In this document: one piece after another, positions 1 through 64,000 of the stretch | Numbering within the stretch: position 1 is the first letter of the stretch | Layout: each line of letters starts with the position of its first letter | Assembly (NCBI GenBank): GCA_028875875.1 | Contig: JAGWUV010000026.1 | Location: 1-64,000 of the forward strand | Reading direction: 5' to 3' | From: Bacteroidota bacterium | GTDB taxonomy: Bacteria > Bacteroidota > Bacteroidia > Chitinophagales > Chitinophagaceae | DNA length: 64,000 nt | Program-made: the position numbers and the translations under genes | The notes under the pieces: model-generated | Databases searched by the model: none | Told to the model about the DNA's origin: nothing | Seen by the model: the letters and a program-made list of their open reading frames with translations, nothing else

Positions 1-441
1 TGTTTCAAGCATCGTTAAATAGTCTGATTTAGAAAAATTGAGTTCTTCAAATTTGTCAAACCATTCTACTGTCGAGCCAACTTTTTCAGCTTCCCATTCT
101 TTTGTTTTATCAATACCAATTTGTTTCCATTGTATCAAGTCTCCACAATTTCTTACTTCAGCAACAATTAATGTACAAGAAAAGTCATTGTCGTCAGGAC
201 ACATAAGAATTGGGCAAATTGTCGTCTCGTTTTCGTTAGGTAAAATTCTTTTCCAAACGATTGCTTTTTCGTCCTCTCTTTCCATCCAGTAAACAAGTGT
301 CGGAATAAGTCCTTTATACATACTGTTCGGATAAATTTCGTCAAGTTTTTCGTCAAGCCAATATCCGTCAATATGAAAATTTATGAAGTCCCAATAATCT
401 TCATAATCACTTTTGTCTTGTATTCCTTCTATTCTGTTCAT
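1..441 (-). CDS. Hypothetical cassette-borne protein, 3' end beyond window
   Basis: An open frame of 147 codons runs without a stop from an ATG at 441-439 to the window edge, so the C-terminus is missing. The product is acidic and rich in Trp, Tyr and Asp (it starts MNRIEGIQDKSDYEDYWDF), with no signal peptide or membrane segment. I do not recognise the family. Codon use (many GAC and ACA codons, AT-rich) differs from the housekeeping genes further on. Its start lies about 20 bases after the GTTAGC end of the attC-like element at 461-655, which is where the first gene of an integron-type cassette would sit. A soluble accessory or immunity-like protein is possible but not supported by any motif. 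I am fairly sure the frame is real and have no functional call. Confidence 0.6.
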   Translation of the reverse strand, partial: MNRIEGIQDKSDYEDYWDFINFHIDGYWLDEKLDEIYPNSMYKGLIPTLVYWMEREDEKAIVWKRILPNENETTICPILMCPDDNDFSCTLIVAEVRNCGDLIQWKQIGIDKTKEWEAEKVGSTVEWFDKFEELNFSKSDYLTMLET

Positions 442-460
442 TGGGTTATTTTAAAATGAC

Positions 461-655
461 CGCTAACGAGCAGGGCTTTATGCAGGTTGGGAATTGTTAT
501 TCGTCCGCCCACAACCGCTGCTGATTGAAAATATAATGTTGAATTTAAGAACTAATGTTGAAAGTTGTTTGTCCAGCCCGAACCACAGCCTGGTTTTGCA
601 ATTGGTTGATGTTTGCTGGTCATACCCAACTTGCATAAAACCCAATGTTGGTAGC
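461..655 (-). repeat. attC-like palindromic recombination site
   Basis: The two 31-base ends, 461-491 and 625-655, are imperfect inverted repeats. About 22 positions pair, including GCTTTATGCAGGTTGGG against CCCAACTTGCATAAAACCC. Read on the minus strand the element opens with GCTACCAAC and closes with GTTAGC, the AAC...GTT polarity of integron attC sites. The centre of about 130 bases is not conserved between the arms. It lies directly between two unrelated genes in the same orientation, and the 9-base complement GTTGGTAGC recurs at 1254-1262 just before the next gene. The cores only partly fit the classical RYYYAAC/GTTRRRY consensus. Calling it attC-like rests on geometry and is an inference. 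Confidence 0.6.
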
Positions 656-673
656 AGTTATTCGCAATGTCAT

Positions 674-1228
674 TTAAACATTTTGTCGGTTTGCATTGAA
701 CTCTGTTAGTTTGTTTTCAAGTATGTTTTTAAGTTCGTCAAATTTGCATGCAAGTCCATTTGTAGAAATAGCGATTGGAGAACCGTAGCTTCGATAATTA
801 ATTCCCATGGTGCTGCGCTTTAAAGAATTCGTCTGTCTATCAATATAGTCTTGGGGATTATTAACAAGAAGCATTAGAAATTTCTGGTTAAAAACTTTTC
901 GCAATTTAATTTCTGAAATATCACTCCATGGGATGATACCAGCAGATACTCCACTTGAGTTGTCAATTATACCAGTGTCAGTAATTATTAATCCGGGCTT
1001 TTTGTCCTGAAGTTTTTTTATAAGAAAAATAAATACAATACCAAAAAATAAGATTGATATTATACCTACAACTTTAATAAAAATAGAGCTATTAAAAGGC
1101 GCAATATTCGATGTTGGTGTCCTGAGTAAAAACCAAATTCCAAGTCCAACGAAAGTTGCCGATCCAATTAGTGATAATGTCAATTTGCTTTTACTTAATT
1201 TGATTTCGATTTGTTTGTCGTTGTTCAT
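674..1228 (-). CDS. Membrane-anchored STM3941-family-like protein
   Basis: The 184-residue product has two hydrophobic segments near residues 14-32 and 46-66 followed by a soluble C-terminal half, a layout I associate with the STM3941 family of PH-like membrane proteins of unknown role. Clues are the N-terminal IEIKLSKSKL run and the PGLIITDTGI and IIPWSDISEI segments in the soluble part. I chose the ATG at 1228. A GTG at 1264 is in frame but would place the start inside the GTTGGTAGC cassette core. The gene sits between that core and the attC-like element at 461-655, so gene plus site form a cassette-like unit of about 795 bp. Family membership is from memory of the pattern and function is unknown. 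Confidence 0.65.
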   Translation of the reverse strand: MNNDKQIEIKLSKSKLTLSLIGSATFVGLGIWFLLRTPTSNIAPFNSSIFIKVVGIISILFFGIVFIFLIKKLQDKKPGLIITDTGIIDNSSGVSAGIIPWSDISEIKLRKVFNQKFLMLLVNNPQDYIDRQTNSLKRSTMGINYRSYGSPIAISTNGLACKFDELKNILENKLTEFNANRQNV

Positions 1229-1253
1229 AATTTTTAAGTTGTCATTTTTAATT

Positions 1254-1392
1254 GCTACCAACACCTAAATATACGCAATACAATCAAAATACATAAATCT
1301 TAAATACATTGATTATCAACACTTTTATATTGCGTTTTTTGTATTGACTATTGCGTCAATTGAATTTTCAATTTTTTTTCAACCACCAGCTC
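1254..1392 (-). other. Candidate primary insertion site (attI-like) beside the recombinase
   Basis: This AT-rich stretch separates the recombinase stop from the first cassette gene. On the minus strand it ends in GTTGGTAGC (1262-1254), the exact complement of the GCTACCAAC that opens the attC-like element. Next to it are three TATTGCG heptamers: one inverted at 1274-1280 and two direct at 1328-1334 and 1349-1355, 21 bp apart. Clustered short repeats next to a crossover core are what an integrase-bound attI region looks like. No protein-binding evidence exists here, so the assignment is inference. Confidence 0.4.
1273..1284 (+). repeat. 12-bp direct repeat, copy next to the cassette core
   Basis: ACGCAATACAAT occurs here and again, perfectly, at 2694-2705 on the other side of the recombinase gene. 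A second pair of longer near-repeats also brackets the gene: 1310-1331 and 3103-3124 share ATCAACACTT and 18 of 22 positions. The pairs could mark recombinase-binding sites or an old insertion boundary. Confidence 0.4.
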
Positions 1393-2565
1393 TTATTCTA
1401 AAAATCCTTTCTTCCAAAGATCATCTAAAGGACTAACAATGTTCACCAACGATTCTTTCTTCACATGCAAATAACGCTCCGTGGTTTTAATACTAAAATG
1501 ACCTAACAGGTCTTTGATATACCTAATATCAATTCCCTTCTCCAGCATATGTGTCGCAAAACTGTGCCGTAACGAATGAAAACCTACATCTTTCACTATT
1601 CCGGCTTTTTCCTTGGCCTGGTGAAAAATAAGCTGTGCACTTCTTATGCTATACGCCTGCCCCGGTACATCCCCTTCAAAAATATACGTTACAGGTTTCA
1701 CTTCGCAGGCTTTCAAATACGCTCTTAATATATCCAGCAGCAATATGCTCAGGTTCACATAACGGTCTTTCTTGCCCTTGGCCTGCTCAATACGTATCTG
1801 CATCCGCGAACTGTCTATGTCCCGTATCTTTAGTTTTACTACCTCACTAACCCGTAGGCCGGCACTGTATGCCGTAAATAAAATAGCTTTATGCTTAAGG
1901 TTATGAACTGCTTTGAACATCTTTCCCAATTCTGATTCTCCCAACACCTTCGGTAAAAGAATGGGTTTCTTGGGACGAGGAATTTCAAAAAACACTTTTT
2001 CCCTTCTTAATACCTGCTCATAATAAAACTTCAAAGCATTCATCCTGCTGTGTAAAGTATTTTCCTTGTATCCTTGTTCCACGCACCATACCATGTACCT
2101 CTTAATATGTTTATCCGTTAACGAATGTGCCGGAATTTGCTTAAGGGCATACAACAACTGCAAAAATTCATACTGGTAGGTTTTAATGGTAGAAGCACTG
2201 TATTTCTTTAACTGGAGATGATGCAGGAAATCCTTTAGTGCCTGCTTATTTTCCTCCGAAATGCGCAACTGGTCAACTTTTACAGCTGGTAACTTTTGCG
2301 ATGATACGATCACATCCACTTTGGCTGGCGTCGACTCCCGTAAAGCAACAGCAGAACCACCTGTTGCCTGTGGTACACCTGGCGATAACTTACACTTGGC
2401 CCTGTTTTCAGGCGTATCGGGTATCACCCAGCCTTTCCATGTTTTGCTCCATCTACAGCCGGCTACATTTCTGATACGCTCATTCCATGATGCGTTCGAT
2501 TCGAACTGCACCAGGATAACCGGCTTATTTCGGTGAATGATGAGCTGACAAACTATCTGCGACAT
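1393..2565 (-). CDS. Xer-like tyrosine recombinase (candidate cassette integrase)
   Basis: A 390-residue tyrosine recombinase. Residues 1-60 form a small N-terminal domain containing CRWSKTWKGWVIP, residues about 103-190 the SAM-like core-binding domain, and the rest the catalytic domain. The catalytic set is visible: R238 in YSAGLRVSE, a probable K264 in AKGKKDR, H330 and R333 in FHSLRHSFATH, H356 in LLGHFSIKTT and Y365 in TERYLHV. It is therefore expected to cut and rejoin DNA through a phosphotyrosine link. The extra helix that defines IntI integron integrases between the second and third patches is not present. The resemblance is to XerC/D. It lies directly upstream of the attI-like region and reads in the same direction as the cassettes. 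That it moves those cassettes is inferred from position. Confidence 0.9.
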   Translation of the reverse strand: MSQIVCQLIIHRNKPVILVQFESNASWNERIRNVAGCRWSKTWKGWVIPDTPENRAKCKLSPGVPQATGGSAVALRESTPAKVDVIVSSQKLPAVKVDQLRISEENKQALKDFLHHLQLKKYSASTIKTYQYEFLQLLYALKQIPAHSLTDKHIKRYMVWCVEQGYKENTLHSRMNALKFYYEQVLRREKVFFEIPRPKKPILLPKVLGESELGKMFKAVHNLKHKAILFTAYSAGLRVSEVVKLKIRDIDSSRMQIRIEQAKGKKDRYVNLSILLLDILRAYLKACEVKPVTYIFEGDVPGQAYSIRSAQLIFHQAKEKAGIVKDVGFHSLRHSFATHMLEKGIDIRYIKDLLGHFSIKTTERYLHVKKESLVNIVSPLDDLWKKGFLE

Positions 2566-3144
2566 ATACTCGGGTATTAGGGTAACAGTAGGTTGAACTA
2601 AAAGCCAATGCAGTTTAGCGCAGTATATTACTACACAAACAAAACGGAGGTATCATGAAAAAACGTGGACTATACTCAAAATAACAAAACCAAACGCAAT
2701 ACAATAAAGGCCTGTACACTTATTACGGCTCCGCCCTCTCAGTTACAATACTCCATTGCACAAAGGGCGAATCCGGGGTAACAACGCACTTCATCAACGA
2801 GTGCCGGACACTAAGAACGAATATAAGTTTTTTGGCACCCGTTTTCCAAATAATAAGGCAATTATTTTTCATATAAACTACCGTATTTTCCCCGGTCTCA
2901 TTCCCGAAGCTTTAGGCTATAAACATTTGACCGTTCCTTTCAATAGGGATCATTTGCCTTTCTAATCCGCAGTCCATAATTCATCAATTCATTAATTCGT
3001 CATCCGCAATCCGCAATTCGTTAATCCTCCTCCTCCCTTCCTTGTTACTCCCTATATAAGCCCTACATAAGCCGTATGGAGTTCATCAAAACAACAAAGT
3101 GCTGATAATCAACACTTAAGTATTCTATTGATTTTATAGAATAA

Positions 3145-3179
3145 TAATAACTAATTCATAATCAATAGATTAGTTATTA
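3145..3179. repeat. Perfect 11-bp AT-rich inverted repeat
   Basis: TAATAACTAAT (3145-3155) and ATTAGTTATTA (3169-3179) are exact complements around a 13-base centre. With no GC in the stem and no T run it is a poor terminator, so a protein-binding palindrome is more plausible. Confidence 0.5.
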
Positions 3180-3263
3180 ACGAGTACTCTTGGGTTAATA
3201 GGAAATCCGTCATTCTCCCATCCGTACTTTGTTCGATATTTCTTCGATATTTCTTCGGGTCGT

Positions 3264-3365
3264 GTTCGGATCGATCCTAAGCCGATCCGAACGATGTTCG
3301 GATCAGTATCGAACAAAAATGCTGAAAGCTAAGCCGGATAAGCCTTTCAAATTTACGATCCGAAC
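3264..3365. repeat. Cluster of four GTTCGGATC sites in alternating orientation
   Basis: GTTCGGATCG at 3264-3273 faces CGATCCGAAC at 3283-3292 as a perfect 10-bp inverted repeat with a 9-base centre. GTTCGGATC recurs at 3296-3304 and CGATCCGAAC at 3356-3365. Four copies in about 100 bp, preceded by two tandem TTCGATATTTC units, is well above chance for AT-rich DNA. Function is unknown. Operator cluster or mobile-element end are both possible. Confidence 0.5.
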
Positions 3366-3818
3366 AATATAGCCTTTTTACTACAATAAAACCTAGATAG
3401 GTAAGATAGCTGACTGTCAATGATTCATGACGAAAAAAATATAATTTAATCAGGTTATCGTTGCTGCAACTATTACACTCTCTTTTCCCTTTGTGCAGGT
3501 AACATTTTTACGCTGTGATGAAAGCGGCAACGGTTGAAAGCGTAGAAAGCCGCGTGTAACAAATAGCCTGCATATATTTTGATGTCGCAAGATGTTTGTA
3601 AAAGATGGCTTGGTATGGGTAAGGCGTACATTGTTGTTAATTACCGCTTTTTAAATAAGCCGTTGTAGCCCTTGTTATCAATAAACCCCATGCCCATGAG
3701 GATTCAAAACTATAATGCCGTAAAAGCCAGGAGGCCTGTAAGGCTTTTGCAACAGATATGCTGGCATTTTAAAATAAATCGTAGCGAGTTATTGGTGTTG
3801 GTTATAGCAAATACATAA

Positions 3819-3858
3819 GCAATAAAAAATCCCCGCACCGGCGGGGATTTTTTATTGC
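3819..3858. terminator. Strong bidirectional hairpin terminator
   Basis: An 18-bp perfect stem (3819-3836 with 3841-3858) closes a four-base ACCG loop. The inner part is the GC-rich CCCCGC/GCGGGG and the outer part is an A run on one side and a T run on the other, so it can stop transcription in both directions. It immediately follows the stop codon of the permease on the minus strand. Confidence 0.85.
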
Positions 3859-5387
3859 TATTCAAAGTCAGAAGCTTTCGGTATGATCTCTCCCGGAGAT
3901 TTTAGCTTACTATGTTTTTTACTGTAAGAAAAGTATACAATAAGGCCAAGCAGCATCCATGCAAACGCAACTTCTTTTGTTTTTGCATCAAGGCCTATGA
4001 TCATAGCTGCGCATATGATCACGCCTAAGGTGGATACAACAGGTACAATAGGTGCTTTGAAAGGGCGTTCGATAGTAGGTTCCTTTACTCTTAAAATCCA
4101 CACACCGGCACTCACCAGCACAAAGGCAAATAAGGTTCCGAAAGAAGTTAGATCGCCTGCTACACTGCCGGGAACAAATGCGGCAAATAAGCCAACAAAA
4201 ACAAACAAGATCATATTGGCTTTGTAAGGAGTTTTAAACTTTGGATGCAATTCTCCAAAGGCTTTTGGAATTAAGCCGTCATTACTCATGGTATAGAAAA
4301 TACGGCTTTGCCCCATCAGCATCACTAAAATAACAGAAGAGAAACCGGCCAAAATAGCAACAGTAACGGCTGTGGCCAACCATCCATAACCGGCCATATA
4401 AGTAGAGATAGCATAAGCTACAGAAGCTTCACGGCCTTTTTCAGGATCAACAAAATCTCTCCAGTTGGCAACACCTGTTAATACATGCCCAAATAAAATG
4501 TAGAGAATGGTACAAACCACTAACGAGCCTAAAATACCAATCGGCATATCTCTTTTAGGGTTCTTGGCTTCCTGGGCAGCAGTGCTAACAGCATCAAAAC
4601 CGATGAAAGCGAAAAATACAATAGCCGCACCACCTAAAATACCGCCCCATCCATGTTTGTTCCAGCCACTATAATCGGCAATGATCTTTCCGGCCTGGTC
4701 TTTCACGGCAGGTGTTCCGGCAGGAATTAAATAAGGGGTATGATTTTCAGGTTTGATAAACTGCCAGCCGATGGCGATGAAAAGAAGCACGATAGCTACT
4801 TTGATAAACACGATAACCGCATTAACAATAGCAGATTCCTGCGTGCCTTTGATCAATAAAAGCGTAAGAAGGAATAAAATGAATAAAGCCGGAAGATTGA
4901 TAATACCTGCATGATGCATACCCGCCGAATCGGTAAAACTTTCCAATGGCGAATGGCACCATTCATAAGGAATGTGGCCACCGAATAGTTTATTTAAATA
5001 TTCGCTCCAGGCAATGGATACGGTTGCGGCACCTAATGCATATTCCATAATTAAGGCCCATCCTATAATCCATGCAATCAGTTCTCCCATAGTAACATAA
5101 GAATAAGCGTATGCACTACCTGCAATAGGTATCATACTGGCAAACTCTGCATAACATAAACCGGCGAAAGCACAACCGATAGCGGCAATAATGAATGATA
5201 ATGTAACTCCGGGTCCGGCAGCTTCTCCGGCTGCCGCAGCTGTACGAACAAATAAACCTGCACCAATAATGGCGCCAATGCCTAATGCAACAAGGTTTCC
5301 TGCTCCCAGGGTTCGTTTTAATCCTTTCTCAGAATCAGCTGCCTGTGTAAGCAAGCTTTCTAACGACTTCTTTCTGAATAAACTCAT
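3858..5387 (-). CDS. APC-family amino acid permease
   Basis: The 509-residue integral membrane protein has about 12 hydrophobic segments and fits the APC superfamily, closest in feel to cationic amino acid (CAT/YfnA-type) permeases. The family's first-helix signature is clear in VALGIGAIIGAGLFV, followed by the GPGVTLSFIIAAIGCAFAGL region with CYAEFASMIPIAGSAY. It should import amino acids across the inner membrane by proton coupling. The exact substrate cannot be read from sequence. I start it at the ATG at 5387 (MSLFRKK) rather than the upstream in-frame Met, which would add 19 residues of unlikely sequence. It is transcribed alone and ends in a strong hairpin. Confidence 0.9.
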   Translation of the reverse strand: MSLFRKKSLESLLTQAADSEKGLKRTLGAGNLVALGIGAIIGAGLFVRTAAAAGEAAGPGVTLSFIIAAIGCAFAGLCYAEFASMIPIAGSAYAYSYVTMGELIAWIIGWALIMEYALGAATVSIAWSEYLNKLFGGHIPYEWCHSPLESFTDSAGMHHAGIINLPALFILFLLTLLLIKGTQESAIVNAVIVFIKVAIVLLFIAIGWQFIKPENHTPYLIPAGTPAVKDQAGKIIADYSGWNKHGWGGILGGAAIVFFAFIGFDAVSTAAQEAKNPKRDMPIGILGSLVVCTILYILFGHVLTGVANWRDFVDPEKGREASVAYAISTYMAGYGWLATAVTVAILAGFSSVILVMLMGQSRIFYTMSNDGLIPKAFGELHPKFKTPYKANMILFVFVGLFAAFVPGSVAGDLTSFGTLFAFVLVSAGVWILRVKEPTIERPFKAPIVPVVSTLGVIICAAMIIGLDAKTKEVAFAWMLLGLIVYFSYSKKHSKLKSPGEIIPKASDFE

Positions 5388-5548
5388 AATGTGCAGTTGA
5401 TTGATAATAATAGTGTAATAGTTTGATCTTGGCAAAATAATCATTTAATCATTTCGCAAGACTAAAACTTTACAGAACACGATTTTAAGGCAGAGGTTCA
5501 TACTCGCAGAATTATTTATATTGCCGATCTAATCATCTTTTACACTGC

Positions 5549-6787
5549 ATGAAATCTAACAGGCTTACCATTTATATTCTGCTTGCCATGGGGCTGGGTA
5601 TTATTACCGGCTATATTGTACACACACAATCTTCACCTGCCTTCATCCAAAGCTTTTCTACGAATATCAAGTTGCTGACCACTATTTTTTTACGCTGTGT
5701 TCAGATGATCATAGCACCGCTTGTTTTTTCAACTTTGGTGGTTGGGATCGCAAAACTGGGTGATCTGAAAACGGTAGGAAGGGTAGGAGGTAAAGCGCTG
5801 CTGTGGTTCGTTTCTGCATCAATGGCAAGTTTGCTGTTAGGTATGTTATTGGTGAACGTATTTAAGCCGGGAGCCGGTATTGATTTAAGTAATGCCGATA
5901 CTTCCGGTGCGAAAGACCTGATCGGGAAAACAAAAGAATTTTCTCTTCCCTTATTTGTTGAACACGTTTTCCCAAAGAGTGTAATTGAATCAATGGCTTC
6001 GAATGAGATTTTGCAGATCGTTGTATTCTCTGTTTTCTTTGGGGTGGCTACAGCAGGCCTGGGTGAAAAAGGCAAAGTAGTTGTAAAAGCTTTGGATGCT
6101 GTTTCGCATATCATTTTAAAAATGGTAGGCTATGTAATGAGTCTTGCTCCCTTAGGCGTATTTGGGGCCATCGCTGCCGTGATCGCTACAAACGGGTTGG
6201 ATGTATTCAAGTTCTATGGATTGTATCTTTTTTATTTCATCATCGGTATTATGCTGCTCTGGGCATTATTAATATCCGTTGGCGCTTTGATATTGAAAAG
6301 ACGCTTGCCCGAATTATTGCGTCGCATCATGCAGCCCCTGATCGTTGCATTCAGTACCACAAGTAGTGAAGCGGTGTTTCCAAAACTTACGGAAGAAATG
6401 GAACATTTTGGATGTAATGATAAGATCGTTGCTTTTATCCTTCCTTTGGGCTACTCATTCAACCTGGATGGAAGTATGATGTACATGACCTTTGCCAGTA
6501 TTGCCATTGCACAGGCCTACGGTGTTCATTTGGATTTGGGTACCCAATTTACAATGCTTATTGTGCTCATGCTTACCAGTAAAGGCATTGCAGGTGTGCC
6601 CAGGGCTTCATTGGTTGTAGTAACTGCCACCTGTGCCATGTTTAACATTCCGCCTGAAGGAATTGCTTTAATATTGCCTATCGATCACTTCTGCGATATG
6701 TTCAGAACCATGACCAATGTTTTGGGTAATGCACTGGCAACAACCGTAGTAAGTAAGTGGGAGGGAGCTTTGGAAAATAAAAATTAA
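5549..6787 (+). CDS. Dicarboxylate/amino acid:cation symporter (DAACS, GltP/DctA type)
   Basis: At 412 residues it has the usual size of a DAACS carrier. The diagnostic parts are present in order: the serine-rich hairpin AFSTTSSEAVFPK, the SFNLDGSMMYMT segment of helix 7, the TSKGIAGVPRASLVVV second hairpin, and a helix-8 end reading DMFRTMTNVLGNALATTVV, where the Asp, Thr and Asn residues bind acidic substrate. It imports C4-dicarboxylates or acidic amino acids with sodium or protons. The NLDG motif replaces the NMDG of many glutamate carriers and is also seen in the family. A DedA gene follows after 21 bases, possibly in the same transcript. Confidence 0.92.
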   Translation: MKSNRLTIYILLAMGLGIITGYIVHTQSSPAFIQSFSTNIKLLTTIFLRCVQMIIAPLVFSTLVVGIAKLGDLKTVGRVGGKALLWFVSASMASLLLGMLLVNVFKPGAGIDLSNADTSGAKDLIGKTKEFSLPLFVEHVFPKSVIESMASNEILQIVVFSVFFGVATAGLGEKGKVVVKALDAVSHIILKMVGYVMSLAPLGVFGAIAAVIATNGLDVFKFYGLYLFYFIIGIMLLWALLISVGALILKRRLPELLRRIMQPLIVAFSTTSSEAVFPKLTEEMEHFGCNDKIVAFILPLGYSFNLDGSMMYMTFASIAIAQAYGVHLDLGTQFTMLIVLMLTSKGIAGVPRASLVVVTATCAMFNIPPEGIALILPIDHFCDMFRTMTNVLGNALATTVVSKWEGALENKN

Positions 6788-6808
6788 GTCATTAGTAAAT
6801 ACCTAACA

Positions 6809-7492
6809 TTGATCACACTTTTAGCTGCATCATTTGAATGGCACCAGTTACTCCAGCCACAGTTTTACATAGATAACGGCGGCCTTTGGCTTATGTTGTT
6901 TATCGTATTTGCAGAAACCGGTTTATTTGCAGGATTCTTTTTACCCGGCGATAGTTTGCTATTTGTGTCTGGTATTTTCAGTAATAAACTTGCTGCTTAT
7001 TTATACGATACAGGTAATCCCTTTCTCAATCTTTTAATGATCATTGCGTTGGTATCGGTGGCAGGTATTGCCGGCAATATGGTTGGATTTTGGTTTGGCA
7101 AGAAAGTAGGGCCTACCATGTATCATTGGAAAGATAACCTGCTCTTTAAAAAACACTACCTCGAACAGGCGCATGCGTTTTATGAAAAACATGGTGGGGG
7201 CGCCATCGTATTTGCAAGGTTTATTCCTATTGTGCGAACCTTTGCGCCTATTGTTGGTGGTATAGTAGAAATGGAGCGCCACAAGTTCATGTATTATAAC
7301 ATCATTGGAAGCATAGCCTGGTCTGCCTCAATGTTAGCCGGCGGTCATTACCTCGATAAAATAGCTAACGAACAGTTTCACTTCGATCTTAAAAAACATT
7401 TAGAAGTAATTGTGTTGGGAATTGTATTAGTTACAACTGCTCCTGTTATCTTTAAACTGATTTTTTCGAAAAGAAAGTCAGAACCTTCGTAG
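6809..7492 (+). CDS. DedA/VTT-domain membrane protein
   Basis: A 227-residue DedA-family protein of the inner membrane. Hallmarks are FAETGLFAGFFLPGDSLLF, the GNMVGFWFGKKVG stretch, and the FARFIPIVRTFAPIVGG motif with conserved arginines. DedA proteins are linked to lipid (undecaprenyl phosphate or phospholipid) translocation and membrane potential homeostasis. The exact substrate here is unknown. No ATG lies near the expected N-terminus. The frame opens right after the stop of the preceding symporter, and the best start is a TTG at 6809, which gives the family's normal length. The first internal ATG would remove the first membrane segment. Confidence 0.85.
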   Translation: MITLLAASFEWHQLLQPQFYIDNGGLWLMLFIVFAETGLFAGFFLPGDSLLFVSGIFSNKLAAYLYDTGNPFLNLLMIIALVSVAGIAGNMVGFWFGKKVGPTMYHWKDNLLFKKHYLEQAHAFYEKHGGGAIVFARFIPIVRTFAPIVGGIVEMERHKFMYYNIIGSIAWSASMLAGGHYLDKIANEQFHFDLKKHLEVIVLGIVLVTTAPVIFKLIFSKRKSEPS

Positions 7493-7505
7493 AAGTTAAC
7501 ACACC

Positions 7506-8735
7506 ATGAAACCAAAACAAATCTCGCTGCTTTCTGCCCCTGTATTGGTGGGGGCTTTAGGATTTTTTGTAGATGTATTTGATCTGCTTCTTTTTAATAT
7601 CATCCGGAAACAGAGTTTACGTGATATCGGGTTAACTGATGAACAGATATTATCGCAGGGCGAAAACATCCTCAGTATTCAAATGATTGGCCTGCTCGTT
7701 GGTGGCATTATTTGGGGGGTGATGGGAGATAAGAAAGGAAGGCTGAGTGTACTGTTCGGTTCTATATTATTATACTCGCTTGCTACAATCGGTAACGGTT
7801 TTGTGCATACAGCTAATCAGTATGCGATACTCAGGTTCATTGCGGGATTTGGATTGGCGGGAGAATTAGGTGCAAGTATTACCCTTACCAGTGAAATGCT
7901 GCCGAAAGAGAAAAGGGGGCTGGCAGCATCCATCATCGCTACAACAGGAGTATTCGGTTCTGTAACTGCTTATTTTGTGTTTAAATTATCCAATAACGAT
8001 TGGCGCCTTTGTTATTTTATTGGTGGGGGAATGGGTTTGCTGTTATTGTTTCTTCGAATGAGTGTGATGGAGAGCGATATGTTCGATTCTGTAAAACATT
8101 CCAATATTGCCAGGGGTAATTTTTTAATGTTCTTCACCAGTAAGGATAGGTTGTATCGTTACATGAGGGGCGTATTAATTGGCATTCCGGTATGGTACGT
8201 GATTGGCGTACTGATTACTTTTTCTGATCAGTTTGGGAAAGAAATGGGTATCGCCGGTGTTGATCCTGCCAAAGCTATCTTGTATCAATATGCTGCATTG
8301 GTGTTTGGAGATTTGGGGGCAGGCCTTTTAAGTAATGTCATCAAAAGCAGGAAAAAAACATTGTTCATATTTTACGGAATAGCTTCCGTTTTTATCGTCT
8401 TATATTTTTTGCAGCACAATGGAACAGCCAACAACATGTACTGGCTTTGTGCAGGCCTGGGTTTTGGTTCAGGTATTTCTGTTTTATACATTACTATGAG
8501 TGCAGAACAGTTTGGTACTAACCTCAGGGCTTCTGCTGCTATTTCCATTCCTAATGTGGTAAGAGGGGTATTGCCATTGATCATCCTGCTCTTTAAATTC
8601 CTTCGCTCTGTTCCCGGCATCAGTTATGTAACCGGGGGATGGATTACGGGTATTATTGTAATGATCATTGGTTTTGTGGCAACCTGGTTTACCAAAGAAA
8701 CATTTGGTACTGATTTGAATTTCGTTGAAGAATAA
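7506..8735 (+). CDS. MFS transporter, first of a tandem pair
   Basis: A 409-residue major facilitator with about 12 membrane segments. The loop 2-3 motif appears as GDKKGRLSVLFGS, and helix 4-5 contains GELGASITLTSEMLPKEKRG, a layout like the metabolite:proton symporter branch (ShiA/ProP-like). It should move a small metabolite across the inner membrane, substrate unknown. The start ATG follows DedA by 13 bases, so symporter, DedA and this gene could be one operon. The next gene is a clear paralogue with the same landmarks. Confidence 0.88.
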   Translation: MKPKQISLLSAPVLVGALGFFVDVFDLLLFNIIRKQSLRDIGLTDEQILSQGENILSIQMIGLLVGGIIWGVMGDKKGRLSVLFGSILLYSLATIGNGFVHTANQYAILRFIAGFGLAGELGASITLTSEMLPKEKRGLAASIIATTGVFGSVTAYFVFKLSNNDWRLCYFIGGGMGLLLLFLRMSVMESDMFDSVKHSNIARGNFLMFFTSKDRLYRYMRGVLIGIPVWYVIGVLITFSDQFGKEMGIAGVDPAKAILYQYAALVFGDLGAGLLSNVIKSRKKTLFIFYGIASVFIVLYFLQHNGTANNMYWLCAGLGFGSGISVLYITMSAEQFGTNLRASAAISIPNVVRGVLPLIILLFKFLRSVPGISYVTGGWITGIIVMIIGFVATWFTKETFGTDLNFVEE

Positions 8736-8838
8736 TTGTTTCACCAGTATAGGCTTTCCTGAAATATAAATTCTCTTCGGTTCCTGAACTTCATGTTTTA
8801 AGAAAGTTTACTATTTTCCCGTTTCAAGATTGAATGCC

Positions 8839-10089
8839 ATGAACCAAAACAAACACTACGGCGTATTGTCCATTCCTGTTATCGTTGCAGCCCTCGGTTA
8901 TTTTGTTGATATATACGATTTATTGCTTTTTACCATCGTTAAGAGGTCTAGTATGTTAGGGGTAGGTGCTACCGATACTACGATGCTGGCCGATAGTACG
9001 AAGGTGATCAACTGGCAGATGGTAGGTTTAATGCTGGGTGGAATATTATGGGGCGTACTCGGCGATAAACGGGGTAGGTTGAATGTGTTATTCGGATCGA
9101 TCATTTTATACTCGGTTGCCAATTTTGCTACAGGCTATATTCACTCTGTTAACCAGTATGCCTGGTGCAGGTTTTTGGCTGGATTAGGTTTGGCCGGCGA
9201 ATTAGGTGCCGGTATTACTTTGGTGAGTGAATTATTGCCGCAGAACAAAAGAGGTATTGGTACTTCATTAGTAGCGGGTATTGGTTTGAGTGGTGCTGTA
9301 GTGGCTTATTTTACATACCAGCTTACAGGCGATTGGCGGCTTTGCTATAAGATTGGTGGCGGGCTGGGTATATTATTATTGTTCCTGCGTATCAGTGTTG
9401 CGGAGAGCGGCATGTTTAAAACAGCAAAAGAACATCAGGTGCAAAGAGGTAATTTTTTAATGCTGATCAATAATGGCAAACGCTTTAAAAAATACATCGT
9501 TGCTATTTTAATAGGATTGCCTACCTGGTATGTAATTGGCATTTTGGTAAATCAAAGTGATCGTTTTGCGAAAGTAATGTATGGAAGTGCGGGCTTAGAT
9601 TCAGGAAGGTCCATCATGTTTGCCTATGCTGCTATTTCTTTAGGTGATATGTTTGTTGGGTTGGTGGCGCAGTTCTTCCAAAGCCGGAAAAAAGCATTGT
9701 TATTATATTATATTCTTTGCATTATAGCATTGGTGCTATTCTTCAGTAATTTTAATAACAGTGATGCCAGGATGTATTCTATTTGTGCATTGCTTGGCTT
9801 TAGTACCGGTTTCTGGGCTATATTCATCACCATGGGTGCAGAACAATTCGGTACAAACCTGCGTGCTACTGCTGCAACAACTATTCCTAATATGGTGCGT
9901 GGTGCATTGCCCCTGGTAAATATGTTATTCCTCAACCTGTTTCAAAAAACATGGCATTGGTCAATTGTGCAAAGCGGTATTGTTACCGGTATCATTGTTA
10001 TGGCTATTGCTTTGATTGCCTTTTACTACACAGAGGAAACATTCCATAAAAACCTGGATTATCTGGAAGTAGAAGAGATGATGCCATAA
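8839..10089 (+). CDS. MFS transporter, second of a tandem pair
   Basis: A 416-residue major facilitator closely related to the preceding one. The shared landmarks are the N-terminal ALGYFVDIYDLLLF, GDKRGRLNVLFGS in the loop 2-3 motif, GELGAGITLVSELLPQNKRG, the GDWRLCYKIGGGLG segment, and GAEQFGTNLRATAATTIPN near the end. I start at the ATG at 8839. An in-frame TTG nine bases earlier is less likely. About 100 bp separate the two genes, which leaves room for an own promoter. The pair most likely arose by tandem duplication. The substrate is not evident. Confidence 0.88.
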   Translation: MNQNKHYGVLSIPVIVAALGYFVDIYDLLLFTIVKRSSMLGVGATDTTMLADSTKVINWQMVGLMLGGILWGVLGDKRGRLNVLFGSIILYSVANFATGYIHSVNQYAWCRFLAGLGLAGELGAGITLVSELLPQNKRGIGTSLVAGIGLSGAVVAYFTYQLTGDWRLCYKIGGGLGILLLFLRISVAESGMFKTAKEHQVQRGNFLMLINNGKRFKKYIVAILIGLPTWYVIGILVNQSDRFAKVMYGSAGLDSGRSIMFAYAAISLGDMFVGLVAQFFQSRKKALLLYYILCIIALVLFFSNFNNSDARMYSICALLGFSTGFWAIFITMGAEQFGTNLRATAATTIPNMVRGALPLVNMLFLNLFQKTWHWSIVQSGIVTGIIVMAIALIAFYYTEETFHKNLDYLEVEEMMP

Positions 10090-10179
10090 TAGCTTAAGGT
10101 ACTCACAAGCTGTTCAACTTATTACTCATTCAATCATAATTCGGGTAAATCTGTGATATTCGTGTTTTAATTTTTTGGA

Positions 10180-11172
10180 ATGAAGATTTTAATCATCCGC
10201 TTTTCTTCTATCGGCGATATTGTTTTAACAACCCCGGTAATTCGTTGTGTAAAACAGCAGGTACAGGATGCGGAGGTTCATTTTCTTACCAAGAAATCAT
10301 ACGGTTCTATTCTGGAAAGTAATCCCTACATAGATAAAGTAATATTACTTGATCAAAGTTGGGATTTGATGATGCACGAGCTGAAGGCCGAAAATTATGA
10401 CTATATCATTGATCTCCATCACAATCTTAGAACACTAAAAGTAAAAAGAGGACTGAAAGCTGCGAAGCATTATTCCTTTCATAAACTCAATGTAGAAAAA
10501 TGGCTGATGACCACACTGAAGGTCAACAGGCTGCCTTCTGTTCACATTGTAGATCGTTATTTGGATACTGTAAAGGAATTGGGTGTAGTGAATGATGGAA
10601 AGGGATTGGATTTTTTTATTCCCTCCAAGGATGAAGTAAGGCTGGCGGATATACCGGCTTCTCATCATTTTGGCTATATAGCAGTGGTGATAGGCGCTGC
10701 ATTGGCTACTAAAAAACTTCCGGTTCACCGGTTGCAGCAATTGTGCAGGAAAATTGATTATCCTGTAATGTTACTCGGTGGTAAGGAGGATATGGTGGAA
10801 GCTGAAAAAATTGCTGCTGTAGACGGAATTAAAATATACAACGCCTGTGGTAAGTTTAATTTGAATGAAAGTGCCGATCTTATTCGTAAGTCCCATGCCG
10901 TTATAACACACGATACCGGGCTGATGCATATTGCAGCGGCTCTTCGGAAAAAAATAATTTCAGTATGGGGGAATACTATACCCGCATTTGGTATGGGGCC
11001 CTATTATGGAGATGCTTCAGTTAAACATATTGTTAGTGAAGTGAATCATCTTCGATGCAGGCCTTGTTCTAAGATCGGTTACAAGAGCTGTCCTAAAAAG
11101 CATTTTAAATGTATGGAGTTGCAGAATATTGAAGCCATCGCTACTATGGAATTACCATCCCTTTTGCAGTAA
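10180..11172 (+). CDS. Glycosyltransferase family 9 (ADP-heptose:LPS heptosyltransferase-like)
   Basis: The 330-residue product begins MKILIIRFSSIGDIVLTTPV, the typical opening of GT9 heptosyltransferases with their two Rossmann-like domains. The C-terminal domain carries the sugar-nucleotide contact ITHDTGLMHIAAALRKK followed by SVWGNT. Such enzymes transfer heptose or a related sugar from ADP-sugar to the lipopolysaccharide core on the cytoplasmic face. The four Cys of the C-terminal RCRPCSKIGYKSCPKKHFKC region are seen in many Bacteroidota relatives. It has no glycosyltransferase neighbour here, so it could work alone on the LPS inner core. It ends before a shared convergent terminator. 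Confidence 0.88.
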   Translation: MKILIIRFSSIGDIVLTTPVIRCVKQQVQDAEVHFLTKKSYGSILESNPYIDKVILLDQSWDLMMHELKAENYDYIIDLHHNLRTLKVKRGLKAAKHYSFHKLNVEKWLMTTLKVNRLPSVHIVDRYLDTVKELGVVNDGKGLDFFIPSKDEVRLADIPASHHFGYIAVVIGAALATKKLPVHRLQQLCRKIDYPVMLLGGKEDMVEAEKIAAVDGIKIYNACGKFNLNESADLIRKSHAVITHDTGLMHIAAALRKKIISVWGNTIPAFGMGPYYGDASVKHIVSEVNHLRCRPCSKIGYKSCPKKHFKCMELQNIEAIATMELPSLLQ

Positions 11173-11242
11173 TGTATTTAGTAATTGAATCGTTTGCTGA
11201 ATAGCAATGCAAGCGATGCATTAAAAGGCGCTGTTAAAAATA

Positions 11243-11270
11243 GAAAATCCCTCTGCCGGGAGGGATTTTC
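11243..11270. terminator. Convergent bidirectional terminator
   Basis: GAAAATCCCTC (11243-11253) pairs perfectly with GAGGGATTTTC (11260-11270) around a six-base loop. It sits between the plus-strand glycosyltransferase and the minus-strand outer-membrane receptor and can serve both. Confidence 0.75.
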
Positions 11271-11286
11271 GTAGGTTGATTCATAG

Positions 11287-13707
11287 TTATTTAATGCGTT
11301 TCGACTCACTTTCTAATCCGGTTTGTCTTTGCCTTGCGCTCTTAACCTGTGAGCTTCCAAAGCGGTAAGTGAAACTTACCTTTAAAGTCCTGCTTTCCCA
11401 GTAACCATTGGCCCGGATATTCAGTCCTCCAAAATCGCTGGACGATGCCCATGGACTTGTAAAGAAAATATCTGTCACGGAAATTTTTAATGTCGCTTTC
11501 TTTTGCATTAATAGCTTCTGAATACCTGCATCAAGGCCACCTTGCGGTTTGTTTCTCCATGTGGCTCCCCATAAACCCGGTCCGTTATACCATCCATTTA
11601 ACTCGGCAGTATAATCGTTACCCAACGTAAATGTTTGCTGCAGGTAAGCGCCATACAATGGAATGCTTAGCTGTACTATTTTGTCATTGATATGGCCATT
11701 AAATAGTTGATAGTTATACCAAAAATTGGCATACCCATTCCACCATTTCTTTATGGGTAATGAAGATCCTACATTGAAACTAATGATCTGTTGGGTTGCC
11801 AGGTTTTGTTGTTGAACATAGGTGGCATTATTAATAGTATCGGTTACCTGTGTGGCATAATCTTTTACGTAACTGTACCCAACCGATGTATTAAGAAAAC
11901 CCATGAATGTATGCGTTAACTCAACATTGTCGGTGTATTGTGGTAAGAGAAAAGCATTTCCTTTATCATATGTAAGTTCATCTAACTTATTTTCAAAAGG
12001 ATTCAGATCCTGGTAAGATGGCCTGTCAATTCTTCTGCTGTAAGTTAAGTTTAACGTATGTTTCTTATTGATATTCCAGGTAATGGCAGCACTGGGAAAG
12101 AAATCGAGGTAATTTTTCTTTACATCATTATCCGGTTGTATGATTCCGTCTTCTCTTGTTAATATTCCTTCTCTGTTGGTTTGCTCCAGTCTTAATCCTG
12201 TTTGTATACTCCATTTTTCGTTTAGTTGTCGCTGGTAGTTCACGTAAGCAGCATTTACGTTTTCTTTGTAAGAAAAGTAATTGCTCTTATTTAATATTTT
12301 TACGTTATCTCCTCCAATTACATTAAAAAAGTCGAAGGTGTTTTGGGTGGTTACATAAGAAAATTTAGCACCATACCCAAGCTTTCCTTTCCATGCTTTT
12401 TTCTCTACATCCACTTTTGCCGTGTAAATGTTTATATCAATGGGAGCATTGTTTCTATATATTACGGAATATAATGCAGCACCGGTTTCATCATAATATA
12501 GATTAGGCTGATAGCTGTTGGACCTGTTGCTGAAAAAACCATAGTCTCCATCAAAATTTATTTCTGTTCCTGAAGTGTCGGCGTAACGGTAGTTAATGTT
12601 AAAGTCTGCATTTTTTCTTTTTGAGAAAATATCATTCGTAGCGTATAATGATTTTATATACTGTTGTGTAGGATCATAGGAGATATCGGTCTGGCTGTTG
12701 CTGGTCCAGTCGTTCGTCCCAAAATTTCCTGTTGCCATAACACCGATGGTAGTTCTACTGTTGATGAAGAAATCTGCACCGGCTTTACCATTGAAACTTT
12801 TGTTGTTACTGTGGTGTAAACTATGCTGATCGTAAAGTGTATCTTTTTGAATACGATACAGGTTCAGGCCATTTTCGTACATGCCTAAGTTTTCACTGAA
12901 ATTGCTGAATAGATTTACTTTCTTATTCCGGTAATTTAAACTTAATGCCGTATTACCTTTAGGGGTAACACCTTGTACATATCCTGTGCTGATACTTCCA
13001 TTGGTGCCGTATTTTTTATTTTTCTTCAGGCGTATATTAATGATACCGGCATTACCACTTGCATCGTATTTGGCACTTGGATTGCTGATCATTTCGATGG
13101 CTTCTATATCATTGCTGTTGATGCTTCTTAAATAGTCTGCAAGTGTTTTCGCATCTAATTGTGTCATCTTTCCATCAATATAAATTTTAGTACCTGTTTT
13201 TCCTTTCATGGAAATATTATCATTGTTGTCTACCTGTATACCGGGGCTTTTCTGTAACAATTCCAATGCATTGCTTCCTGTTGCATTAATGCTGTTCTCA
13301 ACATTGAAAACGGTTTTATCGGCTTTTACTTCTATCATTGGCTTCTTAGCAACAACTGTAACTTCCTGTAACTTTGTTATTTCAGGCTGTAAGTTAATTT
13401 CGGGAGCTGTATAGGTTTTATTATTACTTACTGTAAATGCGGCTGTTGTTTTTTTCCCGTAACCTACTAGTGTGTAGCTTAAAAAGTAGTTGCCTTCAAT
13501 GGTGTTGATGGTAAACTTTCCTTGTTCATTACTGATTTCTGTTTTTACAAGGCTACTGTCTTTCGATTTTAGTAAAGAAATATTGACCAATGGCAAAGCT
13601 TTGCCAGCATTATCTTTTACGGTTCCCTCAATGGTTGATTTTATTTGTGAGAAGGAGATATTTATAGTTAACAACACACTTACGGTCATCATCATTAACT
13701 TGCTCAT
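11287..13707 (-). CDS. TonB-dependent-receptor-like outer membrane beta-barrel protein
   Basis: An 806-residue outer membrane protein. An N-terminal signal peptide (about 1-20, ending near NISFSQ) is followed by a carboxypeptidase-regulatory-like domain (about 24-110, with GTVKDNAGKALPLVNISL), a plug domain (about 120-225, including DNISMKGKTGTKIYIDGK and EMISNPSAKYDASGNAGIIN) and a long barrel, matching the OMP_b-brl_3 type of Bacteroidota. The C-terminal strands include KVSFTYRFG. It may take up a ligand with TonB or act as an adhesion or stress receptor. There is no SusD partner next to it, so polysaccharide uptake is not indicated. It is monocistronic, with terminators on both sides. Confidence 0.88.
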   Translation of the reverse strand: MSKLMMMTVSVLLTINISFSQIKSTIEGTVKDNAGKALPLVNISLLKSKDSSLVKTEISNEQGKFTINTIEGNYFLSYTLVGYGKKTTAAFTVSNNKTYTAPEINLQPEITKLQEVTVVAKKPMIEVKADKTVFNVENSINATGSNALELLQKSPGIQVDNNDNISMKGKTGTKIYIDGKMTQLDAKTLADYLRSINSNDIEAIEMISNPSAKYDASGNAGIINIRLKKNKKYGTNGSISTGYVQGVTPKGNTALSLNYRNKKVNLFSNFSENLGMYENGLNLYRIQKDTLYDQHSLHHSNNKSFNGKAGADFFINSRTTIGVMATGNFGTNDWTSNSQTDISYDPTQQYIKSLYATNDIFSKRKNADFNINYRYADTSGTEINFDGDYGFFSNRSNSYQPNLYYDETGAALYSVIYRNNAPIDINIYTAKVDVEKKAWKGKLGYGAKFSYVTTQNTFDFFNVIGGDNVKILNKSNYFSYKENVNAAYVNYQRQLNEKWSIQTGLRLEQTNREGILTREDGIIQPDNDVKKNYLDFFPSAAITWNINKKHTLNLTYSRRIDRPSYQDLNPFENKLDELTYDKGNAFLLPQYTDNVELTHTFMGFLNTSVGYSYVKDYATQVTDTINNATYVQQQNLATQQIISFNVGSSLPIKKWWNGYANFWYNYQLFNGHINDKIVQLSIPLYGAYLQQTFTLGNDYTAELNGWYNGPGLWGATWRNKPQGGLDAGIQKLLMQKKATLKISVTDIFFTSPWASSSDFGGLNIRANGYWESRTLKVSFTYRFGSSQVKSARQRQTGLESESKRIK

Positions 13708-13824
13708 AGCGTTCTGTTTAGTTTGAATTGATACGCAAGAGACTAATTAATGTTACACCGGAATAACGAATAATGGATGAAAGACGGCTTCTGCAGGATG
13801 AGTGGCTAAATCAGAGTTAAATAA

Positions 13825-13857
13825 AAAAGCTCCCGGTTCTCAGAACCGGGAGCTTTT
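13825..13857 (-). terminator. Hairpin terminator downstream of mdh
   Basis: AAAAGCTCCCGGTTCT (13825-13840) is exactly complementary to 13842-13857, a near-continuous 16-bp stem. Read on the minus strand it ends in a T run 22 bases after the malate dehydrogenase stop. Confidence 0.85.
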
Positions 13858-13878
13858 ATGTTGTAGCTAATGTAGTGA

Positions 13879-14808
13879 TTATAATGTTTTCAAAACATCA
13901 TTCATGTTTCTTACAGCATCTGCACTTTTATTGAATGCGGCTTGCTCTTCAGTACTTAATTTAAAGTCAACGATTTTTTCCCAGCCGTTTTTACCTAATA
14001 CAACAGGAACAACTAACGAAATATCGTTTTGTCCGTATTCACCTTCCAGGTAAACACCGCAGGAGATGAGTTTTTTCTCATCACGCAGAATACTTTCTAC
14101 CATGGCGGCTGTACCTGCACCTGGTGCGTACCATGCCGAAGTTCCTATTAATTTAGTAAGTGTAGCACCGCCTACCATTGTATCGGCAACAATCTTTGCT
14201 TGTTGTTCTTCTGTTAAGAAATTGGTTACAGGAGTGCTGTTCCATGTAGCATGTTTAATCAAAGGGATCATTGTGGTATCACCATGTCCTCCAATTACAA
14301 CTGCATTCAGATCAGCAGGTGAACATTTTAATTCCTGGCTTAAATAATATCTAAAGCGGGCTGAATCTAAAGCACCACCCATTCCTAAAACTCTATTTTT
14401 AGGAAGTCCTGATGTTTTTAACGTTAAATAGTTCATTGTATCCATTGGGTTAGATACAACAATAAGGATCGTATTGGGAGAATATTTTAAAATGTTCTCA
14501 GTAACGCTTTTAACAATGCCTGCATTTACGCCGATCAGTTCTTCACGTGTCATACCCGGTTTACGCGGTAAGCCGGAAGTGATCACAACAACATCAGAAT
14601 TTTCTGTGGCAACGTAATCGTTGGTAACCCCTTTAACTTTAGTATCGAAACCCAACAATGCTGCGGTCTGCATCATGTCGATCGATTTTCCTTCGGCAAC
14701 ACCTTCTTTAATATCCAATAAAACCAGTTCTGTTGCCAATTCCTTACGGGCAATGTTATCAGCACAAGTTGCTCCTACGGCTCCTGCACCTACAACTGTA
14801 ACTTTCAT
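13879..14808 (-). CDS. mdh: Malate dehydrogenase
   Basis: A 309-residue NAD-dependent malate dehydrogenase of the LDH-like type, interconverting malate and oxaloacetate in the TCA cycle. The Rossmann motif VGAGAVGA is at residues 6-13 with D32 to bind the NAD ribose. The mobile substrate loop reads PRKPGMTREE, with R82 and K83 typical of MDH rather than LDH, and R88. N120 is in SNPMD, D148 and R151 are in GALDSARFR, and the catalytic H175 is in GGHGDT. Length is normal for the family. It stands alone between a promoter-bearing gap and a strong terminator. Confidence 0.96.
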   Translation of the reverse strand: MKVTVVGAGAVGATCADNIARKELATELVLLDIKEGVAEGKSIDMMQTAALLGFDTKVKGVTNDYVATENSDVVVITSGLPRKPGMTREELIGVNAGIVKSVTENILKYSPNTILIVVSNPMDTMNYLTLKTSGLPKNRVLGMGGALDSARFRYYLSQELKCSPADLNAVVIGGHGDTTMIPLIKHATWNSTPVTNFLTEEQQAKIVADTMVGGATLTKLIGTSAWYAPGAGTAAMVESILRDEKKLISCGVYLEGEYGQNDISLVVPVVLGKNGWEKIVDFKLSTEEQAAFNKSADAVRNMNDVLKTL

Positions 14809-14898
14809 AATGAGAAATTTTTATAAAGTGATAAATTATTTGCGTTGCTAAGTTACTGCCATTTGTAATGCAATGCAGGCAGCAAATGGTGATTTATG

Positions 14899-15411
14899 TC
14901 AATTATTCAGCGCAGTGGCTAACTCTTCGGGTTTAGCACCTTCCCTGAATTCTTTCACAAATTTCCCCTGGGCATTATAAACAGCAATGAACGGCGTAAA
15001 CTGTACCCTGTAATAAGACGGGATAAAATATTTGGGATCTCTTCCAACCCTCATATTGCTTTGCGGGCCCGAAAGATATTTTTCGTTGAAAGTAATTATA
15101 TCCTCAAGAGGATGGTAACTAACCCAAACAAAAAAAGCATTGGCAAACTTTTCTTTGTTTTGAATGATCTCTTTGGCCTGGTACTGGCAATGACCGCAAT
15201 CGGGGCTGAAATAAAGAATTACAACAGGTTTGTTTGCGGGGAGGCTATCGTTTGTAAACCAGGTAGTGTCTTTACCGGATACGGATTGTACGATCTTGAT
15301 TTGGGGTAGAACCGGGTTTTTTAAATAGGGAAGTGTAGAATCAGCCACAGACTGGCTTTGAGCGATATAAGCTGTGCAGAGCATACACAGCAATACATAC
15401 ATTTTTTTCAT
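14899..15411 (-). CDS. Exported thioredoxin-fold protein (TlpA/redoxin-like)
   Basis: The 170-residue product has an N-terminal signal peptide (MKKMYVLLCMLCTAYIAQSQ) and a thioredoxin-like domain with the redox pair in YFSPDCGHCQ near residue 90. Thus it probably acts in the periplasm on thiols, or as a reductant for maturing envelope proteins. The CGHC active site is more typical of disulfide isomerases than CGPC. The cis-proline loop appears as VQFTPFIAVY. It is not next to cytochrome maturation genes. A hairpin separates it from the upstream gene on the same strand. Confidence 0.85.
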   Translation of the reverse strand: MKKMYVLLCMLCTAYIAQSQSVADSTLPYLKNPVLPQIKIVQSVSGKDTTWFTNDSLPANKPVVILYFSPDCGHCQYQAKEIIQNKEKFANAFFVWVSYHPLEDIITFNEKYLSGPQSNMRVGRDPKYFIPSYYRVQFTPFIAVYNAQGKFVKEFREGAKPEELATALNN

Positions 15412-15444
15412 GACATAAAATTACTATAATCGATCTATAAACTA

Positions 15445-15474
15445 ACAATGCCCATCGGAATAGATGGGCATTGT
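15445..15474 (-). terminator. Hairpin between two minus-strand genes
   Basis: ACAATGCCCATC (15445-15456) pairs exactly with GATGGGCATTGT (15463-15474) around six bases. On the minus strand the T run lies before rather than after the stem, so the structure is clear but termination efficiency is uncertain. Confidence 0.5.
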
Positions 15475-15492
15475 AAAAAAATTAAGGTATGC

Positions 15493-15807
15493 TTAACCGT
15501 TTTTCTTTTCATGCATTTCATGAATTTGATGCTGGGCTCTGCGTACCGGGTGTTTTACGCCTTCTTTTTGTAACTCTTTTCTATCAGAGTTAACGTCTTT
15601 TTTGTCTGCTTTAATGTCCCTTGTGTCGGCTTTTGCTGCTGCTTTATCGCCTTCTTTGATTTCTTTGCGGCGTTCTGCTTTGTCTCTGTGTATATCACGA
15701 AGATCTTTACGCATGTCTTTCATGCCTGCTCTTCTTGCAGAATCTTGTGCCATTACACCTGTTGACAAGATCAGGGCTAATGCTGAGAAGAATACTACTT
15801 TTTTCAT
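15493..15807 (-). CDS. Small exported highly charged protein, unknown function
   Basis: A 104-residue protein with a clear signal peptide (MKKVVFFSALALILSTGVMA) and a mature part made almost only of Lys, Asp, Glu, Arg and Ala, with repeated DIKADKKDV/ADTRDIKAD-like stretches and a His-containing tail (HQIHEMHEKK). It should be periplasmic and mostly helical or disordered. Similar short basic-acidic exported proteins are common in Chitinophagaceae, without assigned roles as far as I know. Metal or nucleic-acid binding would fit the composition but is guesswork. It appears to be transcribed alone. Confidence 0.75.
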   Translation of the reverse strand: MKKVVFFSALALILSTGVMAQDSARRAGMKDMRKDLRDIHRDKAERRKEIKEGDKAAAKADTRDIKADKKDVNSDRKELQKEGVKHPVRRAQHQIHEMHEKKNG

Positions 15808-15918
15808 ACTTACATTGTTTTGAGTGAATAATGCAATACAGACTTCTACCTTTTCTTCAGGTTTAAAATGTTGGCAGAATTTTTAAAGCATTAACAAATT
15901 AACAGCGAATAGAATTAG

Positions 15919-16701
15919 CTAGTTATTAGCCTTACCGGAGGCTTGCATCATTCTTAATTCCTTGGCATCCTGCAAGAAATCTGATGCAAATATGAAGTTG
16001 TTGAGTAGTTCGTCTTTACTGAAAATAATTTCTTTGTTACTCCCTTCCCATTGTTTTCTTCCCTGGTGAAGATAAATGATATTGTCTCCTATCTCCATCA
16101 CACTATTCATATCATGCGTAACAACAATGGTAGTGATATTGTAATCAGTGGTGATCTCTTTGATAAGTTTGTCGATCAGTAAAGATGTTTGAGGATCGAG
16201 GCCTGAATTGGGCTCATCACAAAATAAATATTTGGGATTCAATACAATGGCTCGGGCAATACCTACACGTTTTTTCATGCCACCGCTGATCTCTGCGGGA
16301 TATTTTTTATTAGCATCTTTCAGGTTCACTCTTTCCAGTACTTCATTCACCCTTTTTTTTCTTTCTGCAAGGGTAAGATTGGTAAACATATCTAAGGGAA
16401 AACGTACGTTTTCTTCAACGGTTTTTGAATCAAATAAAGCAGATCCCTGGAATAGCATGCCTATTTGTTGGCGAAGTTGTTTTCTTTCTTCATCATTAAT
16501 ACCAAACATGTCTGTTCCGTCATATAATACCTGCCCGTTATCCGGTTTGAATAATCCTACAATGCATTTTGTGAGCACGGTTTTACCGCTGCCACTGGTA
16601 CCGATGATCAGGTTGCACTTGCCTGTTTCCATCACCGCAGAAATATCTTCAAGGATTGTTCTGTCGCCAAATGTTTTCTTTATGTTTCTGATCTCGATCA
16701 T
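15919..16701 (-). CDS. mlaF: Phospholipid-transport ABC ATPase (MlaF-like)
   Basis: A 260-residue ABC ATPase of the Mla/Ttg2A type. The Walker A motif is GTSGSGKT, the Q-loop MLFQGSALFDS is typical of MlaF, the signature is ISGGMKKRVGIARAI, Walker B is YLFCDEPNSGLDP and the switch His is in VVTHDMNS. With MlaE it powers lipid movement between inner and outer membranes. The matching permease gene is not adjacent but at 29316-30059 on the opposite strand, and no MlaD/MCE gene is seen in the window. The C-terminal extension (DAKELRMMQASGKANN) is short. Function is confident at family level; the pairing with the distant permease is inferred. Confidence 0.9.
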   Translation of the reverse strand: MIEIRNIKKTFGDRTILEDISAVMETGKCNLIIGTSGSGKTVLTKCIVGLFKPDNGQVLYDGTDMFGINDEERKQLRQQIGMLFQGSALFDSKTVEENVRFPLDMFTNLTLAERKKRVNEVLERVNLKDANKKYPAEISGGMKKRVGIARAIVLNPKYLFCDEPNSGLDPQTSLLIDKLIKEITTDYNITTIVVTHDMNSVMEIGDNIIYLHQGRKQWEGSNKEIIFSKDELLNNFIFASDFLQDAKELRMMQASGKANN

Positions 16702-16769
16702 AGGTGTTGTTCGCAGGTGAAAATACCGAATAAAACGTATTGCTTCCTGATATTATACACAGATTGTAT

Positions 16770-17978
16770 TTATGCTATTTCTACCTGGTTTTTTAACAGG
16801 TCTTCAAACGTATCTCTCTTTCTTATCAGGTGCATATTACTTTCTTTGATCAGTACCTCAGCCGGTTTAAAACGGGAATTGAAATTACTGCTCATTTCAA
16901 ATCCATAAGCGCCTGCATTATAGAATACGAGATAGTCGCCTTCTCTTATTTCATGCAGTTTTCTATCCCATGCAAAAGTGTCTGTTTCGCAGATATTACC
17001 AACAATAGAATATTTTTTCTCCTGGCCGTCGGGATTGCTGAGGTTTTGAATACGATGATATGCATCGTAAAACATTGGCCTGATCAAATGGTTAAAGCCT
17101 GTATTGATTCCTGCAAATGTTGTGGCGGATGTTTCTTTTAAAACATTCACCTGCGCAATCAAATAGCCACAGTCACTTACGAGGAATTTACCGGGTTCAA
17201 ACCATATTTGTAAGTTCCTGGCAACAGGATGTGCCTCGAATGCCTCTTTTACTTTTTGTGCCAGTAGAGGAATGTCTGTTTCAGCATCACCGTGTTTATA
17301 GGGTACTTTAAATCCGCCGCCGAGGTCAATAAACTTCAATTCATTGAAATGAGGGATTATGTCGAATAATACTTCAATGCCCTGCACAAATACATCAACA
17401 TCCTTTATCTCACTGCCGGTATGAATATGTAAGCCCTGGATGTGAATATTGTATTCATTAACGAGTGTTATTACTTTGTCTAATTGGTCTACAGGAATGC
17501 CAAACTTGCTTTTATCATGGCCTGTAGAAATCTTAAAGTTGCCACCTGCAAGAATATTGGGGCGTAGGCGAATACCAACGGGATAAGAATGCCCGAACTT
17601 TTTTCCGAATTTCTCCAGGTTAGATAGGCTGTCTATATTAATGTGTATACCCAGGCTTTGCGCCTCTTCAATTTCTTCAAAGGCAATACCGTTGGAGGTA
17701 TATAGAACCCTGTCGGGGCTAAATCCTGCATGCAGCGCCAATTTGGCTTCATTGATAGAACTACAGTCTACGTTAGAGCCAAGAGATTTCACATGCTTCA
17801 ATATGCTGATGTTGGTTAATGCTTTGCAGGCGTAGAATATTTTTACATCGCTTTTTGCAAAGGCATTCACCAATTTTTGGTATTGTTCGGTAATTTTTTC
17901 TGCATGGTATACATACAATGGCGTTCCGAATTGTTGTGCTGCTGCTAAAAGTTGCTGGTTGCTCAATTGTTCTGACAT
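16770..17978 (-). CDS. lysA: Diaminopimelate decarboxylase
   Basis: A 402-residue PLP enzyme of fold type III that makes L-lysine from meso-diaminopimelate. The Schiff-base lysine is K52 in FYACKALTN. The barrel carries GLHIHTGSE, DLGGGF for phosphate binding and the EPGK motif. The second domain has GNICETDTFA, supplying the Cys that completes the neighbouring subunit's active site, and AGAYGFEMSSNFN. Length is normal. The upstream gap of about 85 bp to scpB contains that gene's terminator, so lysA has its own promoter region. Ornithine decarboxylase-like enzymes share the fold, but the motifs match LysA. Confidence 0.93.
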   Translation of the reverse strand: MSEQLSNQQLLAAAQQFGTPLYVYHAEKITEQYQKLVNAFAKSDVKIFYACKALTNISILKHVKSLGSNVDCSSINEAKLALHAGFSPDRVLYTSNGIAFEEIEEAQSLGIHINIDSLSNLEKFGKKFGHSYPVGIRLRPNILAGGNFKISTGHDKSKFGIPVDQLDKVITLVNEYNIHIQGLHIHTGSEIKDVDVFVQGIEVLFDIIPHFNELKFIDLGGGFKVPYKHGDAETDIPLLAQKVKEAFEAHPVARNLQIWFEPGKFLVSDCGYLIAQVNVLKETSATTFAGINTGFNHLIRPMFYDAYHRIQNLSNPDGQEKKYSIVGNICETDTFAWDRKLHEIREGDYLVFYNAGAYGFEMSSNFNSRFKPAEVLIKESNMHLIRKRDTFEDLLKNQVEIA

Positions 17979-18033
17979 GCTGCGAAGATAATAAGCCCGC
18001 TTATAGAATGTTGAATTGAGAGGGTGTATGCAT

Positions 18034-18059
18034 AAAAAATCCCGCTAAAAAAGCAGGAT
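18034..18059 (-). terminator. Terminator after scpB
   Basis: On the minus strand ATCCTGCT (18059-18052) pairs with AGCGGGAT (18046-18039) with one T-G wobble, followed by six T. It lies just after the scpB stop. Confidence 0.65.
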
Positions 18060-18064
18060 GGAAT

Positions 18065-18874
18065 TTATTCTGTAGCAGGTTCGTCAGGATTGGATTGCTC
18101 ATCCGATGTATCATGATGCTCTTCTTCATTTGACCCTGTTGGTGCATCCTCTGTGTTTAAGGGAGAAGAAGCTTCCGGGTCTGTGCTTGTTTCTTCTTCT
18201 TGTACAACCAGTTCCCCGTCTCCATTTACTGTTAATAAAGAAGTAGCTTCTGTATTCTCTTCTACTGGTATATCCGTATTGCTGGTAAAATCTTCTGCTC
18301 TTATCAAAGTGCCTTCAACAATCTGATCGGCGAGTACCTCTTTTATCTTTGGCAGATCAGCAGGAGAGTTGATACCAAAGTAGTCCATGAAGTTTTTCGA
18401 GGTTATATATATCAATGGCTTGCCGGGAAGGGCTTCATTTCTGCCGCTAATAACGATCAGTTCTTTTTCTAATAGTTTCTGAATACTATAATCAGAATTT
18501 ACGCCTCTGATTGCTTCTATCTCACCTTTTGTAATTGGTTGCTTGTATGCGATGATGGCCAGTGTTTCCATAGCTGCGGTTGATAAGCGTTTCAAGAACT
18601 TATCGCCATTCAGCTGGGCAATAGTTTTGTGATATTCTTTTTTTGTTAAGAACTGCCAGCCACCGCCACTTTCTCTTATTTCGAAGGGGTAAAATTCTGA
18701 GGCATATTTTTCTTTTATGCCTTCCATAGCTGCTTCTACCTGTTCCTGGGTAATTCTCTCTTCCATAAATCCAAAGGCATTATTGATAAGCTCCACCACG
18801 TCAGCAGCCGTTAAGGGTTTTTCACTGGCAAAGATGAGTACTTCAATATGCGGAATAATAGAAGATAGTTCCAT
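18065..18874 (-). CDS. scpB: Chromosome segregation and condensation protein ScpB
   Basis: A 269-residue ScpB, the winged-helix kleisin partner that completes the SMC-ScpAB condensin. The two winged helices span about residues 1-175, with the conserved STAAMETLAIIAYKQPITKGEIEAIRGVNSD segment summarised by its LAIIAYKQP and IRGVN cores. From about residue 205 onward the protein is an acidic low-complexity tail rich in Glu, Ser, Thr and Pro, longer than in Firmicutes homologues but common in Bacteroidota. ScpA and SMC are not in the neighbourhood. The start ATG is at 18874. Confidence 0.93.
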   Translation of the reverse strand: MELSSIIPHIEVLIFASEKPLTAADVVELINNAFGFMEERITQEQVEAAMEGIKEKYASEFYPFEIRESGGGWQFLTKKEYHKTIAQLNGDKFLKRLSTAAMETLAIIAYKQPITKGEIEAIRGVNSDYSIQKLLEKELIVISGRNEALPGKPLIYITSKNFMDYFGINSPADLPKIKEVLADQIVEGTLIRAEDFTSNTDIPVEENTEATSLLTVNGDGELVVQEEETSTDPEASSPLNTEDAPTGSNEEEHHDTSDEQSNPDEPATE

Positions 18875-18992
18875 TAACGTTAATGTTTTTAAGTAATAAG
18901 TTCTAAGTCCTGACGGGAACCGAAGATATAGATTCGAAACAAAAAAAAGTATAAGCCCGGTACAACCTAAAACTTAGCACTTATTACAGGTT

Positions 18993-19874
18993 TTATCCCT
19001 GCAATGCTGCTGCACCACTTACGATCTCCGTTAATTCGGTGGTGATGGCAGCCTGTCTTGCACGGTTGTATGATATCTTCAATGATTTCAGTAATTCGTT
19101 GGCATTTTCGCTGGCTTTATCCATGGCCGTCATACGGGCTCCGTGTTCACTGGCATGGCAATCCAGTACTGCCTTGAATAACTGCGTGTTTAAAATTTTA
19201 GGCATCAGTTCTGCAATCAGTACATCTTTTTCAGGTTCAAAAATGAAATCTGATTTTTTATTGCCACTTTTTTGTTCCACTTTAGGAATAGGAAGGAATT
19301 GCTCTGCTACGAAACGCTGTGTGGCCGCATTTTTAAATTCGCTGTAAATAATCTCAACAGCATCGAATTCTTTATTTTCAAAAGCCTTCATTGCCGCCTG
19401 AGAAGCAGCCTGCACGCTTTCAAAACTTAAATGAAGAAAAATATCCTTATAGGTATCTACGGTTTTGTAGCCGGACTTACTTAAGCTTTCAAAACCTTTT
19501 TTGCCAATATTCCAGATGGCTACATTCCCTTTTTTGAATTGGGCCTCGTATTTCTCAGCGATGGTTTGTTTGGCCAGTTTAATAAGGTTAGAGTTATAGG
19601 CACCGCAAAGGCCACGGTCGCTGGTAATAACGATCAATAAAACTTTTTCAACAGGTCTTGCTTCGGCCAGGGACAGGTTGGCGCCACCTTCTACATTACT
19701 CACAATATTGCTTAACAGCTCCTGTAATTTCTGGGCGTAGGGCCTCATTTGAATAATGGCATCTTGTGCACGGCGTAATTTAGCAGCACTTACCATTTTC
19801 ATGGCCTTGGTAATTTGCTGTGTACTTTGAACGCTTTTGATACGGTTACGAACTTCTTTTAACTGACCAGCCAT
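18993..19874 (-). CDS. atpG: F1F0 ATP synthase gamma subunit
   Basis: A 293-residue gamma subunit, the rotating central stalk of F1. The N-terminal helix is typical (LKEVRNRIKSVQSTQQITKA), SDRGLCGAYNSNL marks the Rossmann-like middle, and the C-terminal helix contains GARMTAMDKASENA and the conserved YNRARQAAITTEL. No other ATP synthase gene flanks it. The upstream neighbour is an unrelated small membrane protein and the downstream one is scpB, so here atpG has left the usual atpA-atpG order. An own promoter must lie in the roughly 195-bp gap upstream. Confidence 0.95.
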   Translation of the reverse strand: MAGQLKEVRNRIKSVQSTQQITKAMKMVSAAKLRRAQDAIIQMRPYAQKLQELLSNIVSNVEGGANLSLAEARPVEKVLLIVITSDRGLCGAYNSNLIKLAKQTIAEKYEAQFKKGNVAIWNIGKKGFESLSKSGYKTVDTYKDIFLHLSFESVQAASQAAMKAFENKEFDAVEIIYSEFKNAATQRFVAEQFLPIPKVEQKSGNKKSDFIFEPEKDVLIAELMPKILNTQLFKAVLDCHASEHGARMTAMDKASENANELLKSLKISYNRARQAAITTELTEIVSGAAALQG

Positions 19875-20069
19875 TGCTATTAAGTTTATTGATTTTGCTG
19901 TTTAAAAGAGGGAACAGGGTGTTGAAAATGGTCCTGATCGGTACAATCTTTTAAACCGTTTAACCTTTTTTAATTCGGCTGCAAAAGTAGCAGAAAAGAA
20001 CTTACATTTCACCTGAGCTTAAAAATCTGTTGAAATTACTTTAAAAACGGCAGCAGTAAAGGGTTTTGA

Positions 20070-20732
20070 CTAAAAATGTACCGAAAGGCCCACTCCATTG
20101 CCGGTGGGGCCAAAATCAATCTTGTTGAGTTGTTTGCCGTTATGGCGGTGTTCGAAATATTGTACAAGATCTAAAATTAATAAAAAGGAGCCTTGTACAA
20201 TTATCCCCGTACCGTATCCTTCGGTTTGGGGATTGCCTGATCTTTGTCCCTTTTCGTTAAGGAAAAGACCAGTAGTAATATATCCAACATCCAGGCCGGT
20301 ATTAAATAATAACAGCTTTTCTAGTTTATTTTGTTCCAGCCAGTTGTTGCGAAAACTTAACTTCTCTGCCATTTTTTTCTTTACCTGCCACAATCCCCAG
20401 CCCGCGATAGCGGCATTTGCAATGTTCCAGTACACATTCATTTTTAAAAAAGCCTGTGTTGCGCCGCTGGTATTGGTAGCAGAAATTCCGCTCTGTATGA
20501 TGTTTAGCCCTGACCATGCTCCCAGGATGATCATGTTGTTTTTGATGAGCCTGTTTCGCCGATATTGCACCGAGTCGCAAATGCGTTGAATGGAATCGGT
20601 TAAAGCTGGCTTAAGTATGGCAACAGTTTGTGCAGTGTCTTTCTTTTGTGGTAGAGAACCTGATATGCCAACTTGTGCATTGGCTTTTTGAAAAAGCAGG
20701 AGGATAATGAACGAAAGGATGGCGTTTTTCAT
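20070..20732 (-). CDS. Exported or membrane protein of unknown function
   Basis: The 220-residue product has a signal peptide (MKNAILSFIILLLFQKANAQ), a basic RRNRLIKNNMIILGAWSGLN segment and several moderately hydrophobic stretches (about 65-85, 100-115, 145-160, 175-190). It therefore looks like a small multi-pass membrane protein after a cleaved or uncleaved leader. I recognise the general pattern from Bacteroidota hypothetical proteins but no named family with certainty. It is divergently transcribed from secA, sharing a gap of about 250 bp, and is followed by atpG. No role can be assigned. Confidence 0.7.
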   Translation of the reverse strand: MKNAILSFIILLLFQKANAQVGISGSLPQKKDTAQTVAILKPALTDSIQRICDSVQYRRNRLIKNNMIILGAWSGLNIIQSGISATNTSGATQAFLKMNVYWNIANAAIAGWGLWQVKKKMAEKLSFRNNWLEQNKLEKLLLFNTGLDVGYITTGLFLNEKGQRSGNPQTEGYGTGIIVQGSFLLILDLVQYFEHRHNGKQLNKIDFGPTGNGVGLSVHF

Positions 20733-20817
20733 ACCTGCAAATAAAACAGGGAATCGTTAACTAATTGATAAAGCTGTCTTCAAAATGAAAGGGGTATTTA
20801 TCAACCTGCAAATTCTT

Positions 20818-20825
20818 TACCTTTG
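20818..20825 (+). promoter_or_regulatory. -7 promoter element of secA
   Basis: TACCTTTG matches the Bacteroidota TAnnTTTG -7 consensus. Transcription would start near 20831, giving secA a leader of about 155 nt. No clear -33 TTTG lies at the ideal distance. Confidence 0.5.
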
Positions 20826-20919
20826 GCGGCTTTCAGAAATATGTGCCAATTTGGCGAAAAGCAAATTGAAGCAGGATTTTTGACAACAAAAACAAACTCA
20901 AATTGGAACCGGAACCCTG

Positions 20920-20935
20920 AAGTGTGCGACGCAAC
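20920..20935 (+). repeat. Leader repeat AAGTGTGCGACGCAAC, copy 1 (secA)
   Basis: The 16-mer lies 53 nt before the secA start. It recurs with one change at 30737-30752 and exactly at 42039-42054, each time 40-65 nt before a start codon on the same strand. It is not a palindrome, promoter or ribosome-binding site that I recognise. Confidence 0.6.
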
Positions 20936-20988
20936 AGGCGATGCCCAATGGAAGGAAGCCCGGCTCACGCAAATAATTTTGAAATTAT

Positions 20989-23900
20989 ATGTTGAAGTTT
21001 CTTTCGAAAATTTTAGGTGGTAACAAAAGCGAAAAAGATGTGGCGAAGATTATGCCCATCGTAGAAAAAGTTAACCAGTATTACCAGCAATACCAATCTT
21101 TAACGCATGATGAGCTTCGTGGGAAAACCCCGGAATTTAAGCAGCGCATTAAGGAACACCTGGCTGAAATAGATGCTTCTATTGAAGCTAAAAGAAATGA
21201 GGCCGATGCATTGCCTGCCGAAGAGATCCATGCCAAAGATGCGATTTACCAGGAAGTTGATAAGTTGAAAAAAGAAAGGGATAAGCAAATTGAGGAGGTG
21301 TTGAATGATATTTTGCCTGAGGCATTTGCTGTAATTAAAGAAACAGCCCGCCGGTTTAAGGAAAATACCGAATTGGCCAGCGTTGCTACGGAGCTGGATA
21401 GGGAACTGTCTGTTAAAAAAGACTATATCCGCATTGAAGGAAATAATGCCATTTATAAGAACACATGGACTGCCGCCGGTGGTACCGTTACCTGGAACAT
21501 GGTGCATTACGATGTGCAGTTGATAGGTGGTATTGTGTTGCACCAGGGTAAAATTTCTGAAATGGCTACGGGTGAGGGTAAAACACTGGTATCAACCCTT
21601 CCGGCTTATTTGAATGCTTTAGCCGGTGAAGGGGTACATATTGTAACGGTGAACGATTACCTGGCCCGTCGTGACTCTGAATGGAACGGAACTATTTTTG
21701 AATGGTTAGGGTTGACCGTTGATTGTATTGATAAACATGAACCAAACAGTGAATCCCGCAGGAAGGCTTACCTGGCTGATATTACCTATGGTACCAATAA
21801 TGAATTTGGTTTCGACTACTTGCGTGATAACATGGTGCACAGCCCGGATGAAATGGTGCAGCGCAAACATCACTTTGCAATGGTGGATGAGGTGGATAGT
21901 GTATTGATTGATGATGCAAGAACGCCGCTGATTATTTCTGGTCCTATCGGTAAGCAGGATAATGTTGAACAGTTCTTTGAACTGAAACCCAGGATAGAAA
22001 GATTATTGGATGCACAGCGAAAAGCTACGAACCAGTTTTTGAATGAGGCTAAGAAAAAAATAGCAGAAGGAAATGATGATCCGAAAGATGGCGGATTGGC
22101 TTTGTTCAGGGCACACAGAGGTTTGCCTAAGAACAGCGCTTTGATTAAATTTTTAAGTGAGCCCGGCATTCGTGTAAAGTTGCAAAAAGCCGAAAACTAT
22201 TACCTGGCCGACCAGCAACGTGAAATGTATAAGGCTGATGAAGAATTGTATTTCTATATTGACGAAAAAAACAATTCAGTTGAATTAACAGACAAGGGTA
22301 TTCAGTTGATCACACGTACGGGAGAAGACCCTAACTTCTTTATTCTCCCGGATATCAGCGTATCACTGGCTAAGGTTGATTCAGACGGCAGTCTGGGTGT
22401 TGAAGAGAAAATGCATAAAAAAGAAGCCATCATTAATGAGTATTCTGTTAAGGCCGATCGTATTCACACGGTTCAGCAATTATTAAAAGCCTATACCTTA
22501 TTTGAGAAAGATGTTGAATACGTAGTAATGGACGGGCAGGTGAAAATTGTGGATGAACAAACCGGTCGTATCCTTGATGGACGCCGCTATTCAGATGGTT
22601 TGCACCAGGCTATTGAAGCGAAGGAAAATGTGCAGATTGAAGCAACTACACAAACCTATGCCACAGTAACATTGCAGAACTACTTCCGTATGTATCACAA
22701 ATTATGTGGTATGACGGGTACTGCTGAAACAGAAGCTGCTGAGTTGTGGGATATTTATAAGTTGGATGTGGTTTCTATTCCAACCAACATTTCTGTGGTA
22801 CGTAAAGACCAGGAAGACCTAATTTTTAAAACCAAGCGTGAAAAATATAAAGCAGTTATTGATGAAGTAGAAAAACTTCGCAATGAAGGAAGGCCTGTAC
22901 TGGTAGGTACTACTTCAGTTGAGGTAAGTGAATTGCTTAGTCGTATGCTTCGTCAAAAGCAGATACCGCATAATGTATTGAACGCAAAACAACATGCCAA
23001 GGAAGCGCAGGTAGTGGCAGAAGCGGGTTTAGCTGGTGCTATTACCATTGCCACCAACATGGCAGGTCGTGGTACGGATATCAAGTTAGGCCCGGGTGTT
23101 AAAGATGCAGGCGGTTTAGCTATTTTGGGAACAGAACGCCATGAATCACGCCGTGTAGACCGCCAGTTACGAGGTCGTGCCGGTCGCCAGGGTGATCCGG
23201 GTTCTTCTCAATTCTTTGTGTCATTGGAAGATGATCTCATGCGTATGTTCGGCAGCGAACGTATTGCTAAGGTGATGGACTTTGCCGGATATAAGGAAGG
23301 CGAAGTGATACAGCATAGTATGATCACTAAATCTATTGAACGTGCCCAACGTAAAGTAGAAGAGAACAACTTTGGTATTCGTAAGCGTTTGCTGGAATAT
23401 GATGATGTAATGAACAAACAGCGTACAGTGATCTACACCAAACGTAGTCATGCTTTGTTTGGGGAAAGATTAGCACTTGATTTGGATAACGCTTTTTATT
23501 CCGTTGCTGAGGGATTGGTGAATTCATTTAAAGAGCAAAACGATTATGAGGGATTCAGGCTTGCAGTGATCGTAAATTTTGGTATTGATTCCTCTATTAC
23601 GGCGGATGATTTGAATAGAATGTCTGATCATCAGTTGATTGAAAAGTTGTACGATGAGGCTATTAATAACTATCAGCATAAAAAACAGGAATTAGCAGCG
23701 CAGGCCTTGCCGGTGTTCAGAAATATCCGTAACCAGCAGGGAAGCCATATTGAAAATGTGATCGTTCCTTTCACGGATGGTAGAAAGGGAATGCAGGTGC
23801 TGGCGAATATGCAAAAAACGCTCGATTCCAATGGCGTTGAATTGGTAAATGCGTTAGAACGGAATGTTACCTTAGGATTAATTGATGAGGCCTGGAAAGA

Positions 23901-24303
23901 ACATCTACGTGCCATGGATGATCTGAAACAAAGTGTACAAACTGCTACCTATGAGCAGAAAGATCCGTTGGTAATTTATAAAGTAGAAGCATTCAACCTG
24001 TTTAAAACAATGGATGGTGAGGTAAATAAAGATATCGTTCAGTTTTTATCTCATGCTACCATTCCACTGGAAGATAACAATAGCCAACAACTACGTGAAG
24101 GACATCAGGAAAAAACGGATCTGAGTAAGATGCGTACACAGAAAGAAGAGCTTGATGCTTCTGGGCACGACAATGATTATATCGATCCTTCTTCTCCGGT
24201 GAAACAAGAACCTGTTAAAGTGGGTCCCAAGATCGGAAGAAATGATCCCTGCCCATGTGGAAGCGGCAAAAAGTATAAAGCCTGTCACGGTAAAGACCTA
24301 TAA
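20989..24303 (+). CDS. secA: Protein translocase ATPase SecA
   Basis: A 1104-residue SecA, the ATPase that pushes preproteins through SecYEG. Walker A (ATGEGKT, K198) and Walker B (VDEVDSVLIDDARTP) are in nucleotide-binding fold 1. The preprotein-crosslinking domain, second motor fold (TNMAGRGTDIKLG, QLRGRAGRQGDPGSS), helical scaffold and wing domains follow. The C-terminus carries the zinc-binding SEC-C motif with NDPCPCGSGKKYKACHG. It is about 200 residues longer than E. coli SecA because of insertions between the motor motifs, as is usual in Bacteroidota. The start ATG at 20989 gives MLKFLSKILGG. An unusually long leader contains the repeat at 20920-20935. Confidence 0.97.
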   Translation: MLKFLSKILGGNKSEKDVAKIMPIVEKVNQYYQQYQSLTHDELRGKTPEFKQRIKEHLAEIDASIEAKRNEADALPAEEIHAKDAIYQEVDKLKKERDKQIEEVLNDILPEAFAVIKETARRFKENTELASVATELDRELSVKKDYIRIEGNNAIYKNTWTAAGGTVTWNMVHYDVQLIGGIVLHQGKISEMATGEGKTLVSTLPAYLNALAGEGVHIVTVNDYLARRDSEWNGTIFEWLGLTVDCIDKHEPNSESRRKAYLADITYGTNNEFGFDYLRDNMVHSPDEMVQRKHHFAMVDEVDSVLIDDARTPLIISGPIGKQDNVEQFFELKPRIERLLDAQRKATNQFLNEAKKKIAEGNDDPKDGGLALFRAHRGLPKNSALIKFLSEPGIRVKLQKAENYYLADQQREMYKADEELYFYIDEKNNSVELTDKGIQLITRTGEDPNFFILPDISVSLAKVDSDGSLGVEEKMHKKEAIINEYSVKADRIHTVQQLLKAYTLFEKDVEYVVMDGQVKIVDEQTGRILDGRRYSDGLHQAIEAKENVQIEATTQTYATVTLQNYFRMYHKLCGMTGTAETEAAELWDIYKLDVVSIPTNISVVRKDQEDLIFKTKREKYKAVIDEVEKLRNEGRPVLVGTTSVEVSELLSRMLRQKQIPHNVLNAKQHAKEAQVVAEAGLAGAITIATNMAGRGTDIKLGPGVKDAGGLAILGTERHESRRVDRQLRGRAGRQGDPGSSQFFVSLEDDLMRMFGSERIAKVMDFAGYKEGEVIQHSMITKSIERAQRKVEENNFGIRKRLLEYDDVMNKQRTVIYTKRSHALFGERLALDLDNAFYSVAEGLVNSFKEQNDYEGFRLAVIVNFGIDSSITADDLNRMSDHQLIEKLYDEAINNYQHKKQELAAQALPVFRNIRNQQGSHIENVIVPFTDGRKGMQVLANMQKTLDSNGVELVNALERNVTLGLIDEAWKEHLRAMDDLKQSVQTATYEQKDPLVIYKVEAFNLFKTMDGEVNKDIVQFLSHATIPLEDNNSQQLREGHQEKTDLSKMRTQKEELDASGHDNDYIDPSSPVKQEPVKVGPKIGRNDPCPCGSGKKYKACHGKDL

Positions 24304-24316
24304 AACTTACACTCAG

Positions 24317-24347
24317 AAAACCTTTACAAAACAGTAAAGGTTTTTTT
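24317..24347 (+). terminator. Terminator of secA
   Basis: AAAACCTTTAC (24317-24327) pairs exactly with GTAAAGGTTTT (24334-24344) and the T run continues to 24347. It lies 14 bases after the secA stop. Confidence 0.8.
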
Positions 24348-24386
24348 ATGCTGATTTATTACAGCTATTTTGCCTGTGCTTTTAAC

Positions 24387-24394
24387 TACATTTG
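24387..24394 (+). promoter_or_regulatory. -7 promoter element of deoC
   Basis: TACATTTG fits TAnnTTTG and lies 28 bp before the deoC start. A TTTG at 24369-24372 is closer than the usual -33 spacing, so only the -7 box is supported. Confidence 0.45.
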
Positions 24395-24422
24395 TTCCGT
24401 ATTTTAATTTAATACAACGGAT

Positions 24423-25094
24423 ATGAACATTGCATCTTACATAGATCATACCATACTCAAACCTACTACCTTGCTTAAGGATATAGAGAAGTTGTGTAAT
24501 GAAGCGAAGCAATATGGTTTTGCAGCAGTATGTGTGCCACCTAATTTTGTAAAGAAAGCAAAAGCTTTAACTGCAAACAGTGCCGTTAAAGTGGCTACTG
24601 TTATTGGCTTCCCGTTTGGCTACTCCGCTGTTGAGGCAAAGATTGCTGAAATATTACTCGCTATTGTTGATGGTGCAGATGAGTTAGATGTAGTGATCAA
24701 TATCTCTGCTGTAAAAAATAGCGATTGGGAATACCTGGCTAATGAGATCAATCATATCATGCCCATTGTTAAACAAAAAAACAAGGGGATAAAAATTATC
24801 ATTGAAAGTGGCGTGCTTACAGATGATGAGATCATTAAGTGTTGTGAATTGTATGGTGCAGCTGGTATCGATTATTTAAAAACCTCAACGGGTTATGCTG
24901 AAAAAGGCGCAACTGTAGAGGCTGTACGGTTATTTAAACAATACCTTCCGGCTCATGTGCAGATCAAGGCCTCCGGAGGAATAAGAGAGTATACGTTTGC
25001 TAAACAATTGGTAGATGCCGGTGCTACCCGTTTAGGTTGCAGTGCCGGTGTTGCAATAGTGAATGGTACGCCTGTTGCCGAAAAAGGATATTAA
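24423..25094 (+). CDS. deoC: Deoxyribose-phosphate aldolase
   Basis: A 223-residue class I aldolase that splits 2-deoxyribose 5-phosphate into glyceraldehyde 3-phosphate and acetaldehyde during deoxynucleoside breakdown. The TIM barrel begins IASYIDHTILKPTT. The active-site set includes DELDVVIN, the Schiff-base lysine in YLKTSTGY (about residue 155) and a second lysine in VQIKASGGIR. Length is normal. No other deo genes are beside it. A SPOR-domain gene follows 27 bases after the stop and may be co-transcribed. Confidence 0.95.
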   Translation: MNIASYIDHTILKPTTLLKDIEKLCNEAKQYGFAAVCVPPNFVKKAKALTANSAVKVATVIGFPFGYSAVEAKIAEILLAIVDGADELDVVINISAVKNSDWEYLANEINHIMPIVKQKNKGIKIIIESGVLTDDEIIKCCELYGAAGIDYLKTSTGYAEKGATVEAVRLFKQYLPAHVQIKASGGIREYTFAKQLVDAGATRLGCSAGVAIVNGTPVAEKGY

Positions 25095-25121
25095 TCTTCT
25101 TTGTTCATTCAATCCTTTCGT

Positions 25122-25553
25122 ATGAAACTGCTTTTGTATCTTATTTTTTTATTTGGCTGTGAAACTTATGCTTTCGCAAAGGCAGATACCGTTATTATTC
25201 ATAAAGATGCACGACTTGAATTGTTGGCGGCCAAGCAGGCAGTGGTCAATAAAAGAAATTCAATGCTTACGAGTGCCGGGTTATACAAAGGTTTTCGCAT
25301 TCAGATCGCCAGTACTTCCAGCAGGGATAGAGCGTTTAATGATAAGGCAGAGTTGTTGTTGAGATTCCCGAATGAAAAGTCTTATGTGCTATTTCAGTCT
25401 CCATATTTTAAAGTAAGGATTGGAAATTTTTTAAAAAGAGAAGATGCTGATGAGTTTAGAAAGCAGGTGCTGAAATATTTTCCCGGTGGTGCGTATGTTG
25501 TAGAAGATGCTATTGAATATACTCCTTCGAATGAAGATGGGCAGGATGAATAG
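25122..25553 (+). CDS. Exported SPOR-domain protein
   Basis: A 143-residue protein starting at the ATG at 25122, with a signal peptide (MKLLLYLIFLFGCETYAFA) and a C-terminal SPOR-like domain (about 65-135). This is recognisable from GFRIQIASTSSRDRA, the FKVRIGNF turn and the EDADEFRKQVLKYF helix. SPOR domains bind denuded septal peptidoglycan, so a cell-envelope or division-site role is likely. An upstream in-frame codon would add seven residues before the signal peptide and is rejected. It follows deoC closely, although the two functions are unrelated. Confidence 0.85.
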   Translation: MKLLLYLIFLFGCETYAFAKADTVIIHKDARLELLAAKQAVVNKRNSMLTSAGLYKGFRIQIASTSSRDRAFNDKAELLLRFPNEKSYVLFQSPYFKVRIGNFLKREDADEFRKQVLKYFPGGAYVVEDAIEYTPSNEDGQDE

Positions 25554-25650
25554 TTTTTGTGTATTTGATGGAATAAGGACGAAAGTAGGATATTAAAAGA
25601 AAGGATATTTAATTCGTATAATTCGATAAAATTCCAGTAACTAAATAAAA

Positions 25651-26826
25651 ATGCTTCAGGAAAAAATTAAAGGATTAGCCAGGCAATATGCAGATGAGTT
25701 CATCCATGTTCGTCATCATTTGCATGCTCATCCTGAATTAAGCTATAAAGAATTTGAGACGGCTAAGTTCGTTCAATCTAAACTAAAGGAATTAGGTGTT
25801 CCTTACGAAGTGATGGCCAATACAGGCGTTGTTGGCTTAATTAAAGGAAAAAATCCTGCTAAGCGTATTATTGCTTTGCGTGCAGATATGGATGCTTTGC
25901 CCATCAACGAAGAAAATGAAGTAAGTTATAGATCTCAAAATACGGGTGTGATGCATGCTTGCGGACATGATGTACATACTACTTGCTTGTTGGGGGCTAC
26001 CAAAATTCTGAATGAGTTGAAAGAAGAATGGGAAGGCACTATAAAGCTGATCTTTCAGCCGGGAGAGGAGAAAAATCCCGGTGGTGCCAGTTTGATGATC
26101 AGAGAAGGTGTGTTGCAAAATCCGCAACCACAGGGAATTATCGGTTTGCATGTGCATCCCGGGTTAGATTATGGTAAACTTAGTTTCAGGAAAGGAAGAG
26201 TAATGGCCAGTGCCGATGAAATTTACATCACCATCAGAAGCAAAGGTGGGCATGCTGCGGCACCTCATTTAACTGCCGATACCATATTAATTGCATCACA
26301 CTTGATTGTAGCATTGCAGCAGGTTATTTCAAGAAATAAGAATCCTTTATCTCCTTCTGTTTTGTCTATTTGTTCTTTCCAGGGCGGACATACAACAAAT
26401 GTTATCCCCAGTGAAGTGAAACTCATGGGTACTTTCAGGGCAATGGATGAAGAATGGCGTTTCAGGGCACATGAACTGATCAGGAAACAAGCAGTAGGTT
26501 TGGTAGAAAGCATGGGAGCAGAAATAGATCTGCATATTGATGTGGGTTATCCAACTGTTGATAATGATGATACCTTAACTGCAAAAGCATGGCAACAAGC
26601 TGAAGCTTATATGGGTAAAGAGCATGTGGAGGAAACCGAAGTACGGATGGGGGCAGAAGATTTTGGGTATTATACACAACAAATACCCGGATGTTTTTAC
26701 AGGTTGGGAGTAAGAAATGAAGAGCAGGGAATTATTCACCAGGTACATACACCTAAATTTAATATTGATGAAAGAGCCATTGAAACAGGTATGGGAATGA
26801 TGGCCTGGTTAGGTGCGAGTGTGTAA
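25651..26826 (+). CDS. M20 family amidohydrolase (N-acyl amino acid/hippurate hydrolase-like)
   Basis: A 391-residue M20D-type metallopeptidase. Metal ligands are seen in MHACGHDVHT, the QPGEEKNPGG region with its catalytic Glu pair, GLHVHPG and GAEDFGYY. A lid domain of about 110 residues interrupts the catalytic domain. Relatives remove acyl groups from amino acids (hippurate or N-acetyl amino acid hydrolases). The natural substrate cannot be told from sequence. There is no signal peptide, so it acts in the cytoplasm. It is followed after about 110 bp by the malic enzyme gene and is probably a separate unit. Confidence 0.9.
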   Translation: MLQEKIKGLARQYADEFIHVRHHLHAHPELSYKEFETAKFVQSKLKELGVPYEVMANTGVVGLIKGKNPAKRIIALRADMDALPINEENEVSYRSQNTGVMHACGHDVHTTCLLGATKILNELKEEWEGTIKLIFQPGEEKNPGGASLMIREGVLQNPQPQGIIGLHVHPGLDYGKLSFRKGRVMASADEIYITIRSKGGHAAAPHLTADTILIASHLIVALQQVISRNKNPLSPSVLSICSFQGGHTTNVIPSEVKLMGTFRAMDEEWRFRAHELIRKQAVGLVESMGAEIDLHIDVGYPTVDNDDTLTAKAWQQAEAYMGKEHVEETEVRMGAEDFGYYTQQIPGCFYRLGVRNEEQGIIHQVHTPKFNIDERAIETGMGMMAWLGASV

Positions 26827-26937
26827 TAAAAAAGAGACGAATATTGTTATTAAGCACTAGTGAGTAAAGCTTCTTCAGGAAGTTTTGAAGAAACATAAGA
26901 ACTGTTTTCTTCAACTCGCTAACAAAGAAACAATCAC

Positions 26938-29277
26938 ATGGATACAAAAGAATTAAGAAGAGAACAGGCGCTGGAATATCATGCATCCGGAAGACCTGGT
27001 AAAATTGAAGTCGTTCCTACCAAAGAAGCGAAAACGCAAAGAGATTTATCGTTAGCATACAGTCCCGGTGTGGCCGAGCCTTGTAAAGAAATTGCCAAGA
27101 ATCCGGAGGATGTTTACAAGTATACGGCAAAAGGAAATTTAGTAGCTGTTATCAGTAATGGAACGGCAGTTTTAGGATTAGGTGATATTGGTCCTGAAGC
27201 CGGTAAACCTGTGATGGAAGGGAAAGGTGTATTGTTCAAAATATTTGCAGATATAGATGTGTATGATATTGAAATTAACGAAAAAGATCCTGAAAAGTTT
27301 GTACAGATCGTGAAAGCTTTGGAACCCACATTTGGTGGAATTAATCTGGAAGACATTAAAGCGCCTGAATGTTTTTATATTGAGCAGAAGCTGCGTGAAG
27401 AAATGAAGATTCCGGTGATGCACGATGATCAGCATGGAACGGCCATCATAAGTGCGGCAGCGTTGTTAAATGCATTGGAATTACAGGGTAAGAAAATTGA
27501 AGAAGCAAAGTTTGTGGTAAATGGTGCAGGTGCAGCAGCTATTGCATGTATGAAGTTATACATAGCATTGGGGGCGAAGAAAGAGAACTTCTTTGTATAT
27601 GATAGTAAGGGATTGATACATGCCGGCAGGACCGATTTGGATGTGTTAAAAAAAGAGTGGATAGCTAATGTTCCCGCTAATACGCTTGCAGAAGGAATGG
27701 TTGGCGCAGATGTATTCATTGGGTTGAGTAAAGGTAATGTGGTAAGTAAAGAAATGGTTAAAGCTATGGCCGATAAGCCTATTGTTTTTGCAATGGCTAA
27801 CCCTGATCCTGAGATCACTTATGAGGATGCTGTTGAAGCTCGTAAAGATGTGATCATGGCAACCGGCAGAAGTGATTATCCTAACCAGGTAAATAATGTT
27901 TTGGGCTTTCCTTATATTTTCCGCGGAGCATTGGATGTTCGTGCAACAAAGATCAATGAAGCTATGAAGTTAGCAGCAGTAAGAGCTTTGGCCGAATTAG
28001 CTAAAACGCCTGTTCCTGATATTGTTACCATGGCATACAATCAAAAGCATATGGCTTATGGTAATGAATATATTATTCCCAAGCCGGTTGATCCGAGGTT
28101 ATTATCTACTGTAGCCCCAGCGGTGGCAAAGGCTGCTATCGAAAGTGGGGTTGCCCAAAAAGAGATTACCAATTGGGATGCGTATGTAATGGAGCTGAAT
28201 AAAAGATTGGGTATTGAGAACCAGTTGATGCGTGCCATTAGCAATAAGGCGAGAAAAGATCCTAAACGCTTGGTATTTGCAGAGGCTGATAACCATAAAA
28301 TTTTGAAGGCAGCCAGTATTGCATATGACGAAGGGATTGCATATCCTATTTTGTTAGGTGAAGAAGATAAGATCAGGAAGATAGCACTGGAGAATAATAT
28401 AGATATTACCGACCTTCCTATTATCGATCCTCGTTCTGATGCGCAGGAAGCTAAGAGGGATGAATATGGAGAATTGTTCTTTAAAAAGCGCCAGCGTAAA
28501 GGGTTTAATCATTACGAGAGCATCAAGGCCATGAAGGATCGAAATCATTTCGGTTGCATGATGGTAGAAACCGGGGATGCTGATGCGCTGATCTCCGGGT
28601 TAACACGTAACTATGCAGATGCGATCAGGCCTGCTTTACAAATTATTGGAACGGAAGAGGGTGTTTCAAAAATAGCAGGTATGTATTTGCTGCTCACTAA
28701 AAAGGGACCTTTATTCCTGGCAGATACAACTGTAAACTTTAACCCAACAGCCGAAGAATTGGCGGATATTACCATGCTGGTGGCTAAAGAGGTGCGTAAC
28801 TTTAATTTGGTACCACGCATTGCGATGTTGAGTTATAGTAATTTCGGCAGCAGCGATTCTCCCGAAGCTACGCTTGTTGCAGATGCTGTTAAGATATTAA
28901 AACAGAAAAATCCATCGCTCATTGTTGATGGTGAAATGCAGGCCAGTGTTGCCTTTAACAAAGATGTGCTGAAAGATAATTATCCTTTCAGTGAATTGGT
29001 GGATGAAGATGTGAACGTATTGATGTTCCCCAATTTAACGGCTGGTAACGTTGCGTATAATTTACTGAAAGAATTAGGAGCAGCTGATGCTATCGGACCT
29101 ATTTTGTTGGGTTTGAAAAAGCCGGTACATGTGTTGCAATTAGGTAGCTCTGTTCGCAGTATAGTAAATATGGCATTGGTTGCTGTAATTGATGCACAAT
29201 TAAAAACAAAGGCAGATACACAGGTTGAATTCAAACAGGCAGATTGGTGGCAACGTTTGAGAAACATAAAAAAGTAA
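26938..29277 (+). CDS. maeB: NADP-dependent malic enzyme with phosphotransacetylase-like domain
   Basis: The 779-residue two-domain protein matches MaeB. Residues 1-430 are malic enzyme: [15 protein letters not shown], the metal site EDIKAPECF and HDDQHGTAI, and the nucleotide fold [13 protein letters not shown]. The remainder resembles phosphate acetyltransferase (from about [13 protein letters not shown] to the end), a domain that in MaeB senses acetyl-CoA rather than catalysing. It decarboxylates malate to pyruvate and supplies NADPH, linking the TCA cycle (mdh is elsewhere in the window) to gluconeogenesis. The start ATG at 26938 gives the full N-terminus. Confidence 0.94.
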
Positions 29278-29315
29278 TTTTGATCTTTTAGCGTTTGATT
29301 TAAAACCTTAAGCAA

Positions 29316-30059
29316 ATGACCTTCTTTACGCATTTTGGGGCTTATTTAATTATGCTGAAAGGCATGTTTACAAAGCCTGAGAATTTTAAAATGTACTGGA
29401 AAGAACTGATGCACCAATGTGTAGAGATTGGTATTGGATCTTTGCCTATTGTTATTATCATTTCCTTGTTTTTGGGTGCTGTTACTACCGTGCAAACTGC
29501 TTACCAACTGGTGAGCCCTTTAGTGCCACAATCAACCATTGCACAGATTGTAAGAGATAGTATGATACTTGAATTATCTCCAACGGTGGTAAGTATTGTG
29601 CTGGCAGGTGTTGTAGGTAGTAAGATAGCGAGTGAACTGGGTAATATGCGAATCAGTGAACAAATTGATGCCTTGGAAATTATGGGTATCAATACCCGCA
29701 GTTATCTTATCATGCCTAAGATCGCAGGCTCACTTATCGTAATACCGGCATTGATCGTTATCTCTGCAGTACTTGGTATTTGGGGAGGAAGAGAAGCAGG
29801 ATCATTAACGGGCATCATAGCATTGGATATTTTTGATATTGGATTACGTAAAAATCTTAATACCTATAACATGGTATTTGCTTTGTATAAAGCGTATACT
29901 TTTTCCTTTATAATTAGTAGCGTTCCTGCTTATTATGGATACCACGTAAAAGGTGGGGCGTTAGAAATCGGAAGGGCCAGTACTAAAGCCGTGGTGGTTA
30001 GTTGTATTTTGGTTTTATTTGCCGATTACGCACTGGCTGCATTCTTCCTGCCGCAATAA
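29316..30059 (+). CDS. mlaE: Lipid-transport ABC permease (MlaE-like)
   Basis: A 247-residue MlaE/YrbE-type permease with about five membrane segments. The family signature region SPTVVSIVLAGVVGSKIASELGNMR continues into the conserved EQIDALEIMGIN cytoplasmic helix. It forms the inner-membrane channel of the Mla lipid transporter. It starts 38 bases after maeB and ends before a hairpin, so it may be read through from maeB. The likely ATPase partner is the distant mlaF at 15919-16701. No MCE-domain gene follows, unlike the usual operon. Confidence 0.9.
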   Translation: MTFFTHFGAYLIMLKGMFTKPENFKMYWKELMHQCVEIGIGSLPIVIIISLFLGAVTTVQTAYQLVSPLVPQSTIAQIVRDSMILELSPTVVSIVLAGVVGSKIASELGNMRISEQIDALEIMGINTRSYLIMPKIAGSLIVIPALIVISAVLGIWGGREAGSLTGIIALDIFDIGLRKNLNTYNMVFALYKAYTFSFIISSVPAYYGYHVKGGALEIGRASTKAVVVSCILVLFADYALAAFFLPQ

Positions 30060-30081
30060 AGTTGCGCATTTATTTATAGAT

Positions 30082-30138
30082 ACCGGTTCGCAAATTTGTT
30101 TCATACCCATGTTTACAAAATACTGCGAACCGGTTTTT
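30082..30138 (+). terminator. Long-loop terminator after mlaE
   Basis: ACCGGTTCGC (30082-30091) pairs exactly with GCGAACCGGT (30125-30134), followed by a T run. The 33-base loop is unusually long. Confidence 0.6.
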
Positions 30139-30222
30139 ATTTTCTAAGATTTAGTCCGTTGAAGTAGTCGTATTATTTTTATTCATGAGAAATCATTAGA
30201 TTGCTATAGATAAAACTTGCCA

Positions 30223-30711
30223 ATGAATCCGGCGTTTGGATCATTCAGAAAAAAGATTATTCGTCCTTTATGGTATCGGTTGTTTTTATTGCAGCGATTA
30301 CCTATGGCCTTTATTGCCGGGTTGAAAATTGTTTTGTTAAATGAAAGCCAATCCGTTGTTTCCGTTCGGTTTAAATGGTTGAATCAAAATCCTTTTCGCT
30401 CTATTTATTTTGCTGTTTTAAGTATGGCTGCTGAAATGAGTACCGGGTTGTTGGTTTTTGGACAAGTATATAAAAGAAATCCTGCGGTAAGTATGCTGGT
30501 AGTTGAGGTTAAAGCTTCTTTCTTTAAAAAAGCAGTAGGTGGAATTATTTTTACATGTGCAGATGGTAATACAGTTGATAAAGCTATTGAACAATGCATA
30601 ACAACCGGAGAGGCAGTACAGATAGAATGTTGTAGTGTAGGAAAGAATAATCAGGGCGAAGAAGTGGCAAGTTTTATGTTTGTTTGGAGTTGTAAGGTGA
30701 AAAAGGTATAA
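30223..30711 (+). CDS. DUF4442-like hotdog-fold protein
   Basis: A 162-residue cytoplasmic protein. The pattern of PMAFIAGLKI...VRFKWLNQNPFRSIYFAVLSMAAEMSTGLL, given here by its landmarks NPFRSIYF and AAEMSTG, is that of DUF4442 hotdog proteins related to acyl-CoA thioesterases. No catalytic Asp/Glu typical of active thioesterases is certain beyond the AAEMSTG helix, so a lipid- or acyl-CoA-related function is likely but unproven. I start at the ATG at 30223, not the in-frame TTG six bases earlier. It is followed by a small possible upstream ORF and the beta-CASP nuclease gene. Confidence 0.7.
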   Translation: MNPAFGSFRKKIIRPLWYRLFLLQRLPMAFIAGLKIVLLNESQSVVSVRFKWLNQNPFRSIYFAVLSMAAEMSTGLLVFGQVYKRNPAVSMLVVEVKASFFKKAVGGIIFTCADGNTVDKAIEQCITTGEAVQIECCSVGKNNQGEEVASFMFVWSCKVKKV

Positions 30712-30715
30712 GCTG

Positions 30716-30775
30716 ATGAAGCGATTGTTGCTGTACAAGAGTGCGACGCAACGGAAGATGCATAGAATTACATAA
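30716..30775 (+). CDS. Possible 19-codon upstream ORF
   Basis: ATG at 30716 opens a 19-residue frame (MKRLLLYKSATQRKMHRIT) ending 18 bases before the nuclease start. It contains the whole leader repeat. The same frame of the other two repeat copies would encode LKCATQ(R/Q), so the resemblance may be a by-product of nucleotide conservation. A basic leader peptide is possible but translation is unproven. Confidence 0.25.
   Translation: MKRLLLYKSATQRKMHRIT
30737..30752 (+). repeat. Leader repeat AAGAGTGCGACGCAAC, copy 2
   Basis: It differs at one base from the copies at 20920-20935 and 42039-42054 and lies 41 nt before the beta-CASP nuclease start. The following GGAAGATG also resembles the AGGCGATG after copy 1. 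Confidence 0.6.
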
Positions 30776-30793
30776 GCTGATAAAAAAAGAGTT

Positions 30794-32197
30794 ATGAAAA
30801 TAACATTTCATGGAGCTGCAAGAACGGTTACAGGGTCGAAGCATTTGCTAACATTAGATAGTGGTACAACTATTTTACTGGATTGCGGTATGTTTCAGGG
30901 TTTGGGAAAAGAAACTGAGGTGCTGAACAAAGATTTTGGTTTTGATGCTTCAGTAATTGATCATGTGGTGTTATCGCATGCACATATCGATCATTCAGGA
31001 TTGCTGCCTAAATTGGTAAAGGAAGGATATGGAAATGCTATTTATTGCACGCCTGCAACAAAAGCGCTTACTGCTATTTTGTTGGAAGATTCTGCGGTAA
31101 TACAAAGGGATGATACAAAGTTCATTAATAAAAAAAGAGCAAAGCAGGGCTTACCTTTATATGAACCGCTGTATACGCTTGATGATGCCCTCTCTGTGAT
31201 TCCATTGCTTGAAACTGTTGATTATGATGAATGGCAACGGATTTGCGATGAGGTGGATGTAATGTTTACTGATGCAGGGCATATTATTGGCAGTGCAGCT
31301 GTGCATTTGCGTATACGTGAAAAAAATAAAATCACTCATTTAACTTTTAGTGGTGATGTTGGGAGATACCGGGATGTAATTCTGCGTTCACCTGAAGTAT
31401 TTCCGCAGGCCGATTATATTATTATTGAAAGTACTTATGGCGACAAGTTGCATGAGAACATTGCCAACAGCACTGATACACTCTATAGCTGGATTCGTAA
31501 AACATGTGTGGAACGGAAGGGTAAACTGTTGATTCCTGCTTTTAGTGTAGGCAGAACACAGGAATTGCTCTACTTTTTAAACCAGTTGTATAACGAAAGA
31601 GAATTGCCTCATGTTCCTGTTTTTGTAGACAGTCCTTTAAGTTTAGAAGCAACCAGTGTTGTGAAAAGTTATCCGGAATATTTTAATTCGAGAGTAAAAA
31701 AATTATTGTTGACGGATAATGATCCTTTTGATTTTCCGGGATTAAAGTTTATTAAATCTGTTGATGAAAGTAAAGCGCTTAACGATTTTAAGCAACCTTG
31801 TATAATTATTTCAGCCAGTGGGATGGCTGATGCCGGACGCATCAAACATCATATTGCGAACAACATTCATGATGAACGAAATACTATTTTACTGGTAGGA
31901 TATTGTGAACCGCATACATTAGGTGGAAAACTGATGACAGGAGCAAAAGAGGTACGCATTTATGGAGAATATTTTGAAGTAAAAGCCGAAGTAGGATCAA
32001 TGAGAAGTATGAGTGCTCACGGTGATTATGAAGATTTGAGCCAGTTTTTAGGATGCCAGTCGCCGGAACTGGTGAAGAAATTATTTGTAGTGCATGGAGA
32101 GGAGGAGGTACAGCTGGAGTTTCAGCGGCGATTGTTGAAAAAAGGTTTTAGAGATGTTGAAGTTCCACACATGCATGAATCGTTTAATTTAGACTAA
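30794..32197 (+). CDS. Beta-CASP metallo-beta-lactamase ribonuclease-like protein
   Basis: A 467-residue protein with a metallo-beta-lactamase fold and beta-CASP insertion, as in CPSF73/YSH1-like nucleases. The HxHxDH motif is in LSHAHIDHSG. A further metal-binding His is in TDAGHIIGS, and an Asp is in TFSGDVGRY. Beta-CASP motifs are seen in IPAFSVGRTQEL, IIISASGMADAGR and MSAHGDYEDL. It should process or degrade RNA in the cytoplasm. The N-terminal KITFHGAARTVTGSKHLL is typical of bacterial members. It overlaps an operon with the MgtC-like gene, whose start lies two bases after its stop. Confidence 0.92.
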   Translation: MKITFHGAARTVTGSKHLLTLDSGTTILLDCGMFQGLGKETEVLNKDFGFDASVIDHVVLSHAHIDHSGLLPKLVKEGYGNAIYCTPATKALTAILLEDSAVIQRDDTKFINKKRAKQGLPLYEPLYTLDDALSVIPLLETVDYDEWQRICDEVDVMFTDAGHIIGSAAVHLRIREKNKITHLTFSGDVGRYRDVILRSPEVFPQADYIIIESTYGDKLHENIANSTDTLYSWIRKTCVERKGKLLIPAFSVGRTQELLYFLNQLYNERELPHVPVFVDSPLSLEATSVVKSYPEYFNSRVKKLLLTDNDPFDFPGLKFIKSVDESKALNDFKQPCIIISASGMADAGRIKHHIANNIHDERNTILLVGYCEPHTLGGKLMTGAKEVRIYGEYFEVKAEVGSMRSMSAHGDYEDLSQFLGCQSPELVKKLFVVHGEEEVQLEFQRRLLKKGFRDVEVPHMHESFNLD

Positions 32198-32199
32198 GT

Positions 32200-32829
32200 A
32201 TGAACTTAGAAACAGAACACATACTGAAAGTATTGTTTGCTTTTTTAGCCGGGGCACTGTTGGGTATAGAAAGAGAATACCGAAGCAAGCCCGCAGGCTT
32301 CAGAACTATGATACTCATTGCAGTGGGTTCTTGCCTTTTCAGTATGTTGTCAATAACATTTGAGGCAAATGCAGACAGGATCGCATCGAATATTGTAACA
32401 GGCATTGGTTTTATTGGTGCCGGAGTAATTTTTAAAGAAGGATTGAATGTTCGAGGTATTACTTCTGCCGCTACTATTTGGATGGCAGCAGCCATTGGCA
32501 TGTGTATAGGCTTTGGGCACTATATTCTTGCAGCGATAGTGGTTGTACTGGTGCTGGCTACATTGATAGTACTTACAAGACTGGAAGAAGTACTTGATAA
32601 CTTACATCAGTTAAAACAATACATTATCAGGTTTAAAAGTAAAAGCTATTCTGTGGATGAACTGGAATCGGAAATGAAGAAAATGAATATTTATTTTGTA
32701 CGTTATAAGCTAAATAAGCAGGATGATGAGATTGTGGCTTATTATAAGATTGAGAGCGGTCAAACGGGGCATGATACTTTGAATCGTTTTTTAATTTCAA
32801 ATGAGCATATTGCTGCTTTTGAAGTTTAA
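32200..32829 (+). CDS. MgtC/SapB family membrane protein
   Basis: A 209-residue inner membrane protein. The N-terminal four or five helices contain the MgtC/SapB signature: GALLGIEREYRSKPAGFRT, ASNIVTGIGFIGAGVIFKEG and GITSAATIWMAAAIG. A soluble C-terminal domain of about 70 residues follows. MgtC proteins aid growth at low magnesium and modulate F-type ATPase in some pathogens. In Bacteroidota the role is open. It is tightly coupled to the nuclease gene upstream with a two-base gap. Confidence 0.88.
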   Translation: MNLETEHILKVLFAFLAGALLGIEREYRSKPAGFRTMILIAVGSCLFSMLSITFEANADRIASNIVTGIGFIGAGVIFKEGLNVRGITSAATIWMAAAIGMCIGFGHYILAAIVVVLVLATLIVLTRLEEVLDNLHQLKQYIIRFKSKSYSVDELESEMKKMNIYFVRYKLNKQDDEIVAYYKIESGQTGHDTLNRFLISNEHIAAFEV

Positions 32830-32916
32830 TTGTTGCTGAAAGCCTTTTTATCCAGACTTGAACAGAGCTTTCTCAATTGTCTACTAAATCTCTATGATAA
32901 ATTAAAACTTTGCAGT

Positions 32917-32924
32917 TACATTTG
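32917..32924 (+). promoter_or_regulatory. -7 promoter element of the LacI-type gene
   Basis: TACATTTG matches TAnnTTTG, 59 bp before the start codon. No matching -33 box is clear. Confidence 0.4.
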
Positions 32925-32982
32925 TTCTGAATGAATGGCATGGTCAGGCATTCATTGAAGGGTGATCAAATAAAAGAAAACC

Positions 32983-33990
32983 ATGAGAAAAATTACCATC
33001 AATGATATTGCAAAAGAACTGGGGGTGTCAGCCTCTACAGTATCCAGGGCTTTGAGGGATAGTTACGAGATCAGTACAGCTACCAAGAAAAAGATCATGG
33101 CATATGCTAAGCAGGCAAACTATCATCCCAATCCACATGCCATCAGTTTACGAGAAAGAAAAAGCAAAACCATTGCCGTTGTCATTCCTGATATTTCCAA
33201 TTACTTTTTCACACAGGCTTTGTATGGAATAGAGCAGGTGGCTTTGTCTAATCAATATCATGTACTGGTGTATCAAACGCATGATCAGTTGCAAACTGAG
33301 ATAGAGTTCTTTAATCATTTTCAAAATGGAAGGGTAGATGGAGTATTGGTATCACCAGCCAATAATCCGGATCGTTCCTTCGAGCATATTGAAAGGATGA
33401 GTGAAATGATACCGGTGGTATGCTTTGATCGTGTTGAACCCAGCTTGCAAATGCCGTATGTTACCTGCAATGATTACGATAGTTCGTTCAAGGCTACAGA
33501 GCAATTGATCAAAAAGGGATGTAAGCGGATATTTTTCATTGGTATATCTGATATAATTCCGGTTATCAAACTTCGCCTTAATGGGTATAAAGATGCTTTA
33601 AAAAAGCATGGTATGCCCATATTGCAAGAAGATATTGTAATGTGTGATGCTGCTCAGCTGTTGGCTGAAAGAGTAAGATGGTTGCTGGCTAAACCTACCC
33701 GGCCAGATGGGTTGGTATCGGCCGTAGAACGTTACACTTTTACCGTATATGACGTATGTAACGAGCTTCAGCTTAAAATACCAACACATCTCAGAATCAT
33801 CAGCTTTTCTAACACTCCGTATGCACATTTGCTAAACCCTTCTTTATCTACGGTAGTGTTGCCGGCAGGTGAAGTAGGTAAATCTGCTTCAGAAATTTTA
33901 TTCAGAAAAATCAATAAAAAAGATACCAAGTTCGAAAGTTCTAACATTACACTGAACTGTGTACTCACTTTCAGAGGATCTTCGGCCTAG
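32983..33990 (+). CDS. LacI/GalR family transcriptional regulator
   Basis: A 335-residue regulator. The N-terminal helix-turn-helix with hinge reads ITINDIAKELGVSASTVSRAL, shown here by its landmarks INDIAKELGV and STVSRAL. The periplasmic-binding-protein-like effector domain follows from about residue 60 (SKTIAVVIPDISNYFF). It represses or activates sugar or metabolite genes after binding a small ligand. The target is unknown, since no sugar catabolic operon adjoins it; the adjacent genes are MgtC-like upstream and DsrE-like downstream on the other strand. It probably has its own promoter. Confidence 0.93.
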   Translation: MRKITINDIAKELGVSASTVSRALRDSYEISTATKKKIMAYAKQANYHPNPHAISLRERKSKTIAVVIPDISNYFFTQALYGIEQVALSNQYHVLVYQTHDQLQTEIEFFNHFQNGRVDGVLVSPANNPDRSFEHIERMSEMIPVVCFDRVEPSLQMPYVTCNDYDSSFKATEQLIKKGCKRIFFIGISDIIPVIKLRLNGYKDALKKHGMPILQEDIVMCDAAQLLAERVRWLLAKPTRPDGLVSAVERYTFTVYDVCNELQLKIPTHLRIISFSNTPYAHLLNPSLSTVVLPAGEVGKSASEILFRKINKKDTKFESSNITLNCVLTFRGSSA

Positions 33991-34019
33991 TGTGTTTTTT
34001 ACATGAATCAGCTGCTTCT

Positions 34020-34502
34020 TTAAATGAACAGCATGTGCACTCCTTCACCCTGGGATTTATGATAGAAATCTCCAACAGTAATCACATCTGATACATCTTC
34101 AATCAAATCATCCTTTTCATAGTGGAACATATCCATTGCCAATTTGCATGCCCATATCTTAACGCCCGACGCCACTAATATTTCGAGGAATTCGCCAACA
34201 CCGGGCATATCCACTTTGTCCATTTCCTTTTTCATCATGTAGGTGGCTAATGATTCCATGCCTGGTAAACCGCCGATCATAGTTGGAATATGCATAGCAG
34301 GATTACCAACCGTGGCAACATGCAGGTGTTCCATTTTCTTTTTATGAATCGCTTCCAGACCGAAAAAAGTGCAAAACATTTCTGCTTCTATTCCTTCCAT
34401 TCTAGCGCCGTTGGCCAGTACAAAGGCTGCATAAACATTTTCCAATGTGGCTTTCGATAAGATGATCATCATCTTTTTGATCTTACCATTATTCTCGCTC
34501 AT
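34020..34502 (-). CDS. DsrE/DsrF-like sulfur-carrier protein
   Basis: A 160-residue cytoplasmic protein of the DsrE/DsrF/DsrH-like superfamily. Landmarks are KKMMIILSKATLENVYAAF, GIEAEMFCTFFG with C44, and ASGVKIWACKLAMDMF with C119, the position of the persulfide-carrying Cys in DsrE2-type proteins. It probably receives or hands on sulfane sulfur. It is the last gene of an operon after the SQR-like flavoprotein and the DsrC/TusE-like protein, with 17 bases between it and the latter. This context supports a role in sulfide or persulfide handling. The exact donor and acceptor are inferred. Confidence 0.85.
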   Translation of the reverse strand: MSENNGKIKKMMIILSKATLENVYAAFVLANGARMEGIEAEMFCTFFGLEAIHKKKMEHLHVATVGNPAMHIPTMIGGLPGMESLATYMMKKEMDKVDMPGVGEFLEILVASGVKIWACKLAMDMFHYEKDDLIEDVSDVITVGDFYHKSQGEGVHMLFI

Positions 34503-34519
34503 AACTTATTTTTTTTGAG

Positions 34520-34828
34520 TTAGATACAACTTGCGGGTTTAGGAATGCCTGCAATTTTAGTAGCAGTTTTTAAAGGAGCGTTGGGAAATAAAGCGTAAAA
34601 TTCTTTAATGTCTACAACACCGCTTTTGCCTACTTTTCTAATACTCAGCGGACTATCTTTTTTGTGTTCATCCTGCAGGTAAGCAATAACATCCCAGTGG
34701 CGTGGAGTTAAGGTAAGCTCAGCTTCTTTTGCCAGTTCTTCTGCAACGGAGCGGTCCCATTGAGAAAAGTTAGTTAAATAACCTTCTTCATTAACTGTAA
34801 TCGTTTTTCCTGCGATTGTCTTTTCCAT
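34520..34828 (-). CDS. DsrC/TusE family sulfur-relay protein with single terminal Cys
   Basis: A 102-residue protein with the DsrC/TusE fold: GYLTNFSQWDRSVAEELA, LTPRHWDVIAYLQD, RKVGKS and the flexible C-terminal arm ending GIPKPASCI. The penultimate C101 is the universal sulfur-carrying Cys. The second Cys that dissimilatory DsrC has about 10 residues upstream is a Thr here (KTATKIAG), so it resembles TusE-type carriers, not sulfite-reductase partners. It sits between the SQR-like and DsrE-like genes, and could pass sulfur between them. No tusBCD or dsrAB genes are in the window. Confidence 0.88.
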   Translation of the reverse strand: MEKTIAGKTITVNEEGYLTNFSQWDRSVAEELAKEAELTLTPRHWDVIAYLQDEHKKDSPLSIRKVGKSGVVDIKEFYALFPNAPLKTATKIAGIPKPASCI

Positions 34829-34851
34829 AAAATTTGCTTTTGAGTTTTCTA

Positions 34852-36084
34852 TTAAAAATGTTTTCCTGATTCACTCATGGTGGTAGAAACGAATGGTATA
34901 TGTGTTCCTTTTAACAGCATATTCCAGTATATCCATCTAAAGGCCATTTTGCCCATATGGTTCATCCTGCTTTCTTTCAATAAACGCAACGGACCAACAC
35001 CGGGAAAGGGGAATGTTCCTTCTACTGGTTCATGAGAGTAATTAAAATCAATTAATAATGCTTTGCCATTGCCGGTTTCAATAAAGCAGTTAGCATGGCC
35101 ATCGAACTCTTCCTGTAAAGGTTCATCCTTAATAAACCTAACAATGTTTTCGGTTAAGATCTCCGCTTCAAAATGCGCCACCGATCCTGCTTTTGAAGCA
35201 GGTATATTAGATGCATCGCCGATTACAAAAATATTTTTGTGGTCTTTAGATTGTAAAGTGGCTTTATGCGTGGGCACAAAATTAAGTTCATCTCCTAGGC
35301 CTGACCTTTCTATCACAGCATCGCCTTTATTGGTAGGAACTGTAACCAGTAAGTCGAATGGTATTTCTCTGCCACCGTAATCTCTTATTGCTTTCGTATC
35401 GTTATCCACGCTTTCAATGGCAAAGTCGCTTACGATATTTATATTCTTTTCAGTAAGCAGGTGCTCTAATGCCTCTGTGGCCTTAGGTTTGGTAAAAGCG
35501 CCGCTCAAAGGTGTAACATATGTGATCTCAACTTTATCACGCATATGTTTGTTTTTAAAAAAGGAATCTGCAAGAAAAGCAAATTCCAAAGGAGCGACAG
35601 GGCACTTGATAGGCATTTCGGTAATATGAATAAGCATTTTGCCGCCTTCCCAGGTACGAAGTTTATTGCGTAAGTGCAATGCTCCTTCGAAAGTATAAAA
35701 GTCGAAAACAGATTTATGCCACAGTTCCCCTTTCATGCCTTCAATTTCTTCAGGGGCTATTTTAGCACCTGTGGCAATGATTAAAATATCATAATCTATC
35801 GCTTCTTTATTGGCTAATAAAATGGTATTTGATGTGGGAACTATTTTATCTATTTTTTCATTGATAAAATGAATTCCTTTGGGTATGAATTCCTGTATTG
35901 ATTTTATAATGTCTGAGGGTTCATAAATATCGAAAGGAAGAAACAGGTATCCGGGTTGATAATGATGTTCTGTTCTTTCATCAATAATACTTATACGCCA
36001 TTCATCTTTATTCAGTTCATGTTGCAGGTGATTGGCCATCATTGTTCCGCCTGTTCCTGCACCCAGAATTACTAAATGTTTCAT
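34852..36084 (-). CDS. Sulfide:quinone oxidoreductase-like flavoprotein
   Basis: A 410-residue FAD-dependent oxidoreductase with two Rossmann motifs: LVILGAGTGGTMMANHL at residues 4-20 and IFVIGDASNIPASKAGS at 285-301. Cysteines C161 (in PIKCPVAP) and C333 (in HANCFIE) correspond in spacing to the redox pair of sulfide:quinone oxidoreductases. An amphipathic C-terminal region (FRWIYWNMLLKG) could dock it to the membrane. It would oxidise sulfide to sulfane sulfur, pass electrons to quinone, and give sulfur to the TusE- and DsrE-like proteins downstream. Divergent cydAB could oxidise the quinol. A Crp/Fnr-like site precedes it. Confidence 0.85.
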   Translation of the reverse strand: MKHLVILGAGTGGTMMANHLQHELNKDEWRISIIDERTEHHYQPGYLFLPFDIYEPSDIIKSIQEFIPKGIHFINEKIDKIVPTSNTILLANKEAIDYDILIIATGAKIAPEEIEGMKGELWHKSVFDFYTFEGALHLRNKLRTWEGGKMLIHITEMPIKCPVAPLEFAFLADSFFKNKHMRDKVEITYVTPLSGAFTKPKATEALEHLLTEKNINIVSDFAIESVDNDTKAIRDYGGREIPFDLLVTVPTNKGDAVIERSGLGDELNFVPTHKATLQSKDHKNIFVIGDASNIPASKAGSVAHFEAEILTENIVRFIKDEPLQEEFDGHANCFIETGNGKALLIDFNYSHEPVEGTFPFPGVGPLRLLKESRMNHMGKMAFRWIYWNMLLKGTHIPFVSTTMSESGKHF

Positions 36085-36143
36085 AACGATCAGATTGGTT
36101 TTGATTTTACAATACGAAATTCCTTCAGTTGTTAAATAGTCAC

Positions 36144-36159
36144 CGTGATATTAGTTACT
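36144..36159 (-). promoter_or_regulatory. Crp/Fnr-like operator of the SQR operon
   Basis: Read on the minus strand AGTAA-N6-TCACG fits the shared GTRA-N6-TYAC palindrome. Its centre lies 29.5 bp before a weak -7-like GAATTTCG (36122-36115), the same spacing as at three other promoters in this island. That is the position of a class II activator. Confidence 0.5.
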
Positions 36160-36166
36160 TTAGCAT

Positions 36167-36180
36167 ATGATTTTTATCAT
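36167..36180. promoter_or_regulatory. FNR-box-like palindrome in the SQR-cydA gap
   Basis: ATGATTTTTATCAT has the TGAT-N4-ATCA core of FNR boxes as a perfect palindrome. It lies between the SQR operon and cydA, 142 bp before the cydA start. A convincing -7 box at the expected distance was not seen. Confidence 0.45.
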
Positions 36181-36321
36181 GAATCATAACCGGAGATTCA
36201 ATTACAGTGTAACTCTGTTTTGAGTGGATAAACGCAAGCATACGTAAAGTGTTTAATTTTTGTGTGAGCTTTAAACGATATACGGAAGTTAATTTTTTTT
36301 GTATTAATTGGCAATTAATTT

Positions 36322-37701
36322 ATGAGTATAGAAATCCTTTCCCGAGTTCAATTTGCATTAACAGTTGGGTTTCATTATATATACCCGCCACTGAGTATTG
36401 GCCTTGGGCTGATATTGGTAATCATGGAGGGGCTTTATTTAAAAACAGGTAATGAAATGTATGAAAGGATGACCCGTTTTTGGATAAAAATATTTGCACT
36501 CATTTTTGGTATTGGGGTGGCAACAGGTATTATTATGGAATTTGAGTTTGGTACTAACTGGGCAACGTATTCAAAATATGTAGGTGATATTTTTGGAAGT
36601 GCTTTGGCTGCCGAAGGCATATTTGCCTTTGCATTGGAGAGTGGTTTTTTAGGCATCTTACTTTTTGGCTGGAACAGGGTGAGTGCACGTGTACATTTTT
36701 TCTCCACTGTTATGGTGTTTTTAGGGTCTATGTTTAGTGCAGTATGGATTGTGGTGGCCAATAGCTGGCAACAAACCCCTGCCGGCTTTCATATTGTTGG
36801 TGAAGGGATGCATGCAAGGGCGGAGATTACCGATTTCTGGGCAATGGTATTTAATCCATCCAGCGTAGATCGTTTGCTGCATGTTTGGGTAGGTGCTTTT
36901 TTATCGGGTGCCTTTTTTGTGTTAAGTGTAAGTGCTTATTATATCATTAAAGAAAAGCATGTAACTATTGCTAAAGCTTCCTTTAAAATTGCATTGGTTG
37001 TGGCGGTTGTGTTTTCCATAACCCAATTGTTTACCGGACATAAAAGTGCAGACGGTGTTGCAAAGAATCAGCCGGCTAAACTGGCATCTATGGAGGGCCA
37101 TTTTGATAGCAGTGCAGCTGCTGATATGTATTTGCTGGGATGGGTAAATAATCAAACACAAACGGTAAGGGGATTAAAAATTCCTGGTGGCTTGTCTTTC
37201 CTTGTACATCAAAATTTTTCAGCACCCATTCAAGGATTAAATGCTTTTGCGCAGGCCGACAGGCCTTCGCAGGTAAATGCAATTTTTCAGTTGTATCATC
37301 TGATGGTATTAATGGGAATATTAATGATTGCAATAACAGTTTATGCAACCTGGTTATGGAGGAAGGGTATATTGTTTGAGAAGAGATGGTTGTTAATAGC
37401 GTTCACCTGGGCAGTTTGGTTACCTCAGATCGCTAACCAGGCAGGATGGTTTACTGCGGAAATGGGAAGGCAGCCCTGGGTAGTGTACGGATTGTTGAGA
37501 ACTTCAGATGCACTTTCAAAAACGGTAAAAGCTAACCAGGTAATATTTTCCCTTGTCTTGTTCACATTGGTGTATATCACTTTATTGATTTTATTTCTCT
37601 ACCTGCTAAATAAAAAAATAAAACATGGTCCTGTTGATGATACGGTGAAAGAACAGATAGAAGAAGGCAGTAAAAGAGATAATCCATTATTGGTTCATTA
37701 A
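36322..37701 (+). CDS. cydA: Cytochrome bd oxidase subunit I
   Basis: A 459-residue membrane subunit that binds hemes b558, b595 and d. It begins [20 protein letters not shown] with the conserved His, contains [25 protein letters not shown] (given by its GTNW and GDIFG cores), and the later [12 protein letters not shown] motif near the quinol site. The Q-loop is of the short type. It oxidises quinol and reduces oxygen with high affinity, helping with respiration at low oxygen and in the presence of sulfide, which blocks heme-copper oxidases. It is followed after 14 bases by cydB. The sulfide link is supported by the divergent SQR operon. Confidence 0.95.
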
Positions 37702-37715
37702 TATAATCGATTACG

Positions 37716-38750
37716 ATGAATAATTTTTTAGGAATAGAATATAATGTTTGGTGGTTTCTTGTATTTGGTGCGGTGATCAGCGGATATGCGATTTTAGATG
37801 GCTTTGATTTGGGTGCTGGGGCACTGCATTTGTTTTTGAAAAAAGAAAATAGCAGGCGTATCGCATTGAACGCTATCGGGCCGGTTTGGGATGGTAATGA
37901 GGTTTGGTTGGTCATTGGCGGTGGGGCATTGTTTGCCGGTTTCCCAGTAGCCTATGCTGCTATCTTTTCAGCGTTTTACATTCCATTTATGATTTTTATG
38001 GTTGGACTTATCTGGCGTGCCGTAGCTATTGAATTCAGAAGTAAAGAGCCTGGTCTGAAATGGCGCTGGGCTTGGGATGTGGTGTATTCCTTTGCCTGTA
38101 TCGTTATTGCACTTTCCCTCGGTCTGATGCTGGGTAATGTTGCGTTGGGTATACCATTGAATGAAGAGCATGAGTTTTCGGGAACCTGGTTAACTTTCTT
38201 CAACCCATTTAGCATTATGGTATCAGTTACAGCGTTGGCACTGTTTATGACGCATGGCGCTATTTACCTGGCTATGAAAACGGAAAATAGGTTGTATACC
38301 AAGCTTACTATCCTTGCAAAAAATGCTAATATTTTTTTTGTAGTAACCTTTGGTATTACAAGCTTATACACGCTTTTGTATATTCCGCACCTAAGTGATA
38401 AAATCCGTAGTAATCCGGTTTATTTTATTCTTCCATTATTAATGTTTCTCGCTATTGCCAATATACCACGGCAACTGAATAAAGGGAAGTACCGTTATGC
38501 CTTCATCAGTTCATCAGTTACTATTGCTACATTACTGGCGATGGTTGCCATTGAAGTATTTCCCAATTTGTTATATGCTACCAATAATGCACAAAATAGC
38601 ATTACCATTACTAATGCAGCATCTTCTGTAAAAACAATGAAAACTTTACTCGTCATTGCATTGATAGGAACCCCCTTGGTGGCTTTATATACAGCTTTTG
38701 TATTCTGGACTTTTAAAGGGAAAGTAACTTTGGATGAAGCAAGTTATTAA
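37716..38750 (+). CDS. cydB: Cytochrome bd oxidase subunit II
   Basis: A 344-residue partner of CydA with about eight to nine membrane segments. Family marks are GYAILDGFDLGAGALHLFL at the start, IGPVWDGNEVWLVIGGGALFAGFP, and the FKGKVTLDEASY end typical of CydB. It holds no heme but is needed for assembly and activity. Its stop is one base before the stop of the convergent methyltransferase gene, so the two share their ends with no space for a separate terminator. No CydX-like small ORF was seen between or after. Confidence 0.95.
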   Translation: MNNFLGIEYNVWWFLVFGAVISGYAILDGFDLGAGALHLFLKKENSRRIALNAIGPVWDGNEVWLVIGGGALFAGFPVAYAAIFSAFYIPFMIFMVGLIWRAVAIEFRSKEPGLKWRWAWDVVYSFACIVIALSLGLMLGNVALGIPLNEEHEFSGTWLTFFNPFSIMVSVTALALFMTHGAIYLAMKTENRLYTKLTILAKNANIFFVVTFGITSLYTLLYIPHLSDKIRSNPVYFILPLLMFLAIANIPRQLNKGKYRYAFISSSVTIATLLAMVAIEVFPNLLYATNNAQNSITITNAASSVKTMKTLLVIALIGTPLVALYTAFVFWTFKGKVTLDEASY

Positions 38751-38751
38751 A

Positions 38752-39345
38752 CTATAATTTTTGAGCTAATAACCTTACAACAGAAGCTTTTCCTTTATGA
38801 AAATCTCCTTCATCTAAAAATATTTCTTCCTTGGTACAGGATAGAACCGACAATTCTTTAAAGTCTTCTAGCAACAGTTCTTTATTATAAAGTAAATCTA
38901 TGTTGGTAGGACCTCCGCTTGTAAAGTTGATTTGCTCTTTACTAAAAGCTTCTAGTATAAGATACCCTCCTTTTTTAATGGAGCGAATGATTTCTTTATG
39001 AAACGGGATTCTGATAGTATGTGCGAGATGAACGTAAATTAAACCAACAGCATCATATTCTTTACCTGCTTTATAAGTAGTAATATCCTTTAACTCGTAG
39101 TTGAAATGCAAATTATTTATTTCTGCCAGCTGTAATGCTTTTTTAATTGCAACTTCGCTAAAATCGAAAGCATCTACTTGCCAGCCTTTGGAAGCTGCAT
39201 ACATGGCATTCCTTCCTTCACCTTCTGCCGCTAATAGTAGTGATCCCTTTTCATGCGTATCAATAAATGTTTGAAAATATTTGTTAGGATTGATGCCATA
39301 AACGGTTTCGTTATCACTGTAACGCTGGTTCCAGAAATCTTGCAT
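38752..39345 (-). CDS. Class I SAM-dependent methyltransferase
   Basis: A 197-residue cytoplasmic methyltransferase starting at the ATG at 39345 (MQDFWNQRYSDNE). The SAM-binding motif I is LLLAAEGEGRNAMYAASKG, then VDAFDFSEVAIKKA, YDAVGLIYVHLAHTIR and GGYLILEAF. The fold resembles TehB/thiol S-methyltransferase-type small enzymes. Being divergent from the RND genes and convergent with cydB inside a sulfur-related island, a thiol or chalcogen substrate is plausible but only inferred. A longer frame upstream (to 39531) would start in the regulatory gap and is rejected. A weak TACTTTAC lies 30 bp from the operator at 39402-39417. Confidence 0.85.
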   Translation of the reverse strand: MQDFWNQRYSDNETVYGINPNKYFQTFIDTHEKGSLLLAAEGEGRNAMYAASKGWQVDAFDFSEVAIKKALQLAEINNLHFNYELKDITTYKAGKEYDAVGLIYVHLAHTIRIPFHKEIIRSIKKGGYLILEAFSKEQINFTSGGPTNIDLLYNKELLLEDFKELSVLSCTKEEIFLDEGDFHKGKASVVRLLAQKL

Positions 39346-39401
39346 AATCAAAGCTTTTGAAGTTAAAACCTGTAAAGTAAACATTTCTCTTTTTTCTCTT
39401 T

Positions 39402-39417
39402 TGTGATACTTGTCACA
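39402..39417. promoter_or_regulatory. Perfect Crp-type palindrome TGTGA-N6-TCACA
   Basis: This is an exact match to the classical CRP consensus, flanked by further pairing T and A residues to span 39400-39419. It lies 78 bp upstream of a second site and between the divergent methyltransferase and RND genes. It may bind an activator for either direction. Confidence 0.6.
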
Positions 39418-39479
39418 AACGCAACGGAGTTGGGTTTGTGGCAGCGTTGAGGTGCTTAAAATAGTAAGAGGTTTTTGTA

Positions 39480-39495
39480 GGTGATATATGTCACC
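39480..39495 (+). promoter_or_regulatory. Crp/Fnr-like operator of the RND operon
   Basis: GGTGA-N6-TCACC is palindromic and is centred 29.5 bp before the -7 element TAGTTTTG at 39517-39524, placing it near -42 relative to the expected start of transcription, the class II activator position. Confidence 0.65.
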
Positions 39496-39516
39496 GTGCT
39501 TGTTTCTTGCTAAAAA

Positions 39517-39524
39517 TAGTTTTG
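39517..39524 (+). promoter_or_regulatory. -7 promoter element of the RND operon
   Basis: TAGTTTTG matches TAnnTTTG. The expected start near 39530 gives a leader of about 15 nt before the ATG at 39544. Confidence 0.55.
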
Positions 39525-39543
39525 CATTCAAATAATAAAAACG

Positions 39544-40875
39544 ATGAGAAGAAAAGCATTTTCGATTGTTCTCTTATTTTTCTTGAATGCTGCTGCTATA
39601 AAAGTTATAGGGCAGGAAACGGCTAAGCCCATTACTTTGGATGAAGTGATTGCTTCCGCTGTTACTAACAACAGGGCAGTTCAGTTGGCTAAGCAGGATG
39701 AAAGTATTGCTTCGTCAAATTTTAAACAAACGGAAGCTGTCTTTTTACCGCAGGTTGGGTTATCCTATACGGCTATGAGTACGAATAATCCTCTCAATGC
39801 CTTTGGATTCAAACTTCAGCAAAAATCAATTACACAAATGGATTTTAATCCTGATCTGCTGAATCATCCATCAGGCACGCCTGACTTCACAACAAAAGTG
39901 GAGGTAATGCAACCCCTGGTAAATATGGATGCTTTATATATGAGAAAGGGAGCTCAGAAACAGATCGAGATTTACCAGCTCAAAACGCAAAGAACTAAAG
40001 AGTATATCACTTTCGAAGCTCAAAGGGCTTATCTGCAATTGCAATTAGCATACGATGCAGTGAAAGTGCTGGAAGAGGCATTAGAAACAACAAAAGCGGT
40101 ATATAAGTTTACCGATGACCATTACAAACAAGGGTTAATTCAGCAATCAGATGTACTAAATGTTCAGGTTCAGGTGGCTACAATAGAAACTAACCTGGCT
40201 ACAGCAAAAAGTAATATTAAAAATGCCTCTGATTACATCAGTCTGTTAATGGGTGTTCCTACAGGAACAGTGTATTCGGTAGATAGTAATGTTGCTACTG
40301 CTATTTCAGGTAATGATACGATCGTTACTGTACCTGCAACAAGAGCAGATTTTGTTGCCATGCAGCGAGCAATTGATGCAAGCAACCTGATGATTCAATC
40401 CAGTAAAATGAGTTATCTGCCCAGGTTGAATGCTTTCGGTTCTTATCAGTTAAACGACAGCAGGATGCTGGGTTTCGGGGCCAATGCCTATCTCGCAGGA
40501 GTACAATTATCATGGGATATTTTCAAGGGTAACAGAACAAAAAATACTATTACAACGCAAACGCTGGAACGAAATAAATTATCTGCACAGTTAGCACAAC
40601 AACAAGAGCAGAGCAGCCTGGAGTTGAATAAAACAAGAAGAGATATTGCCAATGCTCAATACGAGATAAGTCAGCATAAAACGGCTATAGAACAAGCCAC
40701 CGAATCATTACGCATTTTACGTAACCGCTACGAACAAGGCCTTGTAAACACCACTGATGTGATGATGGCTACAACTCAGTTATCACAACAAAAGCTGGCG
40801 CTGGCACAGGCAACCTGTAACCAGCAGATCAGTAAAGCATACTTACAACTTTTAACCACTTCTGTAAACAAATAA
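39544..40875 (+). CDS. TolC-family outer membrane efflux protein
   Basis: A 443-residue protein with a signal peptide (MRRKAFSIVLLFFLNAAAIKVIGQ) and two outer-membrane-efflux domains of coiled-coil helices, recognisable from ITLDEVIASAVTNN at the start of the first and RYEQGLVNTTDVMMA in the second, the conserved pattern of TolC relatives. It should form the outer membrane tunnel of a tripartite pump. It starts the operon with the membrane fusion protein and the RND permease. The promoter carries a Crp/Fnr-like operator, which suggests redox or low-oxygen control. The exported substrate is not known. Confidence 0.92.
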   Translation: MRRKAFSIVLLFFLNAAAIKVIGQETAKPITLDEVIASAVTNNRAVQLAKQDESIASSNFKQTEAVFLPQVGLSYTAMSTNNPLNAFGFKLQQKSITQMDFNPDLLNHPSGTPDFTTKVEVMQPLVNMDALYMRKGAQKQIEIYQLKTQRTKEYITFEAQRAYLQLQLAYDAVKVLEEALETTKAVYKFTDDHYKQGLIQQSDVLNVQVQVATIETNLATAKSNIKNASDYISLLMGVPTGTVYSVDSNVATAISGNDTIVTVPATRADFVAMQRAIDASNLMIQSSKMSYLPRLNAFGSYQLNDSRMLGFGANAYLAGVQLSWDIFKGNRTKNTITTQTLERNKLSAQLAQQQEQSSLELNKTRRDIANAQYEISQHKTAIEQATESLRILRNRYEQGLVNTTDVMMATTQLSQQKLALAQATCNQQISKAYLQLLTTSVNK

Positions 40876-40886
40876 TTCTAAATACA

Positions 40887-42002
40887 ATGACGATGCATAT
40901 CAATACAAAACAATCAGCTACATTATTGATCGGGTTAGGAATGGTATTCTTAACTGCGTGTTCATCTAAAGAAAACAAAGAAGAGATCGTAGCCAATACC
41001 GATGCGCCGGTTGCCGTAACAGTGGCAAACGCCTCTGGTAATGCGGGTAATACGATCGATATTAGTGGACAGGTTGAGGCTTCTCAAACTGCCAATATCA
41101 GTACAAGGGTGATGGGGTATATCACTTCTTTAAAAGTAAAAGTTGGCGATCATGTTAATAAAGGACAAGTGATTGCAACGATTAGTAATAATGACATTGT
41201 AGCTAAACGTGCACAAACAGATGCTATGATAGCAGAAGCTGAAGCTGCATTGAAAAATGCACAGAAAGACTACGATCGTTTTACTGCTTTGTATAAACAG
41301 CAAAGTGCATCTGCCAAAGAATTGGATAATGTTACACTGCAGTATAATGCTATGAAAGCTAAAGTTGATGCGGCTAAGCAAATGCGCAATGAAGTGAATG
41401 CTATGTTGGCTTACACTACATTAACCGCTCCTTTTTCAGGTATTGTAATACAAAAATTTGCTGATGCAGGTAGTATGGCTAACCCCGGAATGCCTATTGT
41501 TTCTATTGAACAAAGCGGAACATTCCAGGTGAGTGCAGAAGTGCCTGAAACAGAAATTAATGAGGTTAAGTTAGGTGAAACAGTTACAGTAGATATTAAA
41601 TCAGCTACTAAAACTTTTCAGGGTAAGATAGTACAGGTGAATCCATCCTCTCAGTTTTCAGGTGGGCAGTATATCATTAAAGTAAGTATTCCAGATAACG
41701 CAAAGAATGGTTTGTATGCAGGTATGTATGCCAATATTTCTATTACTCCTGCTACAAAAGTTGCTGTAACTACAGATGGAGCCCAGGTGTTAGTGCCAGT
41801 TGCAAGTATTGTTAATAAGGATCAGTTAACAGGATTATATACAGTTAGTGCAGGTAATACAGCTTTATTACGCTGGGTGCGTTTAGGAAAAACTTATGGT
41901 GATAAAGTAGAAGTATTGTCTGGTTTAGCTGCCAACGAAAGCTTTATAGTGCGTGCTGAAGGAAAGCTATATAATGGTGTTCCTGTTAAAGTGGTAAAGT
42001 AA
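40887..42002 (+). CDS. Efflux RND periplasmic adaptor (membrane fusion protein), lipoprotein
   Basis: A 371-residue HlyD/MexA-type adaptor. The lipobox LTAC near residue 29 anchors it to a membrane. The barrel-sandwich halves are QTANISTRVMGYITSLKV and AYTTLTAPFSGIVIQKF, separated by an alpha-hairpin of about 80 residues, followed by the beta-barrel and membrane-proximal domains (VLSGLAANESFIVRAEG). It links the TolC-like protein and the RND pump across the periplasm. It begins 11 bases after the previous stop. The leader repeat lies between its stop and the RND gene. Confidence 0.92.
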   Translation: MTMHINTKQSATLLIGLGMVFLTACSSKENKEEIVANTDAPVAVTVANASGNAGNTIDISGQVEASQTANISTRVMGYITSLKVKVGDHVNKGQVIATISNNDIVAKRAQTDAMIAEAEAALKNAQKDYDRFTALYKQQSASAKELDNVTLQYNAMKAKVDAAKQMRNEVNAMLAYTTLTAPFSGIVIQKFADAGSMANPGMPIVSIEQSGTFQVSAEVPETEINEVKLGETVTVDIKSATKTFQGKIVQVNPSSQFSGGQYIIKVSIPDNAKNGLYAGMYANISITPATKVAVTTDGAQVLVPVASIVNKDQLTGLYTVSAGNTALLRWVRLGKTYGDKVEVLSGLAANESFIVRAEGKLYNGVPVKVVK

Positions 42003-42038
42003 AAGATAATATATAGCTGCAGGAAGAATAAGGCGTTG

Positions 42039-42054
42039 AAGTGTGCGACGCAAC
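42039..42054 (+). repeat. Leader repeat AAGTGTGCGACGCAAC, copy 3
   Basis: Identical to the copy before secA, 62 nt upstream of the RND start. It lies inside the operon, so it is not simply part of a promoter. Confidence 0.6.
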
Positions 42055-42116
42055 GAAAGTTGAACAGCGAACAAAATGCCGGTAACCATAATTCAAACAT
42101 TATTTCAAATAAACTT

Positions 42117-45100
42117 ATGCAACAAGGATTTTCAGGAAAAATAGCCAATGCTTTCATCCGGTCGAAACTGACCATTTTGCTGATGATTGCATTCTTACTC
42201 ATTGGTGCTTACAGTACGTTTTTAATTCCAAGAGAAGAAGAGCCGCAGATAGAAGTGCCTATCGCTGATGTGATGGTAGGTTTTCCCGGCGCTGAACCTA
42301 AGGAAGTAGAAAGCAAAGTAACGGCACCTTTGGAAAAAATTGTATCCAACATTAAAGGTGTAGAGTATGTGTACTCTACTACCATGAAAGGGCAAGCCAT
42401 GCTGATCGTTCAGTTTTATGTAGGTGAAGATGTAGAACGCTCACTCGTAAAACTGTATAACGAGATTATGAAGAACATGGATAAGATGCCACAGGGAGTA
42501 ACATTGCCTTTGGTAAAAACAAGAGCCATTGATGATGTTCCTGTGCTGGGATTGACTATGTGGAGTGAGAAGTATGATGATTACTCATTGAAGCAGTTAG
42601 GTGAAGTTGTAACGAATGAGATTAAGAAAATTCCTGATGTTGCTGCCGTAAATATTATTGGTGGCCGCAGTAGGGAAGTGAAAGTGATACTGGATAAAGA
42701 TAAGATGGCACAAAACCATGTTGATTTTTTAAGTATCAGTAAGCAAATGCAGGGAAGCAATGCACAAATGTTATCAGGTAATTTGCTGAAACAAGACACA
42801 GCTTTTGCAGTAGAGACCGGAAATTTTTTAAGCAATGCCGCTGATGTTGCCAATCTTGTAATAGGCTCTAATCAAATGCAGCCTGTGTATTTAAAGCAAG
42901 TTGCCAAAGTGGTAGATGGCCCTGAAACGCCAAACCAGTATGCGTATTTCGGTTATGGAAAAGCTGATACGTCAAAAGCCAACCAGTTTAAATCAGAATA
43001 TCCTGCGGTAACATTGTCAATTGCAAAAAAGAAAGGGGCAGATGCGATGCAGTTATCTGAAAAGATACTGGCAAAAGTAGATCATCTCAAAAAAGATATC
43101 ATACCCAATGAAGTTACTGTAACTACAACACGTAACTATGGTGAAACAGCATCTGAAAAAGTATCAGAATTGTTATTCCACTTATTCATTGCTATTGTTG
43201 TAGTTACCCTGTTCGTAATGCTGGCCATGGGATGGCGCGGAGGTTTGGTAGTGTTCCTGTCTGTTCCTGTAACATTTGCCCTAACACTCTTTGCGTATTA
43301 TTTCCTGCATTATACGTTGAACCGTATCACGTTGTTTGCATTGGTGTTCATTACGGGAATTGTGGTAGATGATTCCATCATCATTGCAGAAAATATGCAT
43401 AGGCACTTTAAGATGAAGCGCCTTCCATTCCTGCAGGCTGCGATCTATGCCATCAATGAAGTGGGTAATCCAACGATATTGGCAACCTTCACGGTAATTG
43501 CAGCGGTATTGCCAATGGCGTTCGTATCGGGTTTGATGGGGCCATATATGAGCCCAATGCCTATCGGGGCTTCTATAGCTATGTTGTTATCGTTGATCGT
43601 AGCATTAACCTTAACACCTTATCTGGGTTATATTTTCTTACGTGAGAAAGAACATCATGGAAAGGAAAAACCACCTGTTGTGCTTGAAAAAACCGGTATC
43701 TATAAAATATACAGGGGTACTATCCAACCTATGCTGGAAACACGATGGAAGCGTTGGGCATTCATCATAGGTATTGTAATAGTATTATTGGGATCGATGA
43801 CAATGTTCTATACAAAATCTGTTGCGGTGAAAATGTTGCCGTTCGATAATAAGAATGAGTTTCAGGTGATCATTGATATGCCTGAGGGATCAACACTGGA
43901 GAAAACAGCAGCTGTTACGAAAGAAATATCACAATATATTTCTCACGAGAAAATGGTAGAGAACTACCAGGGATATGTTGGTACTGCAGGGCCTATCAGC
44001 TTTAACGGATTGGTAAGGCACTACGATATGAGGCGTGGAGATAATATTGCTGATATACAAGTGAACCTTGTAAACAAAAATGATAGGAAAGAACAAAGCC
44101 ATGCGATCGCTAAATCAATGCGTGCAGGCATCCAGGCCATTGCAAAGAAATACAATGCGAATGTGAAGCTGGTAGAAGTACCACCAGGTCCTCCGGTATT
44201 ATCAACATTGGTGGCAGAAGTGTATGGCCCTGATTACGATCAGCAGGTGAAGGTAGCAGAACAGATCAAAACTTTATTCAAAACAACCGACGATGTAGTG
44301 GATGTAGACTGGAGAGTAGAGCATGATCAGCCTGAGTATCATTTCGCTGTAGATAAAGAAAAAGCAATGCGTTATGGTGTGGCTCCTGCACAGGTAGTAG
44401 CTACTATGAATGCGGCTTTATCGGGACAAACAGTAGGTACGCTGCACAGGCCTTCTTCTTTCAACCCGATAAATATCAATTTACAATTGAATGATGCAGA
44501 TAAAGCAGATATCAGCGATATTAAAAACTTGAAAGTTATCAATCAGCAAGGTGCCGCCATTCCTATTGGAGACCTGGTAAGTATAACAAAGGAAACAAAG
44601 GAGAAGAGTATTTACCGTAAGAATCAAAAGCGGGTGGTATATGTAACAGCCGATATGGCGGGTAAACTGGAAAGTCCTTCTTATGCCATGAGTAAGATTT
44701 CAGACAGGTTGAAAGAAGTTAAATTGCCTGCAGGTTATTCATTAAAAGAAGAATATACCAAGCAACCTGAGCTGGAAGATAACTTTACATTGAAATGGGA
44801 TGGTGAGTGGCAGATTACTTATGAAGTGTTCCGAGATTTAGGTATTGCATTCCTGGTGGTAATCATTATCATCTATATGCTGATTGTAGGTTGGTTCCAA
44901 AACTTTACAGTACCTATCATTATGCTTGCAGCAATTCCTTTATCACTGGTAGGTATCATTATCGGTCACTGGATGATGGGAGCTTTCTTCACAGCAACCT
45001 CGATGATCGGTTTTATTGCACTGGCTGGTGTGATGGTGCGGAACTCAGTACTGCTGATCGACTTTATCAATATCAGGTTAAGAGAAGGTATTCCTTTGAA

Positions 45101-45356
45101 GCAATCTATCATAGAAGCAGGAGCAGTGCGTACAACGCCTATCTTGTTAACTGCTGGTGCGGTAGCTTTAGGAGCGATAGTAATATTGTTCGATCCTATC
45201 TTCCAGGGATTAGCTATCTCTCTGATGGGTGGAACAATTACATCAACCTTCCTTACCCTCGTAGTAGTGCCTTTACTGTACTTTAAGATGATGCGTAAGA
45301 AATATCCTGAAGTGAAAAAGACCGTAGCAGAAGAATCAAATCAAGCTGAACAATAA
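42117..45356 (+). CDS. RND-family efflux permease
   Basis: A 1079-residue inner membrane pump with the RND plan: 12 membrane helices and two large periplasmic loops. Seen are IPREEEPQIEVPIADVMVGFPGA near the N-terminus (landmarks PREEEPQI and FPGA), VFITGIVVDDSIIIAENMHRHF, which carries the Asp residues of the helix-4 proton relay, and LAGVMVRNSVLLIDFINIRLREG in the second half. It belongs to the AcrB-like/HAE group and lacks obvious methionine metal-relay clusters of CusA. I use the ATG at 42117 (MQQGFSGKIANAF). The frame continues upstream through the leader repeat to an in-frame TTG and is not conserved-looking. Substrate is unknown, with sulfur-related compounds a guess from context. Confidence 0.92.
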   Translation: MQQGFSGKIANAFIRSKLTILLMIAFLLIGAYSTFLIPREEEPQIEVPIADVMVGFPGAEPKEVESKVTAPLEKIVSNIKGVEYVYSTTMKGQAMLIVQFYVGEDVERSLVKLYNEIMKNMDKMPQGVTLPLVKTRAIDDVPVLGLTMWSEKYDDYSLKQLGEVVTNEIKKIPDVAAVNIIGGRSREVKVILDKDKMAQNHVDFLSISKQMQGSNAQMLSGNLLKQDTAFAVETGNFLSNAADVANLVIGSNQMQPVYLKQVAKVVDGPETPNQYAYFGYGKADTSKANQFKSEYPAVTLSIAKKKGADAMQLSEKILAKVDHLKKDIIPNEVTVTTTRNYGETASEKVSELLFHLFIAIVVVTLFVMLAMGWRGGLVVFLSVPVTFALTLFAYYFLHYTLNRITLFALVFITGIVVDDSIIIAENMHRHFKMKRLPFLQAAIYAINEVGNPTILATFTVIAAVLPMAFVSGLMGPYMSPMPIGASIAMLLSLIVALTLTPYLGYIFLREKEHHGKEKPPVVLEKTGIYKIYRGTIQPMLETRWKRWAFIIGIVIVLLGSMTMFYTKSVAVKMLPFDNKNEFQVIIDMPEGSTLEKTAAVTKEISQYISHEKMVENYQGYVGTAGPISFNGLVRHYDMRRGDNIADIQVNLVNKNDRKEQSHAIAKSMRAGIQAIAKKYNANVKLVEVPPGPPVLSTLVAEVYGPDYDQQVKVAEQIKTLFKTTDDVVDVDWRVEHDQPEYHFAVDKEKAMRYGVAPAQVVATMNAALSGQTVGTLHRPSSFNPININLQLNDADKADISDIKNLKVINQQGAAIPIGDLVSITKETKEKSIYRKNQKRVVYVTADMAGKLESPSYAMSKISDRLKEVKLPAGYSLKEEYTKQPELEDNFTLKWDGEWQITYEVFRDLGIAFLVVIIIIYMLIVGWFQNFTVPIIMLAAIPLSLVGIIIGHWMMGAFFTATSMIGFIALAGVMVRNSVLLIDFINIRLREGIPLKQSIIEAGAVRTTPILLTAGAVALGAIVILFDPIFQGLAISLMGGTITSTFLTLVVVPLLYFKMMRKKYPEVKKTVAEESNQAEQ

Positions 45357-45373
45357 CCCCAAAACCTATACGT

Positions 45374-45682
45374 ATGAAAATGTTAGTGATCACTAGTATA
45401 AAAGAAGATCTTCAGGTTGTTACCGATGTGTTTGAAAAAGTACAGATACCTGTATTCAGTGTATCTGATACCATCGGACATAAGGCTGCACACCACAATT
45501 ATTTATTAAATAATTGGTTTGCGAGTGGTAGTGACCAAACAGAAGCGTTGTTCTTTTTCAGTTTTACAGAAGATAATAAAGCTGCTGAAGCTTTGCAGCA
45601 AATAAAAGAGCTGAATGAAAAGAGAAAAAACAATTTTCCCGTACATGCATTTATACTGCCTGTAGAAGCGAGTAGTCTTTAA
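45374..45682 (+). CDS. Small PII-like/DUF3240-like protein downstream of the RND pump
   Basis: A 102-residue cytoplasmic protein starting MKMLVITSIKEDLQVV, with alternating strands and helices suggesting a ferredoxin-like or PII-like fold. DUF3240-type PII-like proteins often follow RND metal pumps, which makes a regulatory or sensor role plausible. I am not certain of the family. Possible metal-binding residues are HKAAHHNY near residue 36. It begins 17 bases after the pump gene and is followed by the DUF2892-like gene, so the five genes probably form one transcript. Confidence 0.65.
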   Translation: MKMLVITSIKEDLQVVTDVFEKVQIPVFSVSDTIGHKAAHHNYLLNNWFASGSDQTEALFFFSFTEDNKAAEALQQIKELNEKRKNNFPVHAFILPVEASSL

Positions 45683-45699
45683 AAATTAAAAATAAAAGT

Positions 45700-45897
45700 A
45701 TGAGAGAAAGAATAGTAAGAGCTGTAGCCGGAACCTTCGTATTAACAAGCATTGTGCTGGCACATTATGTAAATATTCAATGGTTATGGTTGGGTGTTTT
45801 CGTAGGTGTGAACTTGCTGCAATCTTCTTTTACAAAGTTCTGCCCCCTGGAAAAAATTCTTAGCGCATTTGGAGTTAAAGATGCCAAGTGCTGCTAA
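45700..45897 (+). CDS. DUF2892 (YgaP-type) small membrane protein
   Basis: A 65-residue protein with two short hydrophobic segments (about 8-22 and 27-40) and a conserved C-terminal FTKFCPLEKILSAFG with a terminal KCC. This is the pattern of the DUF2892 family, the membrane part of the rhodanese YgaP. Here the membrane domain is separate from a rhodanese domain; two rhodanese genes lie about 2-2.5 kb downstream on the other strand. YgaP moves sulfane sulfur or thiocyanate across the membrane in models. It ends the RND operon before a terminator. Confidence 0.85.
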   Translation: MRERIVRAVAGTFVLTSIVLAHYVNIQWLWLGVFVGVNLLQSSFTKFCPLEKILSAFGVKDAKCC

Positions 45898-45933
45898 TGA
45901 ACATTGTAGGTAGAGGTTTATGAGGAGCGTGTG

Positions 45934-45966
45934 AGCCCTGCTGGCATTATGCTGCAGGGCTTTTTT
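45934..45966 (+). terminator. Terminator of the RND operon
   Basis: AGCCCTGC (45934-45941) pairs exactly with GCAGGGCT (45954-45961) followed by a T run, 36 bases after the DUF2892 stop. The convergent YciI-like gene ends right at the T run. Confidence 0.8.
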
Positions 45967-46309
45967 ATTTTCTTTTCACTATCCTGCGTACTTCAACAGT
46001 ATTGCCCTCTCCCTTTAAAACGGGGGATGCTTTCGCAAAGGCTATGGCTTCATCAATAGATTCGGCTTTTATTGTTATAAAACCTCCAATAGATTCAGCT
46101 TCTTTACCAAACACTCCTTTCGTAACAATATCATTATAGTGAACAACTTTTGCATCTTCAAAATATAACCCAGTTCCACTGATGAATTTATCCTGAGCAG
46201 CTATGCTATTGATCCATTCCCCGGTTTGTTGCATCCAGATTGCTATTTGCTCCGGGGTATCCGCAGCTTTTCCATCAGGATGCCGCATAATTAAAATATA
46301 TTCTTCCAT
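45965..46309 (-). CDS. YciI-like (YCII domain) protein
   Basis: A 114-residue cytoplasmic protein with the YCII-domain pattern MEEYILIMRHPDG...IGGFITIKAESIDEAIAFAKASPVLKGEGNTVEVRRIVKR, represented by the landmarks YILIMRHPDG, GGFITIKAESIDEA and ASPVL. The fold is a ferredoxin-like dimer with a possible catalytic His-Asp pair near residues 10-12. Functions across the family are varied and mostly unknown. It stands alone between a terminator and a gap of about 300 bp, and its link to the redox island is only positional. Confidence 0.8.
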   Translation of the reverse strand: MEEYILIMRHPDGKAADTPEQIAIWMQQTGEWINSIAAQDKFISGTGLYFEDAKVVHYNDIVTKGVFGKEAESIGGFITIKAESIDEAIAFAKASPVLKGEGNTVEVRRIVKRK

Positions 46310-46615
46310 AACCTTCCTTTTTAAATGAACTGATTACCGAAGAGTTTTTTACATAGATTGGTATGTCCTATAGTCTTTCAAATGAACTATATCATTACTT
46401 GTGTTGCTCTGTCTTCAATACCTGTTGTTCATTTATACTGATTTGATACTTTAGGTACAAACCACTGATGAGTATAGCGTTTTTAAAATAATCATGTTTG
46501 AAATAAATACTTTGTGAAGAGTTAATCCAATAATGATAAAAAGGATTCTTCTGTTATGAATGTATGAAAATCGGCTTGATTATTTTGATTAAAAACTAAG
46601 CGGTAAATCGATTGT
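46310..46615. other. Gene-free gap
   Basis: Roughly 300 AT-rich bases. The minus-strand frame at 46522-46719 overlaps the neighbouring methyltransferase gene in another frame and looks spurious. I see a ribosome-binding-like AGGAAGG before the YciI-like start but no clear operator or hairpin. Confidence 0.5.
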
Positions 46616-47050
46616 CTACCAAATAAAAGGAAGGATGCGTTTTGTGGTTGTTGAATAGTGACCGTACTCGGGGAATTTAGCGGAGAGATACTTTTCTTCT
46701 TTATGAATTTTAATAACAAGATCTGAAAGCAGGATAATGTAAACGCTTAGCTGTATCAGAGAGGGATCTGTGAGCAATAAGGAAAGGCAAAAGAGTAATA
46801 CGGAACTGTACATGGGATGACGTACGAAAGCATAAGGTCCTTTAGTGATGAGTGAAATCGATTTTTTAGGTTCCGGCATTATCGTAAAATTCTTCCATCG
46901 CATTACAAGTAAAGCACTGATGGCCAGTAGAATTGATCCTAAAAGCAAAATGCCATCCACCAGGTGAAAGGCATTGTATTGAGCAGTAAACAAAAACCAG
47001 CCTATGCAGGCGAATTGTATGCTAACGAGAAGCATAGAGCTGGTTTTCAT
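46616..47050 (-). CDS. Isoprenylcysteine methyltransferase-like membrane protein
   Basis: A 144-residue protein with about four hydrophobic segments and the ICMT/PEMT-type signature LITKGPYAFVRHPMYSSVLL, then HKEEKYLSAKFPEYGHY near the C-terminus, the pattern of small membrane methyltransferases in bacteria. Some relatives are linked to S-methylation of thiols or of lipids. The substrate is unknown. It is the last gene of a four-gene minus-strand operon with the rhodanese-thioredoxin lipoprotein (25 bases upstream) and two rhodaneses, so action on a sulfur compound is a reasonable but unproven guess. Confidence 0.8.
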   Translation of the reverse strand: MKTSSMLLVSIQFACIGWFLFTAQYNAFHLVDGILLLGSILLAISALLVMRWKNFTIMPEPKKSISLITKGPYAFVRHPMYSSVLLFCLSLLLTDPSLIQLSVYIILLSDLVIKIHKEEKYLSAKFPEYGHYSTTTKRILPFIW

Positions 47051-47075
47051 TTGCCGACTATTTATTACAAGATAC

Positions 47076-47798
47076 TTAATTCAAGTGCTCAACAATTTTA
47101 TTCTTTTCAATAAAACCGATGTTACGCCAGGCTTCTGTTTTGTTTTTGTATAAAAGCAATGTTGGTAAAGCATCTACTTTTAATGCTTCGCATAACCCTG
47201 GGTTTTCGTCTGCATTAATGCTTATTACTTCAACTTTACTGGCCATGTTATTTTTAATTTCTTCGATGGAAGGTTTCATCAATTTACATGGGCCACACCA
47301 ATCAGCGTAAAAATCTATCAACACGGGCTTGTTTGAATTTAGCATGGCGCTGAATTGTTCCGGGGTTAATCCTGATGTTTTTTTCATATTCCCACTACCT
47401 GGGCCTATGGTTAATCCTGCAGCCCGCCATTTCATTAACCCGCCCTCCAATTCATATACGTTAGTAAAACCAAGGTCGTGCATTTTTTGCGCAGCAGCAG
47501 AACTTCTCCCACCGCTTAAACAATATACAAATACCGGTTTTGACTTATCTAAACTACTCACATTGGCGTCGAAACCATCTGCATTCCAGTCAATATTCAT
47601 GGCATTATCCAAATGACCACTTGCAAACTCTTCTGCTGTACGCACATCAAGAATGGTTGCATCTGTGGTTTTCGAAATTGCGGATGCGAAATCTTTGGCA
47701 CTTAAATTCACTACATCATTGCCATTGGTTGAATGTGTAGAACAGGCTTGAAGCATCACTGTGATTACAATGCTTGCTGCGAAAAGAATTTTTTTCAT
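47076..47798 (-). CDS. Lipoprotein fusing a rhodanese and a thioredoxin domain
   Basis: A 240-residue secreted lipoprotein. The signal peptide ends in the lipobox LQAC with Cys19. Residues 30-130 are a rhodanese domain (ILDVRTAEEFASGHLDNAMN; catalytic C93 in VYCLSGGRS; GGLMKWRAAGL). Residues 148-240 are a thioredoxin domain with WCGPC at 167-171. It could carry sulfane sulfur on the rhodanese Cys and reduce it through the thioredoxin pair in the periplasm, joining two steps that are usually separate proteins. The operon with two cytoplasmic rhodaneses supports persulfide handling. The reaction coupling is inferred. Confidence 0.9.
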   Translation of the reverse strand: MKKILFAASIVITVMLQACSTHSTNGNDVVNLSAKDFASAISKTTDATILDVRTAEEFASGHLDNAMNIDWNADGFDANVSSLDKSKPVFVYCLSGGRSSAAAQKMHDLGFTNVYELEGGLMKWRAAGLTIGPGSGNMKKTSGLTPEQFSAMLNSNKPVLIDFYADWCGPCKLMKPSIEEIKNNMASKVEVISINADENPGLCEALKVDALPTLLLYKNKTEAWRNIGFIEKNKIVEHLN

Positions 47799-47812
47799 AA
47801 TTCAGGTTCTAA

Positions 47813-48127
47813 CTATCTTATTTTGTTTTGTAAGCTTATCCAGCTGCCACCATTATACACTTGGTCAAATCCGGCAGACTTTAAAATGCTTTTAGCAGAA
47901 GCACTTCTCATTCCCGATGCACAACAAGTAATAACAGGCTTATCTTTTTTTAGTTTAGAGATGTGCGACTGTAAGTTGTTCAATGGCACATTGATGGAGT
48001 TTTTGATGTGCCCGCCCTGGTATTCAGCTTTTGTTCTAACATCAATAATAACGGCACCGGATTGTAATAACTCTTTATAGTTTACACTTGGTCCTAAACC
48101 AAATAATTTTTTAATTAATTGTATCAC
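47813..48127 (-). CDS. Single-domain rhodanese
   Basis: A 104-residue sulfurtransferase. It has the VIIDVRTKAEYQGGHIKNSIN substrate-loop region and the active-site Cys in ITCCASGMRSA, as in persulfide-carrying rhodaneses. I start it at a GTG at 48127, 11 bases after the previous gene; an ATG at 48193 would overlap the upstream gene by 55 bases with unlikely sequence. The protein would be cytoplasmic or weakly membrane-attached through MIQLIKKLFGLG. It is adjacent to a very similar rhodanese (next gene), so the two arose by duplication or domain splitting. Confidence 0.82.
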   Translation of the reverse strand: MIQLIKKLFGLGPSVNYKELLQSGAVIIDVRTKAEYQGGHIKNSINVPLNNLQSHISKLKKDKPVITCCASGMRSASAKSILKSAGFDQVYNGGSWISLQNKIR

Positions 48128-48138
48128 CGAAATAAGTT

Positions 48139-48393
48139 TTAATTGTTTTGAAATGCAAAGTTCACTGCTAACCAGCTTCCGCCATTCTCGCATTCAATGC
48201 CAAGGTTTCTGAGATACATTGTAGCCTGGGCACTTCGGGCACCACTTGCACAGCAAAGAACAATCGGTTGGCCTATCTGCTTTATTTCATCTATCCTGCC
48301 GGGTATTTCGTTTAAAGGAATGTTAATGCTACCGGCTACATTGCCTCCCATAAATTCTCCGGGAGTTCTAACGTCAACAATTACTTTTTTCAT
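48139..48393 (-). CDS. Single-domain rhodanese, compact
   Basis: An 84-residue rhodanese, close to the minimum size, with VIVDVRTPGEFMGGNVAGSIN and the active-site loop VLCCASGARSAQ. It is cytoplasmic. It is the first gene of the minus-strand operon, and its promoter region contains the palindrome at 48452-48467 centred 29.5 bp before a -7-like TTTCTTTG. Two rhodaneses plus a third fused to thioredoxin in one operon is a strong sign of a sulfane-sulfur relay. Confidence 0.9.
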   Translation of the reverse strand: MKKVIVDVRTPGEFMGGNVAGSINIPLNEIPGRIDEIKQIGQPIVLCCASGARSAQATMYLRNLGIECENGGSWLAVNFAFQNN

Positions 48394-48451
48394 CTTAAAT
48401 ATGTTTTTTGTATTAATGAGGGCAAAGAAAAATAAATGAGTAGATGAGTTT

Positions 48452-48467
48452 TGTAACTATTGTTACG
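48452..48467 (-). promoter_or_regulatory. Crp/Fnr-like operator of the rhodanese operon
   Basis: GTAAC-N4-GTTAC (minus strand CGTAA-N6-TTACA) is palindromic. Its centre is 29.5 bp before TTTCTTTG (48430-48423), a five-of-six match to the -7 consensus, at the same spacing as the other operators of the island. Confidence 0.5.
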
Positions 48468-48516
48468 AACAGCCTTTTTGTTATGTCTTTTTAAGGAAAC
48501 TTTCAGGTAGATACAA

Positions 48517-48532
48517 TGTAACAAATATCACT
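48517..48532 (+). promoter_or_regulatory. Crp/Fnr-like operator of the thioredoxin operon
   Basis: TGTAA-N6-TCACT fits the common palindrome. It is centred 30.5 bp before the -7 element TATTTTTG at 48555-48562, giving a class II position. Confidence 0.55.
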
Positions 48533-48554
48533 GTTTAACAGGGGTGCTGCAGTG

Positions 48555-48562
48555 TATTTTTG
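48555..48562 (+). promoter_or_regulatory. -7 promoter element of the thioredoxin operon
   Basis: TATTTTTG fits TAnnTTTG exactly and lies 16 bp before the ATG at 48579. Confidence 0.55.
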
Positions 48563-48578
48563 TGTAAAATTTTTAAAT

Positions 48579-48947
48579 ATGTCTATTAAAAAATTAACAA
48601 CACAGGAATTCAAAGATCAGATATTTGATTATACTAAAAAAAGTGAGTGGGAATACAATGGCATCATACCTGCGGTGATTGATTTCTATGCAGACTGGTG
48701 TGCACCATGTAGAATGGTTGCTAAGGTGATTGAAGAATTGGCAGTAGAATATGAAGGAAAAGTTGCTTTTTATAAGATTGATACAGAGGTGGAACAAGAG
48801 TTGGCTGCTGTATTTCAAATTCAAAGTATACCTTCTTTGCTGTTTATTCCAACACAGGAAATGCCAGCCATGCAGTTAGGTGCTTTACCTAAAGCAGAGT
48901 TTAAACGGGTAATAGAAGAGCGGTTATTATCATCAGTAGTTAAATAA
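48579..48947 (+). CDS. Thioredoxin
   Basis: A 122-residue cytoplasmic thioredoxin with DFYADWCAPCRM (WCAPC at 40-44), the cis-proline loop IQSIPSLLFI and the usual strand order. WCAPC instead of WCGPC shifts the redox potential a little in known examples. I start at the ATG at 48579; the open frame continues nine codons further upstream into the promoter. It begins a plus-strand operon with the DUF302-like gene and is divergent from the rhodanese operon, so the shared gap can co-ordinate both. Confidence 0.92.
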   Translation: MSIKKLTTQEFKDQIFDYTKKSEWEYNGIIPAVIDFYADWCAPCRMVAKVIEELAVEYEGKVAFYKIDTEVEQELAAVFQIQSIPSLLFIPTQEMPAMQLGALPKAEFKRVIEERLLSSVVK

Positions 48948-49000
48948 TGAAAGTTGAGTAACTTGTTCTAAAATTTGTTAACTCGTAAATAGGGTTTCTT

Positions 49001-49438
49001 ATGGAAAAAACTTCAGTTCAGTCATCTGCTGATAAGATGATGGATATGATTGCTTTTAAAATTACAAGCAACGTATCGATAGAGGAGATTTCAGAAAGAA
49101 TGCCGGCTGAATGTGAGAAGAATAAATTCTCCGTTTTGCAAGTGTATAATTTTAATCAAATTTTAGAAGGGAAAGGTTTTCCTATTGAAAGGAAAGCTCG
49201 GGTATTTGAAGTTTGCCGTGCCTCCATGGCATCTAAAATGTTAACAGTTAGCCCTGAATTTTCAATTTTTATGCCTTGCAGAATCGCTGTGTATGAGCAA
49301 GAGGGGCAAACCGTTATTTCAACAATGAATATGGAGTTGGTGACAGAGGCAGTGAAACACAATGATCTTTTGTTTGTAGAGATAAGTGGAATGTTTAATT
49401 CGCTCAAAGCGATAATGGCTGCATTGGCGAAGGATTAA
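49001..49438 (+). CDS. DUF302-like protein
   Basis: A 145-residue protein with no signal peptide. Residues about 12-135 resemble the DUF302 domain: DMIAFKITSNVSIEEISERM near the start, FEVCRASMASKMLTVSPEFSIFMPCRIAVYEQEG in the middle with two Cys, represented by the landmarks VCRASMA and MPCRIAVYE, and a C-terminal helix. DUF302 proteins are common beside thioredoxins, rhodaneses and sulfur-oxidation genes, and some reports link them to heme or sulfur species, but the function is open. It starts 53 bases after the thioredoxin stop and ends before a hairpin. Confidence 0.82.
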   Translation: MEKTSVQSSADKMMDMIAFKITSNVSIEEISERMPAECEKNKFSVLQVYNFNQILEGKGFPIERKARVFEVCRASMASKMLTVSPEFSIFMPCRIAVYEQEGQTVISTMNMELVTEAVKHNDLLFVEISGMFNSLKAIMAALAKD

Positions 49439-49474
49439 TAAAATTGTAGATGTTTAGTTGTATGATAAAATGGG

Positions 49475-49505
49475 AAATGGCTATTGATTCAATAGCCATT
49501 TTTTC
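49475..49505 (+). terminator. Terminator after the DUF302-like gene
   Basis: AAATGGCTATTGA (49475-49487) is the exact complement of TCAATAGCCATTT (49489-49501), followed by more T. It closes the thioredoxin operon. Confidence 0.8.
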
Positions 49506-49689
49506 TTTTTGAGATGGCCTCATATCGAAGACGGTTTACACATTTAGAAACGTATTGGGTTCATTTTTAAGAATTAAGAGGTTGGGGTGCAAAATTTCTT
49601 GATATTAATCAAATCACAGGTGCTTTGATTTGGTATAATTTGTAGCAGGTTTTATTGAATTGACTACATGCCTTAATACTGCTCGCCAT

Positions 49690-50835
49690 ATGAAATCAAC
49701 ATCTACTCAATTTGTAGGTTTTTCTGATTCTAAAAGTCATTACCAAATACTCGACGGGCTTCGTGGTGTTGCTGCTGTTATCGTAGTTATATTCCATTTG
49801 CTGGAAACATTTACAGATGGTGATAATCAAAAACAGATCATCAATCATGGCTATATGGCCGTAGATTTCTTTTTTGTACTCTCCGGCTTTGTGATTGGCT
49901 ATGCGTATGATGATCGTTGGGGTAAAATGACACTGGGAGAATTTTTTAAACGCCGCCTTATCCGTCTTCATCCGATGATCATTGTAGGTATGATTATTGG
50001 CGCAGTAACCTTTTATTTCCAGGATTGCTCCTTCTTTCCCGGCATTGGCCAGGTACCTGTGGGAAAATTATTACTTGTTATGTTTATTGGCTTTACATTA
50101 GTTCCGGTTCCGTTATCAATGGATTTGCGTGGATGGGGAGAAATGCATCCTTTGGATGGCCCTGCATGGTCATTATTCTTTGAGTATATCGGCAATATAT
50201 TGTATGCACTTTTTGTTCGTAAATTTTCAAATAAGCTTTTAGGTTTATTCGTAATGGTTACCGGGATAGCGCTTATTCATCTTGCGGTAACAAGCCCTCA
50301 TGGAGATATTATTGGAGGTTGGTCTGTAGAGCCGATGCAACTACGTATTGGATTTACAAGGTTATTATATCCTTTTTTTGCAGGACTTTTACTTTCACGC
50401 ATTGCTAAACCCGGGAAGATAAAACATGCTTTCTTGTGGAGTGCTTTGCTTTTGATAATTATACTTGCTATCCCAAGAGTTGGTGGTACAGATCATGTAT
50501 GGATGAATGGCTTGTACGATGCTCTTTGTATCATCTTTGCATTTCCTTTCATTGTGTATCTTGGTGCCAGTGGGCAAGTGAAAGAAAATTTTATCTTTAA
50601 GATCAATAAATTCCTTGGCGATATTTCATATCCTTTATATATCACTCATTATCCTTTCATTTATATGTTTATGGCTTGGGTATCACATAATCATGCCGAT
50701 TTGAAAGGGTCTATGCCTATGGCTTTTGCAGTACTTATAATAAGTATTTTGGTAGCTTATGCCTGTTTGAAATTATATGATATACCGGTAAGGAAATGGT
50801 TAACTAAAAAGATGATGAACAATACAGTTAGGTAA
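49690..50835 (+). CDS. Acyltransferase 3 family membrane protein (OafA/YrhL-like)
   Basis: A 381-residue protein with about ten membrane segments. The hallmark elements are LRGVAAVIVVIFHLLETF with the catalytic-type His and Arg, GYMAVDFFFVLSGFVIGYAY, and FKRRLIRLHPMII. Such enzymes transfer acetyl or other acyl groups to sugars, peptidoglycan or lipids on the outer face of the inner membrane. The acceptor is unknown. The ATG at 49690 fits the family start better than the in-frame TTG at 49660. It is transcribed separately from the redox island. Confidence 0.9.
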   Translation: MKSTSTQFVGFSDSKSHYQILDGLRGVAAVIVVIFHLLETFTDGDNQKQIINHGYMAVDFFFVLSGFVIGYAYDDRWGKMTLGEFFKRRLIRLHPMIIVGMIIGAVTFYFQDCSFFPGIGQVPVGKLLLVMFIGFTLVPVPLSMDLRGWGEMHPLDGPAWSLFFEYIGNILYALFVRKFSNKLLGLFVMVTGIALIHLAVTSPHGDIIGGWSVEPMQLRIGFTRLLYPFFAGLLLSRIAKPGKIKHAFLWSALLLIIILAIPRVGGTDHVWMNGLYDALCIIFAFPFIVYLGASGQVKENFIFKINKFLGDISYPLYITHYPFIYMFMAWVSHNHADLKGSMPMAFAVLIISILVAYACLKLYDIPVRKWLTKKMMNNTVR

Positions 50836-50931
50836 TAAGCGTAAGCTGTTAAGTGTGAATATGTATAGATACAGGAAATTTGTTATAATCGTATGCTGAA
50901 TTAAAAAACCTTAAACATAAAACAGTAAACT

Positions 50932-51825
50932 ATGTCCACCCGCAGAACTTTTATCAAACAGGCTTCATTGGCCACTACAGGACTAATGATAACAAATAAA
51001 AACTGGTTTAAACCCAAACCTTTAATTGGGTTGCAGTTGTATACAGTCAGGGCGGAAATACAAAAAGATCTTGAAGCTACAATAGCAAAGGTTGCAGAGA
51101 TAGGATATAACTCAGTGGAGCTGTTTGGCTATAATAAAGGCAGCTTTTTCGGTAAAACTCCGGAAGCTTTTTCGTCTATTTTAAAAAAGAATCACCTTAA
51201 AACCCCCAGTGGGCATTATATGATGCTCAACTTTTTAACAAAAGGTGATGAGGACGATTTGAAGAAAACAGTTGCTGATGCTGCAACGATGGGGCATGAT
51301 TATTTAGTGATCCCGTTCCTGCTGGATAATATGCGTACAAGTTTGGATGATTATAAAAAACTTGCCGAAAAGTTGAACATTGCTGCTGTTGAAGCTAAGA
51401 AAGCTGGGTTGAAACTGGTGTACCATAATCACAATTTCGAATTTAAAGATTGGGGTGAGGGTAAAACTGGTTTCGATGTTTTTGTAAAGGAAACAGATCC
51501 GGCATTGGTGGGTTTTGAAATGGATATTTACTGGGTTACAAGAGCCGGACTTGATCCAATAGAAATGATCCGTAAACATCCGGGAAGAATAAAACTATGG
51601 CATGTAAAAGATATGTCGGCAAAAGAATCGGCTTCGTTCAGTACGAATGGTGAACAGTACTTTACAGAAGTAGGTTCCGGTATCATTAACTACAAAGAAA
51701 TTTTCAAATATAAAAAGGAATCGGGGATGGATTATTTCTTTGTAGAACAGGATCAGACTAAAATTCCTGTGTATGAAAGCATCACAAAAAGTTATAACTA
51801 CATAAAGAAGTTCATTGAAGTGTAA
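50932..51825 (+). CDS. TAT-exported sugar phosphate isomerase/epimerase-like protein
   Basis: A 297-residue protein with a twin-arginine signal (TRRTFIKQASLATTG, RRxFxK) for export as a folded protein, then an AP-endonuclease-2-like TIM barrel: LIGLQLYTVRAEIQKDLEATI, VAEIGYNSVELFGY, KLVYHNHNFEFKDWGEG with metal-type residues, and FEMDIYWVTRAG. Family members isomerise or epimerise sugars or inositols with a divalent metal. The periplasmic substrate is unknown. It follows the acyltransferase by about 95 bp and ends before a hairpin. Confidence 0.88.
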   Translation: MSTRRTFIKQASLATTGLMITNKNWFKPKPLIGLQLYTVRAEIQKDLEATIAKVAEIGYNSVELFGYNKGSFFGKTPEAFSSILKKNHLKTPSGHYMMLNFLTKGDEDDLKKTVADAATMGHDYLVIPFLLDNMRTSLDDYKKLAEKLNIAAVEAKKAGLKLVYHNHNFEFKDWGEGKTGFDVFVKETDPALVGFEMDIYWVTRAGLDPIEMIRKHPGRIKLWHVKDMSAKESASFSTNGEQYFTEVGSGIINYKEIFKYKKESGMDYFFVEQDQTKIPVYESITKSYNYIKKFIEV

Positions 51826-51882
51826 GCAAAAAAGTTTTCTTATTTACTTACGGGCAATGACAGGGTGTTGGAAAGAAGAAAC

Positions 51883-51915
51883 AAAAAGGTCGCTTTATAA
51901 ACTAGCGGCCTTTTT
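51883..51915 (+). terminator. Terminator after the isomerase-like gene
   Basis: AAAAAGGTCGCT (51883-51894) pairs with AGCGGCCTTTTT (51904-51915), with one T-G wobble. The T run is on the plus strand, and it can also serve the convergent SDR gene partly. Confidence 0.75.
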
Positions 51916-51959
51916 GCATTAATATGGATGGCTATTTTTTAGAAGCTTTTGCTATTCTG

Positions 51960-52805
51960 TTATTCAATCCTAGGGCCTAATTCCCCATACCAGTAGGATG
52001 CAGTTACACCTCCATCCATCAAAAAGTCACTACCTGTGATAAATGCACCTTCGCTGCTCATTAGTAAAGCGCCAACGGCCCCTACTTCATCCGGTGTTCC
52101 CGCTCTGCCTATAGGTGATAGTGTGATCATTCTGCGATAACCTTCTCCCCGTGGCCCGTTTAGTTCATCTTTAGCTAAAGGAGTAATGATGATACCCGGA
52201 CTGATCGTATTGATCCTTGCTCCACGCTTACCCCATCTCACAGCTTCTGCCATTACACGAAGTGAATTCCCTCTTTTAGACAATTGATATGCATGTAGTG
52301 AATCCCTCACCTGCTCAGGTTGTAGCATAGGAAGAGATAATAATTCTTCAGAAGGGGTGGTGGCAAGTGCCTTATTTTGTTCCGGTGTAAGTGCCGGCAA
52401 TCGATGCCCTGATTGAGAAGCAATCACTATACCGGCTCCTTCATTTTCAATTACATTCCCAAATTCTTCCAGTATAACAGCAGTGCCATACAAGTCTACT
52501 TTCAATATGGTTACAGGCGATGCTTGTGAAGGAGAAACACCGGCAGCATGAATAAGCCCGGTAATTTTTCCAATAGTTGTTGCTTTTGTAACAAGCTCTT
52601 GAATAGATTGTCTTGATGCAATATCAACAACAGCAGTGCTTACATCAAAACCGGCCTCACTCAATGTTTTTGCAGCAGCTTCGGCGTTCTCTTTTTTCAG
52701 ATCGGCTAATAAAATATGTTTGCCTGCACTCACTCTCCTCGCAATGGCCTGGCCTATCGAACCTGCACCAATGACTACTATAACTTTTATTGTATTTTCT
52801 TTCAT
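51960..52805 (-). CDS. Short-chain dehydrogenase/reductase
   Basis: A 281-residue NAD(P)-dependent SDR. The cofactor motif reads VVIGAGSIGQAIA with D34 in LLADLKKEN. The catalytic elements are HAAGVSPSQASP, the Ser in VIASQSGHR, and YQLSK (Tyr and Lys); the C-terminal GSDFLMDGGVTASY is typical of classical SDRs. A 40-residue insertion between Ser and Tyr (PEQNKALATTPSEELLSLPML) is longer than usual. The substrate is unknown. It is followed upstream (37 bases) by an aldo/keto reductase on the same strand, likely one operon. Confidence 0.92.
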   Translation of the reverse strand: MKENTIKVIVVIGAGSIGQAIARRVSAGKHILLADLKKENAEAAAKTLSEAGFDVSTAVVDIASRQSIQELVTKATTIGKITGLIHAAGVSPSQASPVTILKVDLYGTAVILEEFGNVIENEGAGIVIASQSGHRLPALTPEQNKALATTPSEELLSLPMLQPEQVRDSLHAYQLSKRGNSLRVMAEAVRWGKRGARINTISPGIIITPLAKDELNGPRGEGYRRMITLSPIGRAGTPDEVGAVGALLMSSEGAFITGSDFLMDGGVTASYWYGELGPRIE

Positions 52806-52842
52806 GTTTTTATTTTATTGAAAAAGATAAGTTATCAGATCT

Positions 52843-53868
<1,026 letters not shown>

Positions 53869-53978
53869 TCACTATTACCTTACTTACGGATTTACTTACC
53901 ATTTTTACAGTTTTTAAACACGTTATGCTGCTGCCTTCTTTTCATTGTATACTTTTACTCAACCAATGAAAAGGCAAG

Positions 53979-54878
53979 ATGAGTGAGATAGTAAAACTTG
54001 AAAGTGTTACGCAATACAATGCCATGCGTGGCGCAGAAACACTGCATCCCCTGGTATCCGTACTAGATTTATCACAGGTTAAACCAATGCCTGCTCAAAA
54101 CTTTCGTTTTGGGTTATATGCTGTGTATTTGAAGGAATTGGAATGTGGTGAATTAAAATATGGGCGCAGCCATTACGATTACCAGGAGGGCACATTGGTG
54201 TTTATTGCACCCGGGCAGGTTTTGGGTGTGCAGCCTAAGGTAACCACCTTTGAGCCTAAAGGTTGGGCATTGCTTTTTCATCCGGATTTAGTTAAAGGCT
54301 TCCCTTTAGGAAAACATATCCAGGAATATTCTTTTTTTTCTTATGATGTGAATGAGGCTTTACATATTTCTGAACAAGAGCGGCAAATAGTACTGGAATG
54401 TTTTAGAAAGATTCAGATCGAATTAAATCATGCTGTTGATCAGCACAGCAGGAAACTGATTGTTTCAAACATAGAATTGTTTTTGAATTATTGCGTACGT
54501 TTTTACGACAGGCAATTCCTTACCCGTGATCATGTAAATACTGGTCTTGTAGAGAAGTTTGATGCATTATTGAATGAATATTTTCAATCAGGAAAACAGC
54601 AAGAGGCAGGGATACCAACTGTTAGTCATTTTGCAGAAGCATTACATCTTTCTGCTAATTACTTTGGAGACCTGGTGAAGAAGGAAACCGGTAAAACGGC
54701 ACAGGAGTATATTCATTCCAGGTTGATTGATATGGCGAAAGAGAAAATATTTGACCCTGCGAAATCGATAAGTGAAGTAGCCTATGAATTAGGATTTAAA
54801 TACCCGCAACATTTTACCCGCTTCTTCAAACAACAGGTAGGTACTACTCCAAATGAATACAGGAGCACATTTTATTGA
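53979..54878 (+). CDS. AraC-family transcriptional regulator
   Basis: A 299-residue regulator. The N-terminal cupin-like sensing domain spans about residues 1-150, and the C-terminal double helix-turn-helix is clear from LHLSANYFGDLVKKETGKTAQEYIHSRL and KSISEVAYELGFKYPQHFTRFFKQQVGTTPNEYR (landmarks SEVAYELGF and FTRFFKQQ). It binds near promoters as a monomer or dimer. It is divergent from the aldo/keto reductase-SDR pair with a gap of about 150 bp, typical for a regulator of that operon. The inducing ligand is unknown. Confidence 0.92.
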   Translation: MSEIVKLESVTQYNAMRGAETLHPLVSVLDLSQVKPMPAQNFRFGLYAVYLKELECGELKYGRSHYDYQEGTLVFIAPGQVLGVQPKVTTFEPKGWALLFHPDLVKGFPLGKHIQEYSFFSYDVNEALHISEQERQIVLECFRKIQIELNHAVDQHSRKLIVSNIELFLNYCVRFYDRQFLTRDHVNTGLVEKFDALLNEYFQSGKQQEAGIPTVSHFAEALHLSANYFGDLVKKETGKTAQEYIHSRLIDMAKEKIFDPAKSISEVAYELGFKYPQHFTRFFKQQVGTTPNEYRSTFY

Positions 54879-55111
54879 ACTCATATATTAGCAGGTAGTT
54901 GTATTGATAATGCTACAGATTGAAGTTGGGAGAAGGCTTATGAAAGGAAGCTATCAATATTTTTCATTTTTGAGGCAGAAGAATATTCGAGTGATTTTTG
55001 AAAAATTTCTTTTTCGCAGAACCCATCCACACAAGCCTAATTCATTCTAAAACCTAATGTATTTGCAATTACCTTTATTTTCAGTTAGTATTTCCTTCTT
55101 TAATAAAAAGC

Positions 55112-56455
55112 ATGAATATGCCCTGTAATGTTTTAATAATAGATGACGAAGAAAAACTTAGAAAATTAATTTCAAGGATCATTGCATTAGAGGGCTATAC
55201 GGTAATGGAAGCGGCTACTATTAAGGCAGGTATGAAAATATTAGCTAAAGAAGAAGTAGATATTTTATTATGTGATGTAAAGCTCCCCGACGGTAACGGG
55301 GTTGATTTTGTGGCTACAGTAAAACAGAAATTCCCTTCGGTAGAAGTGATTCTTCTTACAGCGTATGGTAATATTCCTGATGGTGTACAGGCCATGAAAA
55401 ATGGTGCTTTTGATTACATTACCAAAGGTGATGATAATGATAAATTGATTCCCTTGCTTAACAAAGCTTCAGAAAAAGTTCAATTGCAAAAAAGAGTACT
55501 GGCCTTGGAAAAGCAAGTGTCTGATAAATATTCCTTTGATAAGATCATTGGAAAATCATTAGCTGTTAAAGAGGCTATACAGCTTGCAAAAAAAGTAGCC
55601 CCAACCGATGCCACTGTATTGTTATTGGGAGAAACGGGAACAGGTAAGGAAGTATTTGCACAAGCCATACACCAGGAAAGCAATAGGGCATTTCATCCCT
55701 TTGTGGCATTGAATTGTAGCGCTTTTGCACATGATATACTGGAGAGTGAATTGTTCGGTCATATTGCAGGTGCTTTTACAGGAGCGATCAAAGACAAAAA
55801 AGGTTTGTTGGAAGAAGCAAACGGAGGTACATTGTTTCTCGATGAGATCGGGGAGATGCAGCTGGATTTACAGGCAAAGCTGTTAAGGGTTTTAGAAACC
55901 GCAGAAGTGATGCGGGTGGGAGATACAAAGCCTAAAAAAATTAATGTTAGGATTATTGCTGCAACCAACAGGAATCTCAAAGAGGAAATAATGCAAGGCA
56001 GGTTTAGGGAAGATCTGTTCTACCGGCTGAATGTTTTTACGATCCAGCTTCCTTCATTGAAAGAAAGAAAAGAAGATATCATGCTGTTGGCTGAATTCTT
56101 CGTTCGATTATTTTCCTTAAAGGTAAATAAACCTCCGCTTCAGCTATCCAATGAATGCAGGGAACGCCTCTTGTCGTATGAATGGAAAGGTAATATCCGT
56201 GAATTACGTAATGCCATTGAAAGAGCCGTTATTTTGTCTGAAGGAAATATGCTGACAGAGAAAGAACTTCCCTTCGAAATACAATACGCCCGCCAGTCAA
56301 ATATGTTGTCGGCTTTTGATCTGGGTAGTGTAGAAAAACTACATATCCAAAGAGTATTGAATCATACCGGCGGTAATAAAACCGAGGCTGCCAGGTTGCT
56401 GAATATTGGTCTAACAACACTGTACAGAAAAATAGAAGAGTACAAAATTTTCTAA
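55112..56455 (+). CDS. NtrC-type sigma-54-dependent response regulator
   Basis: A 447-residue three-domain regulator. Its receiver domain (1-125) has D55 in LLCDVKLPDG as the phosphoacceptor, with acidic D11-D12. The AAA+ domain has GETGTGKE at 173-180, GAFTGA at 220-225, which contacts sigma-54, and the Walker B LFLDEIGEM. The C-terminal Fis-type helix-turn-helix ends NKTEAARLLNIGLTTLYRKI. It probably activates the kdp operon that follows, replacing the OmpR-type KdpE of enterobacteria. A terminator separates it from kdp. The cognate sensor may be the gene starting at 63550. Confidence 0.93.
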   Translation: MNMPCNVLIIDDEEKLRKLISRIIALEGYTVMEAATIKAGMKILAKEEVDILLCDVKLPDGNGVDFVATVKQKFPSVEVILLTAYGNIPDGVQAMKNGAFDYITKGDDNDKLIPLLNKASEKVQLQKRVLALEKQVSDKYSFDKIIGKSLAVKEAIQLAKKVAPTDATVLLLGETGTGKEVFAQAIHQESNRAFHPFVALNCSAFAHDILESELFGHIAGAFTGAIKDKKGLLEEANGGTLFLDEIGEMQLDLQAKLLRVLETAEVMRVGDTKPKKINVRIIAATNRNLKEEIMQGRFREDLFYRLNVFTIQLPSLKERKEDIMLLAEFFVRLFSLKVNKPPLQLSNECRERLLSYEWKGNIRELRNAIERAVILSEGNMLTEKELPFEIQYARQSNMLSAFDLGSVEKLHIQRVLNHTGGNKTEAARLLNIGLTTLYRKIEEYKIF

Positions 56456-56473
56456 CGATAGTCTTTCAAAATG

Positions 56474-56508
56474 AAAAAACACCTTTCCATTTTGGAAGGG
56501 TGTTTTTT
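56474..56508 (+). terminator. Terminator after the response regulator
   Basis: AAAAAACACCTTTCC (56474-56488) pairs with 56494-56508 around a five-base loop, with one T-G wobble, and ends in TTTTTT. It separates the regulator from the kdp transcript. Confidence 0.8.
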
Positions 56509-56644
56509 GTTGTGTAGGCTGAGAAATAATAGTTGATATCTGCAAAACCATTATCTGCATTCATTCCTGTGCCACTTGTTGAAATTGCTCCTTTCAGTTG
56601 GAATGAAGTTTGGCATCAACTTCTTAACCAACAAAACGAATTAT

Positions 56645-56728
56645 ATGCAAGCAACCATTCTCCTTCTCGCAGGCCTTCTGGGCTTTGCACTCTTTTTTAA
56701 ATCCATTGACGTATTCGATAAAATCTGA
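56645..56728 (+). CDS. Micro-protein of 27 residues at the head of the kdp operon
   Basis: ATG at 56645 opens MQATILLLAGLLGFALFF, a single membrane helix, then the short charged end KSIDVFDKI. It has a start codon, hydrophobic pattern and six-base spacing to the next frame consistent with a real gene, and it is the first of three consecutive micro-frames before kdpA. I do not recognise a family. It could be an accessory to the Kdp pump like KdpF. Confidence 0.55.
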   Translation: MQATILLLAGLLGFALFFKSIDVFDKI

Positions 56729-56734
56729 TTCACC

Positions 56735-56812
56735 ATGAGCTATCTGTTTTTCATTTCAATCCTGGTTTTTATATACCTGTGTTATGTATTGGTAAAACCG
56801 GAAAAATTTTAA
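56735..56812 (+). CDS. kdpF: KdpF, small stabilising subunit of the K+ ATPase
   Basis: A 25-residue single-helix peptide (MSYLFFISILVFIYLCYVLV, ending KPEKF). The C-terminal YVLVKPEKF parallels the YALINAEAF-type end of known KdpF, and the position directly upstream of kdpA fits, with one other micro-gene between. KdpF stabilises the KdpABC complex in the membrane and lies at the KdpA surface. Confidence 0.8.
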   Translation: MSYLFFISILVFIYLCYVLVKPEKF

Positions 56813-56813
56813 C

Positions 56814-56924
56814 ATGAAATGGTCCAGGATAATAGAAATCATATTCATTGTTCTGGCATGGCTTTTTGCCCTGGCAATATTTTTTCTAATAATCCTGAAG
56901 GCCAGGATATTCTTCAATTTTTAA
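56814..56924 (+). CDS. Micro-protein of 36 residues between kdpF and kdpA
   Basis: ATG at 56814, one base after the kdpF stop, encodes MKWSRIIEIIFIVLAWLFAL, a long hydrophobic helix with a basic N-terminus and the end ILKARIFFNF. Spacing of nine bases to the kdpA start and the hydrophobic design make a translated membrane peptide likely. I know no named family for it. Confidence 0.55.
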   Translation: MKWSRIIEIIFIVLAWLFALAIFFLIILKARIFFNF

Positions 56925-56933
56925 TTACAAAAG

Positions 56934-58634
56934 ATGAACTCGGAAATTTTAGGTATCAGTATAATTTTTCTTGCTACGGTACTTTTGGCTTTTCCCCTCG
57001 GGAAATATATGGGTAAAGTATATGAAGGGGATAAGACTTTATGGGATAAACTTTTTAACCCGTTTGACAAACAGTTGTATAGATTGTCTGGTATTGATCC
57101 ATCAAGGCCAATGAACTGGAAGCAACATCTTACTGCACTTCTTACCATTAATCTTGTTTGGTTTTTAGTTAGCATGTTCGTATTAATGAATATGGGTTGG
57201 CTGCCGTTAAATCCTGATGCCAATCCGGGTATGAGTGCCGATCTTGCATTCAATACAACAGTCAGTTTTGTATCCAATACTAATCTGCAACATTATAGCG
57301 GAGAAACAGGCGTATCTTACTTAGGCCAACTTGTACTCATGCTATTTCAGTTTATCAGTGCAGGAGCAGGTATGGCAATCGCTGCGGTAGTAATGAATGC
57401 GATGAAAGAGAGAACTACGGAAAAGTTAGGCAACTTCTATTTTTATTTCGTTCGTTCCTGCACAAGAATCCTGTTGCCTTTATCGCTTGTGCTGGCATTG
57501 ATCTTTTTATTCAATGGCATGCCAATGACCTTTAAGGGAAAAGATCAGTTCATTTCATTACAAGGAGATACGGTGCAGGTTTCACGGGGCCCTGCGGCTG
57601 CAATGGTGGCTATCAAACAACTGGGAACCAACGGAGGTGGTTTTTTTGGTGCTAATTCCGCACATCCTTTCGAAAACCCGAATTACTTCACCAATATAGT
57701 TGAGAATATTGCCATCATACTTATTCCTATTGCATTTGTATTTGCATTAGGATATGTGTTGAAGCGCAGGCGCTTTGCATGGATGGTATTTGCTGTGATG
57801 ACGATTGGTTTTTTATTGTTGCTCATTCCGTCTGTGCATGATGAAATGAAAGGGAATATAGCCATTGCCAAGTTAGGTATTGCACAGCCATTAGGCAGTA
57901 TGGAAGGGAAAGAAGTTCGTTTCGGCAGTGCCGCTTCGGCTTTCTGGGGCATAACTACTACGTGTACTTCTAATGGTTCTGTGAATGCGATGCATGATAG
58001 CTTTACGCCGCTTACAGGCATGTTTGCCATGCTGGGTATGATGATCAATTCTTTCTATGGCGGAGTGGGTGTTGGCTTTCTTAATTTCTATGTATTTATC
58101 ATCATCGCTGTTTTTATAAGCGGTTTAATGGTGGGTAGAACGCCGGAATTACTTGGTAAAAAGATTGAAGCAAAAGAGATGAAGATAGCTGCTATTATTG
58201 CATTGCTGCATCCCTTCCTGATCCTGGCCGGAACAGCTTTGTCGTCATATATCTACTCCCGTAACCCTGCTGTGTATACGGCATGGTTAAATAATCCCGG
58301 GCATCATGGTTTTAGTGAAATGCTGTACGAGTATACTTCCTCTTCTGCTAACAACGGAAGCGGTTTTGAAGGATTGGGTGATGGGACACCTTACTGGAAT
58401 ATCACTTGTGGTGTTGTGATGTTGCTGGCAAGGTTTCTTCCCATCATCGGTCCTGTTGCTATTGCAGGTATCCTCGCCGGTAAAAAATATGTTCCTGAAA
58501 GTGCGGGTACACTGAAAACTGATACGGGAACATTTGGTATCATGGTTTTTGCAGTGATTTTTATTATCGCGGCATTAAGCTTTTTTCCTGCTTTATCATT
58601 AGGGCCGATTGCAGAATATTTTGGAATGAAGTAA
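56934..58634 (+). CDS. kdpA: K+-transporting ATPase subunit KdpA
   Basis: A 566-residue potassium channel-like subunit related to the SKT superfamily, with four repeated pore-type units. Selectivity-filter-like glycines are in FVSNTNLQHYSGE, LGTNGGGFFGANSAHPFENP, TTTCTSNGSVNAMHDSF and YTSSSANNGSGFEG. It binds K+ at the periplasmic side and hands it to KdpB. It follows three micro-genes and precedes kdpB by 27 bases. Length is typical of KdpA. Confidence 0.97.
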   Translation: MNSEILGISIIFLATVLLAFPLGKYMGKVYEGDKTLWDKLFNPFDKQLYRLSGIDPSRPMNWKQHLTALLTINLVWFLVSMFVLMNMGWLPLNPDANPGMSADLAFNTTVSFVSNTNLQHYSGETGVSYLGQLVLMLFQFISAGAGMAIAAVVMNAMKERTTEKLGNFYFYFVRSCTRILLPLSLVLALIFLFNGMPMTFKGKDQFISLQGDTVQVSRGPAAAMVAIKQLGTNGGGFFGANSAHPFENPNYFTNIVENIAIILIPIAFVFALGYVLKRRRFAWMVFAVMTIGFLLLLIPSVHDEMKGNIAIAKLGIAQPLGSMEGKEVRFGSAASAFWGITTTCTSNGSVNAMHDSFTPLTGMFAMLGMMINSFYGGVGVGFLNFYVFIIIAVFISGLMVGRTPELLGKKIEAKEMKIAAIIALLHPFLILAGTALSSYIYSRNPAVYTAWLNNPGHHGFSEMLYEYTSSSANNGSGFEGLGDGTPYWNITCGVVMLLARFLPIIGPVAIAGILAGKKYVPESAGTLKTDTGTFGIMVFAVIFIIAALSFFPALSLGPIAEYFGMK

Positions 58635-58661
58635 TCCGCTCACCTATTAATCAAAAATTGT

Positions 58662-60701
58662 ATGAATACCGATCAAAATAAATTATTTGAAAGCAGCCTG
58701 GTGAAAGAAGCATTGAAACAATCTTTCGTCAAGCTGAACCCTGCTATCCTGTTTCGCAACCCGGTTATGTTTACGGTGGAAATCGGAACCGCTATCATGG
58801 TCGCAGTTTGCATCTGGATAGCTACAGGCGAACAATCACAGGGAAGTTTAACCTATAATCTTATTATTACTTCCATCTTATTGATCACGCTTCTTTTTGC
58901 CAATTTTGCCGAAGCTATTGCCGAGGCAAGAGGTAAAGCGCAAGCCGATTCTCTTCGAAAAACAAGAGAAGAAACACCTGCTAAACAAGTAGTGTTGGGG
59001 GAGATATTCGTGAATGAGATCAAAATCGTTCCTTCTTCTCAATTAAGAAAAGGAGACATATTCGTTTGCGAAGCAGGTGATATAATACCCATGGATGGAG
59101 AAATTATTGAAGGGTTAGCTACCATAGATGAATCGGCCATTACAGGCGAAAGTGCTCCTGTGATCCGTGAAGCCGGTGGAGATAAAAGTTCTGTTACGGG
59201 TGGCACTAAAGTGCTCAGTGATGCTATAAAAGTGAGAGTGACAACGGAACCTGGTGAAAGTTTTCTGGATAAAATGATCGCTCTTGTAGAAGGAGCGAGC
59301 AGGCAGAAAACACCGAATGAAATTGCGTTGACTATTTTACTGGCAGGCTTTACACTTGTATTTATCATTGTTTGTGTAACGCTTAAGCCATTTGGCGATT
59401 TTGCAAATACACCTATAACCATCGCGGCATTTATATCCTTATTCGTTTGTTTAATACCCACTACTATCGGTGGTTTGTTAAGTGCTATTGGTATTGCGGG
59501 TATGGACAGAGCCTTACGTGCCAACGTAATTACCAAGAGTGGTAAAGCGGTTGAAACAGCAGGCGATATTGATACTTTATTACTGGATAAAACAGGCACC
59601 ATTACCATTGGTAATAGAAAGGCTACACATTTCTGGCCGGCCAATAATGTAGAGGATGCACTGTTTGTTGAAGCATGTGCTTTATCATCCTTGGCGGATC
59701 AGACACCTGAAGGGAAATCGATTGTTGAACTGGCTAATCTTAATGTGAATAGCTTACATACCCATGGGGCAAGCTTTATAGAATTTACAGCCGAAACAAG
59801 AAGTAGCGGTATTGACCTTCCCGATGGAACAAAGATTCGTAAAGGTGCATTTGATGCGATTAAAAAAATGGTTACACAGGCGGGTAATGCTTTCCCAGAT
59901 GAAACGGCACAGAGAGTTACCGTTATCTCTTCTAATGGAGGAACCCCGCTGGTGGTGAGCAAAAACAATCGTGTTATGGGAGTGATAGAGTTGCAGGATA
60001 TTATTAAGCCCAATATTCATGAACGTTTTGAGCGATTGCGTAAGATGGGTGTAAAAACCGTAATGGTAACAGGGGATAATCCTTTAACGGCAAAATTCAT
60101 TGCTGATAAAGCAGGGGTAGACGATTTTATCGCAGAAGCGAAACCTGAAGATAAAATGAACTACATCAAGAAAGAACAACAGGGTGGTAAGCTGGTAGCG
60201 ATGATGGGAGATGGAACCAATGATGCTCCGGCCCTGGCACAGGCAGATGTTGGCGTTGCAATGAACAGCGGTACGCAGGCTGCGAAAGAGGCCGGTAACA
60301 TGGTTGACCTGGATAATGATCCAACCAAACTCATTGAAATTGTTGAAATAGGTAAACAACTCTTAATGACAAGAGGTACGCTTACTACATTTTCTATTGC
60401 CAATGATGTTGCCAAGTATTTTGCAATCGTTCCTGCCTTATTCATTGCGTCTGTTCCTGCATTGCAGGGAATGAATATTATGAAATTACATTCTCCTGAA
60501 AGTGCTATTCTCTCTGCTATTATCTTCAATGCCATCATCATTCCTTTATTAATTCCGCTGGCGTTAAAAGGTGTAGCCTATAAACCCATCGGTGCTTCTG
60601 CCTTGTTGAGAAGGAACTTACTCATCTATGGTTTGGGGGGTGTTATTGTTCCATTCATTGGAATTAAGTTGATAGACCTGGTAGTGAGTATTTGGTTTTA
60701 A
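58662..60701 (+). CDS. kdpB: K+-transporting P-type ATPase subunit KdpB
   Basis: A 679-residue P-type ATPase. The phosphorylation site is D309 in [15 protein letters not shown] (ITGESAPV) lies in the actuator domain, [11 protein letters not shown] and the hinge [21 protein letters not shown] in the P domain. KdpB hydrolyses ATP to drive K+ that KdpA has bound into the cell at low external potassium. The sequence is complete and of usual length. Confidence 0.97.
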
Positions 60702-60785
60702 GAATGTCAGGCTCAACATGTAGAAGTTTATATCAAAAAAAGAAGTTCCACTTCAGCATGAAGTGTGTTATAAAAAATAAAAATT

Positions 60786-61340
60786 ATGAAACAGCATATT
60801 TTACCGGCAATTAAACTTACGGTGGTTTGTATTGTGGTGTTCATGGTAATATATCCTTTAGTGATATGGGTTGCTGCAAAAGCGGTACCTGCTAAAGGCG
60901 AAGGAGAAAAAGTAGTGGTGAACGGGAAAGTAGTGGGTTATGCTTTGGAAGGCCAACGCTTTACTTCAGATAAATATTTTAACGGACGGCCTTCTGCCGT
61001 CAATTATAATGCAGCAGGAAGTGGTGGTAGTAACAAAGGCCCTTCTAACCCTGATTATCTAAAAGAAGTAAGTAACAGGATCGATAGTTTTTTAGTGCAT
61101 AATCCAACTGTAAAAAAAGAAGAGATTCCGTCTGAGTTGGTAACGGCAAGCGGTAGCGGACTTGATCCTGATATTTCACTCAAAGCTGCATTGGTACAGG
61201 TGAACAGGATTGCTGCAATTAGAAACAGAGCTCCCGAAAAAATTCAGGCATTGATTCAATCACAAAAAACGAGATCGCTTAACGGGATTGATAAAGTGAA
61301 TGTTCTGCAGTTGAATGTTGCTTTGGATGCAATGAAATAA
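60786..61340 (+). CDS. kdpC: K+-transporting ATPase subunit KdpC
   Basis: A 184-residue subunit with one N-terminal membrane helix (KLTVVCIVVFMVIYPLVIWV) and a periplasmic domain carrying FNGRPSAVNYNAAGSGGSNKGPSNP, the conserved KdpC pattern (landmarks YFNGRPSA and SGGSN), and SGSGLDPDIS. KdpC supports the complex and increases ATP affinity. It lies 84 bp after kdpB; the gap shows no clear signal. It precedes the porin gene by 11 bases. Confidence 0.95.
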   Translation: MKQHILPAIKLTVVCIVVFMVIYPLVIWVAAKAVPAKGEGEKVVVNGKVVGYALEGQRFTSDKYFNGRPSAVNYNAAGSGGSNKGPSNPDYLKEVSNRIDSFLVHNPTVKKEEIPSELVTASGSGLDPDISLKAALVQVNRIAAIRNRAPEKIQALIQSQKTRSLNGIDKVNVLQLNVALDAMK

Positions 61341-61351
61341 ATCTCCGCAGC

Positions 61352-62416
61352 ATGAAATTTTTTTTTACACTGTTTTTATCTTTTTGTATTGCAACAGTAA
61401 GCTTGGCGCAGAAAGATACCTCAAAGAATGTAACTAGTGTATTTACTTATGCAGTGGATGCCTATTACCGGTATGATTTTGCCAATGCCCCCAATGGGGA
61501 TATCAATAATAAAACAAGTTTCACTAATTCAGCCAATTCTTTTGAGCTGGGGATGGCTTCTGTTAGAATGGATCATACTACAGGAAAAGTTGGTGCAACA
61601 ATAGACCTGGGCTTTGGGAGAAGAGCCGAAGAATTCTCCTATAACGACAAGTCTATCCTCGCTTCTATCAAGCAATTGTTTGTGAGTTATGCCCCATTTA
61701 ATAAACTGAAATTCACTTTCGGAAAATTTGCTACACATATTGGCTATGAATCGGTAGATGCTTATGCCAACAGGAACTATAGTATGAGTTATGCTTTTTC
61801 GTATGGCCCTTTTTTTTATACTGGGATAAAAGCTGATTTTACAGTAAGTAAGTCTTCGGCAATAATGATAGGTATAGCCAATCCTACTGATTATTCTACC
61901 ACAACCTCAACCGGAAAAATTTACATTGCACAATGGAGCATCGTCACGCAAAATGCCAAACTGAAAGCTTATCTCAATTACCAGGGAGGAACCAATAATG
62001 TTGCCTTCAATGCCGATGCCCGATATTTTTTAAACCAGTTAGACTGGATAATGAACTATGCATTTAACGATAAATTTTCTGTGGTGTATGATGGTACTGT
62101 TCAATCAAGGAAAGCAGAGGTTTCAGGTGCTTCTCTCAAAATATGGAGTAGCAATGTGATTTATTTGAATTATGATCCGCGAACAGTTTGGGGACTTACG
62201 TTGCGTTGTGAATACCTGAATGATCAAGATAACGTGATAGGTATAGGAAGCAGAGTTTTTATTCCTACTTTATCTGTAAATTATAGGGTTCACAACCTGA
62301 CGATTATACCGGAACTGAGATTGGATAAAGCTTCGGCAACAATTTTTTCCCGGGGTGATGGTACTTCTGTTAAGAATGCAGGAAGTTTTTTGTTGGCGTT
62401 AACCTATAAATTGTAA
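61352..62416 (+). CDS. Outer membrane beta-barrel porin-like protein of the kdp operon
   Basis: A 354-residue exported protein with a signal peptide (MKFFFTLFLSFCIATVSLAQ). Alternating polar and hydrophobic strands run throughout, and the protein ends in AGSFLLALTYKL with a terminal strand typical of outer membrane barrels. It resembles the Bbp2/OmpL-type porins seen in kdp operons of Bacteroidota. It may allow potassium or other ions through the outer membrane when Kdp is induced. The start ATG lies 11 bases after the kdpC stop, so co-expression is likely. The exact function is inferred from context. Confidence 0.82.
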   Translation: MKFFFTLFLSFCIATVSLAQKDTSKNVTSVFTYAVDAYYRYDFANAPNGDINNKTSFTNSANSFELGMASVRMDHTTGKVGATIDLGFGRRAEEFSYNDKSILASIKQLFVSYAPFNKLKFTFGKFATHIGYESVDAYANRNYSMSYAFSYGPFFYTGIKADFTVSKSSAIMIGIANPTDYSTTTSTGKIYIAQWSIVTQNAKLKAYLNYQGGTNNVAFNADARYFLNQLDWIMNYAFNDKFSVVYDGTVQSRKAEVSGASLKIWSSNVIYLNYDPRTVWGLTLRCEYLNDQDNVIGIGSRVFIPTLSVNYRVHNLTIIPELRLDKASATIFSRGDGTSVKNAGSFLLALTYKL

Positions 62417-62423
62417 GCGGTCT

Positions 62424-63548
62424 ATGGCAGATAAAGAACAAAATGTTCAGCATTTTCTCGACTTAATACGAAGGTCGAAGCGTGGCAAATGTAAAGTGTA
62501 CATAGGCATGAGTGCCGGTGTGGGTAAAACATTTCGAATGTTGCAGGAGTCTCATGCATTATTACGTAATGGGGTTGATGTTAAAATAGGGTATATTGAA
62601 ACGCATGGAAGGAAAGAAACACAGCAATTACTGGAAGGCTTGCCGGTAATACCCCGGAGAACTTTGTTTTATAAAGGAAAGGAATTGGAAGAGATGGATG
62701 TGCAGGCGATCATTTCATTGCGGCCTGAAGTAGTAATTGTAGATGAGTTGGCTCATTCGAATATTGAAGGTAGTAAGAACGAGAAACGCTGGCAGGATGT
62801 ATTGGAAATACTGGATGCTGGCATTAACGTAATTAGTGCTGTAAATATCCAGCATATTGAAAGCCTGCATGCCGCTATCAAAGAAATTACAGGAGTAGAT
62901 GTTGCTGAAAGAGTACCTGATAAATTATTGCAGGATGCTGATGAAGTGGTTAACATAGATCTTACCGCTGATGAATTGATCACTCGTTTGAAGGAAGGCA
63001 AGATTTATGCTGCGGAGAAAATACAACTGGCTTTAAACAATTTTTTTCAATCTGAGAAGATACTTCAGTTGCGGGAACTGGCACTGAAAGAAGTGGCTAC
63101 ACAGGTAGAACGAAAGATAGAAACGGAGCTGCCGAGAAATGCCCATTTAAGACAAGAGAAATTTCTGGCATGTATCAGCAGTAATCATGAAATAGCAAAA
63201 AAAGTAATTCGGAAAACAGCAAGACTGGCTGCTTATTATCGATCTAAATGGTACTTACTTTATGTGCAAACTCCGAAAGAAGATGGTGATAAAATAGGGC
63301 TGGCTGAACAGCGCCACCTGATCAATAATTTTAAACTGGCAACAGAGCTTGGTGCCGAGGTAATTAAAGTAAAAGGTAGCAACGTGGCTAAGGAAATTTT
63401 TTCTGTAGCCGATTCAAAAGACATTACTACCGTATGTATTGGTAAACCGCATCTACATTTAATCAATATTATTCTAAGTACGGCCGTGTTTCATCAGTTA
63501 TTGAATAAGTTTTCTGCATCGGATATAGACATTGTAATTTTATCATAA
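62424..63548 (+). CDS. kdpD: KdpD N-terminal sensor protein lacking a kinase domain
   Basis: A 374-residue soluble protein that covers only the N-terminal part of KdpD. The KdpD domain has the Walker A GMSAGVGKTFRML at residues 28-40, EVVIVDELAHSN and NIQHIESL. From about residue 245 a universal-stress-protein-like domain follows, ending at DIVILS. The four-helix membrane sensor and histidine kinase of enterobacterial KdpD are absent: the stop at 63548 is followed one base later by a separate membrane sensor gene. Such a split is known in Bacteroidota kdp loci. The protein probably senses the cell's ionic state and acts on the adjoining kinase. Confidence 0.9.
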   Translation: MADKEQNVQHFLDLIRRSKRGKCKVYIGMSAGVGKTFRMLQESHALLRNGVDVKIGYIETHGRKETQQLLEGLPVIPRRTLFYKGKELEEMDVQAIISLRPEVVIVDELAHSNIEGSKNEKRWQDVLEILDAGINVISAVNIQHIESLHAAIKEITGVDVAERVPDKLLQDADEVVNIDLTADELITRLKEGKIYAAEKIQLALNNFFQSEKILQLRELALKEVATQVERKIETELPRNAHLRQEKFLACISSNHEIAKKVIRKTARLAAYYRSKWYLLYVQTPKEDGDKIGLAEQRHLINNFKLATELGAEVIKVKGSNVAKEIFSVADSKDITTVCIGKPHLHLINIILSTAVFHQLLNKFSASDIDIVILS

Positions 63549-63549
63549 C

Positions 63550-64000
63550 ATGAGATCAGGTATCAAAACCAAATTATACTATAGCCTGGGATTCCTTTTC
63601 CTGGTTATCCTGCTATTCGGAATACTTGGTATTTTTTATATCAATAGGTTAAGCGCTGATACGGATAAGATCATAAAGAATAATTATGAGACCCTCGTTT
63701 ATAGTAACAATATGCTCAAGGATCTTGACCAGCTGCCGCAGAATGAAAAAGTGATAGCTGATTTTGAAGTCAATCTTTCCCGTCAGGAAAAAAATATTAC
63801 TGAAGCGGGAGAAAAAGAAGCTACCGATGAGGTTAGAAAGAGCTTTGAACAGTTGAAACGAGATCCCGCAATGCCGGAGAATTACAAGGAGATACGACAG
63901 GCAATTCAAAAGATCAATGAGTTAAACCAGTCTGCTATCTCTCGCAAGAATGCCGTAGCTAAGCAAACGGCTGATGATGCTTCTTTCTGGTTAATGATCA
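63550..64000 (+). CDS. Membrane sensor (probable HAMP histidine kinase), 5' part only
   Basis: ATG at 63550 begins MRSGIKTKLYYSLGFLFLVI, a transmembrane helix (about 10-30) followed by at least 120 residues of a periplasmic, mostly helical four-helix-bundle sensor domain with many charged residues. The window ends before any second membrane helix, HAMP or kinase domain. The start is one base after the kdpD stop, so the two are translationally coupled. Position after KdpD suggests the kinase that phosphorylates the NtrC-type regulator at 55112. A chemoreceptor-like sensor cannot be excluded. Confidence 0.7.
   Translation, partial: MRSGIKTKLYYSLGFLFLVILLFGILGIFYINRLSADTDKIIKNNYETLVYSNNMLKDLDQLPQNEKVIADFEVNLSRQEKNITEAGEKEATDEVRKSFEQLKRDPAMPENYKEIRQAIQKINELNQSAISRKNAVAKQTADDASFWLMI

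Follow-up and report, generated by a model that had tools for sequence, protein, structure and literature searches.

The window, a stretch of 64,000 nucleotides from a bacterium of the family Chitinophagaceae (Bacteroidota), begins at base 1 of its contig (C44), where the readable sequence ends. Read on the minus strand towards this edge, it carries a tyrosine recombinase gene, an attI-like region, a gene for an STM3941-family protein, an attC-like element and the start of a second gene, followed by the end of the contig (Table 1). The window itself holds one complete cassette and the start of a second one, which is cut by the contig edge.

Table 1. Features of the proposed integron end, in minus-strand order (coordinates of the window)
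Feature	Position	Strand	Remarks
Tyrosine recombinase, 390 aa, proposed integrase	1393..2565	-	Catalytic set, profile searches, tree
attI-like region, recombinase stop to cassette 1	1254..1392	-	GCGTATATTTA at 1276-1266 and core GTTGGTAGC at 1262-1254
Cassette 1, attI-core TT through next-core G	467..1261	-	Extent deduced by the integron rule
Cassette 1 gene, STM3941-family protein	674..1228	-	Alternative upstream GTG start at 1264 possible
attC-like site	460..655	-	R'' 655-647, L'' 643-625, L' 491-473, R' core 467-460
Cassette 2 gene, 3' end past the contig edge, no family match	1..441	-	

The sequence GCTACCAAC (655-647) is the complement of the core GTTGGTAGC, and the next core reads GTTAGCGG (467-460). 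Core, complement and palindromic element lie where the original prediction had placed them, and its description of two unrelated, AT-rich genes in one orientation is borne out by the absence of a common family match and by 35-36% G+C DNA. The recombinase, likewise on the minus strand, has the orientation of the cassettes, as had been claimed, unlike in classical integrons. Upstream of the recombinase gene, about 1.3 kb (2566-3857) contain no convincing gene, the longest listed frames being 69, 52, and 51 aa. At the edge of this gene-poor stretch a permease-like gene starts at 3858; a perfect 19-base inverted repeat with a 4-base loop and T and A runs (3818-3859), which resembles a bidirectional terminator, adjoins this gene, named amino-acid permease-like from its sequence alone.

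By itself, the nine-base core pair is weak evidence: the window (64 kb) contains two copies of GTTGGTAGC where 0.26 are expected, and 4 of 100 shuffles likewise contain two. The single-strand folding of 461-655, put forward as a check, gave no support, as neither strand of the whole element folds with a better energy than its shuffles (z -0.40 and -0.83). An Rfam search of positions 1-5000 returned nothing above the gathering score. Since the core pair lies within chance and whole-element folding is not significant, the case for the window rests on comparison with other genomes. For this we used sets of 147, 295 and 395 genomes for the family, the class and the phylum, respectively, each an even sample of a larger group, with a single genome for each species. 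The DNA of cassette 1 matches only three of the 147 family genomes, including its own, the other two at 65-70% identity; a second, similar copy lies in the window's own genome (67% identity).

The attC-like element belongs to a family. Its DNA matches 64 of the 147 family genomes, with one near-full-length copy at 96% identity, and as a whole it is far beyond chance. In 31 aligned copies, the conserved block extends from AAC to GTT, while the flanks diverge. One genome (G028) shows eight matches in one orientation, spaced by roughly 0.6-1.7 kb and separated by small genes. In the window's own genome, two further attC-like elements lie on C45, a different contig from that of the recombinase (locus L007, G000:C45:18468-21490; about 1374-1575 and 2187-2385), the R'' of the second having no exact match to the preceding start. 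In addition, C16 carries a solitary half element (L002, 1503-1584) that follows a complete gene and shares 88% identity with the window element. Further copies of the arms, whose absence would have spoken against the original prediction, are thus present between small genes in relatives and on two other contigs of the same genome.

If cassettes move by way of circles joined at G|TT, the R'' of an element has to be complementary to the beginning of the cassette to which it belongs. This own-start rule holds, with at least 8 complementary nucleotides from GTT, in 48 of 97 consecutive element pairs, compared to about 3.2% after re-pairing; R'' complements the start of the next cassette in 3 of 38. 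The rule failed in the other 49 pairs. Matches amount to 31/39 at spacings of 150-700 bp, 9/18 at 700-1000, 6/20 at 1000-1600, and 2/20 at 1600-3500. As failures rise with spacing, an element has probably been missed in between, and the failing pairs are probably in part missed or false element calls. The R''/core pair of the window also fits the rule. All 48 validated cores start with GTTR, and 44 of the 47 with at least 9 nt read GTTRNNNGY. The core form of classical integrons is GTTRRRY, which is found in only three of the 48 and is thus not the form of these validated cores.

Chains were built from the own-start rule alone at 102 loci, many of which were picked for having elements. Eleven loci carry chains of at least four links, whereas the longest chain in 306 shuffles has three. 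Among 80 loci picked by recombinase alone there are six such chains, in Winogradskyella ursingii, Flavobacteriaceae S0862, Seonamhaeicola aphaedonensis, a Sphingobacteriales MAG, Bacteroidetes GWF2_41_31, and Algibacter onchidii. The chain test is identical on both strands and hence gives no orientation. Chain lengths reach 13 links in G091, one of them mis-set, and 8 in G028; the arrays of relatives comprise eight to about twelve linked cassettes in a window-like layout. Each of the seven linked units in S. aphaedonensis has one main open frame; no two of these frames are alike, and they all run the same way as the recombinase. The 7-link chain of A. onchidii (L194) begins about 1.2 kb past the recombinase, with no paired core within 400 nt. 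As judged from sequence, a layout like that of the window recurs in many related bacteria, e.g., S. aphaedonensis and W. ursingii, and tandem co-oriented cassettes, mostly with a single gene, lie between attC sites in these relatives. Stretches of about 600-1660 bp are common to array loci of different genera at 82-84% identity (G028/G078, G028/G081, G078/G131, and G091/G163), and a 475-bp unit recurs at four positions within a single array, with 94-100% identity.

The arms of the elements point to pairing within each site. In chain-derived elements, the mean fit of L'' is 13.1 to its own L' and 6.5 to those of others. Own L'/L'' pairing exceeds the 95th percentile of cross-pairs in 50 of 58 elements, the own arm being strictly best in 25 of 58; the two wrong elements of the mis-set link (in locus L103) are kept in this count and dropped from the strand-stability and gap counts. 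Differences of the A/G type give G.T pairs on the bottom strand in 98 cases, against 33 for the reverse. Computed arm stability favours the bottom strand in 50 of 56 elements, that of the element taken as a whole in only 38.

In classical attC sites, the bulges are extrahelical bases that IntI recognises, according to PMC3053210 and PMC7790495. The L boxes of the new sites are gapless in 34 of 54 cases, compared to none of 27 classical sites of the phylum under one alignment setting; 20 of the 54 and all 27, respectively, are gapped. Looser settings give 29/56 versus 147/150 gapped, in a set with many chance elements. Extrahelical bases as in the classical folded attC are thus mostly missing here, apart from the 20 sites that do show gaps.

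The recombinase had been predicted to have a full catalytic set and to lack the IntI-specific helix, and both statements stand: the residues R238, K263/K265, H330, R333, H356, and Y365 are present, and the insert is absent in alignments. From GLR to HxLR we count 94 residues in the window recombinase and 91-94 in 42 proteins of its family and near relatives, itself included. The corresponding distance is 133 in 8 of 30 IntI loci, of which 21 are without both motifs and one gives a false value of 475. Aligned to VchIntIA (2A3V), the window recombinase has 35 residues versus 75 in IntI, and the IntI patch with the I2 helix is absent from it. The mostly missing bulges fit an enzyme lacking the helix that would dock extrahelical bases. 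Absence of the helix and frequent absence of the bulges thus coincide; this is a correlation, and the 20 gapped cases remain.

Profile searches agree with this assignment. The IntI model NCBIfam TIGR02249 gives the window recombinase 172 bits at a cut-off of 265, and the Xer models also stay below their cut-offs (XerA_Arch 195.5 of 220, XerC 176 of 335, XerD 161 of 330). The best match among solved structures is the archaeal XerC-like 4a8e (E 1.3e-34). The protein ends in a C-terminal SPLDD and has an extra N-terminal domain of about 60 residues, predicted as beta-beta-alpha-beta-beta-alpha. Foldseek found no match for this domain at E<=0.001, SMARCAL1 HARP being second with E 0.51; rescoring of the Foldseek list by VIA-align gave no Z of at least 5 (best an archaeal initiation factor, Z 4.6), and the sequence search against solved structures reached E 0.13 at best. 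Pfam DUF5710 matches the domain in 18 of 31 members (best 2e-5), the window's own being unmatched.

In a tree of 104 rows, for which recombinases interrupted by internal stops were either given an X there or omitted, the IntI group (12 rows and one gammaproteobacterial IntI-like protein) has a support of 100/100 and the window clade (25 rows) of 100/99. The two are separate, the tree leaving the backbone order between clades unresolved; one of the 24 rows labelled as window family (L053) sits outside the window clade. A FastTree with 80 viral-contig relatives and other recombinases of the window's genome added recovers the 25-row clade with the same make-up and support 100, none of the added rows inside it, and IntI again apart, on one side of a branch. 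Of the grouping with prophage or conjugative-element integrases that would have contradicted the original prediction, the tree covers the viral side, where none of the 80 viral-contig relatives falls into the window clade. The branch that parts 37 array-linked rows from 13 IntI-group and 12 proteobacterial rows has a support of 27/71, at which one common origin can be neither established nor dismissed. By any test made on its sequence, the recombinase is not an IntI, and the suggestion of a system built on another recombinase lineage agrees with both the tree and the missing insert.

Recombinase and array are linked. Within 400 nt downstream of the recombinase stop, a paired core was found at 28 of 50 loci with enough sequence that are from Bacteroidota or unassigned, the latter including a Patescibacteria locus (L193) whose match may be chance, and at 4 of 61 upstream; the remaining 22 of the 50 lack one in this range. 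In other phyla, the counts are 1 of 33 downstream and 2 of 27 upstream. An attI next to the recombinase gene, as in an integron, is thus seen in the window and at the 28 loci. Related insert-less recombinases of Proteobacteria (L185, L186, L198, L206, and L212) have no paired core downstream, while a relative from the Bacteroidaceae, Mediterranea sp. An20 (L195), has one 41 nt past the stop. Comparison of the attI regions of 46 loci, some genomes occurring twice, yielded 20 distinct paired cores; 11 of these carry a narrow, TATATTTA-like pattern ahead of the core, and in the other nine it is missing or altered. Along this line, element and recombinase co-occur in the 147 family genomes, with both in 37, the element only in 27, the recombinase only in 18, and neither in 65 (Fisher p 7e-6; recombinase presence at E<=1e-50). 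Pieces of the recombinase remain in four of the 27 element-only genomes (G151, G163, G099, and G093). As to SOS control, the two LexA-like motifs reported for Bacteroidetes (PMC8565304) show no enrichment ahead of the recombinases, occurring in 0 and 2 of 42 where shuffles average 0.32 and 1.06.

The anatomy, the own-start rule, the linkage of paired core and recombinase, and the missing IntI insert are established by sequence comparison. We consider it very probable that the window represents the proximal end of a chromosomal integron with a non-IntI recombinase. By the evidence of attI, cassettes and own-start complementarity, the system would work like an integron, while departing from the classical core and bulge forms. 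The recombinase would integrate circular cassettes at the attI-like site 3' of its own gene and would excise or reshuffle them at the attC-like sites, with cleavage presumably falling at G|TT within the core GTTRNNNGY. Probably only one strand of the attC, the bottom one, would be used in folded form, R''/R' and L''/L' serving as its two putative binding boxes, and the choice of strand may stem from wobble versus mismatch pairs instead of L-box bulges. That the adjacent recombinase catalyses this movement we infer from the linkage.

With somewhat more doubt than confidence, we go further and propose that one widespread integron lineage recombines folded single-stranded attC without I2 and mostly without extrahelical bases, the strand being set by G.T wobble versus A.C mismatch, and that the additional N-terminal domain may take part in hairpin recognition. 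If true, single-strand cassette recombination arose, or persisted, apart from IntI. A different mechanism, which overlaps with the reading as a chromosomal integron in that the recombinase still moves the cassettes, is a double-strand, Xer-like exchange at the short cores, with the palindrome serving otherwise. The resemblance of the enzyme to Xer/XerA in lacking the insert and the 34 of 54 sites without bulged bases would suit such an exchange. Against it stand the complementarity of R'' to the own start, the fit of the arms and the asymmetry between strands, which are difficult to account for if no strand folds, and we regard such an exchange as unlikely.

The array might also be left over from classical integrons and depend for its movement on an IntI from elsewhere, with the adjacent recombinase an unrelated resident. 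Such an origin would account for the 27 of 147 genomes with elements alone, and classical IntI is common elsewhere in the phylum, where TIGR02249 exceeds its cut-off in 105 of 395 genomes, which indicates that the search works. However, this model is over its cut-off in none of the 147 family genomes (control genomes being silent as well) and in one of 295 of the class, the paired core follows the recombinase stop at 28 of 50 loci, and the L boxes are unlike the classical ones of the phylum; a relic is therefore very improbable. We give hardly any credence to the recombinase being the integrase of another mobile element, with the downstream site its own att and the array built by repeated integration, since, even though insert-less relatives occur on plasmids, on viral contigs and in other phyla, where paired cores are rare among those tested, most units of the two arrays read gene by gene contain one small gene and no further recombinase, and units end in attC obeying the own-start rule.

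An integron with a non-IntI recombinase would share with the classical ones (class 1-3, Vibrio chromosomal, and the IntI arrays elsewhere in the phylum) a recombinase with adjacent attI, co-oriented cassettes, palindromic attC with AAC/GTT ends, and the own-start rule. It differs in a recombinase outside the IntI clade, without the patch and co-oriented with the cassettes, and in the core GTTRNNNGY and mostly gapless L boxes. Treponema integrons are alike in that the integrase is transcribed toward attI, in cassette direction; their integrases are described as intI genes (PMC3607928), whereas the window recombinase lacks the IntI insert. With XerA, XerC, and XerD it shares the catalytic core, 4a8e being the best structure match, and is set apart by the SPLD C-terminus, the additional N-terminal domain and the array of linked cassettes. 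The window's genome encodes two further Xer-like proteins, which are far from it in the tree.

Three integron surveys recognise the integrase by its additional domain (PMC2426708, PMC8352920, PMC9668308). Surveys keyed on this domain would miss the window lineage or score its arrays as orphan attC clusters. For this large bacterial group, complete integrons were reported in very few cases by a survey of 2022 (PMC9024848); window-type integrons would open a cassette pool there. The titles and abstract openings searched, a range that leaves preprints and most subscription papers outside, contain no description of an I2-less integron of this group, which is a weak indication. According to the statements on I2 in an eLife paper of 2020, this helix gave IntI single-strand recombination, direct proof being lacking since deletion of I2 kills IntI1 (PMC7790495). 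A natural I2-less integron with mostly bulge-free attC would make this question testable.

Related recombinases without the IntI insert also occur on plasmids, one plasmid match overlapping an IS91-family transposase. A relative on a plasmid of Chryseobacterium sp. SNU WT5 (L357, NZ_CP041688.1), for which the chain test gives one link, precedes small genes, most of them co-oriented, together with genes for an IS110 transposase and for the reverse transcriptase of a group II intron.
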